Assembly: GCF_028294535.1 (NCBI RefSeq)
Contig: NZ_JAQBIE010000004.1
Location: 124,001 to 188,000, forward strand
Source: Paracoccus onchidii
GTDB lineage: Bacteria; Pseudomonadota; Alphaproteobacteria; Rhodobacterales; Rhodobacteraceae
DNA: 64,000 bases
Reading direction: 5' to 3'
Shown here piece after piece: positions 1 to 64,000 of the stretch. Both the position numbers and the translations under genes were made by a program. Under the pieces are notes generated by a model. That model did not search any database and was not told the origin of the DNA. It worked only from the letters and a program-made list of their open reading frames with translations. The stretch's first letter is position 1, and each line of letters starts with the position of its first letter.

Positions 1-604
1 GTGCCGCGGCAGGTTGCGGGGTCGTGACCATTGCCCGTGCCGCTCCGGCGACGGGCAGGGTGGGGTTGATCTCGACGGAATGCGGCGCGACCGGCACCGT
101 TGTTGGACGGGCGGATTCCGGCAGGTCAAAGCCCGCATCGCCGGCGCGTCCCAGCCGTTTGGGCGGGTGTTGAGGCGTCACGATGGTCGTGGCTGGCCAA
201 TCATTCTCGACCGGTCGGATCGGTGTCGGCGTCACGCCTGTTGGCGCGGGCTTCGGGCTGCCGAACAGTTCGTCTTCGGCCATACGGGCGCGGCGTTCAT
301 GTTCCACTTCGTCGCGCAGGATGCTTAGCACCGATTCCGGCAGCCTGCGTTTTGCGGGAAGCAAGGCCGGGGTGCCATCGGCGGGCTTTGTCGCCGGTTC
401 CGCCGTCGGGCGGGGCGCTTGTTCGGCCAGAGGCGGGGCAGGTTGGGGCGGTTTCGCGCGATCGGTCTGTTGATAGGCACCGGGCACGAACCAGATGTGC
501 CCGCATGCGGTGCACTCGACTTCGCGACCTCCGTCGGGAATGGCATCTGGCGGAATGCGGTATTCCGCCGCACAACCCGGACAGATCAAACTTATTTCAA
601 CCAT
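1..604 (-). CDS. Zinc-ribbon domain protein (MJ0042 type), C-terminus cut by window edge
   Basis: About 201 N-terminal residues are visible, read on the minus strand from ATG at 604. The protein opens with MVEISLICPGCAAEY and then ECTACGHIWF. This gives two CxxC pairs spaced as in the MJ0042-type zinc ribbon found at the start of many alphaproteobacterial proteins. The rest is proline- and alanine-rich and looks disordered, with one charged stretch around residues 85-110. The family often carries a later transmembrane segment, but that part would lie outside the window. It is divergent from ftsE with about 93 bp between the starts. Function is unknown; a zinc-binding regulatory or structural role is only an inference. 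Confidence 0.75.
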   Translation of the reverse strand, partial: MVEISLICPGCAAEYRIPPDAIPDGGREVECTACGHIWFVPGAYQQTDRAKPPQPAPPLAEQAPRPTAEPATKPADGTPALLPAKRRLPESVLSILRDEVEHERRARMAEDELFGSPKPAPTGVTPTPIRPVENDWPATTIVTPQHPPKRLGRAGDAGFDLPESARPTTVPVAPHSVEINPTLPVAGAARAMVTTPQPAAA

Positions 605-697
605 GCCGACCCTCGCATTCATCTTTCGCCTGTTCTATCAAGCGCGCACACGGCTTCCAAGCGGCCGATGCAAAACCCGAAAAGAAGGGGGTGTGGC

Positions 698-1372
698 TTG
701 ATCGAAATGCAGGATGTCGGCTTTGGCTATCACGGCGGAGCCGAGCTTTTGTCGAATGTGACGCTCAGCCTGCAGCCGGGGATGTTTCATTTCCTGACCG
801 GGCCCTCCGGTTCGGGCAAAACCACGCTGTTGCGTCTGCTTTACGCGGATCTACTGCCCAGCTCGGGGCGCATTCAGGCGTTTGGCCATGACCTGGCGGA
901 TATGGGGCGCGATGATATCGCAACCCTTCGTCGCAGGGTTGGGGTCGTGCATCAGGACACACAGTTCCTGGACCATCTGCCGGTTGCCGAAAACGTTGCA
1001 TTGCCGTTGAATATTGCCGGCCAGCATGTCGACATGGATGCTTTGCGGGATCTGTTGGGTTGGGTCCAACTGTCACAGCAGGCTCGCGCCTTGCCCCCCG
1101 AGCTGTCGGGCGGCGAACGCCAGCGCGCCGCGCTTGCGCGGGCGGTGATTCTGTCGCCAGACTTGATCCTGGCGGATGAGCCGACCGGAAATCTGGATTG
1201 GGACATGTCCATGCGGCTGATGCAATTGCTGATCGAGTTGAACAAATCCGGCAAGGCGGTGATGGTCGCGACGCATGACCTGAACCTGATCCGGGCGACC
1301 AAGGCGCAGGTTGCGGCGCGGGTTCTGAGAATTGCGGGCAAATCCCTTCAATCGGCGGGGGCAGATCTGTGA
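698..1372 (+). CDS. ftsE: Cell division ATP-binding protein FtsE
   Basis: FtsE is the cytoplasmic ATPase of the FtsEX complex, which controls septal peptidoglycan hydrolysis at the inner membrane. The 224-residue product has Walker A GPSGSGKT (about 35-42), the ABC signature LSGGERQR, Walker B LILADEP and a late switch His (VATHD). I chose TTG at 698 because it gives the family-like opening MIEMQDV and follows an AAGGGGG ribosome site. The next in-frame ATG at 707 would remove the first residues of the nucleotide-binding domain. The stop overlaps the GTG start of ftsX (GTGA), so the pair is probably translationally coupled. Confidence 0.93.
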   Translation: MIEMQDVGFGYHGGAELLSNVTLSLQPGMFHFLTGPSGSGKTTLLRLLYADLLPSSGRIQAFGHDLADMGRDDIATLRRRVGVVHQDTQFLDHLPVAENVALPLNIAGQHVDMDALRDLLGWVQLSQQARALPPELSGGERQRAALARAVILSPDLILADEPTGNLDWDMSMRLMQLLIELNKSGKAVMVATHDLNLIRATKAQVAARVLRIAGKSLQSAGADL

Positions 1373-2298
1373 AGCGGGCTGATTTTCGGGGACTCAACCT
1401 GCGGGCGTTGTGGCGGGGGTTGTTGCGGGGCGATGGCGGCGCCGGTGATCGGATTGTCCCGCCGACGGGTTTCACCGCCCAGCTGACCTTGTTTTCCGCC
1501 GGGGCGATGGCCTTTCTGGCGGTGTTCGCCCTTGCGCTTGCCCTTGCGACGGGACGATTGGCCGACCGGTGGTCCAATCAGTTGGCTCAGTCCGTAACGG
1601 TCCGTGTCAGTGCGCCCCTGGCGCAGCAAGAGGCGCAGACCCAGACCGTGTTGCAGATCCTGCGCACCACACCGGGCGCCGGTCAGCCCCGGCTGTTGCC
1701 CGATGACGAGGTGGCCGAGTTGCTGGCACCCTGGTTCGGACCGGAGATGCCCGTGGATGCGCTGCCGGTTCCGGCACTGATTGATCTGCCGATTGCGGAT
1801 TCCGATTTCGATTCCGACGGTTTGCGCTTGCGCCTTGAGGCCGAGGCACCGGGCGCGGTGCTGGACGATCACACGCAATGGCGACGCCCGCTGGTGTCTG
1901 CGGCAACGCGACTGAAGCTTCTTGGGGTGGTCTCGTTGCTGTTGATCGCCGCGACCTCCGGGGCAATGATCGTGCTGGCCGCAAAGGCCGCCCTTGCCGC
2001 CAATGGTCAGGTTATTCGCGTCATGCGGCTGATCGGTGCGCGTGATCTGACCATCGCGACGGCCTTTGTCCGTCGCTTTACGCATCGCGCCGCCATCGGT
2101 GCGGGTGGCGGCACATTGCTGGGAATGGCGGCGGTTGCGTTGCTGCCCGACATGCAGGCGGCGGGGGGCTTTCTGACTGGCCTTGGGTTTCAGGGCTGGG
2201 ATTGGCTGTTGCCCCTGCTGATTCCCGTGGTTGCCGCCGCAGTCGGGTTTTTCGCGACGCGTTGGGCCGCGCTGAGAATGCTGAGGTCGGTCAGATGA
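1369..2298 (+). CDS. ftsX: Cell division protein FtsX
   Basis: FtsX is the membrane partner of FtsE and relays ATPase activity to cell-wall hydrolases outside the membrane. The 309-residue protein has the expected order. A short cytoplasmic N-terminus is followed by a first membrane segment near residues 40-62 and a periplasmic loop of about 110 residues. Three further hydrophobic segments sit in the C-terminal half, with the conserved VMRLIGARD-like stretch between the second and third. Translation starts at GTG 1369 inside the ftsE stop, and its own stop overlaps the plsC ATG. Length and topology match alphaproteobacterial FtsX. Confidence 0.9.
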   Translation: MKRADFRGLNLRALWRGLLRGDGGAGDRIVPPTGFTAQLTLFSAGAMAFLAVFALALALATGRLADRWSNQLAQSVTVRVSAPLAQQEAQTQTVLQILRTTPGAGQPRLLPDDEVAELLAPWFGPEMPVDALPVPALIDLPIADSDFDSDGLRLRLEAEAPGAVLDDHTQWRRPLVSAATRLKLLGVVSLLLIAATSGAMIVLAAKAALAANGQVIRVMRLIGARDLTIATAFVRRFTHRAAIGAGGGTLLGMAAVALLPDMQAAGGFLTGLGFQGWDWLLPLLIPVVAAAVGFFATRWAALRMLRSVR

Positions 2299-3077
2299 GC
2301 AATCGTTCCAACCGGCAAACGCCGGGGTCGCTGGGGCCGTGGCAGTATTTCCAGAACATTCTGTATTACCTGAATTGCGCGATCGCCACGCTGGTCATCG
2401 GCATTGTCGGCCTGCCACTGGTCGCTTTGCGTGGCCGCAGGGCTGCCAATTCCGTGGCGACCTTCTGGATCGGGTATATGCTTTGGGCGGCGCGGGTGCA
2501 TCTGGGCGTCACCTGCGAGGTGCGCGGAACACCCCCGACACAGGATTGTATCATTGCGGCCAAACATCAGTGTTTTCTTGATATTCTGGTCATCGCCCAC
2601 GCGGTGCCGCGGCGTGCCTTTATCATGAAGAAAGAGGTCATGCGCGTTCCCGTCATGGGATGGTATGCCTATAAGGTCGGCTGTATCCCGATAGACCGTG
2701 CGCGTGGGCGCGATGCCCTGCGCGCGATTTCCGATCAGGTGCAGCAGCGCCGCGAAACGCCGGAAGGTCTGGGGCAATTGATCATCTATCCGGAAGGAAC
2801 GCGGTCACGCCCGGGCGAGAAGTTGCCCTATAAACATGGCGTGGGCACGCTGCGGGCCGCGACGGCGCTGCCTGTGGTTCCGGTCGCGGTGAATGCCGGG
2901 TTGTTCTGGCCGCGCAAGGGCTGGGGCGTCAGGCCCGGGCGCGCGATTGTCGAGTTCCTGCCGCCGGTCGACAGCACAATGCCGACGCGTCAGTTCATGG
3001 CCCATCTGCAGGACGAGATCGAAACGAATTCGGATCGTTTGATGGCCGAGGCGGGCTTTCCCGCCCAGACGAACTAA
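2295..3077 (+). CDS. plsC: 1-acyl-sn-glycerol-3-phosphate acyltransferase
   Basis: PlsC adds the second acyl chain to lysophosphatidic acid to make phosphatidic acid at the inner membrane. The 260-residue protein has an N-terminal hydrophobic segment (about 25-50), then the acyltransferase motif HQCFLD (the HX4D catalytic pair). IPIDR and PEGTRS follow, matching the glycerophosphate-binding motifs. The start ATG at 2295 overlaps the ftsX stop as ATGA; longer in-frame starts would lie inside ftsX. Coupling to ftsEX suggests that phospholipid synthesis is co-expressed with the division complex. An acyltransferase for another lipid (for example ornithine lipid) is possible but less likely. Confidence 0.88.
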   Translation: MSNRSNRQTPGSLGPWQYFQNILYYLNCAIATLVIGIVGLPLVALRGRRAANSVATFWIGYMLWAARVHLGVTCEVRGTPPTQDCIIAAKHQCFLDILVIAHAVPRRAFIMKKEVMRVPVMGWYAYKVGCIPIDRARGRDALRAISDQVQQRRETPEGLGQLIIYPEGTRSRPGEKLPYKHGVGTLRAATALPVVPVAVNAGLFWPRKGWGVRPGRAIVEFLPPVDSTMPTRQFMAHLQDEIETNSDRLMAEAGFPAQTN

Positions 3078-3132
3078 GGGGCCGTCCGGTATCGGATCGA
3101 CCCCTTAGTTCCAAGGCCGCGATTGCGCGGCC
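3072..3132. terminator. Hairpins between convergent plsC and accA
   Basis: A perfect 10-bp inverted repeat AACTAAGGGG/CCCCTTAGTT (3072-3081 with 3101-3110) includes the plsC stop codon. It is followed by a 7-bp GC hairpin GGCCGCG-ATTG-CGCGGCC (3115-3132). A third small stem, CTGGCG/CGCCAG, overlaps the accA stop. No long T tract follows, so efficiency is uncertain. The position between two converging genes fits bidirectional termination. Confidence 0.6.
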
Positions 3133-3151
3133 CGGAAAGTGGCTGGCGCAA

Positions 3152-4111
3152 TCACGCCAGTGATTTCGAACCCATTGCCAGGAACTTCTTGCGCCGATCC
3201 TTGATCAGATCGGTGGGCGACATGCCTTTCAGTTCCTTCAGCATCTTGGAAATTTCTTCGCCGACAGCCTTGACCACCTGTTGCGGGTCACGCTGTGCGC
3301 CACCAAGCGGTTCTGGAATGATACGGTCGATCACATCCAGCTTTTTCAGATCTTGCGCGGTCAGGCGCAGGGCTTCTGCAGCTTCGCGCATACGTTCGGA
3401 ATCACGCCACAGGATCGAGGCACAGCCCTCGGGCGAAATCACCGAATAGATCGAATGTTCCAGCATCGCGATGCGATTGGCGGTCGCAAAGGCGACGGCC
3501 CCGCCAGAGCCACCTTCGCCGATGATCACGGTCACCAGCGGCACGCCGATTTCAAGGCATTTCTGCGTGCATCGGGCGATCGCCTCGGACTGTCCGCGTT
3601 CTTCGGCACCCTTGCCGGGATAGGCCCCTTGCGTATCGACAAGCATGATGACCGGCAGGCCAAAGCGATGGGCCATATCCATCAGGCGAATGGCCTTGCG
3701 ATAGCCTTCGGGGCGGGCCATGCCGAAATTGTGCAGAAGCCGCGATTTGGTGTCATGCCCCTTTTCATGGCCGATCACAACGCAGGGCATGTCGTTCAGA
3801 CGTGCAAGGCCACCCATGACGGCATGATCGTCGCCAAAGGCCCGATCGCCGGCCAGGGGCGTATATTCGCTGAACAGTTCCTTGATATATTCGCGGCAAT
3901 GCGGGCGGTCGGGATGGCGCGCCACCTGCGTTTTGCGCCACGGATTAAGATTCTTGTACAGCTCTTGCAGCAGATCGCCGGCCTTTTTGTCCAGGGCTGC
4001 CGCTTCTTTTTCGACATCGACTGCATCTTCGGATTTGCGGGCCATGGCACGCAGTTCCTCGGCTTTGCCTTCAATATCGGCGAGCGGTTTTTCGAAATCC
4101 AAATAGACCAT
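3152..4111 (-). CDS. accA: Acetyl-CoA carboxylase carboxyltransferase subunit alpha
   Basis: AccA is one half of the carboxyltransferase that moves the carboxyl group from biotin carboxyl carrier protein to acetyl-CoA, giving malonyl-CoA for fatty acid synthesis. The 319 residues match the usual family length. They start [20 protein letters not shown] and carry the family stretch [12 protein letters not shown] and the oxyanion-type glycines in GEGGSGGA. The C-terminus ends shortly after the family's amphipathic helix. The gene stands alone on the minus strand, converging with plsC, with the PLP enzyme gene upstream across a gap of about 90 bp. No alternative assignment is credible. Confidence 0.96.
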
Positions 4112-4204
4112 GCGCGGGATGCTCCGGGGGCTGTTCGCGTTGCGCCCCTATATGATGATGTGTGCGCCGGATTGCAACGAGACGTGACATCCCGGCGCGT
4201 TCTC

Positions 4205-5389
4205 TTATTGCAGATCGGAAAACGCCGATTTCAGCCTTGCGACCGCCTCGATCACGTTGCTGCGTTGTGTTGCGATGTTGAATCGCAGGAAGCTGTCACC
4301 CCCTTCGCCAAAACTTGGGCCGTGATTGGCGGCGATCCGCGCGCCTTGTTCGACGCGGGCGGTAAATTCGGCGCGTGACATGCCCGTGCCCGAAAAATCG
4401 ACCCAAGACAGATATGTGGCCTGAAGCGGAATGGATCGCAGCCCCGGAATCGCGGCGATCCCGTCATCAAACAGGCGTCGGTTTTCATCCAGATAGGACA
4501 TAAGCGCGTCCACCCAGACCGCGCCTTCGGGCGAATAGGCGGCAGTGACCATGTCCAATCCGAACAAACCGGGTGAAATCGCCGCTGCCATCAAGGATGC
4601 CTTATAGCGCTGGCGCAGGTCTTCATCGGCGATAATGGCGTTCCCGATATGGGTGCCCGCGATATTGAAGGTCTTGGTCGTGGCGGTCAGCGTCACAAGG
4701 CGGTCGCTGATTTCGGGAACCAGCTCGGCGATCATGCGGTGCTTGTGTCCGGGGTAAACCAGATCGCAGTGAATATCGTCGGACACCAGGATCAGGTCGT
4801 GCCGCGTGCAGAAATCGGCGACCTCGCGCAGCTCCTCGGGTGTCCAGACACGTCCGCCCGGATTATGCGGTGAACAAAGGATCATGATCCGTTCGTTTCC
4901 GGTCAGCATCATTTCCCAACGCGACCAGTCCATCACATAGCGATCGGCCTGCAAGGCCAATGGCAATTCAACCAGTTCGCGCCCCGCAGCCCGGATCACC
5001 CGGCCAAAGGCATGGTAGACGGGGCTCATCACGATCACGCCATCGCCGCGCTGGCTATAGGCGTCCAGCGCCATCGCCACGGCATTGACCAGACCCGCGG
5101 TGGTCATGATCCATCCGGTATCGATCTCCCAGCCGTGGCGGTTTTTCATCCACCAGCGAATCGAATCAAGATAGGGGGCATGCGCGCCGGGATAGCCATA
5201 GATCCCATGTGCCGCGGTTGCCTCGACCGCGCGCTGAACCACCTCCGGGGGGCGAAAATCCATATCGGCGATCCACATCGCAAGGCCGCCATCTGCCGCA
5301 GAAACGCCAAAAGCGGCCTCCATATCGTCCCATTTCGCGCAACGCGTGCCGACACGGTCGATCTTTTCATCGAAATCGGGATTGGTCAT
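4205..5389 (-). CDS. PLP-dependent aminotransferase / cystathionine beta-lyase (MalY/PatB family)
   Basis: This fold-type I PLP enzyme is 394 residues from ATG 5389. It shows the MalY/PatB pattern: RVGTRCAKWD near the N-terminus, AMWIADMDF soon after, CSPHNPGG (about 170), SDDIHCDL with the PLP-ring Asp, and the Schiff-base lysine in TATTKTFN. Family members are C-S lyases that split cystathionine or cysteine S-conjugates, and some are aminotransferases. A start four codons earlier (5401) is possible, but 5389 gives the family N-terminus and has GAGGGG just upstream. It is divergent from def with about 80 bp between them. The exact substrate cannot be read from sequence. Confidence 0.85.
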   Translation of the reverse strand: MTNPDFDEKIDRVGTRCAKWDDMEAAFGVSAADGGLAMWIADMDFRPPEVVQRAVEATAAHGIYGYPGAHAPYLDSIRWWMKNRHGWEIDTGWIMTTAGLVNAVAMALDAYSQRGDGVIVMSPVYHAFGRVIRAAGRELVELPLALQADRYVMDWSRWEMMLTGNERIMILCSPHNPGGRVWTPEELREVADFCTRHDLILVSDDIHCDLVYPGHKHRMIAELVPEISDRLVTLTATTKTFNIAGTHIGNAIIADEDLRQRYKASLMAAAISPGLFGLDMVTAAYSPEGAVWVDALMSYLDENRRLFDDGIAAIPGLRSIPLQATYLSWVDFSGTGMSRAEFTARVEQGARIAANHGPSFGEGGDSFLRFNIATQRSNVIEAVARLKSAFSDLQ

Positions 5390-5469
5390 GGCCCCTCGCA
5401 TGTTTTCAGCTTTGGGTCTTGCATACGCGGGTTGTTGCGTAAGGTGAAGGCATCGCCTAAATCGCTGTC

Positions 5470-5991
5470 ATGAGCCTGCGTCCCATTCTGATCCATCCCG
5501 ATCCCCGCCTTAAAAAGGTGGCCGAGCCCGTCGCCCGCGTCACGCCCGAAATCGAGGCGCTGGCCGATGACATGCTGGCCACAATGTATGATGCGCCCGG
5601 CATCGGTCTGGCCGCGCCCCAGATCGGAGTTCTCAAGCGGATCTTCGTGATGGATGCGACCCGCGACCCCGAGGCCGAACGCCAGCCCTTGGTGCTGATC
5701 AACCCGGAGATCAGCTGGTCTTCGGAAGACCTGAACACCTATGACGAAGGTTGTCTGTCGATTCCTGACCAATATGGCGACGTGACCCGCCCCGCGCAGG
5801 TCCGGATGCAGTGGCTGGGTCTGGACGGCAAGACACATGAGCGGGATTTCGACGAACTCTGGGCGACCTGCGCCCAGCACGAGCTGGACCACCTGAACGG
5901 CATTCTGTTCATTGATCACATGTCCGCCATCAAGCGTCAGATGATCACCCGCAAGATGGTCAAGCTGAAGCGCGAGCGGGCGCGCGGTTGA
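5470..5991 (+). CDS. def: Peptide deformylase
   Basis: Def removes the N-formyl group from nascent proteins with an Fe(II)-type metal. All three family motifs are intact in the 173-residue product: GIGLAAPQ (44-51), EGCLSIP (93-99, metal ligand Cys95) and HELDH (137-141, two His ligands and the catalytic Glu). This is therefore the working enzyme of the pair. A second, altered copy follows after about 70 bp, and then fmt, the transformylase that makes the formyl-Met whose formyl group Def later removes. The three genes probably form one operon. Confidence 0.95.
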   Translation: MSLRPILIHPDPRLKKVAEPVARVTPEIEALADDMLATMYDAPGIGLAAPQIGVLKRIFVMDATRDPEAERQPLVLINPEISWSSEDLNTYDEGCLSIPDQYGDVTRPAQVRMQWLGLDGKTHERDFDELWATCAQHELDHLNGILFIDHMSAIKRQMITRKMVKLKRERARG

Positions 5992-6063
5992 AAGGATGCG
6001 GCTGCGGATGGCCCGATCTTCACGCAGCCAGATCCGGTGACATGATTTAAGGACCCAGACCCG

Positions 6064-6567
6064 ATGACCGTTCGCGCCTGCCTGCCCTATGGCGATCCCA
6101 GATTGCACCGACCGGCCGCACCGGTCGAATCCGTCACCCAGACGGTTCGCATGATCTGGGACGACATGATCGACACGATGGAGGCCATGCCCGGTGTCGG
6201 TCTTGCTGCGCCCCAGATCGGCATCATGATGCGGCTGGCGGTCGTGGATGCCTCGGACAAGCGGGGTCAGGCTGTCAGGATGGCCAATCCCGAAATCCTT
6301 CATTCCAGCATCAAGCTGCGCAGCCATGAAGAGGCCAGCCCGAATCTGCCCGGCGTCTCGGCGCTGATCGAACGGCCGCGGGCTGTCACGGTCCGTTTCC
6401 TGAATTTCGACGGGGAAATCGAAGAACGCGATTTCGTCGGCCTTTGGGCGACCAGCGTTCAACATCAATGTGACCATCTGGACGGGCGGTTGTTCGTCGA
6501 TCACCTGTCGCCGTTACGGCGCAAGATGCTTGTCCAGAAATCGACCAAACTGGCCCGCAAGGCCTAG
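6064..6567 (+). CDS. Peptide deformylase-like protein with altered active site
   Basis: The 167-residue protein aligns end to end with the Def encoded just upstream and keeps motif 1 (GVGLAAPQ, 44-51). Motif 2 reads EASPN instead of EGCLS, so Ser92 replaces the metal-ligand cysteine. Motif 3 reads HQCDH instead of HELDH, so Gln135 replaces the catalytic glutamate, while both histidines remain. Loss of a ligand and the general base predicts no deformylase activity. The frame is open and uninterrupted, so this is a kept paralogue and not a decayed pseudogene. Roles such as a Def or Fmt partner or a peptide-binding protein are speculation. Confidence 0.82.
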   Translation: MTVRACLPYGDPRLHRPAAPVESVTQTVRMIWDDMIDTMEAMPGVGLAAPQIGIMMRLAVVDASDKRGQAVRMANPEILHSSIKLRSHEEASPNLPGVSALIERPRAVTVRFLNFDGEIEERDFVGLWATSVQHQCDHLDGRLFVDHLSPLRRKMLVQKSTKLARKA

Positions 6568-6603
6568 ATCCCGGCCACCGTGGCCAGACAAGACGGGGGT
6601 GAT

Positions 6604-7497
6604 ATGCGAGTGATCTTCATGGGAACGCCCGAATTTTCGGTGCCGGCGCTTCAGGCGATTGCAGCCGAACACACGGTCGTCGCGGTCTACAGCCAGCCAC
6701 CTCGCGCCGCGGGCCGGGGCCAGAAAGCGCGACCTTCGGCCGTCCACCGGCAGGCCGAAGAACTGGGCCTGACCGTGCGCACGCCACTGAAACTGCGCGA
6801 CGAGGCCGCGATCCGTGAATTTCGCGAGCTCGATGCCGATGTCGCGGTGGTCGTGGCCTATGGGCTGATCCTGCCGCAGGACATTCTCGACGCGCCGCGC
6901 TATGGCTGTCTGAACATCCATGCCTCGCTTTTGCCGCGCTGGCGTGGTGCCGCACCCATTCATCGCGCCATACTGGCAGGTGACGCGGAAACCGGCGTTG
7001 CCATCATGCAGATGGCGGCGGGGCTCGATACAGGGCCGGTCATCACCCAGAGCCGAACAGAAATCGGCGCCGAGGAAACCACCGTCGATCTGCATGATCG
7101 TTTGTCACAGATGGGCGCACAGCTTATCCTCTCCACCTTGGAATCCCTGCCGGCAACAGGGACGCCCCAATCGGAAGGGGGGGTGCTCTATGCCGAGAAG
7201 ATCGAGAAATCGGAAGCTCGCATCGACTGGGCCCGCTCTGCGACCGAGGTCGATCGCCAGATTCGCGCCCTGTCGCCCTTTCCGGGGGCCTGGTGTGACA
7301 TTGCCGGTGAAAGGGTAAAGCTCCTGCGCAGTCGCCTTAGGGACGGCGTGGGTGAGCCCGGACAGGTTCTTGACGGATTCCGGGTTGCCTGTGGCACGGG
7401 GGCCGTGGAAATCACGCAGGCTCAGCGAGCCGGTAAAAAGCCGATGAATGCGCAGGATCTGCTGCGCGGGTGGATTCTTCCTTCGCGGCTGTCCTGA
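6604..7497 (+). CDS. fmt: Methionyl-tRNA formyltransferase
   Basis: Fmt formylates initiator Met-tRNA using 10-formyl-tetrahydrofolate. From ATG 6604 (after a GGGGG ribosome site) the 297-residue product begins [16 protein letters not shown]. It has the catalytic stretch [16 protein letters not shown] (Asn and His of the formyltransferase fold), the Asp of GLDTGPV, and the C-terminal OB-like domain starting near SPFPGAW. A start eight codons earlier (6580) would add residues absent from the family. It lies 36 bp after the def paralogue and closes this operon. Confidence 0.95.
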
Positions 7498-7529
7498 CGC
7501 GCGGCATATGCCGCGTTGTGCCTGAACGA

Positions 7530-7590
7530 GGCGGGGTTTACCCCCGCCCATCAGGCGCAACTCTGGTCGCGGGACGCAAGTGGCGTCCCG
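7530..7590. terminator. Paired hairpins between convergent fmt and secA
   Basis: Two strong stems lie in the 101-bp gap between converging genes. The first is GGCGGGG/CCCCGCC (7530-7536 with 7542-7548), and the second is CGGGACGC/GCGTCCCG (7570-7577 with 7583-7590). A small palindrome GCGGCATATGCCGC lies at 7501-7514. T tracts are weak, but the location fits bidirectional termination. Confidence 0.55.
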
Positions 7591-7598
7591 CTATCCAT

Positions 7599-10316
7599 TC
7601 AGATCGCGCCGTGACAATGTTTGAACTTCTTGCCTGATCCACAGGGGCAGGGATCGTTGCGCGAGGGGTTCCCCCAGGTCGAGGGATCATTCTCGTCGAA
7701 CCCTTCGATCAGCGGGGTCGGGGCATCGGCATCGTCGCTCGATTGCTTGTCCGCGCCATGTTCCATCGTCAGATGTTCTTGCGCCGCCTTTTGTTGCTCT
7801 GCCATCTGGCGCAGCATTTCTTCGCGCTCGGCCTCGGTCAATGGGCGGATCTGGGCAAGGCGCTGGGTGACATCGCCGCGCAGACTGTCCAGAAGCGTCT
7901 CGAACAGTTGGAACGCCTCGGTCTTGTATTCCGACAGCGGATCACGCTGTGCATATCCCCTGAAACCCACGACCGAGCGCAGATGTTCCAGCGTCACCAG
8001 ATGTTCGCGCCATTTCTGGTCGATCATCTGCAACAGAACCTGCTTTTCGATATTGCGCATGTTCTCGGCGCCGAAGGCCTCGGCCTTCTCGGCCATATAG
8101 GTGTCGGTCGCTTCCTCGATCCGCTCGCGCATGGCGTCCTGATCGACACCTTCTTCGTCGGCCCAGTCCTGCAACGGCAGGTTCATGTTCAGCTTTTCGC
8201 GCGCCTGAGTTTTCAGGCCATCGATATCCCATTGATCGGCATAGGATTTCGGGGGCATGAAATCATCGACCAGATCGTCGACGACCTGGTGGCGCATATC
8301 GGCGGCGATTTCACCGACCTCTTCGCTGTCCATGATCTCGCGGCGCTGGCTGAAGATCGCCTTGCGCTGATCGTTCATCACATCGTCGAATTTCAGCAAC
8401 TGCTTGCGGATGTCGAAGTTGCGGCCCTCGACCTTCGCCTGCGCGCGCTCCAGCGATTTGTTCACCCATGGGTGCACGATCGCCTCGCCTTCCTTCATCC
8501 CCAGCGAGGACAGGACCTTGTCCAGACGTTCGGACCCGAAGATCCGCATCAGGTCGTCATCCAGCGACAGGAAGAACAGCGAGCGGCCCGGATCGCCCTG
8601 ACGGCCCGAGCGGCCGCGCAGCTGGTTGTCGATCCGGCGGCTTTCATGGCGTTCGGTGCCCAGAACGAACAGGCCGCCCGCGTCCAGCACCTTTTGCTTG
8701 TCGGTGGCGTGTTCGGCCTCGATTCGGGTGCGCAATTCGTCGGGATTGGCGTCGGGATCGGCGTTCAGCGCCTCCATGACCTTGATTTCGACATTGCCGC
8801 CCAACTGAATGTCGGTGCCGCGCCCGGCCATGTTGGTGGCGATGGTGACGGCGCCGGGCTTGCCGGCATCGGCAACGATCTGTGCCTCGGCCTCGTGCTG
8901 GCGGGCATTCAGGACGTTATGGGGGATGCCGTCCTTTTGCAGAAGGGCTGACAGCATTTCCGATTTCTCGATGCTGGTCGTGCCCACGAGGGTCGGTTGA
9001 CCCTTGGCATGGGCTTCCTTGATTGCTTCGATCACGGCAGCGTATTTTTCCTGCGCGGTGCGATAGACGCGATCATGTTCGTCCAGTCGCTGGATCGGAC
9101 GGTTCGTGGGAACCTCGACCACGCCCAGCTTGTAGATTTCGGCGAATTCCTCGGCCTCGGTGCTGGCGGTGCCGGTCATGCCCGACAGCTTGTCGTAAAG
9201 CCGGAAATAATTCTGAAAGGTCACGCTGGCCAGGGTCACGTTTTCAGGCTGGATGGCGACGCCTTCCTTGGCCTCGATTGCCTGATGCAGACCGTCCGAC
9301 AGGCGGCGGCCCTTCATCATGCGGCCGGTGAATTCGTCGATCAGCGCCACTTCGCCATCGCGGATCATGTAGTGCTGATCCTTCAGGAACAGCTTGTGCG
9401 CGCGCAGGGCCTGGTTGGCATGGTGGACGATGGTGGTCGATTCCGGATCATATAGCGTCTGGCCTTCGGGCAGGATGCCGTCTGCCGACAGCTTCTGTTC
9501 CAGAAACTCGTTGCCTTCCTCGGTAAAGGTGGCGTTGCGCGCCTTTTCGTCCAGCTTGTAATGTTCTTCGGTCAGCAGCGGGATGTATTTGTCCAGCGTG
9601 ACATACAGTTCCGAACGGTCCTGCGACGGCCCCGAGATGATCAGCGGGGTCCGCGCCTCGTCGATCAGGATGCTGTCCACCTCGTCGACGATGGCGAAAT
9701 GATGGCCGCGCTGGACCATTTCCTCGACGCTGCCCTTCATGTTGTCGCGCAGATAGTCGAAACCCAGTTCATTGTTCGTCGAATAGGTCACATCGGCCTG
9801 ATAGGCGTCGCGCTTTTCGGCCTCGGGCTGGAAAGGATAGACCGCGCCGCTGGTCATGCCCAGCTGGGTAAAGACCTTGCCCATCCATTCGGCATCGCGC
9901 TTGGCCAGATAGTCGTTCACCGTGACGACATGCACGCCCTTGCCGGTCAGCGCGTTCAGATAGGCAGGGAAGGTCGCGACCAGCGTCTTGCCCTCACCGG
10001 TCTTCATCTCGGCGATATTGCCCTGATGCAGGAAGATGCCGCCCATCAGCTGCGTGTCGAAGGCCCGCAGCCCAAGCGCGCGGCGTGCGCCCTCGCGGCA
10101 GTTGGCGAAGGCTTCCGGCAGCAGCGCATCCAGTTTCTCGCCATCGGCGATACGTTTCTGGAAATCGCGGGTCTTCTGGACCAGCCCTTCATCGGAAAGC
10201 GCCTTGAATTCGTCTTCCAACGCGTTGATCTGGGCAACCAGACCGCGTGTCGATTTCACTTTGCGGTCGTTCGGGGTGCCGAAGACCTTTTTCGCCAGAT
10301 TTCCAATGCCGAGCAT
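7599..10316 (-). CDS. secA: Preprotein translocase ATPase SecA
   Basis: SecA is the motor that pushes unfolded preproteins through SecYEG. The 905-residue product has nucleotide-binding domain 1 with MKTGEGKT (Walker A) and [14 protein letters not shown] (Walker B). Further on come the second helicase domain with [10 protein letters not shown] and the arginine finger region [11 protein letters not shown], and a C-terminal zinc site [14 protein letters not shown] that binds SecB. The start ATG at 10316 follows GAAGG. It is divergent from the parvulin gene. Length and domain order are standard for alphaproteobacteria. Confidence 0.97.
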
Positions 10317-10520
10317 ATTACCTTCGCAATCACGTTGTTGGGAAAGCTTGTCAAAGCTGGGCCACTTGCCCGGACCAGCCGCATTGCCGTATCAGGGGCC
10401 TGAACGAAAGCGGCGGCGGCGCCTTCCACGGTTGATTGGGATGTATGCCTCGCCTGCTTGACTGTCAACGCTGGCGGGGTTTCCTATCGGGGCTCTGTCG
10501 TGATTTGCAAAGGATTTTCC

Positions 10521-11366
10521 ATGCTGAAACCGTCGATTCTGGCCGCATTCACTTTGGCGGCACCGGTTCTGATGCCTGCGATCGCCGCAGCACAGGACAA
10601 GGGCGCCGACACGGTGGTTGCGACCGTGAACGGTCAAACGATCACGCTGGGGCAGATGATCGTGATGAAGCAATCGGTGCAAGACCCGCAAATGGCCGGT
10701 CTGCCCGATCAGGCGCTGTGGGACATGATGCTGGATCAGCTGATCCGTCAAACCGCCGTGGCAGGCACCGGAAAGGAAAATGCAGGCGTGCGCGCGCAGC
10801 TGGAGTTGCAGCGCCGCAACACTTTGGCGACCGCCGCCGTCACACAGGTGGCCGAGGTCGAGCCGACCGATGCCGAAATTCAGGCGACCTACGCGAAACT
10901 GTTCGGCGAAACCGAGCCTGCGACCGAATATTCTGCCGCGCATATCCTGGTCGAGACCGAAGACGAGGCCAAGGAGATCAAGGCCGAACTGGACGGTGGG
11001 GCCGATTTCGGAACACTGGCCGAAGAGCGTTCGACCGGCCCCAGTGGTCCGAACAAGGGTGATCTGGGCTGGTTTGCGCCCGAACAGATGGTCGCGCCCT
11101 TTGCGGATGCGGTGAAGGCGCTGGAAAAGGGGCAGGTCTCTGATCCCGTGCAGACCGATTTCGGCTGGCATGTCATCAAGTTGAACGACACCCGCCAGAC
11201 CGAGGCCCCGGCCCTCGAAGAGGTGCGCGAGCAGGTCGTTCAGATGGTGCGCCGTGAGAAAGTCGAAGCCGAAATCGAAAACATCGTCGAGGCTGCCGAG
11301 ATCGAAAAGGTCGAGGGGGTCGAACCTGCACTGATGAATGACGTCGACCTGCTGGAGGGGGAATAA
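10521..11366 (+). CDS. Periplasmic parvulin-type peptidyl-prolyl isomerase
   Basis: This exported rotamase of the PrsA/SurA group probably helps fold periplasmic or outer-membrane proteins. From ATG 10521 (AAAGGA site just upstream) there is a Sec signal peptide of about 25 residues ending AIAAAQ. An N-terminal helical region follows, then the parvulin domain at roughly 140-235 with [28 protein letters not shown] and DFGWHVIKL. The C-terminal tail is acidic and helical. Its TAA stop shares one base with the argJ ATG (TAATG), which points to co-translation although the functions are unrelated. SecA lies on the other side of the divergent promoter region. Confidence 0.87.
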
Positions 11367-12619
11367 TGGGCAAGGCGGGGCTTCCGGTTTCGCCTCTGGC
11401 GCCCGCACGTTTCCCCGATCTGCCGGTGGTCGCCGGGGTCGAATTCGCCAGCGGTGCGGCAGGCGTCAAATATCAGGGTCGCACGGATGTGACCCTGATC
11501 AGGATCGCGCCGGGGTCCAGCATCGCGGGCGCCTTTACCCGGTCCTCGACCCGCGCGGCCTGCGTTCTGGACAATCAGGCCAAGCTGGCACAGGGGGGCG
11601 ATGCGCCGGACGGCGCCGCGATCATCGTCAATTCCGGCAATGCGAATGCCTTTACCGGCGCGCGCGGGCAGGAATCGGTCGATGCGGTCACGGCGGCGGT
11701 CGCCAGCGCCACCGGCGTTCCGGCGTCGCGGGTGTTTTCGTCCTCGACCGGGGTGATCGGCGAGCCGCTGCCCCATGACCGGATCGTGGCCATCACCGAT
11801 GATCTGGCAGGCGGACTGTCACAGGATGGCGTGGCCGAGGCCGCCCGCGCGATCATGACCACCGACACCTTCCCCAAGGGCGCTTCGGCGGCCGTGGCGG
11901 GTGATGGCGGGCAGATCCACATCACCGGCATCGCCAAGGGATCGGGCATGGTCGCGCCCGATATGGCGACGATGCTGGTCTATATCTTTACCGATGCCAG
12001 AATTTCGGCACCGCTGCTGCAACAGGCGCTGTCGGGCCATATGGACAGCACCTTCAACGCGATCACGGTGGACAGCGACACCTCGACCTCGGATGCGCTG
12101 ATCCTTGCGGCGACCGGGCGCAGCGATGCGGCCGAGATCACCTCGCTGGACAGTGGCGCGGGCGCGGCCTTCACGGCGGCGCTGCAACAGGTGATGCGCG
12201 AACTGGCGCATCTGGTCGTGCGCGACGGCGAGGGGGCGACGAAATTCGTCGAGGTTCAGGTCACCGGCGCCGAGACCGAGGCCGATGCCCATAAGGTCGC
12301 CATGGCCATCGCCAATTCGCCGCTGGTCAAGACCGCCATCGCCGGCGAGGACGCCAATTGGGGGCGCATCGTCATGGCGGTCGGCAAATCCGGCGCAAAG
12401 GCCGACCGCGACCTGCTGACCATCCGTTTCGGCGATATGGTTCTGGCAGAAAAGGGCTGGCGCGCCCCGGGTTACGACGAGGCCGCGGCCAGTGCCTATA
12501 TGAAGAATCAGAACCTGCTGATCGCGGTGGATCTGGGGCTGGGGCAGGGCGCGCGCACCGCGTGGACCTGTGATCTGACCCATGGCTATATCGACATCAA
12601 CGCGGATTACCGGTCGTGA
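11366..12619 (+). CDS. argJ: Glutamate N-acetyltransferase / amino-acid acetyltransferase ArgJ
   Basis: ArgJ recycles the acetyl group from N-acetylornithine to glutamate in arginine synthesis, and many versions also use acetyl-CoA. The 417-residue protein matches the family length. The autocleavage region KGSGMVAPDMATML contains the Thr nucleophile that becomes the N-terminus of the beta chain. Other family stretches are NSGNANAFTG, DTSTSDA and GEDANWGRI. The gene is sandwiched between the parvulin gene (1-base overlap) and mutT (GTGA overlap), a tight three-gene unit. Confidence 0.95.
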   Translation: MGKAGLPVSPLAPARFPDLPVVAGVEFASGAAGVKYQGRTDVTLIRIAPGSSIAGAFTRSSTRAACVLDNQAKLAQGGDAPDGAAIIVNSGNANAFTGARGQESVDAVTAAVASATGVPASRVFSSSTGVIGEPLPHDRIVAITDDLAGGLSQDGVAEAARAIMTTDTFPKGASAAVAGDGGQIHITGIAKGSGMVAPDMATMLVYIFTDARISAPLLQQALSGHMDSTFNAITVDSDTSTSDALILAATGRSDAAEITSLDSGAGAAFTAALQQVMRELAHLVVRDGEGATKFVEVQVTGAETEADAHKVAMAIANSPLVKTAIAGEDANWGRIVMAVGKSGAKADRDLLTIRFGDMVLAEKGWRAPGYDEAAASAYMKNQNLLIAVDLGLGQGARTAWTCDLTHGYIDINADYRS

Positions 12620-13014
12620 AGACGGTTCTGGTCGCCGCCGTTGCGCTGATCGATCCTGACGGGCGCGTGCTTCTTGCACAGCGCCCGGAAGGGAAACCCA
12701 TGGCTGGGCTGTGGGAATTTCCGGGCGGCAAGGTCGAGCCCGGCGAAACCCCCGAAGTCGCGCTGATCCGCGAGCTGGACGAGGAGCTGGGCATCCAGAC
12801 CTGGGACAGCTGCCTTGCGCCCCTGACCTTCGCCAGCCACCGCTATGACGATTTCCATTTGCTGATGCCCGTATTCGCCTGCCGCAAATGGCAGGGAATC
12901 GTTCAGCCGCGTGAAGGGCAGTCGCTGGCATGGGTGCATGCGCGTGATTTGCGCAATTACCCCATGCCTGCGGCGGATATTCCGCTGATTCCGGCGCTAC
13001 AGATGTGGCTTTGA
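12616..13014 (+). CDS. mutT: 8-oxo-dGTP diphosphatase (MutT, Nudix)
   Basis: MutT clears oxidised dGTP from the nucleotide pool and so prevents A:T to C:G changes. The 132-residue protein has the full Nudix box from GGKVEPGE through RELDEELGI (about 36-58) and the family opening of alternating hydrophobic residues followed by LLAQRPEGKPMAGLWEFPGG. It starts at GTG 12616, overlapping the argJ stop. Length agrees with E. coli MutT (about 129). A broader nucleotide substrate range is possible. Confidence 0.88.
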   Translation: MKTVLVAAVALIDPDGRVLLAQRPEGKPMAGLWEFPGGKVEPGETPEVALIRELDEELGIQTWDSCLAPLTFASHRYDDFHLLMPVFACRKWQGIVQPREGQSLAWVHARDLRNYPMPAADIPLIPALQMWL

Positions 13015-13115
13015 TGTCCTGTTGGTCACAAATCTGACGCAAACACGCGCAAGAACGCGATAAATATACGAATTTTTAGGCAGTTTATGGGACCATTTTC
13101 CTCGGAGAGAGGGAA

Positions 13116-13268
13116 ATGGAAATGATTCGCACGATTATGATCGGTAACTACATTTCGGTGCAGGGTTTGTTTGAAAAGCTGGGCCGCAACGGAAATATCG
13201 TCATTCGGGTCGGTATGAGGTCATTCGAGGGCCGCCCGGTCCCGGATACACAACTCGGACTGTCCTGA
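13116..13268 (+). CDS. Small basic protein of about 50 residues, function unknown
   Basis: A 50-codon frame opens MEMIRTIMIG and ends QLGLS. The start could be ATG 13116 or ATG 13122; the purine-rich GGAGAGAGGG just upstream is a good ribosome site for either. The middle reads VQGLFEKL, then NGNIVIRVG and FEGRPV, giving short alternating hydrophobic strands with glycine turns, as in a small beta protein. It resembles short proteins I recall from Rhodobacterales with an MIRTI...SVQG opening, but I cannot verify this by search. It lies in an AT-richer gap after mutT and is followed by a strong terminator, which supports a real gene. Confidence 0.62.
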   Translation: MEMIRTIMIGNYISVQGLFEKLGRNGNIVIRVGMRSFEGRPVPDTQLGLS

Positions 13269-13317
13269 TCGCAGCTTCGGCTCAGATAGCTTGCTCTGAA
13301 ACGTTCAGGTCACAGAA

Positions 13318-13342
13318 AAAGGGCGGCCACTGGCCGCCCTTT
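13318..13342. terminator. Strong bidirectional terminator between small gene and infB
   Basis: A perfect 11-bp stem AAAGGGCGGCC/GGCCGCCCTTT (13318-13328 with 13332-13342) has a 3-base ACT loop. Read on the minus strand it is followed by TTTTTCTG, a clear intrinsic terminator for the rimP-nusA-ylxR-infB operon. On the plus strand a weaker T-rich tail follows. Confidence 0.85.
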
Positions 13343-13368
13343 CGCGTTTCGGTGATTGCAGATGCGGA

Positions 13369-15975
13369 TCACAGGGTCCGTTCGACCTCTTCGCGTTCAA
13401 AGATCTCGATAACGTCTCCGGGACGGATGTCGTCATAGTTTTCAAAGGCCATGCCGCATTCCTGACCGGACTGCACTTCCTTGACCTCGTCCTTGAAGCG
13501 CTTGAGCGTCTTCAGCGTGCCTTCGTGGATCACCACGTTGTCGCGCAGCAGGCGGACACCCGCGCTGCGGCGTGCAATGCCTTCGGTGACCAGGCAGCCT
13601 GCAACCTTGCCGACGCCCGTGACCTTGAAGACTTCGCGGATCTCGGCATAGCCGATGAAGTTTTCGCGCACTTCGGCCGACAGCAGGCCAGACGCAGCCG
13701 CCTTGATGTCATCCACCAGATCATAGATGACCGAGTAATAGCGGATCTCGACACCCTTCTGGTTGGCCGAGTTGCGGGCCGGGGCGTTGGCACGGACGTT
13801 GAAGCCCATGACCGGCGCCTGGCTGGCTTCGGCCAGGCCGATATCGGATTCGGTGATCGCACCGACACCGTAATGCAGAACGCGAACGCGAACCTCGTCA
13901 TTGCCGACCTTTTCCAGCGCCTGCACGATTGCCTCGGCAGAACCCTGCACGTCGGCTTTGAGGACGACGGGCAATTCAGCGACCGTTTCATCGGCCTTGG
14001 CCTTGGCCATCAGCTGTTCCAGCGTGGTCGCGGCTCCGGCGGCAGCACGCTTGTCCTTGGCCTGCTGCATCCGGTAATCGGCGATCTCACGGGCCTGCGC
14101 CTCGGTTTCGACCACGTTCAACACGTCGCCGGCCTCTGGTGTGCCGTTCAGACCCAGAACCTCGACAGGAACCGAGGGACCGGCTTCGTCGACGCGTGCG
14201 CCCTGATCATTGATCAGTGCACGAACTTTACCCCATTGCTCGCCCACGACGAAGATGTCGCCACGATGCAATGTGCCGTGCTGCACCAGAACTGTCGCGA
14301 CCGGGCCGCGCCCGACGTCGAGCTGCGCCTCGATCACGGCACCCTGTGCGGCGCGATCCGGGTTGGCCTTCAGTTCAAGGATCTCGGCCTGAAGCGCGAT
14401 GGCTTCCAGCAGCTCGTCCAGACCTTTGCCGGTCTTGGCCGAAACTTCGACATCCTGAACATCGCCCGACAGCTTCTCGACGATGACTTCCTGGTGCAGC
14501 AGCGCGGTGCGCACCTTGTCGGCATCGGCTTCGGGCTTGTCGACCTTGTTGATCGCCACGATCATCGGCACCTTGGCTGCCTTGGCGTGGTTGATGGCCT
14601 CGATCGTCTGCGGCATCACCGCGTCATCGGCGGCGACAACCAGAACGACGATATCGGTCACATTCGCACCACGCGCCCGCATCGATGTGAACGCCGCGTG
14701 GCCCGGTGTGTCGAGGAATGACAGCACTGCACCCGATTCGGTGGTCACCTGATAGGCGCCGATATGCTGGGTGATGCCGCCAGCCTCGCCAGACACGACA
14801 TTGGCCTTGCGGATGGCGTCCAGCAACGAGGTCTTGCCGTGGTCGACATGGCCCATGATCGTGATGATCGGCGGGCGCGACTTGAGGTCCTCGACCTTGT
14901 CCTCGACCTGATCGATGACCTGTTCGACATCGGCGTCGCTGACGCGCACGGCCTTGTGGCCGAACTCTTCGATGACCACTTCGGCAGTGTCCGCGTCAAT
15001 CGATTGGTTCATGGACACCATCATGCCCATTTTCATCAGCGATTTGACGACATCCGCGGCGCGCTCGGCCATGCGATTGGCCAGTTCCGACACCACGATC
15101 GCCTCGGGAAGCTGCACTTCACGAACCTGCTTTTCGGTGCGCTGGCTGCCGCCCATGGCCTTTTGACGCGCGCGCTCTTGCTTGCGCTTCATGGCGGCCA
15201 TGCTGCGCTGACGGCCACCTTCGCCATTCAGTGCCTGGTTGAGCGAAAGCTTGCCCGAACGGCGGTTGTCGTCGCGACCACCCTTGCCGCGGCTGTCGCG
15301 GTCATTGCCGCGATCGGGCCGGTCACGGTCCGACTTGCGCGCTCCGCCGGCCGAAACGCCCTTGGTTTCGGCGCGGGCGGCGGCTGCCTCGATTGCGGCT
15401 TGATCTGGCGCGGCATTGCGCGCACCGGCAGCAGGCTTGGCCCGATCATCCTTTTTCGGGGCGTCCTTTCTGGCGGCCTCTTTTTTCGGGGCCTCTTTCT
15501 TGCGCGTGGCTTCTTCGGCTTCGCGGGCGCGGCGCGCCTCTTCTTCGGCCTTGGCTTTCAACGCCTCTTCGCGTTCGCGTTCTTCACGCTCTTTGGCCTC
15601 GGCCTCGGCGCGGCGGCGCGCGCGTTCTTCCTCGCGGGCCTTTTCTTGGGCTTCGCGGGCGGCGGCCTCTTCGACCTCGCGCGCCTTGGCGGCGGCAAGG
15701 GCCTTCAGGCGGCGCTCCATTTCGGCTTCCGAGATGCCGGCAGGCCGTTTGGATGGGTCGCTGGCATGTTTCGAGACCAGAGGCGATTTTGCTTTATCGA
15801 CAGCCCCGCCAGCGCCGCTGCCCGATTTCGGGACAACCACGCGCTTGCGTTTGGTCTCCACGACCACACTTTTGGTGCGTCCGTGACTGAAACTCTGTTT
15901 GACCTGACCCGAGCGGCCACTGCCACCGAGGCCCAGGGTCTTCTTTCCGTCTTTATCGCTCATCTGCGTCTTCAT
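13369..15975 (-). CDS. infB: Translation initiation factor IF-2
   Basis: IF-2 is the GTPase that brings formyl-Met-tRNA to the 30S subunit and drives subunit joining. The 868-residue protein starts with a conserved [20 protein letters not shown] stretch. A long charged region rich in Glu, Ala, Arg and Lys (about 90-280) follows, then the IF2_N element and the GTPase domain. The GTPase motifs are [13 protein letters not shown] and NKVDKPEA, followed by domains II-IV. The first ATG (15975) overlaps the ylxR stop, and AAGGA abuts it. ATG 15963 (MSDKDG) is an equally plausible start. It is the last gene of the operon. Confidence 0.96.
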
Positions 15976-16592
15976 TCCTTCCCGGTGGCCGTATTACCAC
16001 CGTCATGCCCGCGCAGACCCGTCAGTCTGCCGGCTTCCAAGATCACCTTGTCCGTCAGGCCACCCGCCGCAAGCGCGCCGTGTATGACATGATCACGCCC
16101 GAAGGACAAACCCAATTCTGATGCGGTCAGGCAGCCGAACCAGCGTCCGCCCGTTGGCGTCCACAGCTTGCCCTTGCCGCGTTCCGACCCGTCACTGGCC
16201 TGCAGCAGCACCTTGGCGCGTCCTTCTGCCAGCCAACCCTTTACCTTTTCGAACCCGGCCACGGCACGACCGGATTTGCGTGTCAGCGAGATCAGTTCGA
16301 TCACGCGTCTTGCGACCCCGGCCTCGACCAGATCGGCCAGATCGGCCGGAGCCTTGACCTGTGTTCGGGCCGCGCGCGAAAACAAGCCTTTCGCACTGGC
16401 CTTTTCGATGGCCGCACGATCGGCGGCCACCCATATTCCACGACCTGGCAATTTGTTGGCCAGATCTGGCACGATCTCGGCATCCGGGCCAAGAACGAAC
16501 CGGATCAGTCCGGCCTTGGGCTGGACTTCTCCGGTGGCGATGCAGCGCCGTTCGGGCTCATCGCGGGTCTGGTTGCGACCTCCTCGGCTCAC
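15972..16592 (-). CDS. RNA-binding protein, YlxR (DUF448) domain plus L7Ae-like domain
   Basis: The 206-residue protein has an N-terminal YlxR domain with [18 protein letters not shown] and the LPGRGIWV motif (about 15-95). The C-terminal half looks like an L7Ae/ribosomal L30e-type RNA-binding domain. Fused forms of this kind sit between nusA and infB in alphaproteobacteria. The start is GTG 16592, with GGAG about nine bases upstream; the stop overlaps the infB start. YlxR is thought to act in RNA metabolism or regulation, but its exact role is unsettled. Confidence 0.87.
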
Positions 16593-16612
16593 GCCGATCA
16601 GCTCCGGGGCGG

Positions 16613-18271
16613 TCAGGCCCCGGCCTCCGTGTTGCCTTCGTCACCTGCAACGGCTTCTTCAGCTTCGGCTGCCCCGCCTTCGCCGGCGTCTTCTTCTCCG
16701 GTGGTTTCCAGCTCGGTCGGGTCAACCCAGCCAAGTAGGACGCGGGCCGTCATCACCATCGTCTGCGCCTCTTCGAGGCTGATATCGAAAGGCTCGAGCA
16801 GGCCGTCATCCTTGACGCGCTGTCCGTTGGCAGTCGTCCAGCCGCCGGCCAGTTCCCAATCCGCGCAGGTCGCGAAATCTTCCAGCGTCTTGATGTCGTC
16901 CTTGGCCAATGCCTCTACCATTTGGGGGGTGAGGCCTTCGAATTCAATAAGGCTGTCCTCGGCGCCAAGGGCACGCGCATTTTCGAGCGCGGCCTTGTTG
17001 CGGGCCTCCAGAACGTCGCGGGCGCGGGCCTGCAACTCCGAAGCGGTGCCTTCGTCCACGCCTTCGATCGACAAAAGCTCGTCCTGTTCGACATAGGCGA
17101 CTTCTTCGAGATCGGTGAAGCCTTCGGCCACCAGCAGCTGGGCGAAGAACTCGTCCAGGTCCAGCGCATCCATGAACAGCGCCGTGCGGGCATTGAATTC
17201 GGCCTGACGACGCTTGGATTCCTCTTCCTCGGTCAGGATGTCGATATCCAGACCGGTCAGCTGGCTGGCCAGGCGCACGTTCTGGCCGCGACGGCCGATC
17301 GCAAGGCTGAGCTGTTCATCGGGAACCACGACCTCGATCTTGCCGGCTTCCTCGTCAAAGACGACCTTTGCGACCTCTGCGGGTTGCAGCGCGTTCACAA
17401 GGAAGGTGGCGTGATCTTCGTTCCACGGAATGATGTCGATCTTTTCGCCCTGCAATTCGCCCACAACGGCCTGCACGCGGCTGCCGCGCATACCGACACA
17501 GGCACCGACGGGATCGATGCTGTTGTCAAAGGAAATCACGGCAATCTTGGCACGGCTGCCCGGATCGCGCGCCACGGCCTTGATCTCGATGATACCGTCA
17601 TAGATTTCGGGCACTTCCATCTTGAACAGTTCGGCCATGAACTGCGGATCGGTGCGCGACAGGAAGATCTGCGGGCCACGCGTCTCGCGGCGCACATCCT
17701 TGACATAGGCGCGGATACGGTCGTTCGGGCGATAGCTTTCGCGACCGATCTTTTCGTTGCGGCGCAGAATCGCCTCGCCACGGCCAACATCGACGATGAT
17801 GTTGCCATATTCCTCGCGCTTGACGATGCCGTTGATGATGGTGCCGGCGCGATCCTTGAATTCTTCGTACTGGCGATCGCGCTCTGCCTCGCGGACGCGC
17901 TGCAGGATGACCTGCTTGGCCGATTGCGCGGCAATGCGGCCCAGTTCGACCGGGGGCACTTCGTCGATGATTTCGTCGCCGACCTTGGGATCATCCAGAT
18001 AGGGGCGCGCCTGTTCGGCCGTCAGTTCGGCCTGGTAATTCTCGACCGCGTCATCTTCGACCACGGTGCGGATGCGGGTAAAGGTCGCGTTGCCGGTCCG
18101 GCGGTCGATCTTGACGCGGATGTCCATTTCGGCCCCGTAGCGCGACTTGGCGGCGCGGGCGAGGCTGTCTTCCATGGCTTCGATGACCAGCTCGGGCTCG
18201 ATCATCTTTTCGCGCGCAACGGCTTCGGCCGTTTGCAGCAGTTCCAGCTGGTTGGCAGAGGTGATTGCCAT
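16613..18271 (-). CDS. nusA: Transcription termination/antitermination factor NusA
   Basis: NusA binds RNA polymerase and nascent RNA and modulates pausing, termination and antitermination. The 552-residue product has the N-terminal polymerase-binding domain (1-125). S1 and the two KH domains follow, with RGSRVQAVVGELQGEKIDI and GRRGQNVRLAS. Helix-hairpin-helix-like repeats come next, and an acidic C-terminal tail is rich in Glu, Ala and Gly. I start at ATG 18271, which follows AAGGAGTAAGTG; the GTG one codon earlier is possible. It lies three bases after the rimP stop. Confidence 0.96.
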   Translation of the reverse strand: MAITSANQLELLQTAEAVAREKMIEPELVIEAMEDSLARAAKSRYGAEMDIRVKIDRRTGNATFTRIRTVVEDDAVENYQAELTAEQARPYLDDPKVGDEIIDEVPPVELGRIAAQSAKQVILQRVREAERDRQYEEFKDRAGTIINGIVKREEYGNIIVDVGRGEAILRRNEKIGRESYRPNDRIRAYVKDVRRETRGPQIFLSRTDPQFMAELFKMEVPEIYDGIIEIKAVARDPGSRAKIAVISFDNSIDPVGACVGMRGSRVQAVVGELQGEKIDIIPWNEDHATFLVNALQPAEVAKVVFDEEAGKIEVVVPDEQLSLAIGRRGQNVRLASQLTGLDIDILTEEEESKRRQAEFNARTALFMDALDLDEFFAQLLVAEGFTDLEEVAYVEQDELLSIEGVDEGTASELQARARDVLEARNKAALENARALGAEDSLIEFEGLTPQMVEALAKDDIKTLEDFATCADWELAGGWTTANGQRVKDDGLLEPFDISLEEAQTMVMTARVLLGWVDPTELETTGEEDAGEGGAAEAEEAVAGDEGNTEAGA

Positions 18272-18274
18272 CAC

Positions 18275-18892
18275 TTACTCCTTGGCATTGGCGCCGTCCG
18301 CGCCTTCATTGTCTTCGGTTTCGATTGCGTCGAACGCGCTTTCGTCCAGGTTGTCGATTTCGATGCCAGCCTCTTTCTTCTGGCGCAGCATCTCGCGAAT
18401 CAGTTCATCGGTCAGGACCAGCTTGGCATCGGACAGCCAGTCGAAATTCAGGCCGATGGTCTGCGTTTCGCCGCCTTCCTCGATGTTCAGCAGGATTTCG
18501 TCGCCTTCGATGCCGGCCAGAACGCCTTTCCAGCGTTTGCGACCGTCGATCTGTTGGTTCGTTTCCAGCTTGACCTCATAGCCTTCGAAGGCATCGAAAT
18601 CCTTGATGCGGGTCAGCGGTCGGTCGATGCCGGGACTGCTGACCTCCAGGTGATAGGCATCCTCGATCGGATCCTCGACATCCAGTGTCGCGCTGACGGC
18701 GACCGAGATATCTCCGCAGTCATCGACATTGATGCCGCCGTCGGGACGGTCGGCCATGATCTGCAGGGTGGCGGTCTTGCCGCCTTGAAGGCGCACACGC
18801 ACCAATTCAAACCCCAGATCCTCGATCACCGGGGTGATAATCTCGGCCAGGCGCCGGTCGATGGCGGTCTTGGCGATCAGGTCGTTTGACAT
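18275..18892 (-). CDS. rimP: Ribosome maturation factor RimP
   Basis: RimP assists early 30S subunit assembly. The 205-residue protein starts [21 protein letters not shown]. It contains the N-terminal alpha/beta domain with [12 protein letters not shown], the DCGDIS stretch, and [15 protein letters not shown], all typical. ATG 18892 follows AAGGGTTGCC; longer in-frame starts would add unrelated residues. It is the first gene of the rimP-nusA-ylxR-infB operon and has a terminator-like hairpin in its leader. Its acidic C-terminal extension of about 40 residues is common in alphaproteobacteria. Confidence 0.93.
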
Positions 18893-18910
18893 GGCAACCC
18901 TTCGGATATG

Positions 18911-18932
18911 AAAAAGGGCCCTCAGCGGGCCC
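18911..18932 (-). terminator. Terminator-like hairpin in the rimP leader (candidate attenuator)
   Basis: On the minus strand GGGCCC-GCTGA-GGGCCC is followed at once by TTTTT (18915-18911), a short intrinsic-terminator shape. It ends about 18 bases before the rimP start and just ahead of the ribosome site. Because it lies between the candidate promoter (18986-19014) and the operon, it would make transcription of rimP-nusA-ylxR-infB conditional. NusA itself changes termination, so autoregulation is a reasonable inference. The stem is only 6 bp but all G:C. Confidence 0.55.
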
Positions 18933-18985
18933 ATGCGTCATGCGTCGGTGGGCAGGGGGTGGAAGCCTGCACCGCTGTTGATCTG

Positions 18986-19014
18986 CATATAGACGCGCCG
19001 AACGATAAATGCAA
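18986..19014 (-). promoter_or_regulatory. Candidate sigma-70-type promoter of the rimP operon
   Basis: On the minus strand TTGCAT (19014-19009) and TATATG (18991-18986) are separated by exactly 17 bases. The expected start of transcription is near 18979, giving a leader of about 87 bases that contains the hairpin at 18911-18932. Both hexamers are imperfect, so this is a prediction from spacing and position. Confidence 0.4.
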
Positions 19015-19095
19015 GCATGCCGCGTATCGGCCTGCCCCCGGCACCTGTAGGGGCGCGGGCCGCAAAGTGAGTATCTGACGATAACCAGGTAGTTG

Positions 19096-20103
19096 ATGAC
19101 CAGTATTGACGTTGCCATCCCGCCCGGCGCTGCGCTTGGCTGGGCGCCGATTTTCGACCTGGCCCAAGTGGCCGCCAAGCTGTTTGACGGTGAAATCGTC
19201 CATTATCCCGACGTGTATCCCGGCAAGCTGCAAAAGCTGTGGGGGTTGCGCCCCCGCGCGCGGGGAACGCGTGATCGGGGGTTGATGGCGCTGCTTTACG
19301 GCCCGGCCGATATTTCCAAACTGCGCGAAAGCCTGTCATTTCGGCAGGATTACCGCTTTGTGATCGCGTGGATCATCGATTCCTTCTGGGAGGACAGGAA
19401 TGTCCGCAAGATGGATTTCGGCGGCGTCGATCTGCTGTGCATCATCCGTCGGGACGAGGAAGATTACTATCGCCGTCTTGTCGGGAATCGGGTGCTGTCG
19501 CTGAATTGGGGCAGCAACGTTCTGGAACGCGGTTCGGCCCAGGCCGAGCGACCCATCGACCTGCAGCGTCTTGGGCGCCAGCCAACCGAATGGAATGACG
19601 ACGAACGCAGCGCACAGGTCGCCCGGGAACTCGGGCTGGTCTTTGCCGGGCGGCCGCCGGAACCGCGCGATCCGGCGGCAAACATGAAGGAAATCGCACG
19701 CGCTTTCGGGTCGGCCAAATATCTGGTCGCGCATTCGAACCTGACCTCGATCGAGCCAAATACGCATAAGGTCAAGGAATACATCACGGCGCGCTGGACC
19801 GACGCATTGGCGTCGGGGTGTTCGATTGCGGGCGTGCAGCCGCGCAATGACAGCAGCTATCGCGATCTGTTCTGGCCGGGCGCGACGCTTGATTTCGACC
19901 GTGTTGATCTGCGCCACAACATGGCCGCTGTTGCCGAGGCGGTCTCGGCATGGACGCCAGAGCAAGCGCGGAACAATTACCGGATGTCGCTGCAACGACT
20001 GGACTGGCGCCACAGCCTGAAAAAGATTGCCGACAGGATGCAGCTGAGCTTTCCGGCATTGGATGCCGAACTGGCAGAGATTCGGAGAAAGGCTGTGTCC
20101 TAG
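19096..20103 (+). CDS. Glycosyltransferase-like protein (CgeB / GT-B C-terminal type)
   Basis: The product is 335 residues from ATG 19096. The C-terminal third (about 220-315) reads VKEYITARWTDALASGC, then a variable stretch and NMAAVAEAVSAWT. This looks like the nucleotide-sugar half of CgeB-type GT-B enzymes, with the usual EYITAR...ALASG helix and a late Arg-rich helix. The N-terminal part has a HYPDVYP loop, which may bind an acceptor. No signal peptide or membrane segment is seen. It stands alone, divergent from rimP and converging on the iminopeptidase gene with overlapping stops. Acceptor and donor are unknown; the family call is by eye. Confidence 0.6.
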   Translation: MTSIDVAIPPGAALGWAPIFDLAQVAAKLFDGEIVHYPDVYPGKLQKLWGLRPRARGTRDRGLMALLYGPADISKLRESLSFRQDYRFVIAWIIDSFWEDRNVRKMDFGGVDLLCIIRRDEEDYYRRLVGNRVLSLNWGSNVLERGSAQAERPIDLQRLGRQPTEWNDDERSAQVARELGLVFAGRPPEPRDPAANMKEIARAFGSAKYLVAHSNLTSIEPNTHKVKEYITARWTDALASGCSIAGVQPRNDSSYRDLFWPGATLDFDRVDLRHNMAAVAEAVSAWTPEQARNNYRMSLQRLDWRHSLKKIADRMQLSFPALDAELAEIRRKAVS

Positions 20104-21086
20104 CCCCCTGACTGCCGGTCGTCATCGCGGATCATATCCATCACCCGCACCAGCTCGGACGAGATGCGCGGTTCTGACAGGGCATGGCCAGATGCGGGAA
20201 CGAAGTTCAGTTCGCATCTGTCCCAGCCATCCGCCAGTTCATGCGCCGAGATCGGGGGGCAGACCATATCATAGCGTCCCTGCACGATCACTGCGGGCAG
20301 GTGTTCGATCTTGTGGCGATCGCGCAGAAGCTGGTTTTCGGCCAGAAAACACCCGTTTGAGAAATAGTGGTTCTCAAGCCGAGCGAAGGCGCGGGCATAT
20401 TCGGTGGGGGCGTGGCTGGCGGGGGTGGATTGCAGGCCGGCCAGCGCGTTTTCCCACATCAACCAGGGCAGGGCATAACGTGCCTGGCGGCCGGCATCGT
20501 CACAAAACAGCCGGCGATGATAGGCGGCGATCAGATCATCACGCTCGGCCGGGGGGATCGGATCAAGGAACTGCGCCCAGAGATCGGGAAAAAACCGGCC
20601 AGCGCCGCCGCCATAGAACCAGTCCAGTTCCGATTGCCGGGCCAGAAACACACCGCGAAGGACCAGGCCCGCGATGTGATCGGGATGGGCCTGTGCATAG
20701 GCCAGCGAAAGCGTGGCGCCCCAGCTGCCACCGAACAGCAGCCATGTTTCGATTCGCAACTGCTGGCGTATCAGGCAGATATCCGCGATCAGGTGTTGCG
20801 TGGTATTGGCTTCGACAGAGGCCGCCGGACGCGACCGGCCGCAGCCGCGTTGGTCAAACAGGATGACACGATAATGCGACGGATCGAAGAAGCGGCGCAT
20901 ATACGGGCTGCAGCCGCCGCCCGGTCCTCCGTGCAGGACAAGCACGGGGCGTCCATCGGGGTTGCCATATTGTTCGACATAAAGACGGTGCCCGTCACCC
21001 ACGTCGAGAAGGCGACTGTCATAGGGGTCGCCTGCCGGGTGCAGTTGCTGTCTGGAAGTCGAGATTTGCCCTGCCATTCTGTCCAT
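20100..21086 (-). CDS. pip: Proline iminopeptidase (alpha/beta hydrolase, S33)
   Basis: This cytoplasmic exopeptidase removes N-terminal proline from peptides. The roughly 328-residue protein has the family order. The oxyanion-hole stretch [19 protein letters not shown] comes first, then FDQRGCGRS and the nucleophile elbow GGSWGATL with the catalytic serine. Near the C-terminus [10 protein letters not shown] carries the acid, and a final His lies in ASGHALSE. I start at ATG 21086 (MDRMAG); ATG 21077 is an alternative, and longer frames run into ubiG antisense. Its stop shares the bases CTAG with the converging glycosyltransferase-like gene. Confidence 0.9.
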
Positions 21087-21134
21087 GAGCCAAGTATAGA
21101 ACGAAGCCGAACCGGCCGCCAGAAGGACCGACGC

Positions 21135-21869
21135 ATGACAAGCATAGACCCGGCAGAAATCGCGAAATTCGAGGCCATGGCTGCCGAATGGTGGGACCCT
21201 GCGGGCAAGTTCAAGCCCCTGCATCTGATGAACCCGGTGCGCCTGGATTACATCACCACACAAATCTGCGCCGAGTTCGGGCGCGACCAGACTGACCTGC
21301 GGGCGCTGGAAGGGTTGCGCATTCTCGATATCGGTTGCGGGGGTGGCCTTGTATCCGAGCCGATGGCGCGCCTGGGGGCCGAAGTGATCGGGGCGGATGC
21401 CGCCGAGGGCAATATTTCTGTCGCTCGCGTGCATGCGCATCAGCAGGGCTTGCAGATCGACTATCGTGCGACCACGGCGGAATCACTGCGCGACGAGGGC
21501 GAAAGCTTTGACGTGGTTCTGGCCCTCGAAATCGTCGAACATGTGGCTGACCCCGCCACTTTCATCGAGACCTGCCGTAATCTTGTGCGCCCCGGCGGGT
21601 TGGTGATTCTGTCCACGATCAACAGAACCGTGAAAAGCTTTGGCGCCGCGATTGTCGGTGCGGAATGGATCATGCGCTGGTTGCCCAAAGGGACGCATGA
21701 CTGGCAACGCTTCATCACGCCCGATGAATTGGCGCATCAGGCATCCCAGGCCGGGCTGCATGTCGCCGATGCGCGGGGCATGGTCTTCAATCCGATTACC
21801 TTCGGGTGGAAGATGTCCGAACGCGATCTGTCGGTGAACTACATCCTGACCGGGCGGCGCGAGGGCTAG
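21135..21869 (+). CDS. ubiG: Ubiquinone biosynthesis O-methyltransferase UbiG
   Basis: UbiG performs both O-methylations in ubiquinone synthesis using S-adenosylmethionine. The 244-residue protein starts [21 protein letters not shown] and has motif [16 protein letters not shown] (about 65-80), LALEIVEHV (motif post-II) and the C-terminal FNPI...DLSVNY stretch. ATG 21135 follows AGAAGGACC. It is divergent from pip by only 48 bp and converges with the MarR gene, again sharing a CTAG stop pair. Family length and motifs leave little doubt. Confidence 0.95.
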
Positions 21870-22339
21870 CCCGCGTCGCCTTCCAGTCTGACGCGCAATT
21901 CACGCAAGACCGGTAGCGCGCTGCGCACACGGTCTGCGCCGATGTCGCGCACGACCTCGGCGATCAGGGGCATGAAGGCTGCGATCGCCGCATCCCGCGC
22001 GGCCCGGCCCGCTGGGCTGATCGAGACGAATTTGCGCCGCGCATCGTCCCAGTCGGGGCGGATGTGAATGTGCCCGGCCCATTCCAGCCGCGACAAAGTA
22101 TTGGTCATCGCCCCGCGTGTGACATGAAATGCCTGCGCCAATTGTGCCGGTGTACGTTCCTCGTTCACATGTGCCAGCAGGTTCAGAACCGAGAAATGCG
22201 AGATCTGCATGCCGCGGGGCAGGGCCTTGCTGATCAGGTTGCGCGACAATTGATCGGCGATCAGCACTTCGGCAAACAGGCTTGCTGCAAGCCTGCCGGT
22301 CGAGGGCTGTTTGTCGTCGCGGGTCGCGGAGTTTGTCAT
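21866..22339 (-). CDS. MarR-family transcriptional regulator
   Basis: The 157-residue protein has the MarR winged-helix plan. A dimerisation helix comes first (about 20-45), then [13 protein letters not shown] and the recognition helix [28 protein letters not shown]. The wing follows with [18 protein letters not shown], ending in a dimerisation helix. Ligand and targets are unknown. It overlaps the nitrilase gene downstream on the same strand (ATGA order: grxC, nitrilase, MarR), so it is the last gene of that block. Being last, it may regulate genes elsewhere, or its own operon. Confidence 0.87.
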
Positions 22340-23202
22340 ATGCCGGTCGGGCCGTGAAAGGCGCGGTCATGTGTTAGGGAAGGAATGCGCGACCGTGCCC
22401 TGTCGACAGCCTTCAGGTCAAGCTCAACCATCGAAATGCCGGGCGAAATTCCACCATCTGTCAAGATCTTGCCCCACGGATCCACCACCAGAGAATGGCC
22501 GTGGCTTTTGCGTGGTTGACGATTCGGGCTGTTGGGGGCTGCGTGGGTGCCGCATTGAGCCGGTGCCAAAATGTAACAGCCGTTCTCGATTGCGCGGGCG
22601 CGCAACAGCGGTTCCCAATGGGCCTGACCCGTGGTCGGGCTGAACGCCGAGGGAACGGTCAGCAACTGCGCCCCGGCCTGCGCAAGTTGTCTATACAGTT
22701 GCGGAAAGCGCAGGTCATAGCAGATCGTCATGCCGATGGGCACTTCCGCCATTTGGGCGATCACCGCGTGGTCGCCGGGACGATAGGCCGAACTTTCGCG
22801 ATACTGCTCGGTTTCCGAAATCGTGACATCGAACATATGCAGCTTGTCATAGCTGGCGGCGATGTCTCCGTTCGGGGCGATCAGAAAGCTGCGATTGACG
22901 AAACGGCCATCTTCACCCTCACCTTTCAGTGCAAGCGAGCCGATCAACAGCCAGATACCTGTTGCTGCCGCCTCGGACCGCAGGGCCGCAAGGGTGGGAT
23001 CCTTGTCTTGTGCCTGCAGCACCCTGGACTGCCATTTGCGATCAGGTGACAGGATATTGGTGGCCTCGGGGGTCAGGACAAGGCGCGCGCCATCATTGGC
23101 CGCCTGTCGGATCAACGGAACCGTCTGGCCCAGATTGTCCAGTGGATCGTCACCGACATTCAGTTGCAGCAGGCCGACAGCCAGCGCCCTGTCCCGTGTC
23201 AT
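22336..23202 (-). CDS. Carbon-nitrogen hydrolase (Nit1/Nit2-type amidase)
   Basis: The 288-residue nitrilase-superfamily enzyme has its Glu-Lys-Cys triad in LTPEATN (about Glu46), YDKLHMFD and TICYDLRFP. The last is followed by the typical arginine. The short KLHMFDV and LYRQLAQAGA pattern resembles bacterial Nit1-like proteins that remove deaminated glutathione, a metabolite-repair role. That fits the adjacent glutaredoxin gene, which also belongs to glutathione chemistry. The start overlaps the grxC stop and the stop overlaps the MarR start (ATGA), so the three are coupled. Confidence 0.87.
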   Translation of the reverse strand: MTRDRALAVGLLQLNVGDDPLDNLGQTVPLIRQAANDGARLVLTPEATNILSPDRKWQSRVLQAQDKDPTLAALRSEAAATGIWLLIGSLALKGEGEDGRFVNRSFLIAPNGDIAASYDKLHMFDVTISETEQYRESSAYRPGDHAVIAQMAEVPIGMTICYDLRFPQLYRQLAQAGAQLLTVPSAFSPTTGQAHWEPLLRARAIENGCYILAPAQCGTHAAPNSPNRQPRKSHGHSLVVDPWGKILTDGGISPGISMVELDLKAVDRARSRIPSLTHDRAFHGPTGI

Positions 23203-23474
23203 GCCGCTTGTTCCCGAAGCAACGGGTCAAGTTTGCCAGCACGTTCAAGGGCGTAAAGCTCGTCACAGCCGCCGACATGCGTATCGCCGATAAAGATCTG
23301 CGGGACCGTCCGGCGACCATTTGCGCGTTGGGTCATGGCAGCCCTCAGGTCCGGGTGCGCGCCGACATCGGTTTCTTCAAAGGACACACCTTTTTCGCTG
23401 AGTAACGCCTTGGCGCGGATGCAAAAGGGGCAGGTGCGCGTCGTATAGATCTGAACCGGGTTCGCTTGGGTCAT
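23199..23474 (-). CDS. grxC: Glutaredoxin 3
   Basis: This small thiol-disulfide oxidoreductase (91 residues) has the active site CPFC (about 15-18). RRTVPQIFIG supplies the cis-proline, and GGCDELYALE is the glutathione-binding end. It reduces disulfides using glutathione in the cytoplasm. The stop overlaps the nitrilase ATG. The upstream comF gene ends 32 bp before it. Length and motifs match E. coli GrxC. Confidence 0.93.
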   Translation of the reverse strand: MTQANPVQIYTTRTCPFCIRAKALLSEKGVSFEETDVGAHPDLRAAMTQRANGRRTVPQIFIGDTHVGGCDELYALERAGKLDPLLREQAA

Positions 23475-23506
23475 GTCGTTTTTCCGTTCTGACTGTTTGC
23501 CCCTAT

Positions 23507-24277
23507 CTAGTCATCCTTGGCCGCTCGTGCCAGAACCGCGACGGAAATCGGTCCCGACCCTGCCTCCTGCAATGCCTCGGCACAGGCGGACAAGGTGGCC
23601 CCGGAGGTCATGACATCATCGATCAGCAAGACGGCCCGGCCACGTGACAGGTCGCCAAGGCGGGGGTTGACGATCATGGCGTCCTGCTGGTTGGCGAATC
23701 TTTCCGTGACACTGCGCCGATCTTGCGGGTTGGTGTTTCGCTTGCGGATCAGCAGGTTCGGCGCATGTTCCAAACCGGCCGACACCGCGAGATGGCGTGA
23801 CAGCAATCCGGCCTGATTGTATCGTCGTTTCAACAGGCGCCGCATGTGCAAGGGCACCGGTGCGACGATCATGTCTTGGCGTATCAGCGGGCGTGCCGCC
23901 TGGGTCAGCCAACCTGCCAGATGCGGCGCAAGGTCGGGTCTGTCACCATGCTTCAGGGCAAGAACCAGCTTGCGCCCGGTGCCGGAATAGACGAATGCCG
24001 CGCGTCCTTGCCGCCAGGGCGGATCCGTCCGCAGGCAATCGTCACATAGCAGGGCTTCGTCGGGAGTTTCGATCCCGTCATCGGGCAAGGGGACACCACA
24101 GCGTGAACAGGCGCAGCCGATGATGAACTGCATGTCACGCCAGCATTCGGGGCATAGATCGCCGCCATTTCCGGTCCCTGCCGCGACGGGTTCGCCGCAA
24201 CCGATGCATTGTGGCGGATAAAGCAGGCTCAGAGCGCCTTTCAACGCGGCGCGAAGCCCCCTATGTTCCACGCCCAT
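23507..24277 (-). CDS. ComF family protein (phosphoribosyltransferase-like)
   Basis: The product is about 256 residues. An N-terminal double zinc finger has CIGC, CPECW, CSRCG and CDDC (about 25-85). The phosphoribosyltransferase domain follows, with RYNQAGLL and the PRPP-binding loop VLLIDDVMTSGATL. The homologue in naturally competent bacteria acts in DNA uptake; here its role is unknown. I place the start at ATG 24277 (MGVEHRG), though ATG 24298 would also work. At 24277 it shares the four bases CATG with the start of the divergent methyltransferase gene. Confidence 0.85.
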   Translation of the reverse strand: MGVEHRGLRAALKGALSLLYPPQCIGCGEPVAAGTGNGGDLCPECWRDMQFIIGCACSRCGVPLPDDGIETPDEALLCDDCLRTDPPWRQGRAAFVYSGTGRKLVLALKHGDRPDLAPHLAGWLTQAARPLIRQDMIVAPVPLHMRRLLKRRYNQAGLLSRHLAVSAGLEHAPNLLIRKRNTNPQDRRSVTERFANQQDAMIVNPRLGDLSRGRAVLLIDDVMTSGATLSACAEALQEAGSGPISVAVLARAAKDD

Positions 24278-25115
24278 GAGCAGTTCCCCCGATATCAATC
24301 GTCCCGTATTGACCGACCGCCCCGCGCTGAACAGGCAGCGAAACCGTGCGCTGCACGGACAGTGGGTGGATTTCCTGCATCAGCTGGCGGCGGATGAGGT
24401 CGAGGATAGGCTTGCCGAGATTAACAGAAGGTTTACGAGAACGGCCATCGTGACCGGTTTCCCCGATTTCTGGGCGCAACGTTTCCCCGAGGCGCAGATC
24501 GTTGCCGATGATGAGGTCCTGTCGTTGGGCGCGCAATCATTCGATCTGGTCATCCATGCGATGTCGTTGCATTGGGCGGATGATCCCGTCGGACAGATCG
24601 TGCAATGCCGCCGTGCCCTGTGCGAGGATGGGCTGTTCCTTGGAACATGTTTCGGAGGGCAAAGCCTTCATGAGCTGCGTGCCGCGTTGGCGCAGGCGGA
24701 AGCTGCCGTGACAGGTGGGCTGTCGCCACGTGTCTTGCCGATGGGTGAAATTCGCGATCTGGGTGGGCTGCTGCACCGTGCCGGGCTTGCATTGCCCGTG
24801 GCCGACCTCGTGCAGCAACGCGCCAGCTATCAAAGCCTGATTCATCTGGCGCATGATCTGCGGGCGATGGGCGAGGCCAATGCGATGCAGAACCGTATTC
24901 GCCATACCTCCCGCCGCGAGATTTTCTTGCGCGCAGCGGCCTATATGGCCGAGCATTACCCGGACCGCGACGATCCGTCCCGTATCGCTGCGACCTTTGA
25001 TCTGGTCTTTCTGACCGGCTGGGCACCATCCGAGACGCAACCGAAACCACTTCGGCCGGGTTCTGCTCATGCAAGTCTTGCCGACGCGCTGAACGAAATC
25101 AGGAACAAATCATGA
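24276..25115 (+). CDS. SAM-dependent methyltransferase (BioC / NDUFAF5-like)
   Basis: The 279-residue class I methyltransferase carries SLHWADDP and a following Asn/Gln-rich helix, as in BioC and the mitochondrial complex I assembly factor NDUFAF5. NDUFAF5 acts on arginine. No clear GxGxG motif I survives; the region reads AIVTGFPDFW, which is typical of this subgroup. No ribosome site precedes ATG 24276, and TTG 24309 is an alternative start. The stop overlaps the hemH start (ATGA). A protein or quinone-related substrate is possible; substrate is not predictable. Confidence 0.75.
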   Translation: MSSSPDINRPVLTDRPALNRQRNRALHGQWVDFLHQLAADEVEDRLAEINRRFTRTAIVTGFPDFWAQRFPEAQIVADDEVLSLGAQSFDLVIHAMSLHWADDPVGQIVQCRRALCEDGLFLGTCFGGQSLHELRAALAQAEAAVTGGLSPRVLPMGEIRDLGGLLHRAGLALPVADLVQQRASYQSLIHLAHDLRAMGEANAMQNRIRHTSRREIFLRAAAYMAEHYPDRDDPSRIAATFDLVFLTGWAPSETQPKPLRPGSAHASLADALNEIRNKS

Positions 25116-26140
25116 AGCCAGCCTTCGCGCCCGCCGATCACCCGGCTGTATCGCCATCCAGGACCGGAATCTTGATAGCCAATCTGGGCACACCCGACGG
25201 TTATGATTACTGGTCGATGCGGCGCTATCTGAATGAATTCCTGTCGGATCGCCGGGTGATCGATCTGCCGCGCTGGAAATGGCAGCCGCTGTTGCAGGGC
25301 ATCATCCTGACCAAGCGCCCCTTCAGTTCCGGCGCGAATTACAAGCTGATCTGGAACGAGGAAAAAGGCGAAAGCCCGCTGATGACCATCACCCGTGACC
25401 AGACGGATGCCCTGCGCGCGCGGGCCCATGCCGAATGGGGCGATCAGGTCATGGTCGAATTCTGCATGCGCTATGGCAACCCCTCGACGACCGAGGTGCT
25501 GGACCGGATGGTCAAGGCCGGATGCCGCCGGATCGTGTTCCTGCCGCTTTATCCGCAATATGCGGGGGCGACCTCGGCCACGGCGAATGACCAGCTGTTC
25601 CGCGCGCTGATGGAACAGACCTGGCAGCCATCCGTCCGGACCTGCGATCCCTATTTCGACCGGCCTGATTACATCGCGGCACTGGCGGAATCGGTGAAAA
25701 GCACCCTGGGCGACCGGGTGCCCGGCAAACTGGTCGCGTCCTATCACGGCATGCCCAAGCGCTATCTGATGCAGGGCGATCCCTATCACTGCCAGTGTCA
25801 GAAAACCTCGCGCCTGCTGCAAGAGGCGCTTGGCTGGGAAGACGGGATCATCGACACGACCTTTCAGTCGGTTTTCGGCCGCGAGGAATGGTTGCGACCC
25901 TATACGGTTGAACATGTTGCCGAGCTGGCGCGGCGCGGCCACAAGGACATTGCCGTGATTTCACCCGCATTCGCGGCAGATTGCATCGAGACGCTGGAAG
26001 AGATCAACGGAGAGATCCGCGAAAGCTATGAAGAGGCCGGCGGGCAGGAATTTACCTATGTTCCCTGTCTGAATGATTCGCCCGCGCATATCGATGTCAT
26101 GATGAATGTCATCCGCGAGAATATCGGCGGTTGGGTGTGA
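25112..26140 (+). CDS. hemH: Ferrochelatase
   Basis: HemH inserts Fe(II) into protoporphyrin IX in the last step of heme synthesis, at the inner membrane. The 342-residue protein has the opening LIANLGTP and YLNEFLSDRRVID. The metal-site stretch SYHGMPKRY contains the conserved His, followed by CQCQKTSRLL and the late SPAFAADCIETLEEI with conserved glutamates. The start ATG 25112 overlaps the upstream methyltransferase stop, implying co-expression. Length is typical for proteobacteria. Confidence 0.95.
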   Translation: MKPAFAPADHPAVSPSRTGILIANLGTPDGYDYWSMRRYLNEFLSDRRVIDLPRWKWQPLLQGIILTKRPFSSGANYKLIWNEEKGESPLMTITRDQTDALRARAHAEWGDQVMVEFCMRYGNPSTTEVLDRMVKAGCRRIVFLPLYPQYAGATSATANDQLFRALMEQTWQPSVRTCDPYFDRPDYIAALAESVKSTLGDRVPGKLVASYHGMPKRYLMQGDPYHCQCQKTSRLLQEALGWEDGIIDTTFQSVFGREEWLRPYTVEHVAELARRGHKDIAVISPAFAADCIETLEEINGEIRESYEEAGGQEFTYVPCLNDSPAHIDVMMNVIRENIGGWV

Positions 26141-26272
26141 TGCGGGTTTGACGCCGGGTCAGAGGGATTGATCGCCTGCGGGCGGATCTTTGCGATCTCC
26201 TCAGCGTGCCGAGACGTGGCAATAGCCGGAAATGCGGTGCAAGGCGTCGTGCAGACCTGCTGAAAACGCAAA

Positions 26273-26295
26273 CAGCCGCCCGGTCAGGGCGGCTG
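26273..26295 (-). terminator. Terminator of the Tat-exported L,D-transpeptidase gene
   Basis: The 9-bp stem CAGCCGCCC/GGGCGGCTG (26273-26281 with 26287-26295) has a 5-base loop. On the minus strand it is followed by TTTGCGTTTTC, a T-rich tail. It lies 26 bp after the stop of the L,D-transpeptidase gene. Confidence 0.7.
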
Positions 26296-26320
26296 ATGTC
26301 ATCGGCTGTCTGGCGAAGTC

Positions 26321-26971
26321 TCAGATCAGCAGAACCTGAGTGCCGACGGTGCTGAGTTCGAACAGCTCTTTGATATGCTCGTTATACAGGCCGATGCAGC
26401 CGTTCGAGGATTTGCGCCCGATCTTGCGTGTGTCATGGGTGCCGTGAATGCGGTAATATTGCCAGCTCAGCCACAGGGCATGCGTGCCAAGCGGATTGTC
26501 CGGGCCGGGGCCGACGAAATCGGGCCACTCGGGATTGCGCTTTTTCATGTCGGGCGTGGGTGCCCAGCTGGGCCCTTCGACCTTCTTGATGATTTCCGTC
26601 CGTCCCGTGCGCGTCAGATCCTCGCTGACCGGGATCGATGACGGGTAAAGGCGATAGACGGTTTCGTCCTCGGACCAGTAATGCACGGCGCGCGACGTCA
26701 GGTCGCACAGGATCGCGCCATTGGACAGATTGTCGAAATAGGGGCGCCAGTCCTGTGCCCGGAAACTGGAAATATTGTGTCGCTGGTTTGCATGGGTGTC
26801 ATATTGCACGGCCCCGGCATCCGGGGTTGCCCCAGCCGTCGCGCCCACGATTGGTTGCCCGGTATAGGGGTCGATTTGCTGTGCGTATGACGGCATCACC
26901 ACCGAGGTGGCGCCTAGCGCCGCAGCCGAACCCAGGAAGGCCCGGCGATTGAAGGCAGGCGTTTTGCTCAT
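26321..26971 (-). CDS. L,D-transpeptidase (YkuD), Tat-exported
   Basis: L,D-transpeptidases make 3-3 crosslinks in peptidoglycan or attach proteins to it. From ATG 26971 (AAAGG site) the 216-residue product has a twin-arginine signal, NRRAFLGSAAALGA, cleaved after about PSYAQ. The YkuD domain carries the catalytic stretch HGTHDTRKIG and SSNGCIGLYN with the nucleophile Cys. Use of Tat instead of Sec is common for this subgroup in alphaproteobacteria. It is the left member of a cluster with a CAP lipoprotein and a second L,D-transpeptidase. The ORF extends 20 codons further upstream, but that would bury the signal peptide. Confidence 0.87.
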   Translation of the reverse strand: MSKTPAFNRRAFLGSAAALGATSVVMPSYAQQIDPYTGQPIVGATAGATPDAGAVQYDTHANQRHNISSFRAQDWRPYFDNLSNGAILCDLTSRAVHYWSEDETVYRLYPSSIPVSEDLTRTGRTEIIKKVEGPSWAPTPDMKKRNPEWPDFVGPGPDNPLGTHALWLSWQYYRIHGTHDTRKIGRKSSNGCIGLYNEHIKELFELSTVGTQVLLI

Positions 26972-27195
26972 AGACCTTTGTTCCTCATTCGCGTGGCCGT
27001 TCTTGCTGGACGGCCTTGGCTGCTCCGCCAATTGCGGGCAGGCTGGATTATACCTGCCGCCATGGCTTGCATCAATTCAAACTCGCGTGGTGGAAATGCC
27101 CTGAACAGGCAATTGCCGATCACGGATTCGTGCGTTTGAACGAGGCCCGCGGATTCGATAATGCTGCGACAATCGCAGACGAGGGATGTCCGATA

Positions 27196-27708
27196 ATGAT
27201 GAATTTCAAGGCGCTGGCCGTGCTGTCGCTTGTTGCGCTGGCCGCTTGTCAGCCCCGCACTGCACCGCAAGTGGGGCCGGATGGGCAGCCGTTGCCGGTT
27301 GCATATACGATCGACCAGAAAGAAGCCGAGGCAATTCCGGCTCGTGTGTTGCAACAAATCAACGGTCTGCGCGCAAATATCGGGCAGGCGCCGATGGCGC
27401 TGAACCCGCAGCTGAGCGCCGCGGCACTGGCGCATTCGCGCGATATGGCCGCGCAGAACCGGGCCTGGCACTGGGGCTCGGATGGATCGTCGCCGCTGGA
27501 TCGCGCGCGTCGTCAGGGATATTTCGGCACCGTGATCGGCGAGAATATCTCGGAGACCTATGAAAACGACATACAGACGCTGAACGCCTGGATGTCGACG
27601 CGTGACACGCGTGACGTGATCATGGATCCGGCGGCAACCAATCTGGGCTTTGCCTGGTATCAGGAACCGTCCGGCAAGATCTGGTGGACATTGCTGAGCG
27701 GAAGCTGA
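27196..27708 (+). CDS. CAP-domain (SCP-like) lipoprotein
   Basis: The 170-residue product starts MMNFKALAV and has a lipoprotein signal with lipobox VALAAC (Cys about 17). The CAP/SCP domain follows, with ALAHSRDMA, HWGSDGSSPLDRA and GENIS near the middle and NLGFAW towards the end, covering the usual four CAP motifs. Bacterial CAP proteins are extracytoplasmic with poorly known function; some bind or cut peptidoglycan or lipids. It is flanked by two L,D-transpeptidase genes, which suggests a cell-wall role. Either of the two adjacent ATGs (27196, 27199) may start it, after GAGGG. Confidence 0.82.
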   Translation: MMNFKALAVLSLVALAACQPRTAPQVGPDGQPLPVAYTIDQKEAEAIPARVLQQINGLRANIGQAPMALNPQLSAAALAHSRDMAAQNRAWHWGSDGSSPLDRARRQGYFGTVIGENISETYENDIQTLNAWMSTRDTRDVIMDPAATNLGFAWYQEPSGKIWWTLLSGS

Positions 27709-27730
27709 GGCACGGCCCTGCGGCAAATGG

Positions 27731-27755
27731 AAAGCCCCGGCATGACCGGGGCTTT
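27731..27755. terminator. Bidirectional terminator between CAP and second L,D-transpeptidase genes
   Basis: A perfect 10-bp stem AAAGCCCCGG/CCGGGGCTTT (27731-27740 with 27746-27755) with loop CATGA has T-rich tails on both sides. It serves the converging genes ending at 27708 and 27782. Confidence 0.88.
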
Positions 27756-27781
27756 TGACGATCTGCCATCAATGCGTGGCG

Positions 27782-28297
27782 TCAGGGATTGATGACAACC
27801 GGGACGCCGCCGCGCATCATGGCGTAGATGTCTTCGATTTCCTCATCCTTCACGGCGATGCAGCCGGCAGTCCAGTCGCGCTTTTTGGGGGCTTTGGCAT
27901 TCCCTTCGGGGCCGCGGCCATGGATGAAGATGTCACCACCGGGCGACAGGTTGAACTGTTCGGCATATGCGGTGTCGCGCTCATTGGGATACGAGACGCC
28001 GACCGACAGGTGAAACTGGCTGCGCGGGTTGAAGCGATCGACAAAATAGACCCCTTCGGGCGTCTTGCCGTCACCTTCGAATTGCTTGTGACCGATGGGT
28101 TCATTCCCCAGCCCGATGTCATAGGATTTCAACACCGTCTGATTGTGCAGCAAATACATGCGCCGCTGCCCCTTGTTCACGACAACCTGCGTGACGGGCG
28201 GGCCGTTATAGGTCTTGAAACGTGACTTGGAAGAGCCGCATGCCGCAAGCGCGGCCAACAGCGATAGGGTTACAGTCCGGCGGGTCGCTCGATACAT
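27782..28297 (-). CDS. L,D-transpeptidase (YkuD) lipoprotein
   Basis: This is a second, shorter YkuD enzyme (171 residues from ATG 28297). It has a lipoprotein signal ending LAALAAC, so it is probably anchored to a membrane. The catalytic part reads FIHGRGPEG and later DWTAGCIAV, with the nucleophile Cys. The N-terminal half carries VNKGQRRMYLL and IGLGNEPIGHKQFEGDGKTPEG, the classic start of the YkuD fold. The upstream AGAGG is a ribosome site; GTG 28300 is an alternative. Together with the Tat-exported homologue it gives this locus two differently localised L,D-transpeptidases. Confidence 0.86.
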   Translation of the reverse strand: MYRATRRTVTLSLLAALAACGSSKSRFKTYNGPPVTQVVVNKGQRRMYLLHNQTVLKSYDIGLGNEPIGHKQFEGDGKTPEGVYFVDRFNPRSQFHLSVGVSYPNERDTAYAEQFNLSPGGDIFIHGRGPEGNAKAPKKRDWTAGCIAVKDEEIEDIYAMMRGGVPVVINP

Positions 28298-28363
28298 CAC
28301 TGCCTCTGGGAAGTTTTTTCCGGCTTTTTATGGGTGTTGATTACCACGAAACGCGTGGGCAGG

Positions 28364-29587
28364 CTAGGTTTTGACGAACTCGGTCACGGTTTCCACATGG
28401 GGCGACCAGCGGAACTGATCCACAACCCATAGACGCCCGATCCGATAGCCGCCTTGCGTCAGAATCCGTGCATCCCTTGCGAAAGTCACCGGATCGCAGG
28501 CCACAAAGGCGACACGCCCGACCTGCGAGGCGGCGATTTGCCGCGACTGTGCCTCGGCGCCGCTGCGAGGCGGGTCGATCACGATTGCGTCAAATCGATC
28601 CAGCTCGTCAGCCAGAAGCGGGTTGCGTGCAAGGTCGCGAATCTCGGTCGTGACACGGCGAAGACCGGGGGCATTGCGCCATGCGTTGTCCAGCGCAGCC
28701 AGAGGCGGGGCAAGCCCTTCCACGGCATGAACCCCGGCATGCGCGGCAAGGGGCAGGGTGAATGTGCCGCATCCCGAAAACAGGTCGACCACATCTTCCG
28801 CTTCGCCGACAATCGCGCCGACCGCCCTTTGCAGGGCGTCTTCGCCATCCGGGGTGGCCTGCAGGAACGCGGCGGGCGGATAGGCAAGCTGTGCCCCTGC
28901 CATATCCAGATATGGCGTGCGCCGGGTGATGGGTTGTCCGTCCCAGTCAAGGCGCGCCAGATCGCCGGCTTCCGCCAGCGCGGCCAGCGTCTGGAACAGG
29001 CTGCTGTCCATGGCCTTTCCGCCCGTGACCGCGACATCAAGCCCGGACGGGCCGGCAATGACGGTCAGCGACAATTCCGCCGAACGCGAGGCTCCGGCCG
29101 AGACGATCCGACGCAGCAATGGCAATGTCTGCAGGATGCGCGGCTCGATCACCTGGCATTCCTGGACATCCACGATCATATCCGAGGCCTTGGCGTGGAA
29201 ACCGACCTGTGCGGATTTCTTGGTGCGCCGTCCGGACAGAACAGCGCGCCGCCGGGACATGGGGGGCGAAACATGGGTTCCGGTTACGGATGCCTGCACC
29301 CCCTGTGCGCCCAGTGCCGTGGTGACGACCCGCTGTTTCCAGGCATGCACAAATTGGTCCGAACCATGCATCAGGGAACACCCGCCACAGCTGCGATAAT
29401 GCGGGCAGGTCGCCCGGACCCGATCGGGTGACGGCGTCACGATCCTGGGGGATGCAATCCTGCCATCAACGGCCATACCCTCGACCTGTTCGCCCGGCAG
29501 GGTCAGGGATGCCAGTGCCTTGCCGTCCGGGCCGGTTGCGATTCCGTCGCCGCGCCGACCCAGGCGTTCGATCTGCCACAGGCTCAT
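28364..29587 (-). CDS. Class I SAM-dependent 23S rRNA/tRNA m5U methyltransferase (RumA/RlmD type)
   Basis: The 407-residue product has an N-terminal TRAM-like region, then the iron-sulfur motif CPHYRSCGGCSLMH. The C-terminal methyltransferase domain has VDLFSGCGTFTLPLA (motif I), VIDPPRSGA and AFVACDPVTFARD with the nucleophile Cys. This order is that of RlmC/RlmD m5U methyltransferases. Which uridine (23S 747, 1939 or tRNA 54) cannot be told from the sequence. The start overlaps the ABC exporter stop (ATGA) at the end of a five-gene coupled operon. Confidence 0.85.
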   Translation of the reverse strand: MSLWQIERLGRRGDGIATGPDGKALASLTLPGEQVEGMAVDGRIASPRIVTPSPDRVRATCPHYRSCGGCSLMHGSDQFVHAWKQRVVTTALGAQGVQASVTGTHVSPPMSRRRAVLSGRRTKKSAQVGFHAKASDMIVDVQECQVIEPRILQTLPLLRRIVSAGASRSAELSLTVIAGPSGLDVAVTGGKAMDSSLFQTLAALAEAGDLARLDWDGQPITRRTPYLDMAGAQLAYPPAAFLQATPDGEDALQRAVGAIVGEAEDVVDLFSGCGTFTLPLAAHAGVHAVEGLAPPLAALDNAWRNAPGLRRVTTEIRDLARNPLLADELDRFDAIVIDPPRSGAEAQSRQIAASQVGRVAFVACDPVTFARDARILTQGGYRIGRLWVVDQFRWSPHVETVTEFVKT

Positions 29588-31428
29588 TCCGCCGCCTCTT
29601 CCGTGCCCAGAAAGCCGCCCGATTGCCGGTTCCAATATCGCGCATACAAGCCGCCGCGTGTCAGCAGTTCATCATGGGTGCCCTGTTCGACGATGCGCCC
29701 ATCATCGATCACGATGATGCGGTCCAGTTCTGCGATGGTCGACAACCGGTGCGCGATGGCCAACACCGTCTTGCCCTCCATCGCGCGGGTCAATGCCCCC
29801 TGCACCTGTGCTTCGACCTCGCTGTCAAGCGCGCTGGTCGCCTCATCCAGCACAAGGATCGGGGCATCCTTCAGGAACGCCCGCGCCAGGGCGATACGCT
29901 GTCGCTGCCCGCCTGACAGTTTGACGCCCCGTTCGCCCAGATGGGCGTCATAGCCGGTGCGACCGGCATGGTCCTGAAGGCCTGGAATGAATTCCTGCGC
30001 CTCGGCGGCGGTGGCCGCGGCAATGACATCTTCCTGGCTGGCATCGGGCCGGCCATACAGGATATTGTCGCGGGCCGAACGGTTGAACATCGCGGTTTCC
30101 TGCGTGACCATCGCGATCTGGCGGCGCAGGCTTTGCTGTGTCACCTCGCGCAGGTCGTGGCCATCGATGCGAATCGCGCCTTTCTCGACGTCGTACAATC
30201 GCAGCAGAAGTCCAACCAAGGTCGATTTCCCGGCGCCTGACGCACCGACGATACCGACCTTTTCGCCGGCTTCGATTGTCAGGCTGAGGTCGCGAATGCC
30301 GCCATTGTCATGGCCATAGGCAAAGCCGATATGGTCGAACTCGATCCGCCCCGAGATCCGATCCAGCGTGATCGCGGTGTCGGCATCGGTCAGACTGTGG
30401 GGCGGGGACAATGTGCGCATCCCGTCCTCGACCTCGCCGACATTTCCCCAGATACCCATAAGCGCCATGCTGACCCAGCCGGTCATTTGTGACAGCCGCA
30501 TCGCGATAGCGCCCGATGCGGCAATATCGCCGGGTGTCGCAAGCCCCTGACGCCACAACAGGATCGCGCCGCCGACCAGAATGACCGGCAAGATTCCCGC
30601 GACAACCATCAGAGACATGCGAAACCATGTCGACACGACGCCAAAATCCAGCGCCCGTTCACGAAACCCCGCCATGGCCCCCAGCGCGGCGCGATCTTCG
30701 TGTTGATCATGGGCAAACAGCTTGACGGTCTTGATATTGGTGATCGTATCGACAACCTGCCCGGTCACCATGGCGCGGGCCGAAGCACGTTTGCCTGCCC
30801 GGGACCGGATGCGGGGCAGGAAGAAGCGTATCAACGCGAAATAACAGATCAGCCAGATCACCAGCGCAACTGCACCCCAGCCGTCAACTGTCAGCAGGAA
30901 GGCCACCGAACCGATAACCGAGGCAAGGGCAAAGGCCACGACATTGACGACCTCGGACGCGACATCCGTGACCGCGCGCGCCGTCTGCATCTGTTTCTGG
31001 GCCAGGCGGCCCGCAAAATCGTTGTCGAAGAATGTCACTGAATGGCCCATGGTCCAGCGATGCAGCCTGGACAGCACCAGCGGCAGGATATTGGGGCCGA
31101 TAATGACGTTGGAACTGGCCGTGGACAGCCCAAAGATTGCCGGACGAAGGATCAGGAAGAAACCGGCGAAGGCCGCGATCAGCAACCCGTTCTGCGCCCA
31201 GAAGCCCGCATCGCTTTCAAGGGTGACGGCATCGACCACCTTGCCCAGAAGCAGGGCCGAGATCACATCCGCCATTCCCCCCAAGGCTGAGGCGATCGCC
31301 GCAAAGCCAAGCCCGCCCCATGCGCCCGAAAGGCACCAGCGGAAAAAGGCCAGCAAACCCGACGGCGGTGGACCTTCGGCCGGGCGGAACGCATCGACCA
31401 TCTTCCCGAAAATGCGATGAAGCTTCAC
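29584..31428 (-). CDS. ABC exporter, fused membrane and ATPase domains
   Basis: The 614-residue half-transporter has about six membrane segments (50-340) and a C-terminal ATPase. The ATPase carries Walker A GASGAGKST, signature LSGGQRQR, Walker B LVLDEATSALD and the switch His in AHRL. The likely start is GTG 31428 (VKLHRIF), overlapping the cca stop as GTGA; longer in-frame starts lie inside cca. It resembles lipid or drug exporters of the MsbA/MdlB type. Substrate is unknown, and no dedicated neighbour indicates one. Confidence 0.85.
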   Translation of the reverse strand: MKLHRIFGKMVDAFRPAEGPPPSGLLAFFRWCLSGAWGGLGFAAIASALGGMADVISALLLGKVVDAVTLESDAGFWAQNGLLIAAFAGFFLILRPAIFGLSTASSNVIIGPNILPLVLSRLHRWTMGHSVTFFDNDFAGRLAQKQMQTARAVTDVASEVVNVVAFALASVIGSVAFLLTVDGWGAVALVIWLICYFALIRFFLPRIRSRAGKRASARAMVTGQVVDTITNIKTVKLFAHDQHEDRAALGAMAGFRERALDFGVVSTWFRMSLMVVAGILPVILVGGAILLWRQGLATPGDIAASGAIAMRLSQMTGWVSMALMGIWGNVGEVEDGMRTLSPPHSLTDADTAITLDRISGRIEFDHIGFAYGHDNGGIRDLSLTIEAGEKVGIVGASGAGKSTLVGLLLRLYDVEKGAIRIDGHDLREVTQQSLRRQIAMVTQETAMFNRSARDNILYGRPDASQEDVIAAATAAEAQEFIPGLQDHAGRTGYDAHLGERGVKLSGGQRQRIALARAFLKDAPILVLDEATSALDSEVEAQVQGALTRAMEGKTVLAIAHRLSTIAELDRIIVIDDGRIVEQGTHDELLTRGGLYARYWNRQSGGFLGTEEAAE

Positions 31429-32600
31429 GTCTCGTTCCTTCCTGCCTGCCGGGCGACGTCTAGCAATGACCGGACAGGCAGCACAAACCCCGAATCGATC
31501 CATGCATCCTGCGCTGCCCGCAGGCCCGCACCCAGCGCCGGACCTTGCAGATCATTGGCCAGATCCGCCGCCGCGATCGGCAAGCGGGCTGCCGCGGCCG
31601 CTTCCAGGTCGGATTGCCAGACTGGTGACAGCTGCAATCCGTGCAAGGCGCTGCGCAGCACGGCAATATCCGTTCCGGCACTTGCCCCCAGGCAAAAGCC
31701 GGCGCGATCCAGCGACCAGCGTTCATTCAGGGCCAGCACCAGGTTCTTGAGGGTCTTGGTCTCGTTTCGTGACAGCCGAAGATCCGGCTCGGCATTGCTT
31801 GTCGCGACCAGTGCAGCCAAACGCCGTTGCCAGGATGGCGCGATACCGGTCCGGCGTTCCGCGTCGCGCAGGCGCTGCAGCCATGATGTGTCTGCGTCGG
31901 GCATGATCTTGTGCAGGACACCGGTGTCTTGCATCAGTTCAATCGCAGGAAAGGGATTGGGTGCCGATAGCAGTTTGCGCATTTCGGTTCCGACGCGCTC
32001 TCGTGCGATCCGGTCCAGCCCATCGCGCAATTGCGAACAGGCGGCGACCGCATCGGGGTCGCAATCGCGGCCATACCAGGCCAAAAAGCGAAAGAAACGC
32101 AGGATCCGCAGATAATCCTCGTGAATCCTCTGGCGTGGCTGGCCAACGAACCGCAAGTGACCTGCCCGCAAATCCCGTAGCCCGCCCACGGTATCGATCA
32201 CCGTGCCCGACTGGTCGGCATATAGCGCGTTCATCGTGAAATCGCGCCTGCGTGCGTCTTCGGCAAGATCGTCGGAAAACGCAACGACGGCATGCCTGCC
32301 ATCGGTTTCGACATCGCGGCGGAAGGTTGTGACCTCAAAACCTCGATGCTTGGCGACGACGGTGACGGTGCCGTGATCGATGCCCGTCGGCACGACCTTG
32401 AGGCCGGCCGCCCGCGCCAATTCGGTCACGCGGTCGGGTCGGGCGTCGGTGGCGATATCCATGTCATCGACGGCCTGCCCCAACAAGGCGTTGCGAACCG
32501 CGCCGCCAACAAGATACGCGCGATGACCGCCGGCTTCGATTGCAGAGAACACGCTGCACAACGCGGCATCCCGCACCAGATGGTCGGGCAATCGGGTCAC
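31425..32600 (-). CDS. cca: CCA tRNA nucleotidyltransferase / poly(A) polymerase family
   Basis: The 391-residue class II nucleotidyltransferase has YLVGGAVRNALLG, then DDMDIATDA with the two metal-binding acidic residues (about 35-65). RRDFTMNALY follows, and the head-domain Arg motif ends in DYLRILRFFRF. It adds or repairs the 3' CCA of tRNAs, or adds A only in split systems. Its start is GTG 32600, overlapping the Nudix stop (GTGA), with AAAGG nearby; the ORF's earlier part lies inside the Nudix gene. A poly(A) polymerase function cannot be excluded by eye. Confidence 0.87.
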   Translation of the reverse strand: MTRLPDHLVRDAALCSVFSAIEAGGHRAYLVGGAVRNALLGQAVDDMDIATDARPDRVTELARAAGLKVVPTGIDHGTVTVVAKHRGFEVTTFRRDVETDGRHAVVAFSDDLAEDARRRDFTMNALYADQSGTVIDTVGGLRDLRAGHLRFVGQPRQRIHEDYLRILRFFRFLAWYGRDCDPDAVAACSQLRDGLDRIARERVGTEMRKLLSAPNPFPAIELMQDTGVLHKIMPDADTSWLQRLRDAERRTGIAPSWQRRLAALVATSNAEPDLRLSRNETKTLKNLVLALNERWSLDRAGFCLGASAGTDIAVLRSALHGLQLSPVWQSDLEAAAAARLPIAAADLANDLQGPALGAGLRAAQDAWIDSGFVLPVRSLLDVARQAGRNET

Positions 32601-33187
32601 GACCGGAACCTTTGTGCCAGGCCCCTCAAGATCCGCGCCGTCGCCCCCCACAGATAATATGGCCCGAAAGGCGCCACATAATAACTGCGCCAGCTTCCCC
32701 GCCATCTGCGCCGCTCGATCACATAGCGGGCGGGGTTGGCAATATGTGCGAAGGGAAGGGTGAATACCTCGTCCACCTCTTGGGGCTCGGGGGTGGCGAT
32801 AAACCCGCCGCGAACGATCCCCAGAACAGGCGTCACGGCAAAACCCGTCACCGTCTGATGCGGCGGCAAGGTGCCGATCAGGTCCACCTGGGCCGCATCC
32901 AGGCCGATTTCTTCGCGGGCTTCACGAAGGGCGGCGGCGATTTCATCGCTGTCCTCGGGGTCAAGTTTGCCGCCGGGCAGGGCGATCTGACCGGGGTGGT
33001 GGCGCAAGCCGGATGCGCGCTTGGTCAGGATCAGACGTCCGTCATCTTCGTGGAACGCGGCCAGAACGCCGGCAGGGCGCAGCGAAATATCCGGTGCCGG
33101 CGTGCCATCCAGTTCGAAATCAGAGCTTGGCCCTGCCGTTGCCGACAGGGCCTTGCCCAACAGGTCCTGTGACCAGGCGACGCTCAC
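32597..33187 (-). CDS. CoA pyrophosphatase-type Nudix hydrolase
   Basis: The 196-residue protein has RPAGVLAAFHEDDGRLILTKR, then the Nudix box GGKLDPED...REAREEIGL (about 90-115). SGLRHHPGQIALPGGK upstream is the UPF0035-like signature of CoA- and acyl-CoA-cleaving enzymes (NudL/CoAse). It starts at GTG 33187 over the hslO stop and ends over the cca start, both GTGA. The expected reaction is hydrolysis of CoA to phosphopantetheine and 3',5'-ADP. Confidence 0.83.
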   Translation of the reverse strand: MSVAWSQDLLGKALSATAGPSSDFELDGTPAPDISLRPAGVLAAFHEDDGRLILTKRASGLRHHPGQIALPGGKLDPEDSDEIAAALREAREEIGLDAAQVDLIGTLPPHQTVTGFAVTPVLGIVRGGFIATPEPQEVDEVFTLPFAHIANPARYVIERRRWRGSWRSYYVAPFGPYYLWGATARILRGLAQRFRS

Positions 33188-34218
33188 TCGGCCGCCTTGT
33201 CGGAGCCGTCACCGGCGTCGGGCAACGGCTCGCCATTGTCATCTATCGTGGCTTCGAAGCCGAGGCTGTTCGGATCGAATTCGTAATGCGCGCCGCAGAA
33301 CTGGCAATCGGCGGTCACGATCCCTTCGTCGGTGGTCATGTGGCCAATATCCTTCGCCGAATAGATCGACAGCGTATTGCGCACCCGATCCGAGTTGCAC
33401 GAGCAACCGAATTCCACCCGCTGCGCTTCGAAAACACGGGGGCTTTCTTCGTGGAACAGGCGTAGCAACAGATCCGTTGGCCCGACAGTAGGCCCAATCA
33501 GTTCCAGCGTTTCAACCGTGTCCAGCAGCAGGTTGGCGCGGTTCCAGTCCTCGGATTCGCCACCTTGCAAAATATCGGCGGCTTCCATCAGGCCATCATC
33601 GCCGCTGCCCCCGTCCGATGTGGATGCCGGCCGGGCCGGCAGGGTCTGCAACATCATCCCGCCGGCGCGCCAATGCTCATCCTCGCCGGAAATCTGGGAT
33701 CGCCCGCTGGCCAGTTCGAAACGCGTCGGCAATTGTTCGGACTGGGCGAAATAGGTCTGCGCACAGGCAGACAGCGACCCGCCGGCCAAAGGCGTGATTC
33801 CCTGGTAGGGCTGCGTTCCCGCGCCCTGGTCAATCAGGATAGCAAAATACCCTTCGCCGATCTGTTCAAATGGCGCGCGATCATCCAGACGGTCCTGATC
33901 AAAGCTGGCCCAGGCGCGGATTCGTGCCGGGCTGTCTTCGTTTTCGGGGGCATAGTAATCCGCCGCGATCGTGCGCACCGCCCCGTTGCCACGGACCTGA
34001 AGGCTCAGCTTCCAGCGAAGTTTGATCGTCGGGCCGATCAGTGCCGTCAGCAATGCCAGTTCCGCCACCAACGCGGCGACAGGTGCGGGATAATTGTGGC
34101 GTGACAGAATGTGATCCAGCACACCGTCCAGGCGCGCCACGCGGCCACGAATGGACGAACGGTCCAGTTGAAAAGGTAGAACCGTATCGTCCCAGGCGAT
34201 CTGGTTGATTTTGCTCAT
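33184..34218 (-). CDS. hslO: Redox-regulated chaperone Hsp33
   Basis: Hsp33 is activated by oxidation and protects proteins under stress. From ATG 34218 (AAGGATT site) the 344-residue product starts MSKINQIAW. The redox switch lies near residues 270-310, with CSCNSDRV (CxC) and CQFCGAH (CxxC), which bind zinc when reduced. A GGMMLQTLP stretch and a long linker are seen. It is the first gene of a coupled five-gene operon. A candidate promoter lies at 34273-34300, giving a short leader of about 48 bases. Confidence 0.93.
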   Translation of the reverse strand: MSKINQIAWDDTVLPFQLDRSSIRGRVARLDGVLDHILSRHNYPAPVAALVAELALLTALIGPTIKLRWKLSLQVRGNGAVRTIAADYYAPENEDSPARIRAWASFDQDRLDDRAPFEQIGEGYFAILIDQGAGTQPYQGITPLAGGSLSACAQTYFAQSEQLPTRFELASGRSQISGEDEHWRAGGMMLQTLPARPASTSDGGSGDDGLMEAADILQGGESEDWNRANLLLDTVETLELIGPTVGPTDLLLRLFHEESPRVFEAQRVEFGCSCNSDRVRNTLSIYSAKDIGHMTTDEGIVTADCQFCGAHYEFDPNSLGFEATIDDNGEPLPDAGDGSDKAAE

Positions 34219-34272
34219 GGCGAATCCTTGAATTCTTGGGCATCCGGCACGAAGACCGGCGATGTTGCGCCC

Positions 34273-34300
34273 AATATAGGGCATTCCCGGCCGATCCCAA
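34273..34300 (-). promoter_or_regulatory. Candidate promoter of the hslO operon
   Basis: On the minus strand TTGGGA (34300-34295) and TATATT (34278-34273) are separated by 16 bases, followed by GGGCG. The expected transcript start near 34266 gives a leader of about 48 bases before hslO. The minus-10 matches 5 of 6 bases. Confidence 0.42.
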
Positions 34301-34364
34301 GGGGGCGGGGCTTGCGCAACGGGTAGCTATGGGAAGAGAGACGGGCAGCCATGCAGGAGAAGAA

Positions 34365-34805
34365 ATGATCCCTCGATTCGGAGAGCGGCCCCAACCGGGC
34401 CTGCGCTATCGCCATCGGCCCGGTGTTTATGCGGTTCTGGTGCGTGATAATCGCATCCTGTTGACCCATCAGGCATTTCCGATCCCCGAATTTCAGCTGC
34501 CCGGTGGTGGCGTGGAGTCGGGTGAAAGCCTGGTCGCGGCGCTGCATCGCGAAGTGTTCGAGGAAACCGGCTGGCGCATTGGCAACCTGCGTGGGTTGGG
34601 GCGTTTCCGTCGGTTTTGCGATTTGCCTGAACATGACATGCTGGCCGAAAAGATGTGCCATATCTGGATCGCCCGGCCGATCTTGCGTCTCGCGCCGCCG
34701 CCTGAACAAGGGCATACGGCTTGTTGGTTCCGACCCGCCGAGGCGCTGGAACTGATTGCTGATCCCGGCGCGCGCCATTGGCTTGGGCGCTATCTGCGGG
34801 GCTGA
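34365..34805 (+). CDS. Nudix hydrolase
   Basis: The 146-residue product from ATG 34365 (GGAGAAGAA just upstream) has the Nudix box GGGVESGESLVAALHREVFEETGW (about 43-66, all catalytic acids present). A long insertion after the box and a closing helix follow. Substrate type cannot be read from the sequence. A longer start at ATG 34329 is possible but lacks a good ribosome site. It is the third Nudix enzyme in this window and stands alone, converging on the PP2C gene. Confidence 0.78.
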   Translation: MIPRFGERPQPGLRYRHRPGVYAVLVRDNRILLTHQAFPIPEFQLPGGGVESGESLVAALHREVFEETGWRIGNLRGLGRFRRFCDLPEHDMLAEKMCHIWIARPILRLAPPPEQGHTACWFRPAEALELIADPGARHWLGRYLRG

Positions 34806-34818
34806 TCGTTCCGGACCG

Positions 34819-36102
34819 TTACGTCCTGAACGGTAGGGTTGTTCCGGCTGAATATTCGATCAGCACCGCAGACATGTCATCAGGGCGGTCGCCGCGGCAA
34901 TATTCCGATACTGACCAGGCCATTGATTCCAGAAACGCATGTCCGCCGAGAAAGGCATTGGTGCGCAAGATCGCCTCTAGCCCGTCTTCGCCAAGCAGCC
35001 TGCCGCCGGGGGGGCAGGCTTCGGTGATGCCATCGGATGCGATCAACAGCCGTGTGCCGGGTTCCAGCCGGAACTCGATTTCGTCGAAGATCGGGTTTTC
35101 AAGCACGCCGACCGGCATGCCACCCTTGCCGATGCGCTGCACGTGACCGTCAGGCATTTGCAGCATCGGATGGGGATGTCCGGCCTGTACCATCCTGACC
35201 TCGCCGGTGACGTGGTTCAATTCAGCGTAGATCATGGTGAAATAGGTGTCGGTGCTCATTTCCTCCAACATCATGTTGTTGAAGAAATGCGCCAGCGCAG
35301 CGGGGGGCACGGCGTCGCTGCCCGACTGGGCCGCACGCAGGGCGACATTCTGGTCCGACGCACCGGAAAGATGCACCGAAAGCTGTGCGGTCAACAGCGC
35401 GGCGGTGACGCCGTGGCCGGACACATCCAGCGCGTAGAAGCCGACCCGGTCTTCGCCGATCGGGAAAAAGCCGACCAGATCGCCGCCGATATGGCCCGCC
35501 GGCCGCAGCAGCAATGATATCTGCATTGCGCCGAATTGTCCGGAACGTTCGCGGACCAGCCCTTGTTGCAGTTTGCGTGCTTCTTGCAGGTCGCGGTCCA
35601 TCGCGCTCTGCGTTTCCTTGAGCTTGTCCAGCGCGGATTGCAATTGGGCGTTGCTGGCGCGCAGCTCTCCCTCGGTGCGCAGGATTCGTTCCCCCGCACT
35701 GATGCGTGCCAGCAATTCGCGGTCCGATATGGGGCGATCAAGAAAGTCATCGGCCCCCGCATCCAGGCTGTCGCGGATATCCTGTTCATCCTGATCCGAA
35801 GTCAATAACACGAAGTACCCATAGACCTTGCGCGCGCTGGCGCGGAACGCACGGCAGAATTCCGGACCGTGCTGGTCGGGAAGATCCCAGGCCGAAAAGA
35901 TGATTTCCGGGTCGTGGCTGCGAGAGAGATCCAGCGCCTGAGCAGCCGAATCGGCCTCGGCCACCACATATCCCGCCGCGCGCAGATGTTGCGCGATCTG
36001 GGTTCGGTCGGGTCCTGGGTTGTCAACCAGCAGCGCCCGGCGCGAAGGAAGCGGGCGCAATGCCCTTGGCGGGCGGTTCGGGGCAGGGGTCACGGCTTTC
36101 AT
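34819..36102 (-). CDS. PP2C (SpoIIE/RsbU-type) phosphatase with degenerate receiver domain
   Basis: The 427-residue protein joins an N-terminal receiver-like domain (about 22-140), a coiled coil (about 150-185) and a C-terminal PP2C-type serine phosphatase. The phosphatase has GGDLVG, ALDVSGHGV and SDGITEA, with the metal-binding aspartates present. The receiver lacks the phospho-acceptor: it reads FSAWDLP where CheY-like proteins read ISDWNMP, so Ala71 replaces Asp. The acidic pair reads DN, not DD, and the late Lys is Arg (LDRPI). It probably controls a partner-switch or sigma-factor module by protein contact and not by phosphorylation. Target unknown. Confidence 0.8.
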   Translation of the reverse strand: MKAVTPAPNRPPRALRPLPSRRALLVDNPGPDRTQIAQHLRAAGYVVAEADSAAQALDLSRSHDPEIIFSAWDLPDQHGPEFCRAFRASARKVYGYFVLLTSDQDEQDIRDSLDAGADDFLDRPISDRELLARISAGERILRTEGELRASNAQLQSALDKLKETQSAMDRDLQEARKLQQGLVRERSGQFGAMQISLLLRPAGHIGGDLVGFFPIGEDRVGFYALDVSGHGVTAALLTAQLSVHLSGASDQNVALRAAQSGSDAVPPAALAHFFNNMMLEEMSTDTYFTMIYAELNHVTGEVRMVQAGHPHPMLQMPDGHVQRIGKGGMPVGVLENPIFDEIEFRLEPGTRLLIASDGITEACPPGGRLLGEDGLEAILRTNAFLGGHAFLESMAWSVSEYCRGDRPDDMSAVLIEYSAGTTLPFRT

Positions 36103-36197
36103 GGCAGCGGTTGTAGGGCTGTTGCCGTAAACATGCCGTAAATCGTTGCGCCTTCCGCCCCGAAAATTCTGTGCAATTTTCAGTAATTCGCGCGTGT

Positions 36198-37445
36198 TCA
36201 GACCAGAAGCTCGGCCAGAACCTCGTCATTGGTGATGTCGCGGAATGCAAAGCCGCCAGCTTCCAGCCGTTGTTTCAGACTGTCCAGATGTTCGGGCGCC
36301 GATGTTTCGATGCCGATCAGGACCGAGCCGAAATTGCGTGCCGATTTCTTGAGGTATTCAAAGCGCGCGATGTCGTCATCCGGGCCAAGAAGCTGCAGGA
36401 AATCACGCAAGGCGCCGGGGCGCTGTGGCATTCGCAGGACGAAATACTTTTTCACGCCGCTGTATCGCAAGGCGCGTTCCTTGACCTCGGGCAGACGCTC
36501 GAAGTCGAAATTGCCGCCCGAGCAGACGCAGACGATGGTCTTGCCCGTCAGATCCCCCAGATCCCCCAGCACGTCCAGCGCCAGCGCCCCGGCGGGTTCA
36601 AGGACGACCCCTTCGGTGTTCAGCATTTCCAGCATCGTGCGGCAGATGCGATCTTCAGGTGCAAGATAGACATCCGCGCTGCTGAACGCCTTTAGCGTTT
36701 CAAAAGGCAGGGCACCGATTCGCGCTACCGCAGCCCCGTCGACAAAGCTGTCGATGGCAGGCAGGGCCACCGGTGCGCCATGCTCCAAAGCTGCCTGAAG
36801 GCTTGCCCCGCCCAGGGGTTCGGCAAAGGCGAACCGGGTTTCCGGGGCGGTTTCCTGCATCAGTTTCGTCACGCCCGAGGACAGTCCGCCGCCGCCAACC
36901 GGCAGCACCACGAGATCGGGTGCGCGGCCCAGTTGCTCCAGCATTTCCTGTGCGACCGTGGCCTGACCCTCGATGATGTCGGGTGCGTCAAAGGGTGACA
37001 GGAATTGCGCGCCATGTTCTGCGGCAAAGTTTTGCGCCGCTGCCAGCGTCTGGTCGAAATAATCGCCGGTCAGGACGATCTCGACGGCATCGCCACCGAA
37101 GATCTGGGTCTTGTTGATTTTCTGCTTCGGCGTCGTCACCGGCATGAAAATCGTGCCTTTGGCCCCGAAATGACGACAGGCATAGGCCACGCCTTGCGCG
37201 TGATTTCCCGCGCTGGCGCAGACGAAATGCGCATTCGTGCCTTCGTCGATGTCGACCAGTTTGCGCATGGCATTGAACGCCCCACGCAGCTTGTAGCTGC
37301 GCACCGGGGTCAGATCTTCACGCTTCAGCCAAATGTCAGCGCCATATTTCGCGGACAGGTGATCGTTGCGTTGCAACGGGGTAGGCTCGAACAGGTCGCG
37401 AAGCGCGGCCTCGGCCAGACGGACGGAGGCGACAAAATTTTCCAT
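36198..37445 (-). CDS. ilvA: Threonine ammonia-lyase (threonine dehydratase)
   Basis: IlvA converts threonine to 2-oxobutanoate, the first step of isoleucine synthesis. The 415-residue PLP enzyme has the active-site lysine in SYKLRGAFNA (about 60), SAGNHAQGVAYAC, GGGGLSSG (phosphate loop) and a single C-terminal ACT-like domain (about 325-415). The ACT-like part suggests feedback control by isoleucine. ATG 37445 gives the family start MENFVASVRLAE; the longer frame extends into the intergenic region. It is divergent from argG. Confidence 0.9.
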   Translation of the reverse strand: MENFVASVRLAEAALRDLFEPTPLQRNDHLSAKYGADIWLKREDLTPVRSYKLRGAFNAMRKLVDIDEGTNAHFVCASAGNHAQGVAYACRHFGAKGTIFMPVTTPKQKINKTQIFGGDAVEIVLTGDYFDQTLAAAQNFAAEHGAQFLSPFDAPDIIEGQATVAQEMLEQLGRAPDLVVLPVGGGGLSSGVTKLMQETAPETRFAFAEPLGGASLQAALEHGAPVALPAIDSFVDGAAVARIGALPFETLKAFSSADVYLAPEDRICRTMLEMLNTEGVVLEPAGALALDVLGDLGDLTGKTIVCVCSGGNFDFERLPEVKERALRYSGVKKYFVLRMPQRPGALRDFLQLLGPDDDIARFEYLKKSARNFGSVLIGIETSAPEHLDSLKQRLEAGGFAFRDITNDEVLAELLV

Positions 37446-37569
37446 GCCTTGCCCATGGCGTGAAAGCGCGGCTTTGACAAGGGGCGGCGCGGGATATTGC
37501 GCCTCATGCCCTTGTGACAACGCAAGATAAGCCGTATTCCCCCAGAAAATTCGATGAAGGGTTAACCGC

Positions 37570-38796
37570 ATGACCGACGCGCCGAAAAAAGTCGTCCTAG
37601 CCTATTCGGGCGGATTGGACACCTCGATCATCCTGAAATGGCTGCAGACCGAATATGGCTGCGAGGTCATCACCTTCACTGCCGATCTGGGGCAGGGCGA
37701 GGAACTGGAGCCGGCCCGCAAGAAGGCCGAGATGCTGGGCATCGCGCCCGAGAACATCCATATCGAGGATCTGCGCGAGGAATTCGTGCGCGATTTCGTC
37801 TTCCCGATGTTCCGCGCCAATGCGCTTTACGAGGGGCTGTATCTGCTGGGCACCTCGATCGCGCGGCCGCTGATCTCTCAGCGTCTGGTCGAGCTGGCGC
37901 ACCAGCACGGCGCGGATGCGGTGGCGCATGGCGCGACCGGCAAGGGCAATGACCAGGTCCGGTTCGAGCTGTCAGCCTATGCGCTGGACCCGTCGATCAA
38001 GGTCATCGCGCCCTGGCGTGAATGGGATCTGACCAGCCGCACCAAGCTGATCGAGTTCGCCGAGCAGAACCAGATCCCGATCGCCAAGGACAAGCGCGGC
38101 GAAGCGCCCTTCAGCGTCGATGCGAACCTGCTGCACACCAGCAGCGAGGGCAAGGCGCTGGAAGATCCGGCCGTCGAGGCCGGCGATTACGTGTTCCAGC
38201 GGACCGTCGCCCCCGAGGATGCGCCCGATACCCCCGAATATATCGAGGTGACCTTCGAGAAGGGCGATGCTGTCGCCATCGACGGTCAGGCCATGTCGCC
38301 CGCGACCATCCTGACCGCGCTGAACGAATATGGCCGCAAGCACGGCATCGGGCGTCTGGATTTCGTCGAGAACCGCTTTGTCGGCATGAAGTCGCGCGGC
38401 ATCTATGAAACGCCGGGCGGCACGATCCTGCTGGAAGCCCATCGCGGCATCGAACAGATAACGCTGGACAGCGGCGCGGGCCACCTGAAGGACAGCCTGA
38501 TGCCCCGCTATGCCGAGCTGATCTATAACGGTTTCTGGTTCAGCCCCGAGCGCGAGATGCTGCAGGCCGCAATCGACAAATCGCAGGAACATGTCGGCGG
38601 CACCGTCCGTCTGAAACTGTACAAGGGCAGCGCGACCTGCGTGGGCCGCTGGTCGGATCATTCGCTGTATTCCGAGGCGCATGTGACCTTCGAGGATGAC
38701 GCCGGTGCCTATGATCAGAAGGACGCGGCGGGCTTCATCAAGCTGAACGCCCTGCGCCTGAAACTGGTCGCCAACCGGAACGCGCGGTTCAAGTGA
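37570..38796 (+). CDS. argG: Argininosuccinate synthase
   Basis: ArgG joins citrulline and aspartate with ATP in arginine synthesis. The 408-residue product has the ATP-binding P-loop-like [12 protein letters not shown] (about 13-24), [14 protein letters not shown], and [12 protein letters not shown] near the end, all standard. GAAGGG precedes ATG 37570. It shares a 124-bp divergent region with ilvA and is followed by mog across a TGATG-type junction. Expression may relate to that of argJ elsewhere in the window, but no operator is evident. Confidence 0.96.
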
Positions 38797-39335
38797 TGGA
38801 ACAGCGTCTGACCGCCCGAATTGCCATTGTAACCGTCAGCGACCGTGCCGCCGCCGGTATCTATGAGGACAAGGGCGGTCCGGGCGCAGAGCAATGGCTG
38901 CGCGACACGATCACATCCGGGATCGAGGTCGCGCGTCACATCATTCCCGATGGTCGCGAAGAGGTTGCAGCCAAGCTTCGCGAATTGTGTGATGAAGGCA
39001 CGGATCTGATACTTGTGACGGGGGGCACCGGTCCCGCACCGCGCGATCTGACACCCGAGGCGGTCGCGGATGTCGCCGACAAGGAGCTGCCCGGTTTCGG
39101 TGAAGAAATGCGGCGGGCATCGCTGGCCGAGGTGCCGACCGCGATTCTGTCGCGTCAGACGGCAGTCATTCGCGACAAGTCACTGATTATCACCATTCCG
39201 GGCAAGCCAGCGGCAATCGCAACCTGCATGAATGCGGTTTTCGCCGCCGTGCCCTATTGTCTTGATCTGATTGGGGCGGCCCGGATCGAAACCGATCCTT
39301 CCAGGATCAAGGCATTTCGCCCGAAAGCGAAATAG
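38796..39335 (+). CDS. mog: Molybdopterin adenylyltransferase (MogA-like)
   Basis: MogA adenylates molybdopterin before molybdenum insertion. The 179-residue product follows the family closely: VSDRAAAGIYEDKGG, then TGGTGPAPRDLTPE, PGFGEEMRR, SRQTAVIR and a final AAVPYCLDLI. The conserved Asp of SDR and the GTGP loop are intact. Translation can start at ATG 38796, which shares bases with the argG stop (GTGATG), or at GTG 38793. It is likely co-translated with argG although the functions are unrelated. Confidence 0.87.
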   Translation: MEQRLTARIAIVTVSDRAAAGIYEDKGGPGAEQWLRDTITSGIEVARHIIPDGREEVAAKLRELCDEGTDLILVTGGTGPAPRDLTPEAVADVADKELPGFGEEMRRASLAEVPTAILSRQTAVIRDKSLIITIPGKPAAIATCMNAVFAAVPYCLDLIGAARIETDPSRIKAFRPKAK

Positions 39336-39440
39336 GTGTCCCGGCCTGCCGGCCCATGCCCAACATTACTCGGGTTCGTATGGTCGTCACAGGCATCTAG
39401 TGGTGATGTCTGAACCGGGGGGCAGATGTTGTGGTTTTTA

Positions 39441-39469
39441 TTGACTCTGCGTGGCATGGGGCCGACAAT
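39441..39469 (+). promoter_or_regulatory. Candidate promoter of smc
   Basis: TTGACT (39441-39446) and GACAAT (39464-39469) are 17 bases apart. The predicted start near 39476 leaves a leader of about 26 bases before the TTG start of smc. The minus-35 matches 5 of 6 bases and the minus-10 matches 4 of 6. Confidence 0.42.
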
Positions 39470-39501
39470 CGCCAGCTAAGAATAACTGAACGGGCAGCAT
39501 C

Positions 39502-42500
39502 TTGCGTTTCGACCGGCTTCGACTGAACGGCTTCAAAAGCTTTGTGGATCCTACCGATCTGGTGATCCGCGAAGGGCTGACCGGTGTTGTCGGGCCCAAT
39601 GGCTGTGGCAAGTCGAACCTGCTGGAGGCCCTGCGCTGGGTCATGGGCGAGAATCGCCCCACTGCCATGCGCGGCGAGGGCATGGAGGACGTGATCTTTG
39701 CCGGCACCTCGCGGCGATCTGCACGCGGTCATGCCGAAGTGACCCTGACCATCGACAATCACGATCGGCTGGCCCCGGCGGGTTTCAACGACGAGGACAA
39801 TTTTGAAATTGCACGTCGCATTACCCGCGATGCGGGATCGGCCTACAAGATCGGCGGCAAGGATGTGCGCGCGCGCGATGTGCAGATGCTGTTTGCCGAT
39901 GCGTCCACCGGCGCCCACAGCCCCGCGCTGGTCCGCCAGGGCCAGATCAGCGAACTGATCAACGCCAAGCCCAAAAGCCGCCGTCGCATTCTGGAAGAGG
40001 CTGCGGGGATTTCGGGGCTGTATCAGCGCCGGCACGAGGCCGAGTTGAAGCTGAACGGTGCGGAAAACAACCTGACGCGGGTTGATGATACGCTGGATCA
40101 GCTGTCGACACAGGCGGCCAGCCTGGCGCGTCAGGCCCGTGCGGCAGCGAAATACCGCGAAATCGGTGCCGCGTTGCGCCTGGCCGAAGGGTTGTTGCTG
40201 TATCGCCGCTGGTCCGAGGCCGAAGCTGCGCGGCTTGCAGCCGTGCAGGCCTTGGCCGAGGCGGTGCGCATTGCTAACGAAGCCGAGGCGACGTCTCGTC
40301 AGGCGACCGAGCAGCGCGAGGCCGCGGATGAGGCGCTGCCGCCGCTGCGCGAGGAAGATCAGGTTGCCGCTGCGATTTTGTCGCGACTGCTGGTGGAAAA
40401 AGAGGCGCTGGATGATGCGGAAACCCGTGCCGTGGAACAGGTGCGCGCCCTTGTCGCCCGGATATCGCAACTGGATCGCGACATCGAACGCGAAGATGCG
40501 CTGAATCGTGATGCCGGAGAGGTGGTCGAGCGGCTGGCCTGGGAAAAGACCGAGCTGGAAAAAGCCGGCGCGGGGCATGAAGAAAAGCTGCAGGGCAAGG
40601 CGCAACAGGCGCAAGAGGCAGCAGACGCCCTGACCCAGGTTGAGGCCCGGCTGGCCGAGCTGACGGATGAGGCTGCACGCCTTGCGGCGCGTCACCAATC
40701 GGCGGAAAGATTGGCGTCTGACCTGCGCACGATGCTGGCGCGGGCCGAACGCGCGGCAGGCGAGGCCGAAGAAAACGCCGCCCGCGCCGCCACTGCGGGA
40801 TCTGCTGCAGATGAAGCATTGGCCACCGCCGAAGAAGCGCAAGAGGCCGCTGCTGACCGGGCCGAAGCCGCCGAAGAGGCCCTGGCCGCGGCTGAACTCG
40901 TGCGTGGGGATGCCGAATCCGCCGAGGCCGCTGCACGTTTGTCACGTTCCGAGGCCGAAGGCGAAGCCAGCGCGCTGGCGGCCGAAATGGCCGCGCTGAG
41001 ACGTCTGGTTGAACGCGGGCAATCCGATGGCGCCGCGATTCTGGATCAGGTGCAGGTCGAGAAAGGCTATGAAATTGCCTTTGGTGCGGCGCTTGGCGAT
41101 GATCTGCGAGCTGGGGTGGCCACGGACGGCCAGTCCGGTTGGCGTGAATTGCCGGGCTGGGATGCGCCGCAAGCCCTGCCTGATGGGGTTTTGGCGCTGG
41201 CGCGGCATGTCACGGCCCCACCTGCATTGAACAGGCGGTTGTCGCAATGCGGTCTGATTGCCGATGGTGCCGCGGCATTGGCGCTGCAATCGCGCCTGCG
41301 GCCGGGGCAACGGCTGGTGACACCTGAGGGGGATTTGTTTCGCTGGGACGGGATGTGTGTTTCGTCGGGGGAAACGTCGTCGAGCGCGGCGCTGCATCTG
41401 CAGAATGTCAACCAGCTTGCCGAAATCTCTGAACAGGCCGAAGAAGCACAGGCGCGTGCTGCGGACGCGGTGCAGCGCCATGAGGATGCACGGGCCCGGC
41501 TGGCCGAGGCTGCAGCAACCGAGAAATCATCACGCGATGCCCGCCGCGAGGCCGAGCGGCTGCTTTCGGATGCGGCACGCGCCGCGACACGGGCGGAATC
41601 GGATCTGGCCCTGGCGAATAGCCGCCACGAGGCAGCGCAGGCCGAACTGGCGCGCCACCGGGCTGACGCCTCGGACGCCTCCGCCCGGCTTGCTCAGGCT
41701 GAGCGCGCCTTGGCCGACCTGCCATCGCGTGATGCGGCGGCGGATGCGGTCGAGCATGCCCGCACCGGTGTCGAGGCCGCGCGTATCGCCACGATGACCC
41801 GGCGCGCCGCGCTGGATGAGCTGCGTCGCGACGGGAATGCCCGGCTGAAGCGGTTGCAGGAAATCGCCAAGGAAGAATCTGGATGGAAGCTGCGTTTGCA
41901 GCAGGCCGGGACGCGGGGTGCCGAACTGGTCGCCCGTCGCGATGACGGCGCTGCCGAGCTGGAGGAGGCCGAGGCCCAACCCGCCTTGCTGGCCGAGCGC
42001 CGCGAAGAACTGGCCGAGCGTGAGGCCGAGGCCACGACACGGTTGGAGCGGGCCCGGACCGCCCTGACCGCGGCGGATGAGGTCGCGCGCAGCTGTGCCC
42101 ATGCCGAACGCGATGCGGAACGGGCCGCCTCTGAAGCCCGTGAAACACGTGCCGCCCGCGAAGCGCGGGCAGAAGCCGCACGTGACAGCGAAGTTGCTGC
42201 ACGCGAGCGTATCCAGGAAGAAACCGAAACCACGCCGCAAGACTTGTTGCAGTCCTTGGGTGAGGTGGACACCGAAACCCCGTCCGGCACACTGGAGGAC
42301 CGTATCGCGCGGTTGCGGTCCCAGCGCGATGCGCTGGGGGCGGTCAACCTTCGCGCCGATGAGGACAAACGGGAAATCGAGGACGAGCGCGACAATCTGT
42401 TGCACGAGAAAACCGATCTGGAAGAGGCAATCCGCAAGCTGCGCGCCGGGATCGGCAGTCTGAACCGCGAAGGTCGCGAGCGTCTGCTGGCGGCGTTCGA

Positions 42501-42954
42501 TACGGTGAATGCCAATTTCGCGACGTTGTTCACCAGCCTGTTCGGGGGCGGCGAGGCACGTTTGGTTCTGGTTGAATCGGATGACCCGCTGGAAGCAGGG
42601 CTGGAAATCATGTGCCAGCCACCGGGCAAGAAACTGTCGACCCTATCGCTCTTGTCGGGCGGCGAGCAAACTCTGACCGCGCTGGCGCTGATCTTTGCGG
42701 TCTTTCTGGCCAATCCTGCGCCGATCTGTGTGCTGGACGAGGTTGACGCGCCGCTGGATGACGCCAATGTCAGCCGCTTTTGCGATCTGCTGGATGAAAT
42801 GACCGGTCGCACCGATACCCGATTTCTGATTATCACCCACCATGCGGTGACCATGGCGCGCATGGATCGCCTGTTTGGCGTGACCATGGTCGAACAGGGT
42901 GTCAGCCAGCTGGTCAGTGTCGATCTGAAACGCGCCGAGGCTCTGGTCGCCTGA
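39502..42954 (+). CDS. smc: Chromosome segregation protein SMC
   Basis: SMC dimers fold and segregate the chromosome together with ScpA and ScpB. The 1150-residue protein has the N-terminal ATPase half with GPNGCGKS (31-38), a long coiled coil rich in Ala, Glu and Arg, a hinge (about 510-600), the second coiled coil, and the C-terminal half. The latter carries LSGGEQTLTALAL and CVLDEVDAPLDDAN. The start is TTG 39502, giving the family opening MRFDRLRLNGFKSFVD; no ATG fits. A candidate promoter lies just upstream, so it need not depend on argG-mog. Confidence 0.95.
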   Translation: MRFDRLRLNGFKSFVDPTDLVIREGLTGVVGPNGCGKSNLLEALRWVMGENRPTAMRGEGMEDVIFAGTSRRSARGHAEVTLTIDNHDRLAPAGFNDEDNFEIARRITRDAGSAYKIGGKDVRARDVQMLFADASTGAHSPALVRQGQISELINAKPKSRRRILEEAAGISGLYQRRHEAELKLNGAENNLTRVDDTLDQLSTQAASLARQARAAAKYREIGAALRLAEGLLLYRRWSEAEAARLAAVQALAEAVRIANEAEATSRQATEQREAADEALPPLREEDQVAAAILSRLLVEKEALDDAETRAVEQVRALVARISQLDRDIEREDALNRDAGEVVERLAWEKTELEKAGAGHEEKLQGKAQQAQEAADALTQVEARLAELTDEAARLAARHQSAERLASDLRTMLARAERAAGEAEENAARAATAGSAADEALATAEEAQEAAADRAEAAEEALAAAELVRGDAESAEAAARLSRSEAEGEASALAAEMAALRRLVERGQSDGAAILDQVQVEKGYEIAFGAALGDDLRAGVATDGQSGWRELPGWDAPQALPDGVLALARHVTAPPALNRRLSQCGLIADGAAALALQSRLRPGQRLVTPEGDLFRWDGMCVSSGETSSSAALHLQNVNQLAEISEQAEEAQARAADAVQRHEDARARLAEAAATEKSSRDARREAERLLSDAARAATRAESDLALANSRHEAAQAELARHRADASDASARLAQAERALADLPSRDAAADAVEHARTGVEAARIATMTRRAALDELRRDGNARLKRLQEIAKEESGWKLRLQQAGTRGAELVARRDDGAAELEEAEAQPALLAERREELAEREAEATTRLERARTALTAADEVARSCAHAERDAERAASEARETRAAREARAEAARDSEVAARERIQEETETTPQDLLQSLGEVDTETPSGTLEDRIARLRSQRDALGAVNLRADEDKREIEDERDNLLHEKTDLEEAIRKLRAGIGSLNREGRERLLAAFDTVNANFATLFTSLFGGGEARLVLVESDDPLEAGLEIMCQPPGKKLSTLSLLSGGEQTLTALALIFAVFLANPAPICVLDEVDAPLDDANVSRFCDLLDEMTGRTDTRFLIITHHAVTMARMDRLFGVTMVEQGVSQLVSVDLKRAEALVA

Positions 42955-43037
42955 GGGTCGCCGCGCTAGGGTGCCACTCGAATCGCGATCCGCCGGTGGT
43001 CGACAGGACCGGCCGGCCCCAGCCTGACGAGGACATC

Positions 43038-43493
43038 ATGAGCATCGAAGCCCGACTGACCGAAAAAGGAATCTCCCTGCCGGACGCGCCGGCCCCTGCG
43101 GCCAACTATGTGCCATATGTGCAAAGCGGCAATCTGGTCTATGTATCGGGTCAGATCAGCGCAGACGAAAACGGTCTGATTACCGGAAAGCTGGGCGAAA
43201 ATGTCGATGTCGAGGCCGGCGCTGCCGCCGCCCGGCGTTGCGGGCTTGCCCTGATTGCGCAATTGCGTGCGGCCACTGGCTCATTGGACAAGGTCAAACG
43301 TGTCGTCAAGCTGACCGGCTTCGTGAACTCGACCCCTGACTTTACCGACCAGCCAAAGGTCATCAACGGCTGTTCGGACCTGATGGTCGAAGTGTTCGGT
43401 GACGCGGGCGCACATGCCCGTGCCGCAGTTTCGGCCCCCGCGCTTCCGCTGGGTGTCGCGGTCGAAATCGAAGCGATCTTCGAGGTCGAGTGA
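43038..43493 (+). CDS. RidA family protein (reactive enamine/imine deaminase)
   Basis: The 151-residue protein from ATG 43038 (GAGGACATC site) belongs to the RidA/YjgF family. It carries LVYVSGQIS, VNSTPDF, ARAAVSAPALPLGVAVEIEAI and the arginine that binds the substrate carboxylate. RidA removes reactive enamines made by PLP enzymes such as IlvA, also in this window. The length and the N-terminal extension match the larger Rid subgroup. The stop overlaps the start of the phosphodiesterase gene by one base. Confidence 0.87.
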   Translation: MSIEARLTEKGISLPDAPAPAANYVPYVQSGNLVYVSGQISADENGLITGKLGENVDVEAGAAAARRCGLALIAQLRAATGSLDKVKRVVKLTGFVNSTPDFTDQPKVINGCSDLMVEVFGDAGAHARAAVSAPALPLGVAVEIEAIFEVE

Positions 43494-44248
43494 TGCCGGC
43501 GCTGCCACAGGCATTTCTGAACGTTCCGATCACCCATCGCGGACTTCATGACGACAAGGTTCCGGAAAACAGTCTGGCGGCGGCAAAGGCCGCCATCGAC
43601 GCGGGATACGGGATCGAAATGGATATCCAGCCTGCGGCCGATGGTACGGCGATGGTGTTTCATGATTATGATCTGACGCGTTTGGCAGGGGACAGGCGCT
43701 TTGTCGCCGACATTTCGGCCGATGAACTGGCCGGAATTTCCCTGAAAGGCAGCAACGAGACCGTGCCGACCCTTCGCCAGATGCTGGATCTGGTCGCCGG
43801 GCGGGTTCCCCTGCTGATCGAAATCAAGGATCAGGACGGACGGCTTGGCGGCAATATCGGCGATCTGCACAAGCAGGTGGCCGGACAGCTGGCTGACTAT
43901 GCCGGGCCTGTCGCCGTGATGTCTTTCAATCCTCATGTCGTCGGGGCGTTTCACCGGATTTCACCGGATATTCCGGTGGGGCTGACAACCTGCGGTTATG
44001 CGCCCGAACATTGGGCGATGCTGGATCAGGACGCGCGCGAACATCTGGCTGATATTTCGGATTTTGATGATGTGGGGGCCAGTTTCATCTCGCATGATCA
44101 CAACGATCTGGGCAATCCGCGCGTCGATGCGTTGAAGGCGCAGGCGGTTCCCGTTCTGTGCTGGACGATCCGATCGCCCGCGCAAGAGGCTGCCGCGCGC
44201 AAGGTTGCCGACAATATCACCTTCGAGGGCTATCAGGCCGCGATCTAG
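43493..44248 (+). CDS. Glycerophosphodiester phosphodiesterase family protein
   Basis: The 251-residue protein has the GDPD fold: THRGLHDDKVPENS with the catalytic His and Arg, then EMDIQPAADG with metal-binding Glu and Asp, and HDYDLTRL with the second His. LLIEIKDQ and the C-terminal PVLCWTIRS follow. Such enzymes hydrolyse glycerophosphodiesters from phospholipid turnover to glycerol 3-phosphate. No signal peptide is seen, so it is probably cytoplasmic. It starts one base into the RidA stop (TGATG) and is likely co-translated with it. Confidence 0.87.
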   Translation: MPALPQAFLNVPITHRGLHDDKVPENSLAAAKAAIDAGYGIEMDIQPAADGTAMVFHDYDLTRLAGDRRFVADISADELAGISLKGSNETVPTLRQMLDLVAGRVPLLIEIKDQDGRLGGNIGDLHKQVAGQLADYAGPVAVMSFNPHVVGAFHRISPDIPVGLTTCGYAPEHWAMLDQDAREHLADISDFDDVGASFISHDHNDLGNPRVDALKAQAVPVLCWTIRSPAQEAAARKVADNITFEGYQAAI

Positions 44249-44263
44249 TCTTTGGCGCCGCGT

Positions 44264-44293
44264 GTTCGGGCAGTGTCGGGGCGTTGCCCGAAC
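44264..44293 (+). terminator. Weak hairpin after the phosphodiesterase gene
   Basis: The 9-bp inverted repeat GTTCGGGCA/TGCCCGAAC (44264-44272 with 44285-44293) has a 12-base loop and no T tract. It lies 15 bp after the stop and 82 bp before the next gene, so it may attenuate read-through. Confidence 0.35.
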
Positions 44294-44375
44294 AGATCGC
44301 GGATCTTCGTGAATTCTTTGGGAATGTGATCCTGTTGATCTGGCAATTCATCGTTGCGCGACTAGTTTAGGGGCC

Positions 44376-45512
44376 ATGAGCACGCCGCTGACCCTGACCA
44401 CCCATTCCTCCATCGCCGATATTGCACCCGACATCTGGGACGGGCTGGGCGATGGCAATCCGTTTACCACGCACCGGTTCCTTCATGCGCTGGAGATGTC
44501 GGGCTCTGTCGGGGCCGGCACCGGCTGGCAACCGCTGCACCTGACGATCGAACGCAACGGCCTGATCCTGGGGGCGGCGCCGCTCTATGCGAAATCGCAT
44601 AGTCAGGGCGAATATATCTTCGATCATGCATGGGCACAGGCCTATATGCGCGCCGGGGGCGATTACTATCCCAAGCTGCAATCCGCCGTTCCCTTTACCC
44701 CGGCGACAGGTGCGCGGTTGCTGTCGCCGGACCCCGAAATCAGGCGCGCCTTGCTGACCGGCATGACGCAGCTTGCGCAGCGTGGGGGGGCATCTGGCGT
44801 GCATGTAACCTTTTGCACCGAGGAAGAATCCGGGCTGGGCGAGGAGGTCGGGTTTCTGAGCCGCGTGACCCAGCAATTCCATTGGCTCAATCAGGGTTAT
44901 GGCAGCTATGATGATTTCTTGACCGCGCTGTCATCGCGCAAGCGCAAGGCGCTTCGCAAGGAACGTCGGCGCGCGCAAGAATTCGGTGGCAGCATTCGCC
45001 GCTTGCAAGGGGATGCGCTGCGACGCGAGCATTGGGATGCGTTCTGGGGTTTTTATCAGGACACCGGAAGCCGCAAATGGGGACAACCCTATCTGACGCG
45101 CGACTTCTTTGAACGGGTGCACCAGACAATGCGCGATGATGTGCTGTTGGTTCTGGCGGAACGCGATGGCGTGCCGATTGCGGGTGCGCTGAACTTTGTC
45201 GGGGGTGGTGCAATCTATGGACGTTATTGGGGTTGCACCGAGGATCACGCCTTTCTGCATTTCGAGCTGTGCTATCATCAGGCCATCGATTACGCGATCG
45301 AATACGGGCTTGATCGCGTCGAGGCAGGGGCGCAAGGCGAACACAAACTGGCGCGGGGCTATCTGCCGGCACCTGTGCATTCGTTGCATTGGGTTGGCGA
45401 TCCCGGATTTCTGCGCGCTTTGGCGCAGTATCTGCAGGAAGAACGTCACGCCATCGATGACGAGATCGAGGTTCTGACCGATTGGGGGCCGTTCCGCAAG
45501 AACAACGGCTGA
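44376..45512 (+). CDS. FemAB-like / GNAT-fold protein (DUF482 type)
   Basis: The 378-residue protein has the double acyl-transferase fold seen in FemAB-like proteins. It begins MSTPLTLTTHSSIADIAP and carries NPFTTHRFLHALE, DHAWAQAYMRAGGDYYPKL, RKRKALRKERRRA and GRYWGC...ELCYHQAIDYAIE. The late AGAQGEHKLARGYLP is the DUF482 signature. The family is often labelled peptidoglycan-related but is poorly tested. The gene follows RidA and the phosphodiesterase, and its stop lies in a strong terminator. No signal peptide or membrane segment is evident. Confidence 0.82.
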   Translation: MSTPLTLTTHSSIADIAPDIWDGLGDGNPFTTHRFLHALEMSGSVGAGTGWQPLHLTIERNGLILGAAPLYAKSHSQGEYIFDHAWAQAYMRAGGDYYPKLQSAVPFTPATGARLLSPDPEIRRALLTGMTQLAQRGGASGVHVTFCTEEESGLGEEVGFLSRVTQQFHWLNQGYGSYDDFLTALSSRKRKALRKERRRAQEFGGSIRRLQGDALRREHWDAFWGFYQDTGSRKWGQPYLTRDFFERVHQTMRDDVLLVLAERDGVPIAGALNFVGGGAIYGRYWGCTEDHAFLHFELCYHQAIDYAIEYGLDRVEAGAQGEHKLARGYLPAPVHSLHWVGDPGFLRALAQYLQEERHAIDDEIEVLTDWGPFRKNNG

Positions 45513-45537
45513 TCCGGCACATCCCGTGTGCCGGATC
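45511..45537. terminator. Bidirectional terminator between DUF482 and peroxiredoxin genes
   Basis: A perfect 11-bp stem GATCCGGCACA/TGTGCCGGATC (45511-45521 with 45527-45537) with loop TCCCG overlaps the upstream stop. On the plus strand it is followed by GTTTTC. It also serves the converging peroxiredoxin gene. Confidence 0.8.
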
Positions 45538-45556
45538 GTTTTCATTTATGGGCCGT

Positions 45557-46042
45557 TCAGACCTTTTCCAGCAGGGCTTCACCGGCGCTGACGCTGCAGG
45601 TGCCGGGTGAATCCTCGACATCGATGACTTCGACCTTGCCGTCATTCAGCAGTGCGGCGAACCGTTGGCAGCGATTGAAGAGGCCTGCGGGCGGGGCATC
45701 GAAATTCAACCCCAGCGCCTTGGTGACGCTACCATCCGCATCGGCCAGCACCTCGATCCCTGCATCGGGGGCACCGGTGGCCTTGGCCCAGGCGTCGCAG
45801 ACGAATGGGTCGTTGACGGTCAGACAGACAATCCGGCCTACGCCCTTGTCGCGGAATTGCTGCGCTGTGCGGATGAAGCTGGGCATATGCGCATTGGTGC
45901 AGGTGCCTGTATAGGCGCCGGGCAGACCGAAAACGACCGTGCGGCCCTTGGCCAGCTCTGCCGTATCAACGGTTTCGGGGCCGTTCTCGCCGACGCGCAG
46001 CAAGCTGCCGGTGGGAAATGTTTCGCCAACCTGAATGGTCAT
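45557..46042 (-). CDS. Peroxiredoxin (Prx5 / AhpC-TSA family)
   Basis: The 161-residue protein from ATG 46042 (GGAGATCAGG) has the Prx5-type active site LPGAYTGTCTNAHMP with the peroxidatic cysteine (about 48). A second cysteine lies at VNDPFVCDAW and another in FNRCQRF. It reduces peroxides with thiol reductants; glutaredoxin or thioredoxin could be the donor. It is divergent from a ferredoxin-reductase-type flavoprotein gene, with 85 bp between the starts. A minus-10-like TATAGT lies at 46077-46082 on its strand. Confidence 0.87.
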   Translation of the reverse strand: MTIQVGETFPTGSLLRVGENGPETVDTAELAKGRTVVFGLPGAYTGTCTNAHMPSFIRTAQQFRDKGVGRIVCLTVNDPFVCDAWAKATGAPDAGIEVLADADGSVTKALGLNFDAPPAGLFNRCQRFAALLNDGKVEVIDVEDSPGTCSVSAGEALLEKV

Positions 46043-46127
46043 CCTGATCTCCATGAATTGCAACGGATTCGCGCCGACTATAGGGTGCGGTTGGTAAACT
46101 GGCCAGAACACAGGCGGGCAAGAATCG

Positions 46128-47327
46128 ATGCGTATCGTGATCATTGGTGCGGGGCAGGCGGCAGCTTCGATGGCGGCGCGTTTGCGCGTGCGCGGACATG
46201 ACGGGCCGCTGACGGTGATCGGATCCGAACCTGTTGCGCCCTATCAGCGCCCTCCCTTGTCCAAGGCCTATCTGTTGGGGGATATGGGGTTGGACCGCCT
46301 GTTGCTGCGCAATGAGGAATGGTGGGCAGAACAGGAAATCGAACTGCGTCTGAACGAAAGCGTCAACGCCATCGACAAGGCGGCGAAACTGGTGACCACC
46401 GATCATGGCAGCCTGCCCTATGATGCCTTGGCGCTGACGACCGGGGCCAGCCCAAAGCGCCTGCCTGACGCGATGGGCGGGGCCTTGTCGGGTGTTCATG
46501 TGATCCGCAGCCTGTCCGATGTCGATGCATTGGCGCCACAGATGCAGGCCGGGCGGCGCATGGTGGTGATCGGGGGCGGTTATATCGGGCTAGAGGCCGC
46601 CGCCGTGGGCCGCAAGCTGGGTCTGCATGTCACCGTGGTCGAGGCCGCGCCGCGCATTCTGGGCAGGGTCGCGGCCCCCCAGACCGCGGACATGATGCGC
46701 GAGTTGCATGCAAGCCACGGGGTGCAGATTCTGGAAGCCTCGGGGATTGAACGGATCGTGGGCCCGGATCGCGTCGAGGCGGTTGCGCTGCAGGGCGGAC
46801 GCAATCTGCCGGCCGATCTTGTCATTACGGGAATCGGCGTGCTTCCCAATGTCTCTTTGGCGAAAGAGGCCGGGCTGCACATCGACAACGGCATTGCCAC
46901 CGATGATCAGGGGCGCAGTTCGGACGCGGCGATATGGGCTGCCGGGGATTGCGCAAGCTTTCCGTGGCAGGGCGAACGTATCCGGCTGGAAAGCGTGGGC
47001 GGGGCCATCGATATGGGCGAGCTGGTGGCCGACAACATGCTGGGGGCCGGGCGCATCTACGAGCCGAAGCCCTGGTTCTGGTCGGATCAGTTCGATGCCA
47101 AGTTACAAATCGCCGGGTTGGGAACGGGATATGACCATATCGTCAGCCGCAAGGGCGATGGAACGCATGGCGGCTCGGTCTGGTATTTCCGCATGGGCCG
47201 GTTGATCGCGGTAGATGCGCTGAACGATGCACGCGCCTATATGATCGGCAAACGTCTGATCGAGGCTGGAAAATCGCCCCAGCCAGATGAAATCGCCAAC
47301 GCCGCGAATCTGAAGGTTCTGCTATGA
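46128..47327 (+). CDS. FAD-dependent ferredoxin/rubredoxin reductase-type oxidoreductase
   Basis: The 399-residue flavoprotein has the FAD-binding GxGxxA start (VIIGAGQAAAS), the family PYQRPPLSK, the NAD-binding VVIGGGYIGLEAA and AAGDCASFPW (second FAD contact). A C-terminal reductase-C domain (about 320-399) with PWFWSDQFDAKLQIAG completes it. This is the putidaredoxin-reductase family, which passes electrons from NAD(P)H to a ferredoxin or to other partners. No ferredoxin or P450 gene is next to it. The divergent peroxiredoxin gene may share regulation. Confidence 0.85.
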   Translation: MRIVIIGAGQAAASMAARLRVRGHDGPLTVIGSEPVAPYQRPPLSKAYLLGDMGLDRLLLRNEEWWAEQEIELRLNESVNAIDKAAKLVTTDHGSLPYDALALTTGASPKRLPDAMGGALSGVHVIRSLSDVDALAPQMQAGRRMVVIGGGYIGLEAAAVGRKLGLHVTVVEAAPRILGRVAAPQTADMMRELHASHGVQILEASGIERIVGPDRVEAVALQGGRNLPADLVITGIGVLPNVSLAKEAGLHIDNGIATDDQGRSSDAAIWAAGDCASFPWQGERIRLESVGGAIDMGELVADNMLGAGRIYEPKPWFWSDQFDAKLQIAGLGTGYDHIVSRKGDGTHGGSVWYFRMGRLIAVDALNDARAYMIGKRLIEAGKSPQPDEIANAANLKVLL

Positions 47328-47358
47328 CCGATATTCAGTCCGGGCGGGTGGCGACCAG

Positions 47359-47931
47359 ATGAGGATCGTTGGCGGAAATCTTCGTGGCCTGAAGCTGGCC
47401 GAACTGGGGGACGGCGATGCGCGGGCCCATTTGCGACCGACCACCGACCGGGTCCGAGAAGCGATTTTCAACCTGCTGATCAATGGCAGTTTCGGCAATC
47501 CGCTGCCTGATGCGCGGGTGCTGGATCTGTTCGCCGGAACGGGGGCGCTGGGGCTAGAGGCGCTGTCGCGCGGTGCGGCCAGGGTCAGTTTTGTCGATGA
47601 TGGTCCGGCGGCGCGATCATTGATCCGCGCCAATGTCGAACGCGCCCGCGCGATGGGTGTAAGCGATATCTGGCGACGGGATGCCACACGTTTGGGGGAT
47701 AATCGTGGCCCCGGCTATGATCTGGTGTTCCTGGACCCCCCCTATGGCAAAGGCCTGGGGGAACGTGCGATTGCATCTGCCATCGGCGGGGGGTGGCTTG
47801 CCCCCGATGCCGTCATCGTCTGGGAAGAATCGCGCCCGCCGCAATTGCCTGCCGGGTTAAGCCAGCTGGACCAACGGCGCTATGGCGACAGCATTGTCAC
47901 CATCGCCCGCATGTCGGTGCCCGCCGCCTGA
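47359..47931 (+). CDS. rsmD: 16S rRNA (guanine(966)-N(2))-methyltransferase
   Basis: RsmD methylates G966 of 16S rRNA late in 30S assembly. The 190-residue protein has the family start MRIVGGNLRGLKL, RPTTDRVREAIFN, motif I VLDLFAGTGALGLEA and the catalytic DPPYGKG. ATG 47359 lies 31 bp after the flavoprotein stop, so the two may share a transcript. Length agrees with E. coli RsmD (198). Confidence 0.93.
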   Translation: MRIVGGNLRGLKLAELGDGDARAHLRPTTDRVREAIFNLLINGSFGNPLPDARVLDLFAGTGALGLEALSRGAARVSFVDDGPAARSLIRANVERARAMGVSDIWRRDATRLGDNRGPGYDLVFLDPPYGKGLGERAIASAIGGGWLAPDAVIVWEESRPPQLPAGLSQLDQRRYGDSIVTIARMSVPAA

Positions 47932-47937
47932 GGGCCA

Positions 47938-49116
47938 TCAGGCTGGTTCGGCGATCACCGAGGCGGCCGCATGCAGCGCCCCCGAGCCGTGGGGAATTTC
48001 CAGCGCGATCAGGCCCGCCTGCATGGATGCCAGCGCCCCAAGGATCATGCCGGCATTGGTGTGCCCCATATGCGCGATACGCAAGGCATTGGCCGGGTCC
48101 TGTGCCCCCAGCCCAATCCCCAATGTGACCCCGCATTGTTCGGTGACCCAGCTGCGCAGCGCATCGGCATGGGGCATGCGAACCGCAGTGACCGACGCCG
48201 CGCGCGACGCCGGATCATCGATGGTCAGGCGGATGTCGGGATTGCCCGCGCCCCATGCCTCGACAGCGGCCCAGACGGCACGCGCCAGGGCGGCATGACG
48301 TGCCCAGACCGCGGGCAGACCTTCTTCGTCCAGCAGCATTGTCAACGCTTCGTTCAGGGCAAACAGATGCTGCACGGGCGCGGTGCCACCCCAGAACTGC
48401 CACAGGCTCTCGCGCCCGGCACTGGCCCGGATATGCCAATCCCAGAATGGCGATTTCCGCAGGCCGGACGGGTGGGTCGCGGCACGGTCGGAAAACCAGA
48501 CGAAACTTGTGCCCGGTGGACACATCAGACCTTTCTGGCTGGCCGAGATCAAAACATCGACGCCCCAGTCATCCATCATCATCGGCGCACAGCCCAACGA
48601 GGCGATGGCATCCACGACAAGCAACGCCGGATGGTCGCCCATTGCCTGACGTATGGCATAGATATCCGCCATACTTCCTGTTGCTGTATCGGTGTGGCAC
48701 AACAAGACCGCACGGATCTGTTGTTCGTTGTCATCGGCCAGCCTGCGGGTCAGCCGGTCGGGATCGACAGGATCATTGCCGAAATCCAGCTTTTCAACAT
48801 AGGCGCCATGGCTTGCCACCTGTTCGGCCCATGCGCGGCCAAAAAAACCGCTGGTCAGCACGAGGATCTGATCACCCGGAGACACCAGATTGGCTGCCAC
48901 GGCTTCCCATGCGGTATGGCCATTGCCGATATAGGGTGCCAGATGGGCCGTCGTGCCCGCCAGTCGCTTCAACTGGTCCATGACCCGCATGTTTAGATCG
49001 GCAAGTTCTTCGCCATAGATGTCAGGTGCCGCCCGATGGGCCGCGCGCAGCACGCGGTCGGGCACGGGTGACGGGCCGGGAATGGCGATAAGGGCGTGTC
49101 CGGCAGCAAGGCTCAT
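47938..49116 (-). CDS. Class V aminotransferase (alanine/serine-glyoxylate aminotransferase-like)
   Basis: The 392-residue PLP enzyme starts AIPGPSPVPDRVL, the phosphate-binding opening of this class. It carries GNGHTAWEA, CHTDTATGS, VDAIASLGC and the PLP lysine in SASQKGLMCPPGTS. Such enzymes move amino groups between serine or alanine and glyoxylate in serine-cycle or photorespiratory-type pathways. Which amino donor is used cannot be told. It faces rsmD (6 bp between the stops) and is divergent from the ABC exporter gene. Confidence 0.85.
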   Translation of the reverse strand: MSLAAGHALIAIPGPSPVPDRVLRAAHRAAPDIYGEELADLNMRVMDQLKRLAGTTAHLAPYIGNGHTAWEAVAANLVSPGDQILVLTSGFFGRAWAEQVASHGAYVEKLDFGNDPVDPDRLTRRLADDNEQQIRAVLLCHTDTATGSMADIYAIRQAMGDHPALLVVDAIASLGCAPMMMDDWGVDVLISASQKGLMCPPGTSFVWFSDRAATHPSGLRKSPFWDWHIRASAGRESLWQFWGGTAPVQHLFALNEALTMLLDEEGLPAVWARHAALARAVWAAVEAWGAGNPDIRLTIDDPASRAASVTAVRMPHADALRSWVTEQCGVTLGIGLGAQDPANALRIAHMGHTNAGMILGALASMQAGLIALEIPHGSGALHAAASVIAEPA

Positions 49117-49270
49117 GCGGTCAATCCTTCAGAATCCAGTCTAGCGGTATGCCCGCCAGCGCATGGCGTCAACGGTCCGGCGTGTCCGTGCCCGCCTTGC
49201 CCCCCCTTGCTTCGTCGCGCTATGGCTGGACCAAGCAAGATGTTGCCGCCCCAAGGAGCCCGGCCTGACC

Positions 49271-51013
49271 GTGACCAAATCCGTTCCCTCGACCTCGCTG
49301 TTTCGCAGGCTGTGGTCCGATTATCTGTATCCCCATCGCGCCAAGATGTTGTTTGCCTTTGTGCTCATGACGCTTGAGGGATCGACGCTTGCGCTGATCT
49401 CGTGGATGCTGAAACCCTTGTTTGACCTGGTGTTCGTGGGCAAGCAGGCCGGCGCGCTTTGGTGGGTTGGCGGGGCCATTTTCGGCATTTTCCTGTTGCG
49501 GGCGATAACGCTGGTGGCAAGCCGGGCATTGCTGACGCGCATATCGCTGACCATCTCGACGCGTATGCAGACGGATCTGTTGTCCCATATCATGACGCTC
49601 GATGGCCGGTTCTTCCGGGATAACCCGCCCGGCGCATTGATCGAACGTGTTCAGGGCGACACGATGGCGGTTCAGGGGGTCTGGGCGACATTGCTGACCA
49701 GCGCGACGCGCGATGTGATCGCGCTGATCATGCTGTTCGCGGTGACCCTGACGGTTGATCCGCTATGGACGGTGGCGGCGGTGATCGGTGCGCCGTTGCT
49801 GATCGCGCCTGCTGCCTTGGTGCAGCGGTATGTGCGCCGCAAGATGCGGCAGAATCGCGTGAATGCCAGCGAACGCGCAACGCGGCTGGACGAGGTGCTG
49901 CATGGTATCGCCTCGATTCGCCTGAACCGGGCGGAAGACAGCCAGACCGAACGCTTTTCCAGAATCGTGACGCGTATTCGCGATGCGCAGGTCAAGGTGG
50001 CGGCGATCAGTTCCCTTGTGCCGGCGCTGACGGATGTGGTCACGGGGATCGGTTTTGTCGCCGTGCTTGCCCTTGGTGGAAACGAGGTGATGCAGGGGGA
50101 ACGCAGCGTCGGCGATTTCATGTCGTTCTTTACCGCGCTTGCCCTGGCGTTTCAGCCGCTGCGCCGCCTGGGCGGGCTGGCCGGGACATGGCAAACCGCC
50201 GCCGCCAGCCTTGAACGGATCTATGACGTGTTCGATACCAGCTCGACCATTCGATCGGGTGCGCGACGCCAGCCGCCCGAAACGATGTCGCTGGAACTGC
50301 GCGATGTCCATCTGTCATATGAAGGCCAGCCGGTTCTGAACGGTCTTGAATTTACCGTTGAGGCAGGACGGACCACGGCATTGGTCGGGCCGTCAGGCGC
50401 GGGGAAATCGACGGTGTTCAATCTGCTGACGCGGATGGTCGATCCCGATAGCGGTCAGGTCTTGCTGGGGGGTGTTCCGGTGGCGGATTATGACCTGGCC
50501 GTGCTGCGCGACCAGTTTTCGACTGTTGCGCAGGAATCGGCATTGTTTGACGAGACACTGCGCGACAACATCCTGATGGGGCGCCCCGATGCGGATGACC
50601 CGGCGTTGGAGCGGGCCTTGCAGACGGCTCATGTCAGCGATTTTGTCGAGGCAATGGCACAAGGGCTGGACAGCCGCGCGGGCCCGCGTGGTTCGTCGTT
50701 GTCTGGTGGGCAGCGCCAGCGTGTTGCCATCGCGCGTGCCGTGCTGCGCGATGCGCCGATCCTGCTTTTGGACGAAGCCACCAGCGCGCTGGACACTGCC
50801 AGCGAACGCCTGGTCCAGCAGGCGCTGGACGAACTGGCCCGCGACCGCACGACCTTGGTCATTGCACATCGCCTGTCCACCATTCGCAATGCCGACAAGA
50901 TCGTGGTGATTCAGTCGGGGAGGGTTGTCGAACAGGGCGACCATGATCAACTGATGGAAAAAGGCGGTGCCTATGCGCGCCTGGTCGCTTTGCAATTCGG
51001 AGAAACTCCATGA
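49271..51013 (+). CDS. ABC exporter (MsbA-like), fused membrane and ATPase domains
   Basis: The 580-residue half-transporter has six membrane segments (about 25-300) with the EAGR-like stretch QGVWATLLTS, and a C-terminal ATPase. The ATPase carries Walker A GPSGAGKST, signature SLSGGQRQR, Walker B LLLDEATSALD and the switch His in AHRLS. The likely start is GTG 49271 (VTKSVPSTS), although AAGGAG is 12 bases away; an upstream ATG at 49163 is less likely. The stop overlaps the ygfZ ATG. A lipid A or phospholipid flippase role is inferred from the family, not shown. Confidence 0.85.
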   Translation: MTKSVPSTSLFRRLWSDYLYPHRAKMLFAFVLMTLEGSTLALISWMLKPLFDLVFVGKQAGALWWVGGAIFGIFLLRAITLVASRALLTRISLTISTRMQTDLLSHIMTLDGRFFRDNPPGALIERVQGDTMAVQGVWATLLTSATRDVIALIMLFAVTLTVDPLWTVAAVIGAPLLIAPAALVQRYVRRKMRQNRVNASERATRLDEVLHGIASIRLNRAEDSQTERFSRIVTRIRDAQVKVAAISSLVPALTDVVTGIGFVAVLALGGNEVMQGERSVGDFMSFFTALALAFQPLRRLGGLAGTWQTAAASLERIYDVFDTSSTIRSGARRQPPETMSLELRDVHLSYEGQPVLNGLEFTVEAGRTTALVGPSGAGKSTVFNLLTRMVDPDSGQVLLGGVPVADYDLAVLRDQFSTVAQESALFDETLRDNILMGRPDADDPALERALQTAHVSDFVEAMAQGLDSRAGPRGSSLSGGQRQRVAIARAVLRDAPILLLDEATSALDTASERLVQQALDELARDRTTLVIAHRLSTIRNADKIVVIQSGRVVEQGDHDQLMEKGGAYARLVALQFGETP

Positions 51014-51729
51014 GCCGCAAGATCATTCGCCTGTCGGGCGACGATCATATTTCCTTTCTGCAAGGGCTGGTCACGAATGATGTCAGCCGAACACCATGCT
51101 GGACCGCGCTGCTGACACCCCAGGGCAAGTATCTGGCCGATTTCCTGGTTGTCGCACAGGATCAGGCATTGTTACTGGATGTTCATGCCGATCTGGCCGA
51201 TGATCTGATGCGGCGTTTGTCGATGTACAAGCTGCGATCCGCGGTTCAGCTGGAAATGACAGATATGACGGTGGCGCGCGGCACCGGCCCGGCACCGGAA
51301 GGCGCTGTTACCGATCCGCGCCATGATGCGCTAGGGTGGCGCCTTTATGGCGGGCAGGGGGATGATGGCAGCGATTGGGATGCGATCCGGGTGGCGCATT
51401 GCATCCCGGAATCCCTGATCGAGCTGATTCCGAATGAAACCTTCATTCTGGAAGCGGGGTTCGAACGCCTGCATGGCGTCGATTTCCGCAAGGGATGTTT
51501 CGTGGGCCAAGAGGTGACCGCGCGCATGAAACACAAGACCGAGCTGCGCAAGGGGCTCAGGACGTTGACGGTAGAGGGCAGCGCCGAGATCGGCACCCCG
51601 ATCACCTTGAATGATCGCACGGTCGGTACGCTGTTTACGCAGGCTGGTGGGCAGGGGATCGCCCATCTGCGGTTTGACCGCATGGGTGATGGAATGATGG
51701 CCGAGAACGCCAGGTTGCGGCAGGAATGA
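51010..51729 (+). CDS. ygfZ: YgfZ/GcvT-like folate-binding protein
   Basis: The 239-residue product has the family signature RKGCFVGQEVTARM (about 165), which supplies the conserved Cys, and the opening IRLSGDDHISFLQGLVTNDV. YgfZ-type proteins help repair or assemble iron-sulfur clusters in MiaB-like enzymes, using folate. The gene overlaps the ABC exporter stop (ATGA) and its own stop overlaps the dinB start (ATGA). The close coupling to an exporter and a DNA polymerase is probably only operon packing. Confidence 0.87.
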   Translation: MSRKIIRLSGDDHISFLQGLVTNDVSRTPCWTALLTPQGKYLADFLVVAQDQALLLDVHADLADDLMRRLSMYKLRSAVQLEMTDMTVARGTGPAPEGAVTDPRHDALGWRLYGGQGDDGSDWDAIRVAHCIPESLIELIPNETFILEAGFERLHGVDFRKGCFVGQEVTARMKHKTELRKGLRTLTVEGSAEIGTPITLNDRTVGTLFTQAGGQGIAHLRFDRMGDGMMAENARLRQE

Positions 51730-52835
51730 GTGACGGGGCCGATATGGCCCCGGATGCGCCGCCGTTGCGCAAGATCATCCATATCGACATGGATGCGTTC
51801 TTTGCGTCGGTCGAACAGCGCGACAATCCAGAGCTGCGGGGTAAACCCGTGGCTGTCGGCGGATCGTCCCTGCGCGGGGTTGTTGCGGCCGCCAGCTATG
51901 AGGCGCGGCGATACGGCGTCCGTTCCGCCATGCCGTCGGTGCGGGCGGCGCGGCTGTGCCCGGACCTGTTCTTTGTCCGGCACCGGTTTGATGTCTATCG
52001 CGCGGTCAGTGCCCAGATCCGGGATATCTTTGCCGAATACACTCCGCTGATCGAACCGCTGTCGCTGGACGAAGCCTATCTGGATGTGACTGACCACCTG
52101 TGGGACGGGCAGACCGCAACCGGTGTCGCCCGCGAAATCCGTCAGCGCATTCGTGACATGACGCAGCTGACTGCCAGCGCGGGGGTCAGCTATAACAAGT
52201 TTCTGGCCAAGCTGGCCTCCGATCAGAACAAGCCTGACGGGTTGTGCGTCATACCACCAGATCGAGGCCCTGATTTCGTGTTGTCCCTGCCGGTCGGCAA
52301 GTTTCACGGCATCGGGCCACAGACCGCGCGCAAGATGAACGGTATGGGCATTCGCAACGGTGCCGATCTGCGCGCCCAGGGGCTGGAATTCCTGACCCGC
52401 CGCTTTGGCAAGGCAGGACGCTATTACTGGAATATCTCGCGCGGGATCGACCACCGGGCGGTCAAACCCGATCGCATCCGAAAATCGGTTGGTGCCGAGA
52501 ATACATACCCCACCGATCTGACAAGGATCGAACAGGTCGACGAGGCGCTGTTGCTCTTGGCCGATAAGGTCTGGGACCATGTCGCGAAAAACGAACTGCT
52601 TGGGCGCACGGTCACGGTCAAAGTCAAATTTGCCGATTTTCAGCAGGTCACACGTGCGCGAACCCTGTCACGGCCTGTCGGTTCCATGGACGAAATGTTG
52701 ACGCTGGCGCGCGATTTGGCGCGGCTGGTGTTGCCCGACCCGCGCGGTGCCCGCCTTCTGGGGATCACATTGTCGGGATTTGATCACGATGATGATGGCG
52801 GTGCCGAACAGTTGGATTTGTTCGATGGCATTTGA
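51726..52835 (+). CDS. dinB: DNA polymerase IV (Y-family)
   Basis: Pol IV copies across bulky or minor-groove lesions with low fidelity. The 369-residue product has HIDMDAFFASVEQ (catalytic Asp), RRYGVRSAMPS and SLDEAYLDVT (two acidic catalytic residues). A helix-hairpin-helix region with FHGIGPQTARKMN and the little-finger domain follow. The C-terminus ends EQLDLFDGI, a clamp-binding motif of the QLxLF type. No LexA-type GAAC-N7-GAAC box is seen upstream in the operon. It ends in a strong terminator. Confidence 0.93.
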   Translation: MSDGADMAPDAPPLRKIIHIDMDAFFASVEQRDNPELRGKPVAVGGSSLRGVVAAASYEARRYGVRSAMPSVRAARLCPDLFFVRHRFDVYRAVSAQIRDIFAEYTPLIEPLSLDEAYLDVTDHLWDGQTATGVAREIRQRIRDMTQLTASAGVSYNKFLAKLASDQNKPDGLCVIPPDRGPDFVLSLPVGKFHGIGPQTARKMNGMGIRNGADLRAQGLEFLTRRFGKAGRYYWNISRGIDHRAVKPDRIRKSVGAENTYPTDLTRIEQVDEALLLLADKVWDHVAKNELLGRTVTVKVKFADFQQVTRARTLSRPVGSMDEMLTLARDLARLVLPDPRGARLLGITLSGFDHDDDGGAEQLDLFDGI

Positions 52836-52841
52836 ACGAAG

Positions 52842-52875
52842 AAGCGCCCCACGGCCGGGCCAGGGGCGCTTTTTT
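52842..52875 (+). terminator. Terminator of the ABC-ygfZ-dinB operon
   Basis: The 9-bp stem AAGCGCCCC/GGGGCGCTT (52842-52850 with 52863-52871) is followed by a run of six T ending at 52875. It starts seven bases after the dinB stop and may also serve the converging efp gene. Confidence 0.87.
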
Positions 52876-52898
52876 GTCGAGGCAATGACGCCCTGTGA

Positions 52899-53462
52899 TC
52901 AGGCGCGTTCGCTGTATTCGAACAATTCGGTGTTCACGACGATATCTTCGCCCTCGCCGACGAACGGCGGGATCATGATGCGCACGCCATTGTCCAGGAT
53001 GCCGGGCTTGTAGCTGTTTGCTGCTGTTTGCCCTTTGACGACCGGCTCGGTTTCGACGACTTTGCAGGTCACTTTCTGGGGCAGTGACACGGACAGGGCC
53101 TCATCGCCGTAATATTCCACGGTCGCCGTCATGCCATCCTGCAGGAAGGGGCGGCGTTCGCCCAGCAATTCGGCGTCCAGTTCGGTCTGCTCGAATGTTT
53201 CGCTGTCCATGAAGACCAGCCGGCCGTCGGTTTCATACAGGAATTGCTGGTCCTTCTGGTCAAGGCGCACGCGCTCGACCTTGTCTTCGCTGCGAAAGCG
53301 TTCATTCAGCTTGCGCCCGTCGCGCAGGTTCTTCAGCTCGACCTGTGCGAAGGCGCCGCCCTTGCCGGGCTTGACGTGATTGACCTTTACGGCGGCCCAC
53401 AGGCCTCCGTCATGCTCCAGCACGTTGCCGGGGCGAATTTCATTGCCATTGATCTTGGGCAT
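52899..53462 (-). CDS. efp: Translation elongation factor P
   Basis: EF-P relieves ribosome stalling at consecutive prolines. The 187-residue protein has the three-domain plan: the N-terminal KOW-like domain with [10 protein letters not shown] (the lysine before or within this loop is the usual modification site, about 34), and two OB domains ending [22 protein letters not shown] 53462 is the only sensible start. A candidate promoter lies 65-95 bp upstream on the same strand. The genes that modify EF-P (for example epmA) are not in this window. Confidence 0.95.
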
Positions 53463-53822
53463 TGGGCGAACTCTTGCGATGAAGTGGGAATTCCTGCCGT
53501 CCAGACGTTGAACGGCGCTGCCGTTGCCCTATATCGGGGGCAGCGGTCAGAGGCAACCGAAACGCATTTGCCGCGTTGTCAAGGTGCGAAAGGGCGACAA
53601 CATATCGCTTTTTTGACAGGATCAGGGGAATTTCACCTGATTTTTACATGCGATGCGGGATATGCATGGCAGCCATGCAGGTGAAGGAATACCGAATCGG
53701 GGTCGAACTGGTCTAAGGCAGGCGGCACCGTCGAAGAAACGGAATGAAATGATGCGGGATGGCAATGAACATTCCCGCCGGGCCTGTGCCGACTCCAGTG
53801 CCAAGATAGATGGACGAATAAA
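53463..53822. other. 360-bp divergent region between efp and a small conserved gene
   Basis: I find no credible gene here. It holds a candidate efp promoter (53528-53556 on the minus strand). A perfect minus-35-like TTGACA lies at 53613-53618 on the plus strand, and a small stem GCATGG-CAG-CCATGC lies near 53665-53680. A short plus-strand frame (53653-53964) overlaps the next gene in a different phase and looks spurious. Confidence 0.4.
53528..53556 (-). promoter_or_regulatory. Candidate promoter of efp
   Basis: On the minus strand TTGCCT (53556-53551) and TATAGG (53533-53528) are separated by 17 bases. The predicted transcript start near 53521 leaves a leader of about 59 bases before efp. 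The hexamers are imperfect. Confidence 0.35.
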
Positions 53823-54149
53823 ATGCGCGATTTTGTTGATGGTTCTGCTTTCAATTTTGAACAAGGCCAGCGGGCCCGCAAGCTTTTTGCTGCGGTTGTG
53901 CTTGCGGCTTTGGACGATGCTATCGCAGATGATAAAAAATACGGCAATGGTCCTGAACAAATAGCACGTTGGGCACGCTCGCGCGACGGGCGCGAAGTGC
54001 TGAGCTGTGCGGGTATCGATCCGAACGAACGTGTCGTGAAGGGTCTGATGGAATTTGTATCCAAGGGTGTTCGGACCTCGGTCGCGCTGTCGCGCGAAGA
54101 AAGCGAACGTCGCATGGCCGCCGAAGCGGAAGAGGCCGAAGCCGCCTGA
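53823..54149 (+). CDS. Small conserved protein, probably DUF6280-like, function unknown
   Basis: The 108-residue acidic protein starts MRDFVDGSAFNFEQGQRARKL. It is mostly helical, with LDDAIADDKKYGNG, RSRDGREVLSCAGIDP and a Glu/Ala-rich tail. I recall near-identical small proteins in Rhodobacterales annotated with a DUF6280-type name, but I cannot check this here. No signal peptide or catalytic motif is seen; the single Cys (about 62) is not part of a pair. A terminator follows, so it is probably monocistronic. It sits between efp and yfgM. Confidence 0.72.
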   Translation: MRDFVDGSAFNFEQGQRARKLFAAVVLAALDDAIADDKKYGNGPEQIARWARSRDGREVLSCAGIDPNERVVKGLMEFVSKGVRTSVALSREESERRMAAEAEEAEAA

Positions 54150-54173
54150 ACAACGGATCGATCGCGTTTACTT

Positions 54174-54201
54174 GAAGCCGCCTTCGGTGAAGGGCGGCTT
54201 C
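54174..54201 (+). terminator. Terminator after the DUF6280-like gene
   Basis: The 9-bp stem GAAGCCGCC/GGCGGCTTC (54174-54182 with 54193-54201) has an inner TTC/GAA pairing and is followed by TTTG. It begins 24 bp after the stop. Confidence 0.75.
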
Positions 54202-54265
54202 TTTGTATTCCCGGGGATGCGTTTCGGGGCAGGCATGCGGGTCGTGCATGCTTTTTGCCTCGGCA

Positions 54266-54293
54266 TTGGCAAACGATGCCTGCGCGGTATAAG
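54266..54293 (+). promoter_or_regulatory. Candidate promoter of the yfgM-bamB-der operon
   Basis: TTGGCA (54266-54271) and TATAAG (54288-54293) are 16 bases apart, each matching 5 of 6 consensus bases. A start near 54300 leaves about 27 bases before the yfgM ATG, after a terminator that isolates the upstream gene. Confidence 0.5.
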
Positions 54294-54326
54294 ACAGCCA
54301 GCAGATCAACTTAGTGGACGGCGGCA

Positions 54327-54995
54327 ATGGCCAACCAGAATGACAGCTTTATCGATGAAGTGACCGAGGATCTTCGGCGCGACCGCCTGTATGGCATGTT
54401 CCGGCGTTATGGCTGGATTGCGATCGTGGTCATATTGCTGTTGGTCGGCGGCGTCACCTTCCGCGAAATTTCCGAATCGCGCGCCAGCGCCGAGGCCGAG
54501 GCCTGGGGCGACGCGGTTCTGATGGCCGAAGGATCGGGCGATCCGGCAGCGATTTTGCAGGTGGATTCGCAGGGACATGAAGGTCGTGACGCGTTGGCGG
54601 GGTTGCTTGCCGCCGCCGGCTGGGTCGAAAGCGGCAGCCAGGATGCCGCCGCCGAGGCGCTGCAGACGGTTGCGGGTGATGCCCAATCCGAATCCGTCCT
54701 GAACGAGCTGGCTGAACTGAAGCTTGTGATGCTGAACGGCAAGGACATGGATCCGTCGCAGCGCGATGCGGTGCTGACGCGCCTGTCCCGCACGGGCGCG
54801 CCGTTCGAGTTGTTGGCACTGGAACAGAAGGCCGTTGCCCTGATCGAGGCGGGCCGTGACGAAGACGCCATCACCCTGATCCGCCAGATTCAGCGGAAAG
54901 AAGGGCTGAGCGAGGCCTTGCGCATGCGTTTGTCGGAAATGATGATCGCGTTGGGTGTCGAGCCCGAAGCGGCCCAGGGCCTTCAGGCGGGCTGA
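54327..54995 (+). CDS. YfgM-like inner-membrane protein (tetratricopeptide-type)
   Basis: The 222-residue protein has an N-terminal cytoplasmic stub, one membrane segment (about 28-48, WIAIVVILLLVGGV) and a periplasmic helical-repeat domain resembling the TPR_21/YfgM family. In E. coli YfgM sits next to BamB and Der and links the Sec translocon to periplasmic chaperones. The same order here (yfgM-bamB-der) supports the call. The stop overlaps the first ATG of the next frame (TGATG). Confidence 0.78.
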   Translation: MANQNDSFIDEVTEDLRRDRLYGMFRRYGWIAIVVILLLVGGVTFREISESRASAEAEAWGDAVLMAEGSGDPAAILQVDSQGHEGRDALAGLLAAAGWVESGSQDAAAEALQTVAGDAQSESVLNELAELKLVMLNGKDMDPSQRDAVLTRLSRTGAPFELLALEQKAVALIEAGRDEDAITLIRQIQRKEGLSEALRMRLSEMMIALGVEPEAAQGLQAG

Positions 54996-55048
54996 TGCGA
55001 AACCCCGAGATCGAGCGCGCTGATCAACACAACAAGAGGACGACCGGC

Positions 55049-56365
55049 ATGTTGCGAATGACCCTAGCCTTTGCCGCCGCGCTTGGCCTGACGGCCTGCG
55101 GCGACCGCGAGGTTATCCTGCCCGGTGAACGTCTGGATCCGACGGCTGTCACCTCGCCCGATGGTCCTGCGGTGGAAGGTCCGGCGGCGGTGTCGTCGAC
55201 GGCCCTGTCGCTGGCGGCGCCACGGGTCAATGGCGAATGGAGCCATCGCGGAGGCAATGCAGCGCATCAACCGGGACATGTCGCCCTGGGTGCTGGAACA
55301 ACGCGGGTCTGGTCCAATCCGATCGGGCAGGGCAACGACCGGCGCTTTCGGATTTCGGCGGATCCCATCGTAGCGGCCGGACGGGTCTTTACCCTGGACA
55401 GCCATGCCCGTGTGACAGCATCGGCACAATCGGGGGGCACATCATGGTCCACCGATATTACGCCGGTCCTTGAAAACCCCAAAAGCGCTTCGGGCGGCGG
55501 CCTGGCCTATGAGGGCGGGCGGATCTTTGCCTCGACCGGTTTCGGCGAGCTTGTGGCGCTGGATGCGACCAGCGGCGCGATCCTGTGGCGCCAGCGGGTG
55601 GACGCCCCTGTCGCCGGTGGTCCTGCCGTGGCCAATGGCGTGGTCTATGTGTCCGCGCGCAACAATATCGGCTGGGCGGTCCGTGCAAGCGACGGCAAGG
55701 TGCTGTGGCAAACATCGGGCACGCCTTCGACCGCCGGGGTCATGGGGGTGTCCGTACCCGCCGTTCAGGGCGATACGGTTGTGTTCCCCTTTGCTTCGGG
55801 ACAGTTGCAGGGCGTGGACGCCGGCAGCGGGCTTGCAAAATGGTCGGCGCAGGTCGCGGGCAAGCGAACCGGCCGCGCCGTGGCTGTCATTCGCGACATG
55901 ACGGGTGATCCGGTGATTTCCTCGGGCGTGGTTTACGGCGGCACCTCGGCGGGGCGGATCAACGCGGTCGAGCTGTCAAGCGGCACCGAGCTCTGGTCGG
56001 CGCATGACGGGGCCAACAGCCCGGTGGTCGTGGCGGGGGGGTCGGTTTTCGCCGTCAATGATCAGGCCCAGCTCATTCGCCTTGATGCGGCCACAGGTGG
56101 CGTCATCTGGCGGATCGACCTGCCCTATTACGCCGATGCCAAGACCAAGAAGCAGGATCGCATCTACGCCCATTTCGGTCCGGTTCTGGCCGGTGGGCGT
56201 TTGTTCGTCGCTTCATCTGACGGCGTGTTGCGTGTCTTCGATCCCGCGTCGGGGCGGCTGGTCGGGCAGGGCGCCATTCCGGGCGGGGCGGCGTCTGCGC
56301 CGGTCGTCGCCGGTCAAACCCTTTACGTCGTCTCCCGTGACGGCCAGTTGCACGCATTCAGATGA
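55049..56365 (+). CDS. bamB: BamB-like outer-membrane assembly lipoprotein (PQQ-type propeller)
   Basis: BamB is part of the machine that inserts beta-barrel proteins. From ATG 55049 the 438-residue product has a lipoprotein signal with lipobox [11 protein letters not shown]-like repeats of a beta-propeller follow; examples are [24 protein letters not shown] and [16 protein letters not shown]. The frame is open 18 codons upstream (ATG 54995), but a lipoprotein signal cannot sit that far in. The stop overlaps the der start (ATGA). Confidence 0.85.
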
Positions 56366-57846
56366 CATTCACACTTGCCATTGTTGGCCGCCCCAATGTG
56401 GGAAAATCGACCCTGTTCAACCGTCTTGTCGGCAAAAAGCTGGCATTGGTGGACAACCAGCCCGGCGTGACGCGCGATCTGCGCGAGGGTGACGCGCGTC
56501 TGGGCGACCTGCGCTTTGTCGTGATCGACAGCGCCGGTCTGGAAATGGCCGAAGATGACAGCCTTCAGGGGCGCATGCGCCGCCTGACCGAGCGTGCTGT
56601 GGACGAAGCCGATATCTGCCTGTTCGTCATCGACGCCCGCACCGGGGTAACCGCCGCGGACGAATATTTCGCTGACATCCTGCGCCGTCGTGCGCGTCAT
56701 GTCATCGTTGCGGCCAACAAATCCGAAGGTCGCGCCGGCGAGGCCGGGGCGATGGAGGCCTATAGCCTGGGGCTTGGCGATCCCCTGCGGATTTCAGCCG
56801 AGCATGGCGAAGGTTTCGACGACCTTTACGCGGCGCTCGCGCCATTGGCGGATCAGGTCGAGGATGAACGTCCCGCGCCGATCGCACCACAGGTCGATGT
56901 CGATCTGTCCGAAGCGGATGCCGAAAGCGGCGAGGGGGCCGAGGCCTGGCGCCCATCGGCGGATCGCCCGCTTCAGCTTGCCGTTATCGGCCGCCCCAAT
57001 GCCGGCAAGTCGACCCTGATCAACAAGATCATCGGTGAGGACCGGTTGCTGACCGGGCCCGAGGCCGGGATCACACGCGATTCCATCAGCGTCACGACAG
57101 AGTTCATGTCGACCCCGATGCGGATCTTTGACACTGCGGGTATGCGCAAGAGGGCCAAGGTCACCGACAAGGTCGAAAAGCTGTCCGTTGCCGACGGCTT
57201 GCGCGCCGTGCGCTTTGCCGAGGTGGTGGTCGTCCTGCTGGATGTGGCCATTCCGTTCGAACAGCAGGACCTGCGCATCGCCGATTTTGCGGAAACCGAA
57301 GGTCGTGCCGTCGTTGTGGCCGCGAATAAATGGGATCTGGAAGACGACAAGCCCCACAAGCTGAATGAGCTGCGGCACAGCTTTGAAAAACTGCTGCCAC
57401 AGCTGAAGGGCGCGCCACTGGTAACGGTGTCGGCCAGGACCGGCAAGGGGCTTGATCGTTTGCACAACGCCATCCTGAAGGCGCATGAGGTTTGGAACCG
57501 GCGGGTATCGACGGCGCGGCTCAATCGCTGGCTGAGCGATATGACCGAAAGCCACCCGCCGCCCGCCCCCGGGGGGCGCAGGATCCGCCTGCGCTATATG
57601 ACGCAGGTCAAGACACGGCCGCCGGCCTTCATCGTCAAGGCGACCCATACCGACAAGCTGCCCGACAGCTATCAGCGCTATCTGGTCAATGGGTTGCGCC
57701 AGGATTTCGATATGCCGGGCACGCCGATCCGGTTGTTCTTTCGTGATCAGGGCGTTTCGAACCCCTATCGGGCCAAGGCAAACAAGATCAACCAGTCGGG
57801 CGCCTTGTCCAAGCACAAGAACCGGCAGCGCCCAAAGGGAAGCTGA
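56362..57846 (+). CDS. der: Ribosome biogenesis GTPase Der
   Basis: Der (EngA) has two tandem GTPase domains and a KH-like C-terminal domain and is needed for 50S subunit assembly. Both P-loops are present: GRPNVGKST (about 9-17) and GRPNAGKST (about 212-220). Each half also has an Asp-containing switch (DSAGLE, DTAGMR) and AANK motifs. The linker between the domains (about 165-205) is acidic. The 494 residues match the family length. Its start overlaps the bamB stop. Confidence 0.96.
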
Positions 57847-57862
57847 CCGCGCCGGCAGCTGG

Positions 57863-58630
57863 TTAGCTTGCTGCGCGGATCAGAACGGCCGTCATGGCCG
57901 TGATGCCCAGAATGGCGGCGATTGCGGTGATCGGGTCAAAGCCCATCGTGGTCGCCGCAATCGCGCAAAACCCCCAGACGACGGCAACCGACAATGCCAG
58001 CCGCCGCCCCATGTGGATCTGCGCACTCATCCCGGCGCCCGTTGCGATCAGGATGCCCAGTATATTCGCGCGCGATGCCGACATGTCCAGCGTGATCGCA
58101 ACGGCATGGCACAGGATCGCACCGCATGTGACCAGCGCCCAACCTGCCGCGAAATCAAGCGCAGGTCGCGCCTGATCGCGCCCCGATTGCGTGGCGGCAA
58201 ATGCCAGGGCAGCAGCAGCGGCCGCGATCGTGGCCGCCAGCCAGGGGGACGGCTGGATCAGCCAGGGCCAGATCGCGCCAAGGATCAGGGCGCTGGAAAA
58301 GGGCAGGGCGACAGGCGGGGCGGGGCGGTCCGCGATCCGCTGGGATTCCGACGGATCCTGCCATTGACCGATCAGGTCCAGCAACAACATCAACCACAGC
58401 GCCGCCAGCAGGCTCCATAGAACCAGGTTGACCGGGTGCAGGTATAGCTGCGCCAGGGAAATCGGCGCGGTGATTCGTTCTGAATCAGGCAGGGGAAACA
58501 GGCCAAAGCGCGGCGCAAGACCGGCAAGCCCCACCGGGGAAAAGCCAGTGGGGCGGGACAAAAATGCCAGATTGCTGCCGATGAATATCACCACCGAGGT
58601 GGCGTGAACCAGAAATGCGTCGCGTCTCAT
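57863..58630 (-). CDS. Hypothetical multi-pass membrane protein
   Basis: The 255-residue protein has about six to seven hydrophobic segments: near residues 10-25, 67-90, 110-130, 133-147, 160-180, 188-205 and 212-252. No motif, lipobox or cysteine pair stands out. The second segment ends LWLMLLLDLIG, and a charged loop QWQDPSESQRIAD separates it from the next. It converges on der, with an 8-bp G-T-containing stem (AGCTGACC/GGTTAGCT) overlapping both ends, and precedes serS. I do not recognise a family. Confidence 0.72.
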   Translation of the reverse strand: MRRDAFLVHATSVVIFIGSNLAFLSRPTGFSPVGLAGLAPRFGLFPLPDSERITAPISLAQLYLHPVNLVLWSLLAALWLMLLLDLIGQWQDPSESQRIADRPAPPVALPFSSALILGAIWPWLIQPSPWLAATIAAAAAALAFAATQSGRDQARPALDFAAGWALVTCGAILCHAVAITLDMSASRANILGILIATGAGMSAQIHMGRRLALSVAVVWGFCAIAATTMGFDPITAIAAILGITAMTAVLIRAAS

Positions 58631-58731
58631 GCGGGGTGAACGCGTGCTGCAATCAATCGGTTGCCTGATGCAGACGGAAATCCGGCCCCGCCGACGAATA
58701 AAGCCGCATTGCCCCCGAAAGAGGCAGCGGG

Positions 58732-60024
58732 TCAGGCCAGCTTGCCGGCGGCAGTCAGTTGCGTAGCACCGCCAAGATAGGGATGCAGCGCGGCAGGCAG
58801 TTGCACCGATCCATCCTGTTTCTGGCCGTTTTCCAGAACCGCGATCAGCGCGCGGCCGACCGCCAGCCCCGATCCGTTCAGGCTGTGGATGAATGCGGGT
58901 TTCCCGCCGGCTTCGGGGCGATAACGGGCATTCATGCGTCGCCCCTGGAAATCACCACAATAGCTGACGCTGCTGATTTCACGGAACTTGCCTTGTCCGG
59001 GCAGCCACACTTCGATGTCATGGGTGATGCGCGCGCCAAAGCCCATATCTCCGGTGCAAAGCACCACGGTGCGATAGGGCAGCTCCAGCGCCTCGAGGAC
59101 GGCTTCGGCGCAGCGGGTCATGCGGTCATGTTCCGCGACGCCGCTGTCGGCATCGGTGATCGATACCATCTCGACCTTTTCGAACTGGTGCTGACGCAGG
59201 ATGCCGGTGGTGTCGCGCCCGGCGCTGCCTGCTTCTGAACGGAAGCACTGGCTATGGGCGACCATGCGGCGCGGCAGGGTCGATTGTTCGACCAGATCCC
59301 CGTGAACGGTGTTGGTCAGCGGCACTTCGGAGGTGGGGATCAGCCAGTATCCTTCGCGGGTCTGATAGCTGTCTTCGCCGAATTTGGGCAACTGCCCCGT
59401 GCCCAGCATCATATCTTCGAGAACCAGGACGGGGGCCCAGGTCTCTTCCAGGTCATGCTGCGTGATATGCAGGTCCAGCATGAACTGCGCCAGCGCACGG
59501 TGGATGCGCGCGACGCCCCCTTTCAGCATCATGAAACGGCTGCCCGACAGCTTGGCCGCGGTTTCGAAATCCATGCCAGGCTTGACGCCTGCGACTTCGA
59601 AATGTTCGACAGGTGCAAAGTCGAACTCGGGCGGGGTGCCCCAGCGGCGCAGTTCGACATTGTCATCCTCGTCCTTGCCCTCGGGGACGTTGTCCATCGG
59701 CAGGTTGGGAATGCCCAGCAACATCTGGCGCAAGCGGTCATCCAGCAACGCGGCTTCGGCCTGCATCCGTGCGACATCGGCCTTTTTTTCGGCGACCAGG
59801 CCGCGCAGCCGCTCGAATTCGGCATCGTCGCCACGGGCCTTGGCGGCGCCGACCTCTTTGCTGGCGCGGTTCTGTTCGGCCTGCGCGGTTTCTGCCTCGG
59901 CGATCTTGTTGCGCCGCTCTGCATCCAGTTCAAGCAACTGCGAAGACATCGCGTCGCCGCCGCGTTTCATCAATGCGGCATCGAATGCCTGCGGATTTTC
60001 ACGGATGGCGCGAATGTCATGCAT
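58732..60024 (-). CDS. serS: Seryl-tRNA synthetase
   Basis: SerS charges tRNA-Ser with serine. The 430-residue class II enzyme starts [22 protein letters not shown], has the N-terminal coiled-coil arm that holds the tRNA variable arm (about 30-100), and motif 2 with [25 protein letters not shown]. Motif 3 reads [19 protein letters not shown] 60024 gives the family start; GTG 60033 is less likely. It stands alone on the minus strand. Confidence 0.95.
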
Positions 60025-60144
60025 CTCTGTCACCGGTCTGAGTTCAGGTTGACCGACTGACTAGCGCAAGCTTGTCAGTGACAAAAGGGCAGGTTGGCGG
60101 TGGCGCGAAAAATTCTTGGGTGCCGGTGGATGTGCCGACAACGG

Positions 60145-60579
60145 CTAAGCCGCCGGCTTGATCCCGGCGCGGGTCATCATCTGGGCGATGACCGGATAGA
60201 AAAACTGATCTCCGGGATAGCCCTCGATCCGCGCAAGTTCTGCGCCGCGCCGCAGCAGGATGAAGGTGGGGGTGATGGTCGGGCGTCGCTCCAATGCGAT
60301 TCCGTTCGGCCATGCCCCGTCGATATCCAGACGCAACAGCGGTGCGGCGCGCCCTTCGGCGGATGCCGGGTAGCCGGGGCCGATTTCCCGATTCCAGGCG
60401 GCACAATAGATACAGCCCTTTGCTTCGACCATCATCAGCCGGACCGGCGCTGCATCCCAGTCGATTGTCACCGGATTCGCATAGAGCGGGGCTGCGCCCA
60501 AGGCGGTCAGTCCCGCGCCGGCAAGCGTCATGGCCGTGACCCCGGCGAGAAAGGATCGTCTGTTCTGGGTATCGGGCAT
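60145..60579 (-). CDS. soxS: Exported thioredoxin-like protein, SoxS type
   Basis: The 144-residue product from ATG 60579 (AAGGTC site) has a twin-arginine signal NRRSFLAGVTAMTLAGAG and the redox site KGCIYCAAW (CxxC) in a thioredoxin-like domain. GYPASAEGRAAPLLRLDI and IEGYPGDQFF resemble SoxS of Paracoccus, which reduces and reactivates SoxYZ during thiosulfate oxidation. ATG 60597 is an alternative start without a ribosome site. It is divergent from soxX. In known clusters soxR and soxV are often nearby, but neither is seen here. Confidence 0.65.
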   Translation of the reverse strand: MPDTQNRRSFLAGVTAMTLAGAGLTALGAAPLYANPVTIDWDAAPVRLMMVEAKGCIYCAAWNREIGPGYPASAEGRAAPLLRLDIDGAWPNGIALERRPTITPTFILLRRGAELARIEGYPGDQFFYPVIAQMMTRAGIKPAA

Positions 60580-60634
60580 CGGCGTGACCTTGGGCATGGT
60601 TTCGCGGGACTAGCTATGCCTGCATCGGCTGTCG

Positions 60635-60670
60635 GGCAAGTTTTCACAGGGATATCACCTTTCACTTGCC
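60635..60670. promoter_or_regulatory. Inverted repeat in the soxS/soxX divergent region
   Basis: GGCAAGT (60635-60641) and ACTTGCC (60664-60670) are inverted copies separated by 22 bases, flanking TTTTCAC and TTTCAC. The repeat lies between the two divergent genes, where a SoxR-like ArsR-family repressor would bind in related operons. No regulator gene is present in the window. A 6-bp stem CGTGGC/GCCACG also lies at 60720-60737, in the soxX leader. Confidence 0.4.
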
Positions 60671-60776
60671 TGCGGAGTTGGGTAAAAACCACGTTATCGG
60701 ATCGCTTTCGCACGGCAGCCGTGGCGGGGTTGCCACGCCCCGAATGCCGATGACGCAGGAATGAATGGAGACAGAG

Positions 60777-61262
60777 ATGCCACGCCAAGCTGTTGTTTCG
60801 GCCGTCGCTGTATTCGCCGCGCTCGCCCTGACATGGGGTGCCGCTGCCGAGATCGCATCGCAGGATGTCATCTTTGCCGATGACGGATCCATAGCACAAT
60901 CGCTGTCCGGGCAGGCAGGTGACGCCGAACAGGGCGCGCGTATCTATGCCGACAAAAGCAGTGGGAATTGCGTTGCCTGTCATGCGATTGCTGACCGGAC
61001 CGATGCCGAATTTCAGGGCACGATCGGCCCTGCGCTGGACGGCGCCGGCGACCGGTGGGCGGTGGCCCAGCTGCGCGGCATCGTTGCGGATGCCAAGCAG
61101 ACCTTTCCCGAATCGATGATGCCCAGTCTTTACAAGACCTCGGGCTATGTGCGCCCCGGCGACGGGTTTACCGGCAAATCCGGTACCGAGCCGCTGCCGA
61201 CATTGCTGTCGGCCCAGCAGATTGAAGATGTCGTCGCCTATCTGGCGACACTGAAAGAGTGA
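60777..61262 (+). CDS. soxX: Sulfur-oxidizing cytochrome c subunit SoxX
   Basis: SoxX is the small heme subunit of the SoxAX cytochrome, which links thiosulfate to SoxY in the periplasm. From ATG 60777 (GGAGACAGAG) the 161-residue product has a signal peptide of about 25 residues and one heme site CVACH. The conserved methionine of MMPSL is a likely axial ligand. The tail QQIEDVVAYLATL is typical of small cytochromes c. It opens the soxXYZAB operon. Confidence 0.92.
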   Translation: MPRQAVVSAVAVFAALALTWGAAAEIASQDVIFADDGSIAQSLSGQAGDAEQGARIYADKSSGNCVACHAIADRTDAEFQGTIGPALDGAGDRWAVAQLRGIVADAKQTFPESMMPSLYKTSGYVRPGDGFTGKSGTEPLPTLLSAQQIEDVVAYLATLKE

Positions 61263-61264
61263 GA

Positions 61265-61711
61265 ATGCAGATGAATCTCGACAGACGCGAAGTTCTGGCC
61301 ACCGCCGCGGCCGGTGCGGCCTTGATCGCCCTGCCGCTTGCGGCTGCGGCTCAGGATGGCGAAACGGTCAAGACCGTGGATGAGCTGATTGCCGAATTTA
61401 CCGGCGGTGCCGATGCGGTCGAGGGGGACGGCGTTACCATTGGCGCGCCCGAGATCGCCGAGAACGGCAACACCGTGCCGATCAGTGTGGATGCGCCCGG
61501 TGCCTCCGAAATTCTGGTGCTGGCGCCGGGGAATCCCACCCCGCCTGTCGCACGGTTCCAGTTCGGGGCCTTGGCGGGCAGTCAAGCGGCCTCGACGCGG
61601 ATCCGACTGGCCCAGACGCAGGACATCGTCGCCGTTGCCAAGCTGGCCGACGGTAGCTTTGTGCGCAGCTCGGCGAATGTGAAGGTCACGATTGGCGGCT
61701 GCGGCGGCTGA
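61265..61711 (+). CDS. soxY: Thiosulfate oxidation carrier protein SoxY
   Basis: SoxY carries the sulfur substrate bound to its C-terminal cysteine. The 148-residue product has a twin-arginine signal (DRREVLATAAAGAAL) and ends TIGGCGG, the swinging-arm motif with the substrate Cys. Either ATG 61265 or ATG 61271 may be the start. It lies 2 bp after soxX and 22 bp before soxZ, its partner. All key features are intact. Confidence 0.94.
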   Translation: MQMNLDRREVLATAAAGAALIALPLAAAAQDGETVKTVDELIAEFTGGADAVEGDGVTIGAPEIAENGNTVPISVDAPGASEILVLAPGNPTPPVARFQFGALAGSQAASTRIRLAQTQDIVAVAKLADGSFVRSSANVKVTIGGCGG

Positions 61712-61733
61712 ACGGACGAAAAGGAACAAGACA

Positions 61734-62063
61734 ATGGCAGATAACGTCAAACCCCGCGTCCGCGTGCCCAAGACCGCCGCAAAGGACGAGGTGATTACAA
61801 TCAAGACCCTGATTTCGCATCTGATGGAATCGGGGCAGCGCAAGGACAAGGACGGGCAGGTCATTCCCCGTTCGATCATCAACCGCTTTACCGCGACCTT
61901 CAACGGCGAAACGGTCATTGATGTCCAGATGGAGCCGGCGATCAGCACCAACCCCTATTTCGAATTCGAGGCCCGGATTCCCGATGCCGGAGAGTTCGTG
62001 TTTACTTGGTATGACGACGACGGTTCGGTGTACGAAGACAAGCAGACAATCGAACTGGCCTAA
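61734..62063 (+). CDS. soxZ: Thiosulfate oxidation partner protein SoxZ
   Basis: SoxZ pairs with SoxY and lacks the substrate cysteine. The 109-residue protein starts MADNVKPRVRVPKTAAKDEV and has an immunoglobulin-like fold with SGQRKDKDGQ and a closing TWYDDDGSVYEDKQTI. It has no signal peptide and is expected to be exported together with SoxY through Tat. AAGGAACAAG precedes ATG 61734. Length is that of the family. Confidence 0.94.
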   Translation: MADNVKPRVRVPKTAAKDEVITIKTLISHLMESGQRKDKDGQVIPRSIINRFTATFNGETVIDVQMEPAISTNPYFEFEARIPDAGEFVFTWYDDDGSVYEDKQTIELA

Positions 62064-62118
62064 GCGCCGCGCCGCGATTTTCTGCACCATCTCAGGCATC
62101 GCAAGGGAGATAGAGACG

Positions 62119-62979
62119 ATGTTGACCCAGATCCGCCTGTCCGGCCTTGCGATGGCCTGTCTGATGTCGCTGCCCGCGATGGCGCAGACGGCACCTGACG
62201 CGACCGATCCCATCATCATCAACGATGGTGAATTGCAGCTTGAGACAGTTGCATCCACGCCCGAGCATCTGGAGGGCGTTTTGCCCGAGCTGTATTCTGG
62301 CTGGCTGTTTCGCGATTCCGAAACGCAGGCGATGCAAACCGACGATTTCGAGAATCCCGGCATGATCTTTGTCGATCAGGGCATTGATGACTGGAACATG
62401 GTCGATGGCAATGCCGGAAAAAGTTGCGCGTCATGCCATGAAGGCATCGAAAGCATGAAGGGTGTTCGCGCCTCGATGCCCAGGGTGAATGGCGACGGGC
62501 AGCTATGGTCGATGGAAGACTATATCAATGATTGTCGTGTCGAACGAATGCAGGCCGAGGCGCTGGACTGGAATGGCGACCGGATGAAAAACATGACGGC
62601 GGCCATTTCGGTGCAGTCGCGTGGCATGCCGATGGATGTGGCTATCGATGGCCCGGCCCGGCCCTTTTGGGAGCAGGGCAAGGACATGTATTACACGCGA
62701 TATGGCCAGCTGGAACTGGCCTGTGCCAATTGCCACGAAGATCATTATGGCGACTGGATTCGCGCAGACCACTTGAGTCAGGGCCACACCAACGGCTTTC
62801 CGGTCTATCGTCTGAAACAGGCCGCGCTTGTCTCGCAGCACAATCGTTTCCGGGGCTGTATCCGTGATACGCGGGCCGAAACATTCCCCATGGGCAGCGA
62901 TGAGTTCCGTGCGCTGGAACTGTATGTCGCGTCGCGAGGCAACGGTCTTCCGGTGGAAGGGGTCAGTGTTCGTCACTGA
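62119..62979 (+). CDS. soxA: Sulfur-oxidizing diheme cytochrome c SoxA
   Basis: SoxA is the large subunit of SoxAX and carries the active-site heme. The 286-residue product has a Sec signal peptide of about 20 residues. Two heme sites follow, CASCH (about 105) and CANCH (about 205), and the active-site cysteine lies in FRGCIRDTRAE (about 250). Both hemes are of the diheme type. ATG 62119 follows GGAGATAGAG. It lies 55 bp after soxZ. Confidence 0.94.
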   Translation: MLTQIRLSGLAMACLMSLPAMAQTAPDATDPIIINDGELQLETVASTPEHLEGVLPELYSGWLFRDSETQAMQTDDFENPGMIFVDQGIDDWNMVDGNAGKSCASCHEGIESMKGVRASMPRVNGDGQLWSMEDYINDCRVERMQAEALDWNGDRMKNMTAAISVQSRGMPMDVAIDGPARPFWEQGKDMYYTRYGQLELACANCHEDHYGDWIRADHLSQGHTNGFPVYRLKQAALVSQHNRFRGCIRDTRAETFPMGSDEFRALELYVASRGNGLPVEGVSVRH

Positions 62980-63015
62980 TCGCAGCGACGTTATCCTGGA
63001 TGCAAGGGGGCGCGG

Positions 63016-64000
63016 ATGATTTCCCGGCGTGAAATGCTTCAACTCGGTCTGGTCAGTTCTGCGGCATTGGCGGGGTTGCAGCTTGGCAATCCGACCCGCG
63101 CCTTTGCGCGGCAATCGCTGACTCAGGATCAATTGCTGCAATTCGAGGATTTCGGCAATCTGACCCTGATTCATCTGACCGATACCCACGCCCATCTGAA
63201 ACCTGTCTGGTTCCGGGAACCCGATACCAATATCGGCGTCGGCGAAGCGCGGGGGCGTGCGCCTCATGTCGTGGGTGAAGCATTTCAGAAAATGTTTTCA
63301 ATCCGCCCCGGCAGCCCCGATGCCTATGCATTGACCTATCCCGATTTCGCCGATCTGGCGTCGACCTATGGCCGGATGGGCGGCTTTGATCGTATCGCGA
63401 CCGTTGTAAAGTCGATCCGCGCCGCGCGCCCGGATGCGATCCTGCTGGATGGGGGCGATACCTGGCATGGCAGCTATACCAGCCTGAAAACGCAGGGCGA
63501 GGATATGGTTCGCGTCATGAACCTGTTGGGTTCACAGGCCATGACCGCCCATTGGGAATTTACCTTCGGCACGCAGCGCATCCAAGAGCTGATCGAAATG
63601 ATGGATCAGCCCTTGCTGGGGGCGAATATCTTTGATGCTGAATGGGACGAGCCTGCATTCGAGCCGTCGAAGATCATCGAGGCCAACGGCTTGCGGGTTG
63701 GTGTCGTCGGACAGGCATTCCCCTATACCCCTATCGCAAATCCCGGCTGGATGTTCCCGGAATACAGTTTTGGTATCCGCGAAGAACGCATGCAGCAGGT
63801 GGTGGATGATTTGCGCGGGCGGGGCGTCGATCTGGTCGTGTGCCTGTCCCATAACGGGTTTGATGTCGATCACAAGATGGCGGGGCGGGTGCGCGGAATT
63901 GACGTGATCCTGTCGGGGCATACCCATGACGCCATCCCCGAGCCGGTGATCGTCGGGGACACGATCATCATTGCCAGTGGCAGCCACGGCAAATTCGTCA
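63016..64000 (+). CDS. soxB: Thiosulfohydrolase SoxB, C-terminus cut by window edge
   Basis: SoxB releases sulfate from SoxY-bound sulfonate using two manganese ions. About 328 residues are visible. The twin-arginine signal SRREMLQLGLVSSAALAG is followed by the metallophosphatase-type motifs HLTDTHAHLKP, GGDTWHGSYT, and SHNGFDVDH with SGHTHDAIPE. No stop occurs before 64000; the family is about 560 residues, so roughly 40 percent is missing. AAGGGGGCG precedes ATG 63016. soxCD may follow outside the window. Confidence 0.93.
   Translation, partial: MISRREMLQLGLVSSAALAGLQLGNPTRAFARQSLTQDQLLQFEDFGNLTLIHLTDTHAHLKPVWFREPDTNIGVGEARGRAPHVVGEAFQKMFSIRPGSPDAYALTYPDFADLASTYGRMGGFDRIATVVKSIRAARPDAILLDGGDTWHGSYTSLKTQGEDMVRVMNLLGSQAMTAHWEFTFGTQRIQELIEMMDQPLLGANIFDAEWDEPAFEPSKIIEANGLRVGVVGQAFPYTPIANPGWMFPEYSFGIREERMQQVVDDLRGRGVDLVVCLSHNGFDVDHKMAGRVRGIDVILSGHTHDAIPEPVIVGDTIIIASGSHGKFV

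Follow-up and report, generated by a model that had tools for sequence, protein, structure and literature searches.

Why would a bacterium retain a second peptide deformylase (PDF) gene whose product lacks catalytic residues, and retain it between the gene for removing the N-terminal formyl group and the gene for adding it? The question arises in Paracoccus onchidii, placed by its GTDB lineage in the genus Paracoccus and the family Rhodobacteraceae, within the window, the whole 64,000-nucleotide stretch of DNA that was analysed (G000:C4:124001-188000; genome 4.08 Mb). Among the 80 named relatives listed, the nearest belong to Paracoccus, followed by allied genera such as Thioclava, Frigidibacter, and Defluviimonas; a motif count on the 80 named loci caught neighboring genes and was left out. 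The genome holds two matches to PF01327, the canonical def and a pseudo-deformylase paralogue that we call PS (Table 1). The downstream ORF at 6604-7497 is taken to be fmt from its sequence features. Gaps of 72 nt (def-PS) and 36 nt (PS-fmt) separate the three genes, and a promoter and terminator scan gave nothing informative. A first-pass annotation of this DNA had described PS as an intact frame in the def-fmt operon that aligns along its whole length with Def, with Ser92 in place of the metal-ligand Cys, Gln135 in place of the catalytic Glu, and motif I and both motif III histidines retained. That description is correct: residues 1-166 of PS align with Def at 43% identity, both replacements and the retained elements (including His134 and His138) are found in the alignment, and the frame is open throughout between def and fmt.

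Table 1. Features of the def-PS-fmt locus, in positions of the window.
Feature	Position	Strand	Basis
def, canonical peptide deformylase, 173 aa (GIGLAAPQ, EGCLS, QHELDH)	5470..5991	+	ORF and profile search
Possible ribosome-binding site of PS, AAGGA	6049..6053	+	read by eye
PS, pseudo-deformylase paralogue, 167 aa	6064..6567	+	ORF, alignment, profile search, predicted structure
PS motif I GVGLAAPQ, kept	6193..6216	+	Gln51 invariant in 163/163 orthologues
PS motif II altered, EASPN for EGCLS (Cys to Ser92, Leu to Pro93, Ser to Asn94)	6331..6345	+	alignment
PS Ser131 for Cys129 (E. coli numbering)	6454..6456	+	alignment
PS motif III altered, QHQCDH for QHExDH (Glu to Gln135; His134 and His138 kept)	6460..6477	+	alignment
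PS basic C-terminal helix, residues 150-166	6511..6561	+	model and charge count; likely equivalent of the ribosome-binding helix of E. coli PDF (PMC8712518, PMC5591237)
fmt, methionyl-tRNA formyltransferase	6604..7497 (alternative in-frame GTG start 6580)	+	name from sequence; relatives by phmmer

The catalytic center was read by matching PS to E. coli numbering, in which Cys90, Leu91, Ser92, Cys129, and Glu133 correspond to Ser92, Pro93, Asn94, Ser131, and Gln135 of PS. In PDF, Glu133 is the general base and the Leu91 amide may help to hold the formyl group. Aligned to Def, PS keeps motif I, the first Glu of motif II, Gln51, His134, Asp137, and His138. Its motif I fits the pattern G-phi-G-phi-A-A-X-Q; it departs from motif II EGCXS, reading ExSP[NCH] in 163 of 163 orthologues, and from motif III HExxH, reading HQxDH in all 162 orthologues in which this motif is readable. 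Two fixed changes go beyond those of the first-pass annotation, namely Pro93 for Leu (163/163) and Ser131 for Cys129 (162/162 readable). In Salmonella PDF, activity requires Cys90, and a Cys130 to Ser mutant, probably altered at the equivalent of Cys129, retains zinc and about half of the activity (PMC7683392). Docking places PDF ligand contacts at Glu133, Gln50, and the Leu91 backbone (PMC4964514). Because three losses are fixed and the Cys90 data are published, there are strong grounds in the sequence to infer that PS is very probably devoid of deformylase chemistry.

It is improbable, on the same residues, that PS is still an enzyme, be it a weak deformylase under special conditions or a metal-dependent hydrolase with a Ser/His/His site. 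Such activity would fit the two histidines, Gln51, and the substrate cavity, all invariant or nearly so, and it has parallels among type 3 PDFs with changed motifs, which are argued to be possibly active under stress and some of which are reported active in T. brucei (told in PMC12690207). Three separate catalytic elements have been replaced at once and fixed, however, including the Cys that the Salmonella enzyme requires (PMC7683392). Profile models accept PS: Pfam Pep_deformylase matches it at E 1.4e-39, and NCBIfam NF001159 (129.3 against a cut-off of 125) and TIGR00079 (125.8 against 103.95) score it above their thresholds, so public annotation probably names PS a peptide deformylase.

The changes are a property of the family. 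A protein search of 198 evenly drawn Rhodobacteraceae genomes gave a match in 192; 150 loci (L003-L152) were taken from the search rows, and the remaining 48 genomes were searched separately. PS is present in 163 of the 198 genomes and, summed over the sets, in 148 of 174 of high quality. All 150 copies at L003-L152 carry ExSP followed by N, C, or H, together with His-Gln, and the other PDFs in these loci carry Cys and His-Glu in 228 of 229 cases. Eighteen further genomes, chosen by match to the His-Gln pattern, contributed 13 copies with Ser-Pro in 13/13 and His-Gln in 12/13; the thirteenth ends before motif III, hence the 162 readable orthologues. Within Paracoccus, a PS-like match occurs in 39 of 41 genomes, and the same changes appear in 29 of 29 further copies read. 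An accident of one genome, or chance, is ruled out by the recurrence of the same changes in 163 orthologues. The first-pass annotation had called for a homologue alignment and had set against its own reading the case in which most orthologues restore the Cys/Glu pair. The alignment shows both C-to-S and E-to-Q conserved, and none of the 163 copies scoring nearer to PS than to Def restores the pair.

Two other frames depart from the canonical motifs. The sole exception among the 229 other PDFs reads ENALS and QQVMDHL, and a PDF frame at 574 on the minus strand of L410 has EGCLS but QHKLDH. These motifs suggest that other PDF paralogues may also lose activity now and then.

PS is absent, fragments aside, from 35 of the 198 genomes (26 of the 174 of high quality, two of these 26 without any PDF found), so its role is dispensable in places. 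The last 30 genomes searched contain no intact PS; 25 of them have a PDF, with Cys and His-Glu in the complete ones, and the other five have none that was found, probably through assembly gaps. A single PDF is present in 22 of the 30, so that both accessory copies, PS and the third paralogue def2, tend to be missing together. One genome (G136, L195) has def-def2-fmt without PS. Remnants are seen in G157, a draft genome 80% complete with a broken PS-like frame, and in G098, with a short PS piece at a contig end.

Where PS occurs, its position is nearly constant. In each of the 163 loci it comes after def or def2, and in all 156 loci where fmt is seen, fmt comes after it. The order is def-PS-fmt in 78 loci and def-def2-PS-fmt in 77, plus one more with fmt in two pieces; with fmt unseen, six loci read def-def2-PS and one def-PS. 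The gap from the preceding gene to PS has a median of -4 nt and is below 50 nt in 155 of 163 loci, and the gap from PS to fmt has a median of 3.5 nt and is below 50 nt in 118 of 156. In Paracoccus, one of 29 stretches lacks a PDF before PS; in G586, of the same genus, def lies about 3 kb off on the other strand.

Genes that are adjacent and mostly overlapping could encode partners, and PS might serve Def, or an assembly of Def and Fmt, as a regulatory subunit, a dead copy steering a live one in a heteromer. Other enzyme/pseudoenzyme pairs work as such heteromers. Because 79 of the 163 loci, that of the window among them, show no def2, def and fmt are the constant candidates for a partner, and PS has conserved residues of its own outside the catalytic motifs (for example Trp32, Met42, Ala59, Val61, Ser64, and Ala74). 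Two weak tests gave no support for a complex: a read-through chain of Def, linker, and PS, modelled on 14 paired rows, came out as two confident domains with a pTM of 0.50 and no confident interface or mutual placement, and Def of genomes with PS differs, at the cut-off used, from Def of 13 presumed later-loss genomes only at positions 65, 105, 157, and 171, none of them telling. An alignment of Def and PS rows for the joined chain (A2) was dropped because the Def rows aligned onto the PS half. On balance we consider the subunit role rather unlikely.

Selection on PS is as strong as on its neighbors. Nei-Gojobori dN/dS was computed within Paracoccus only, from 30 PS, 29 def, 15 def2, and 19 fmt sequences. 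The medians are 0.171 for PS (435 pairs), 0.219 for def (406), and 0.196 for fmt (171), as the purifying selection proposed for checking by the first-pass annotation would predict; for def2 the median is 0.426 (95 of 105 pairs usable). Codon choice speaks to individual residues. The codon for Ser92 is of the AGY type in 115 of 163 copies and of the TCN type in the other 48 (AGC at 6337-6339 in the window); for Ser131 the split over 162 copies is 70 AGY to 92 TCN, and for Gln135 it is 150 CAG to 12 CAA (CAA at 6466-6468 in the window). Since a switch between AGY and TCN costs at least two base changes, Ser92 and Ser131 themselves appear to be selected. It is therefore extremely improbable that PS is a decaying relic of a duplication. 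Decay would account for PS being missing or a fragment in 35 of 198 genomes, for the broken-looking frame in G157, and for the two of 163 copies (L082, L100) in which no start codon was found near the expected site, and single genomes may indeed be losing PS. For the family, a relic or pseudogene is ruled out by the dN/dS and the switching of serine codon sets, and the copies are near-uniform in length, at 162-179 aa save one at a contig end.

PS also has a history of its own. In a quick-method tree of 104 PDFs (24 PS, 22 def, 18 def2, 14 single-PDF, and 14 + 12 outgroup rows), PS is one clade with SH-aLRT 100 and a long stem of 1.25 changes per column. Its branch point falls, with weak support, within canonical Defs from the family and from other alphaproteobacteria, and the def2 sequences form a clade of their own (support 88). 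As this tree reads, PS arose once, from a canonical deformylase lineage. On a tree of def plus fmt, built from 56 of the 154 PS genomes that were usable, 26 genomes lacking PS, and 8 of 29 outgroup rows, presence and absence of PS need at least nine changes, a sign that PS may have been lost several times and that some early branches perhaps never carried it; many forks are weak in both trees.

Beyond the family, the His-Gln pattern, which misses copies that read His-Gln-Cys like the window's PS, matched 37 of 385 genomes of the class and 26 of 398 of the phylum. One match was read from each of 30 class genomes, and a PDF was found in only four, all Rhodobacteraceae; 24 of the 26 phylum genomes are Rhodobacteraceae with PS, and in the other two the match is another protein. 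No PS-type PDF from outside the family is thus seen among the pattern matches read, which cover one match from each of 30 of the 37 class genomes and the 26 phylum genomes. A mobile copy was considered and rejected, on counts by identity: identity above 60% occurs in one of 998 matching plasmid records, a 1.58 Mb replicon of Pseudorhodobacter turbinis, and all 153 matching phage records fall below 60%. Three viral contig relatives are PDFs with Cys and His-Glu. Taken together, the fixed changes, purifying selection, synteny, and single clade strongly support what the first-pass annotation had suggested, selection for a non-catalytic paralogue.

The retained parts of PS point to what such a protein could do. 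An alignment of the orthologues (A1) used 114 of them, thinned from 163. The AlphaFold model of PS (pLDDT 97.1, pTM 0.91) has E. coli PDF as its best three PDB matches, at TM 0.93-0.95 (0.95 to 1xen), and shows the PDF fold with a C-terminal helix at 150-166 that defines type 1B. Over cavity positions listed from E. coli contacts, mean entropy in PS is 0.35 bits against 1.13 elsewhere, and none of 20000 random position sets is as low; in Def the corresponding values are 0.12 and 1.03 bits. The cavity, with the lowest entropy, is therefore the best-kept part of PS, though less strictly kept than in Def. The C-terminal tail is basic, with a median net charge of +7 in PS, +8 in Def, and -1 in Def2. 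It is shorter in PS (median 17 residues against 22 in Def), and its helix varies more (entropy 1.12 against 0.58 bits). It is the likely counterpart of the helix through which E. coli PDF attaches to L22, at the exit of the ribosomal tunnel (PMC8712518, PMC5591237).

The paralogue def2 shows a different combination. Present in 84 of the 163 loci (for example L005), where it separates def from PS, it mostly encodes Cys and Glu and has motif I GRGLAAPQ with the Arg in about 100% of the 84. It is the fastest-evolving gene of the set (dN/dS 0.43) and lacks the basic tail. From these features, Def2 may be an active PDF without ribosome docking.

Because cavity and basic tail are both kept in PS, a ribosome-docked, non-catalytic binder of formyl-Met is favored, and among the roles that the first-pass annotation had offered (Def or Fmt partner, sensor of formylated peptides, regulator) the evidence leans toward binding of formylated nascent chains. 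We tentatively propose, at somewhat short of even confidence, that PS, as a fixed pseudoenzyme, sits close to the tunnel exit and takes hold of formyl-Met N-termini but leaves them uncut, and in this way competes with or paces Def. PS would be made together with Def and Fmt, would dock through a basic C-terminal helix like that of Def, and would hold formyl-Met N-termini by its kept cavity, two histidines, and motif I Gln; it could then act as a reader of, or brake on, deformylation. Pro93 removes a backbone NH that possibly holds the formyl group, so the affinity of PS may be low. A bolder version, which we consider somewhat unlikely, is a writer-eraser-reader operon in which Fmt would write the mark, Def would erase it, and PS would be the ribosome-docked reader deciding which N-termini keep their formyl group. 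A benefit of lower PDF activity is reported in Methylobacterium, where a less active def allele increases resistance to formaldehyde (PMC13131673).

Both active-site cysteines of Def are serines in PS, which would also suit a stress device, either a decoy for natural PDF inhibitors or a cysteine-free stand-in when NO or oxidants hit Cys90 of Def. We regard this as quite improbable. Hydroxamate inhibitors need the PDF metal, which PS may hold poorly, and with its Glu replaced PS could hardly take over the Def reaction, even though natural PDF inhibitors do exist (PMC12690207) and NO nitrosylates PDF Cys90 (PMC7683392).

How does PS compare with known deformylases? It shares with type 1B PDF (E. 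coli Def, PF01327) the whole-length fold, motif I, the metal His pair, the basic helix, and the place by fmt, and differs in having Ser, Pro, Asn, Ser, and Gln for Cys90, Leu91, Ser92, Cys129, and Glu133 and in forming its own clade. With type 3 PDFs (Archaea, trypanosomes, and accessory PDFs of S. aureus and S. pneumoniae), reported to be weak or inactive (PMC5591237, PMC12690207), it shares changed catalytic motifs; unlike them, it has an unaltered motif I, the same changes to motifs II and III in every member, and a type 1B tail. PS falls outside type 3 as worded in PMC12690207, by changes in motifs I and II, since its motif I is intact, and would fit the wider wording of PMC5591237, which describes type 3 by changes at one or more motif residues and by a C-terminus whose length is not conserved. 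The 104-PDF tree contained no known type 3 sequence.

The locus itself has a published counterpart. Clustered PDFs are reported for 98.1% of the reference species of Rhodobacterales, 62.5% of these genomes having three side by side, and the rationale of the clustering has been called "elusive" (PMC12690207); the PS locus is very probably the same genomic feature. The sections of that paper on clusters and types make no mention of an inactivated member with fixed changes. Among the titles listed by a literature search that reached few subscription papers, none describes PS. The word deformylase is absent from the main text, supplements aside, of an R. sphaeroides Tn-seq study (PMC5513736), and in PMC3024229 deformylase comes up for B. 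subtilis and in a reference, and nowhere else. The clustering is already published; of the inactivated, fixed member we found no earlier report.

These findings carry a warning for databases, as automatic annotation probably labels PS-type genes as active peptide deformylase. Deformylation takes place in nearly all bacteria and is commonly regarded as unregulated housekeeping. A fixed inactivated paralogue, selected like def and fmt and lying beside them in 163 of 198 genomes, suggests that the formyl mark is regulated or read in this family, and gives a concrete starting point for the published question of why PDF genes are clustered in Rhodobacterales.
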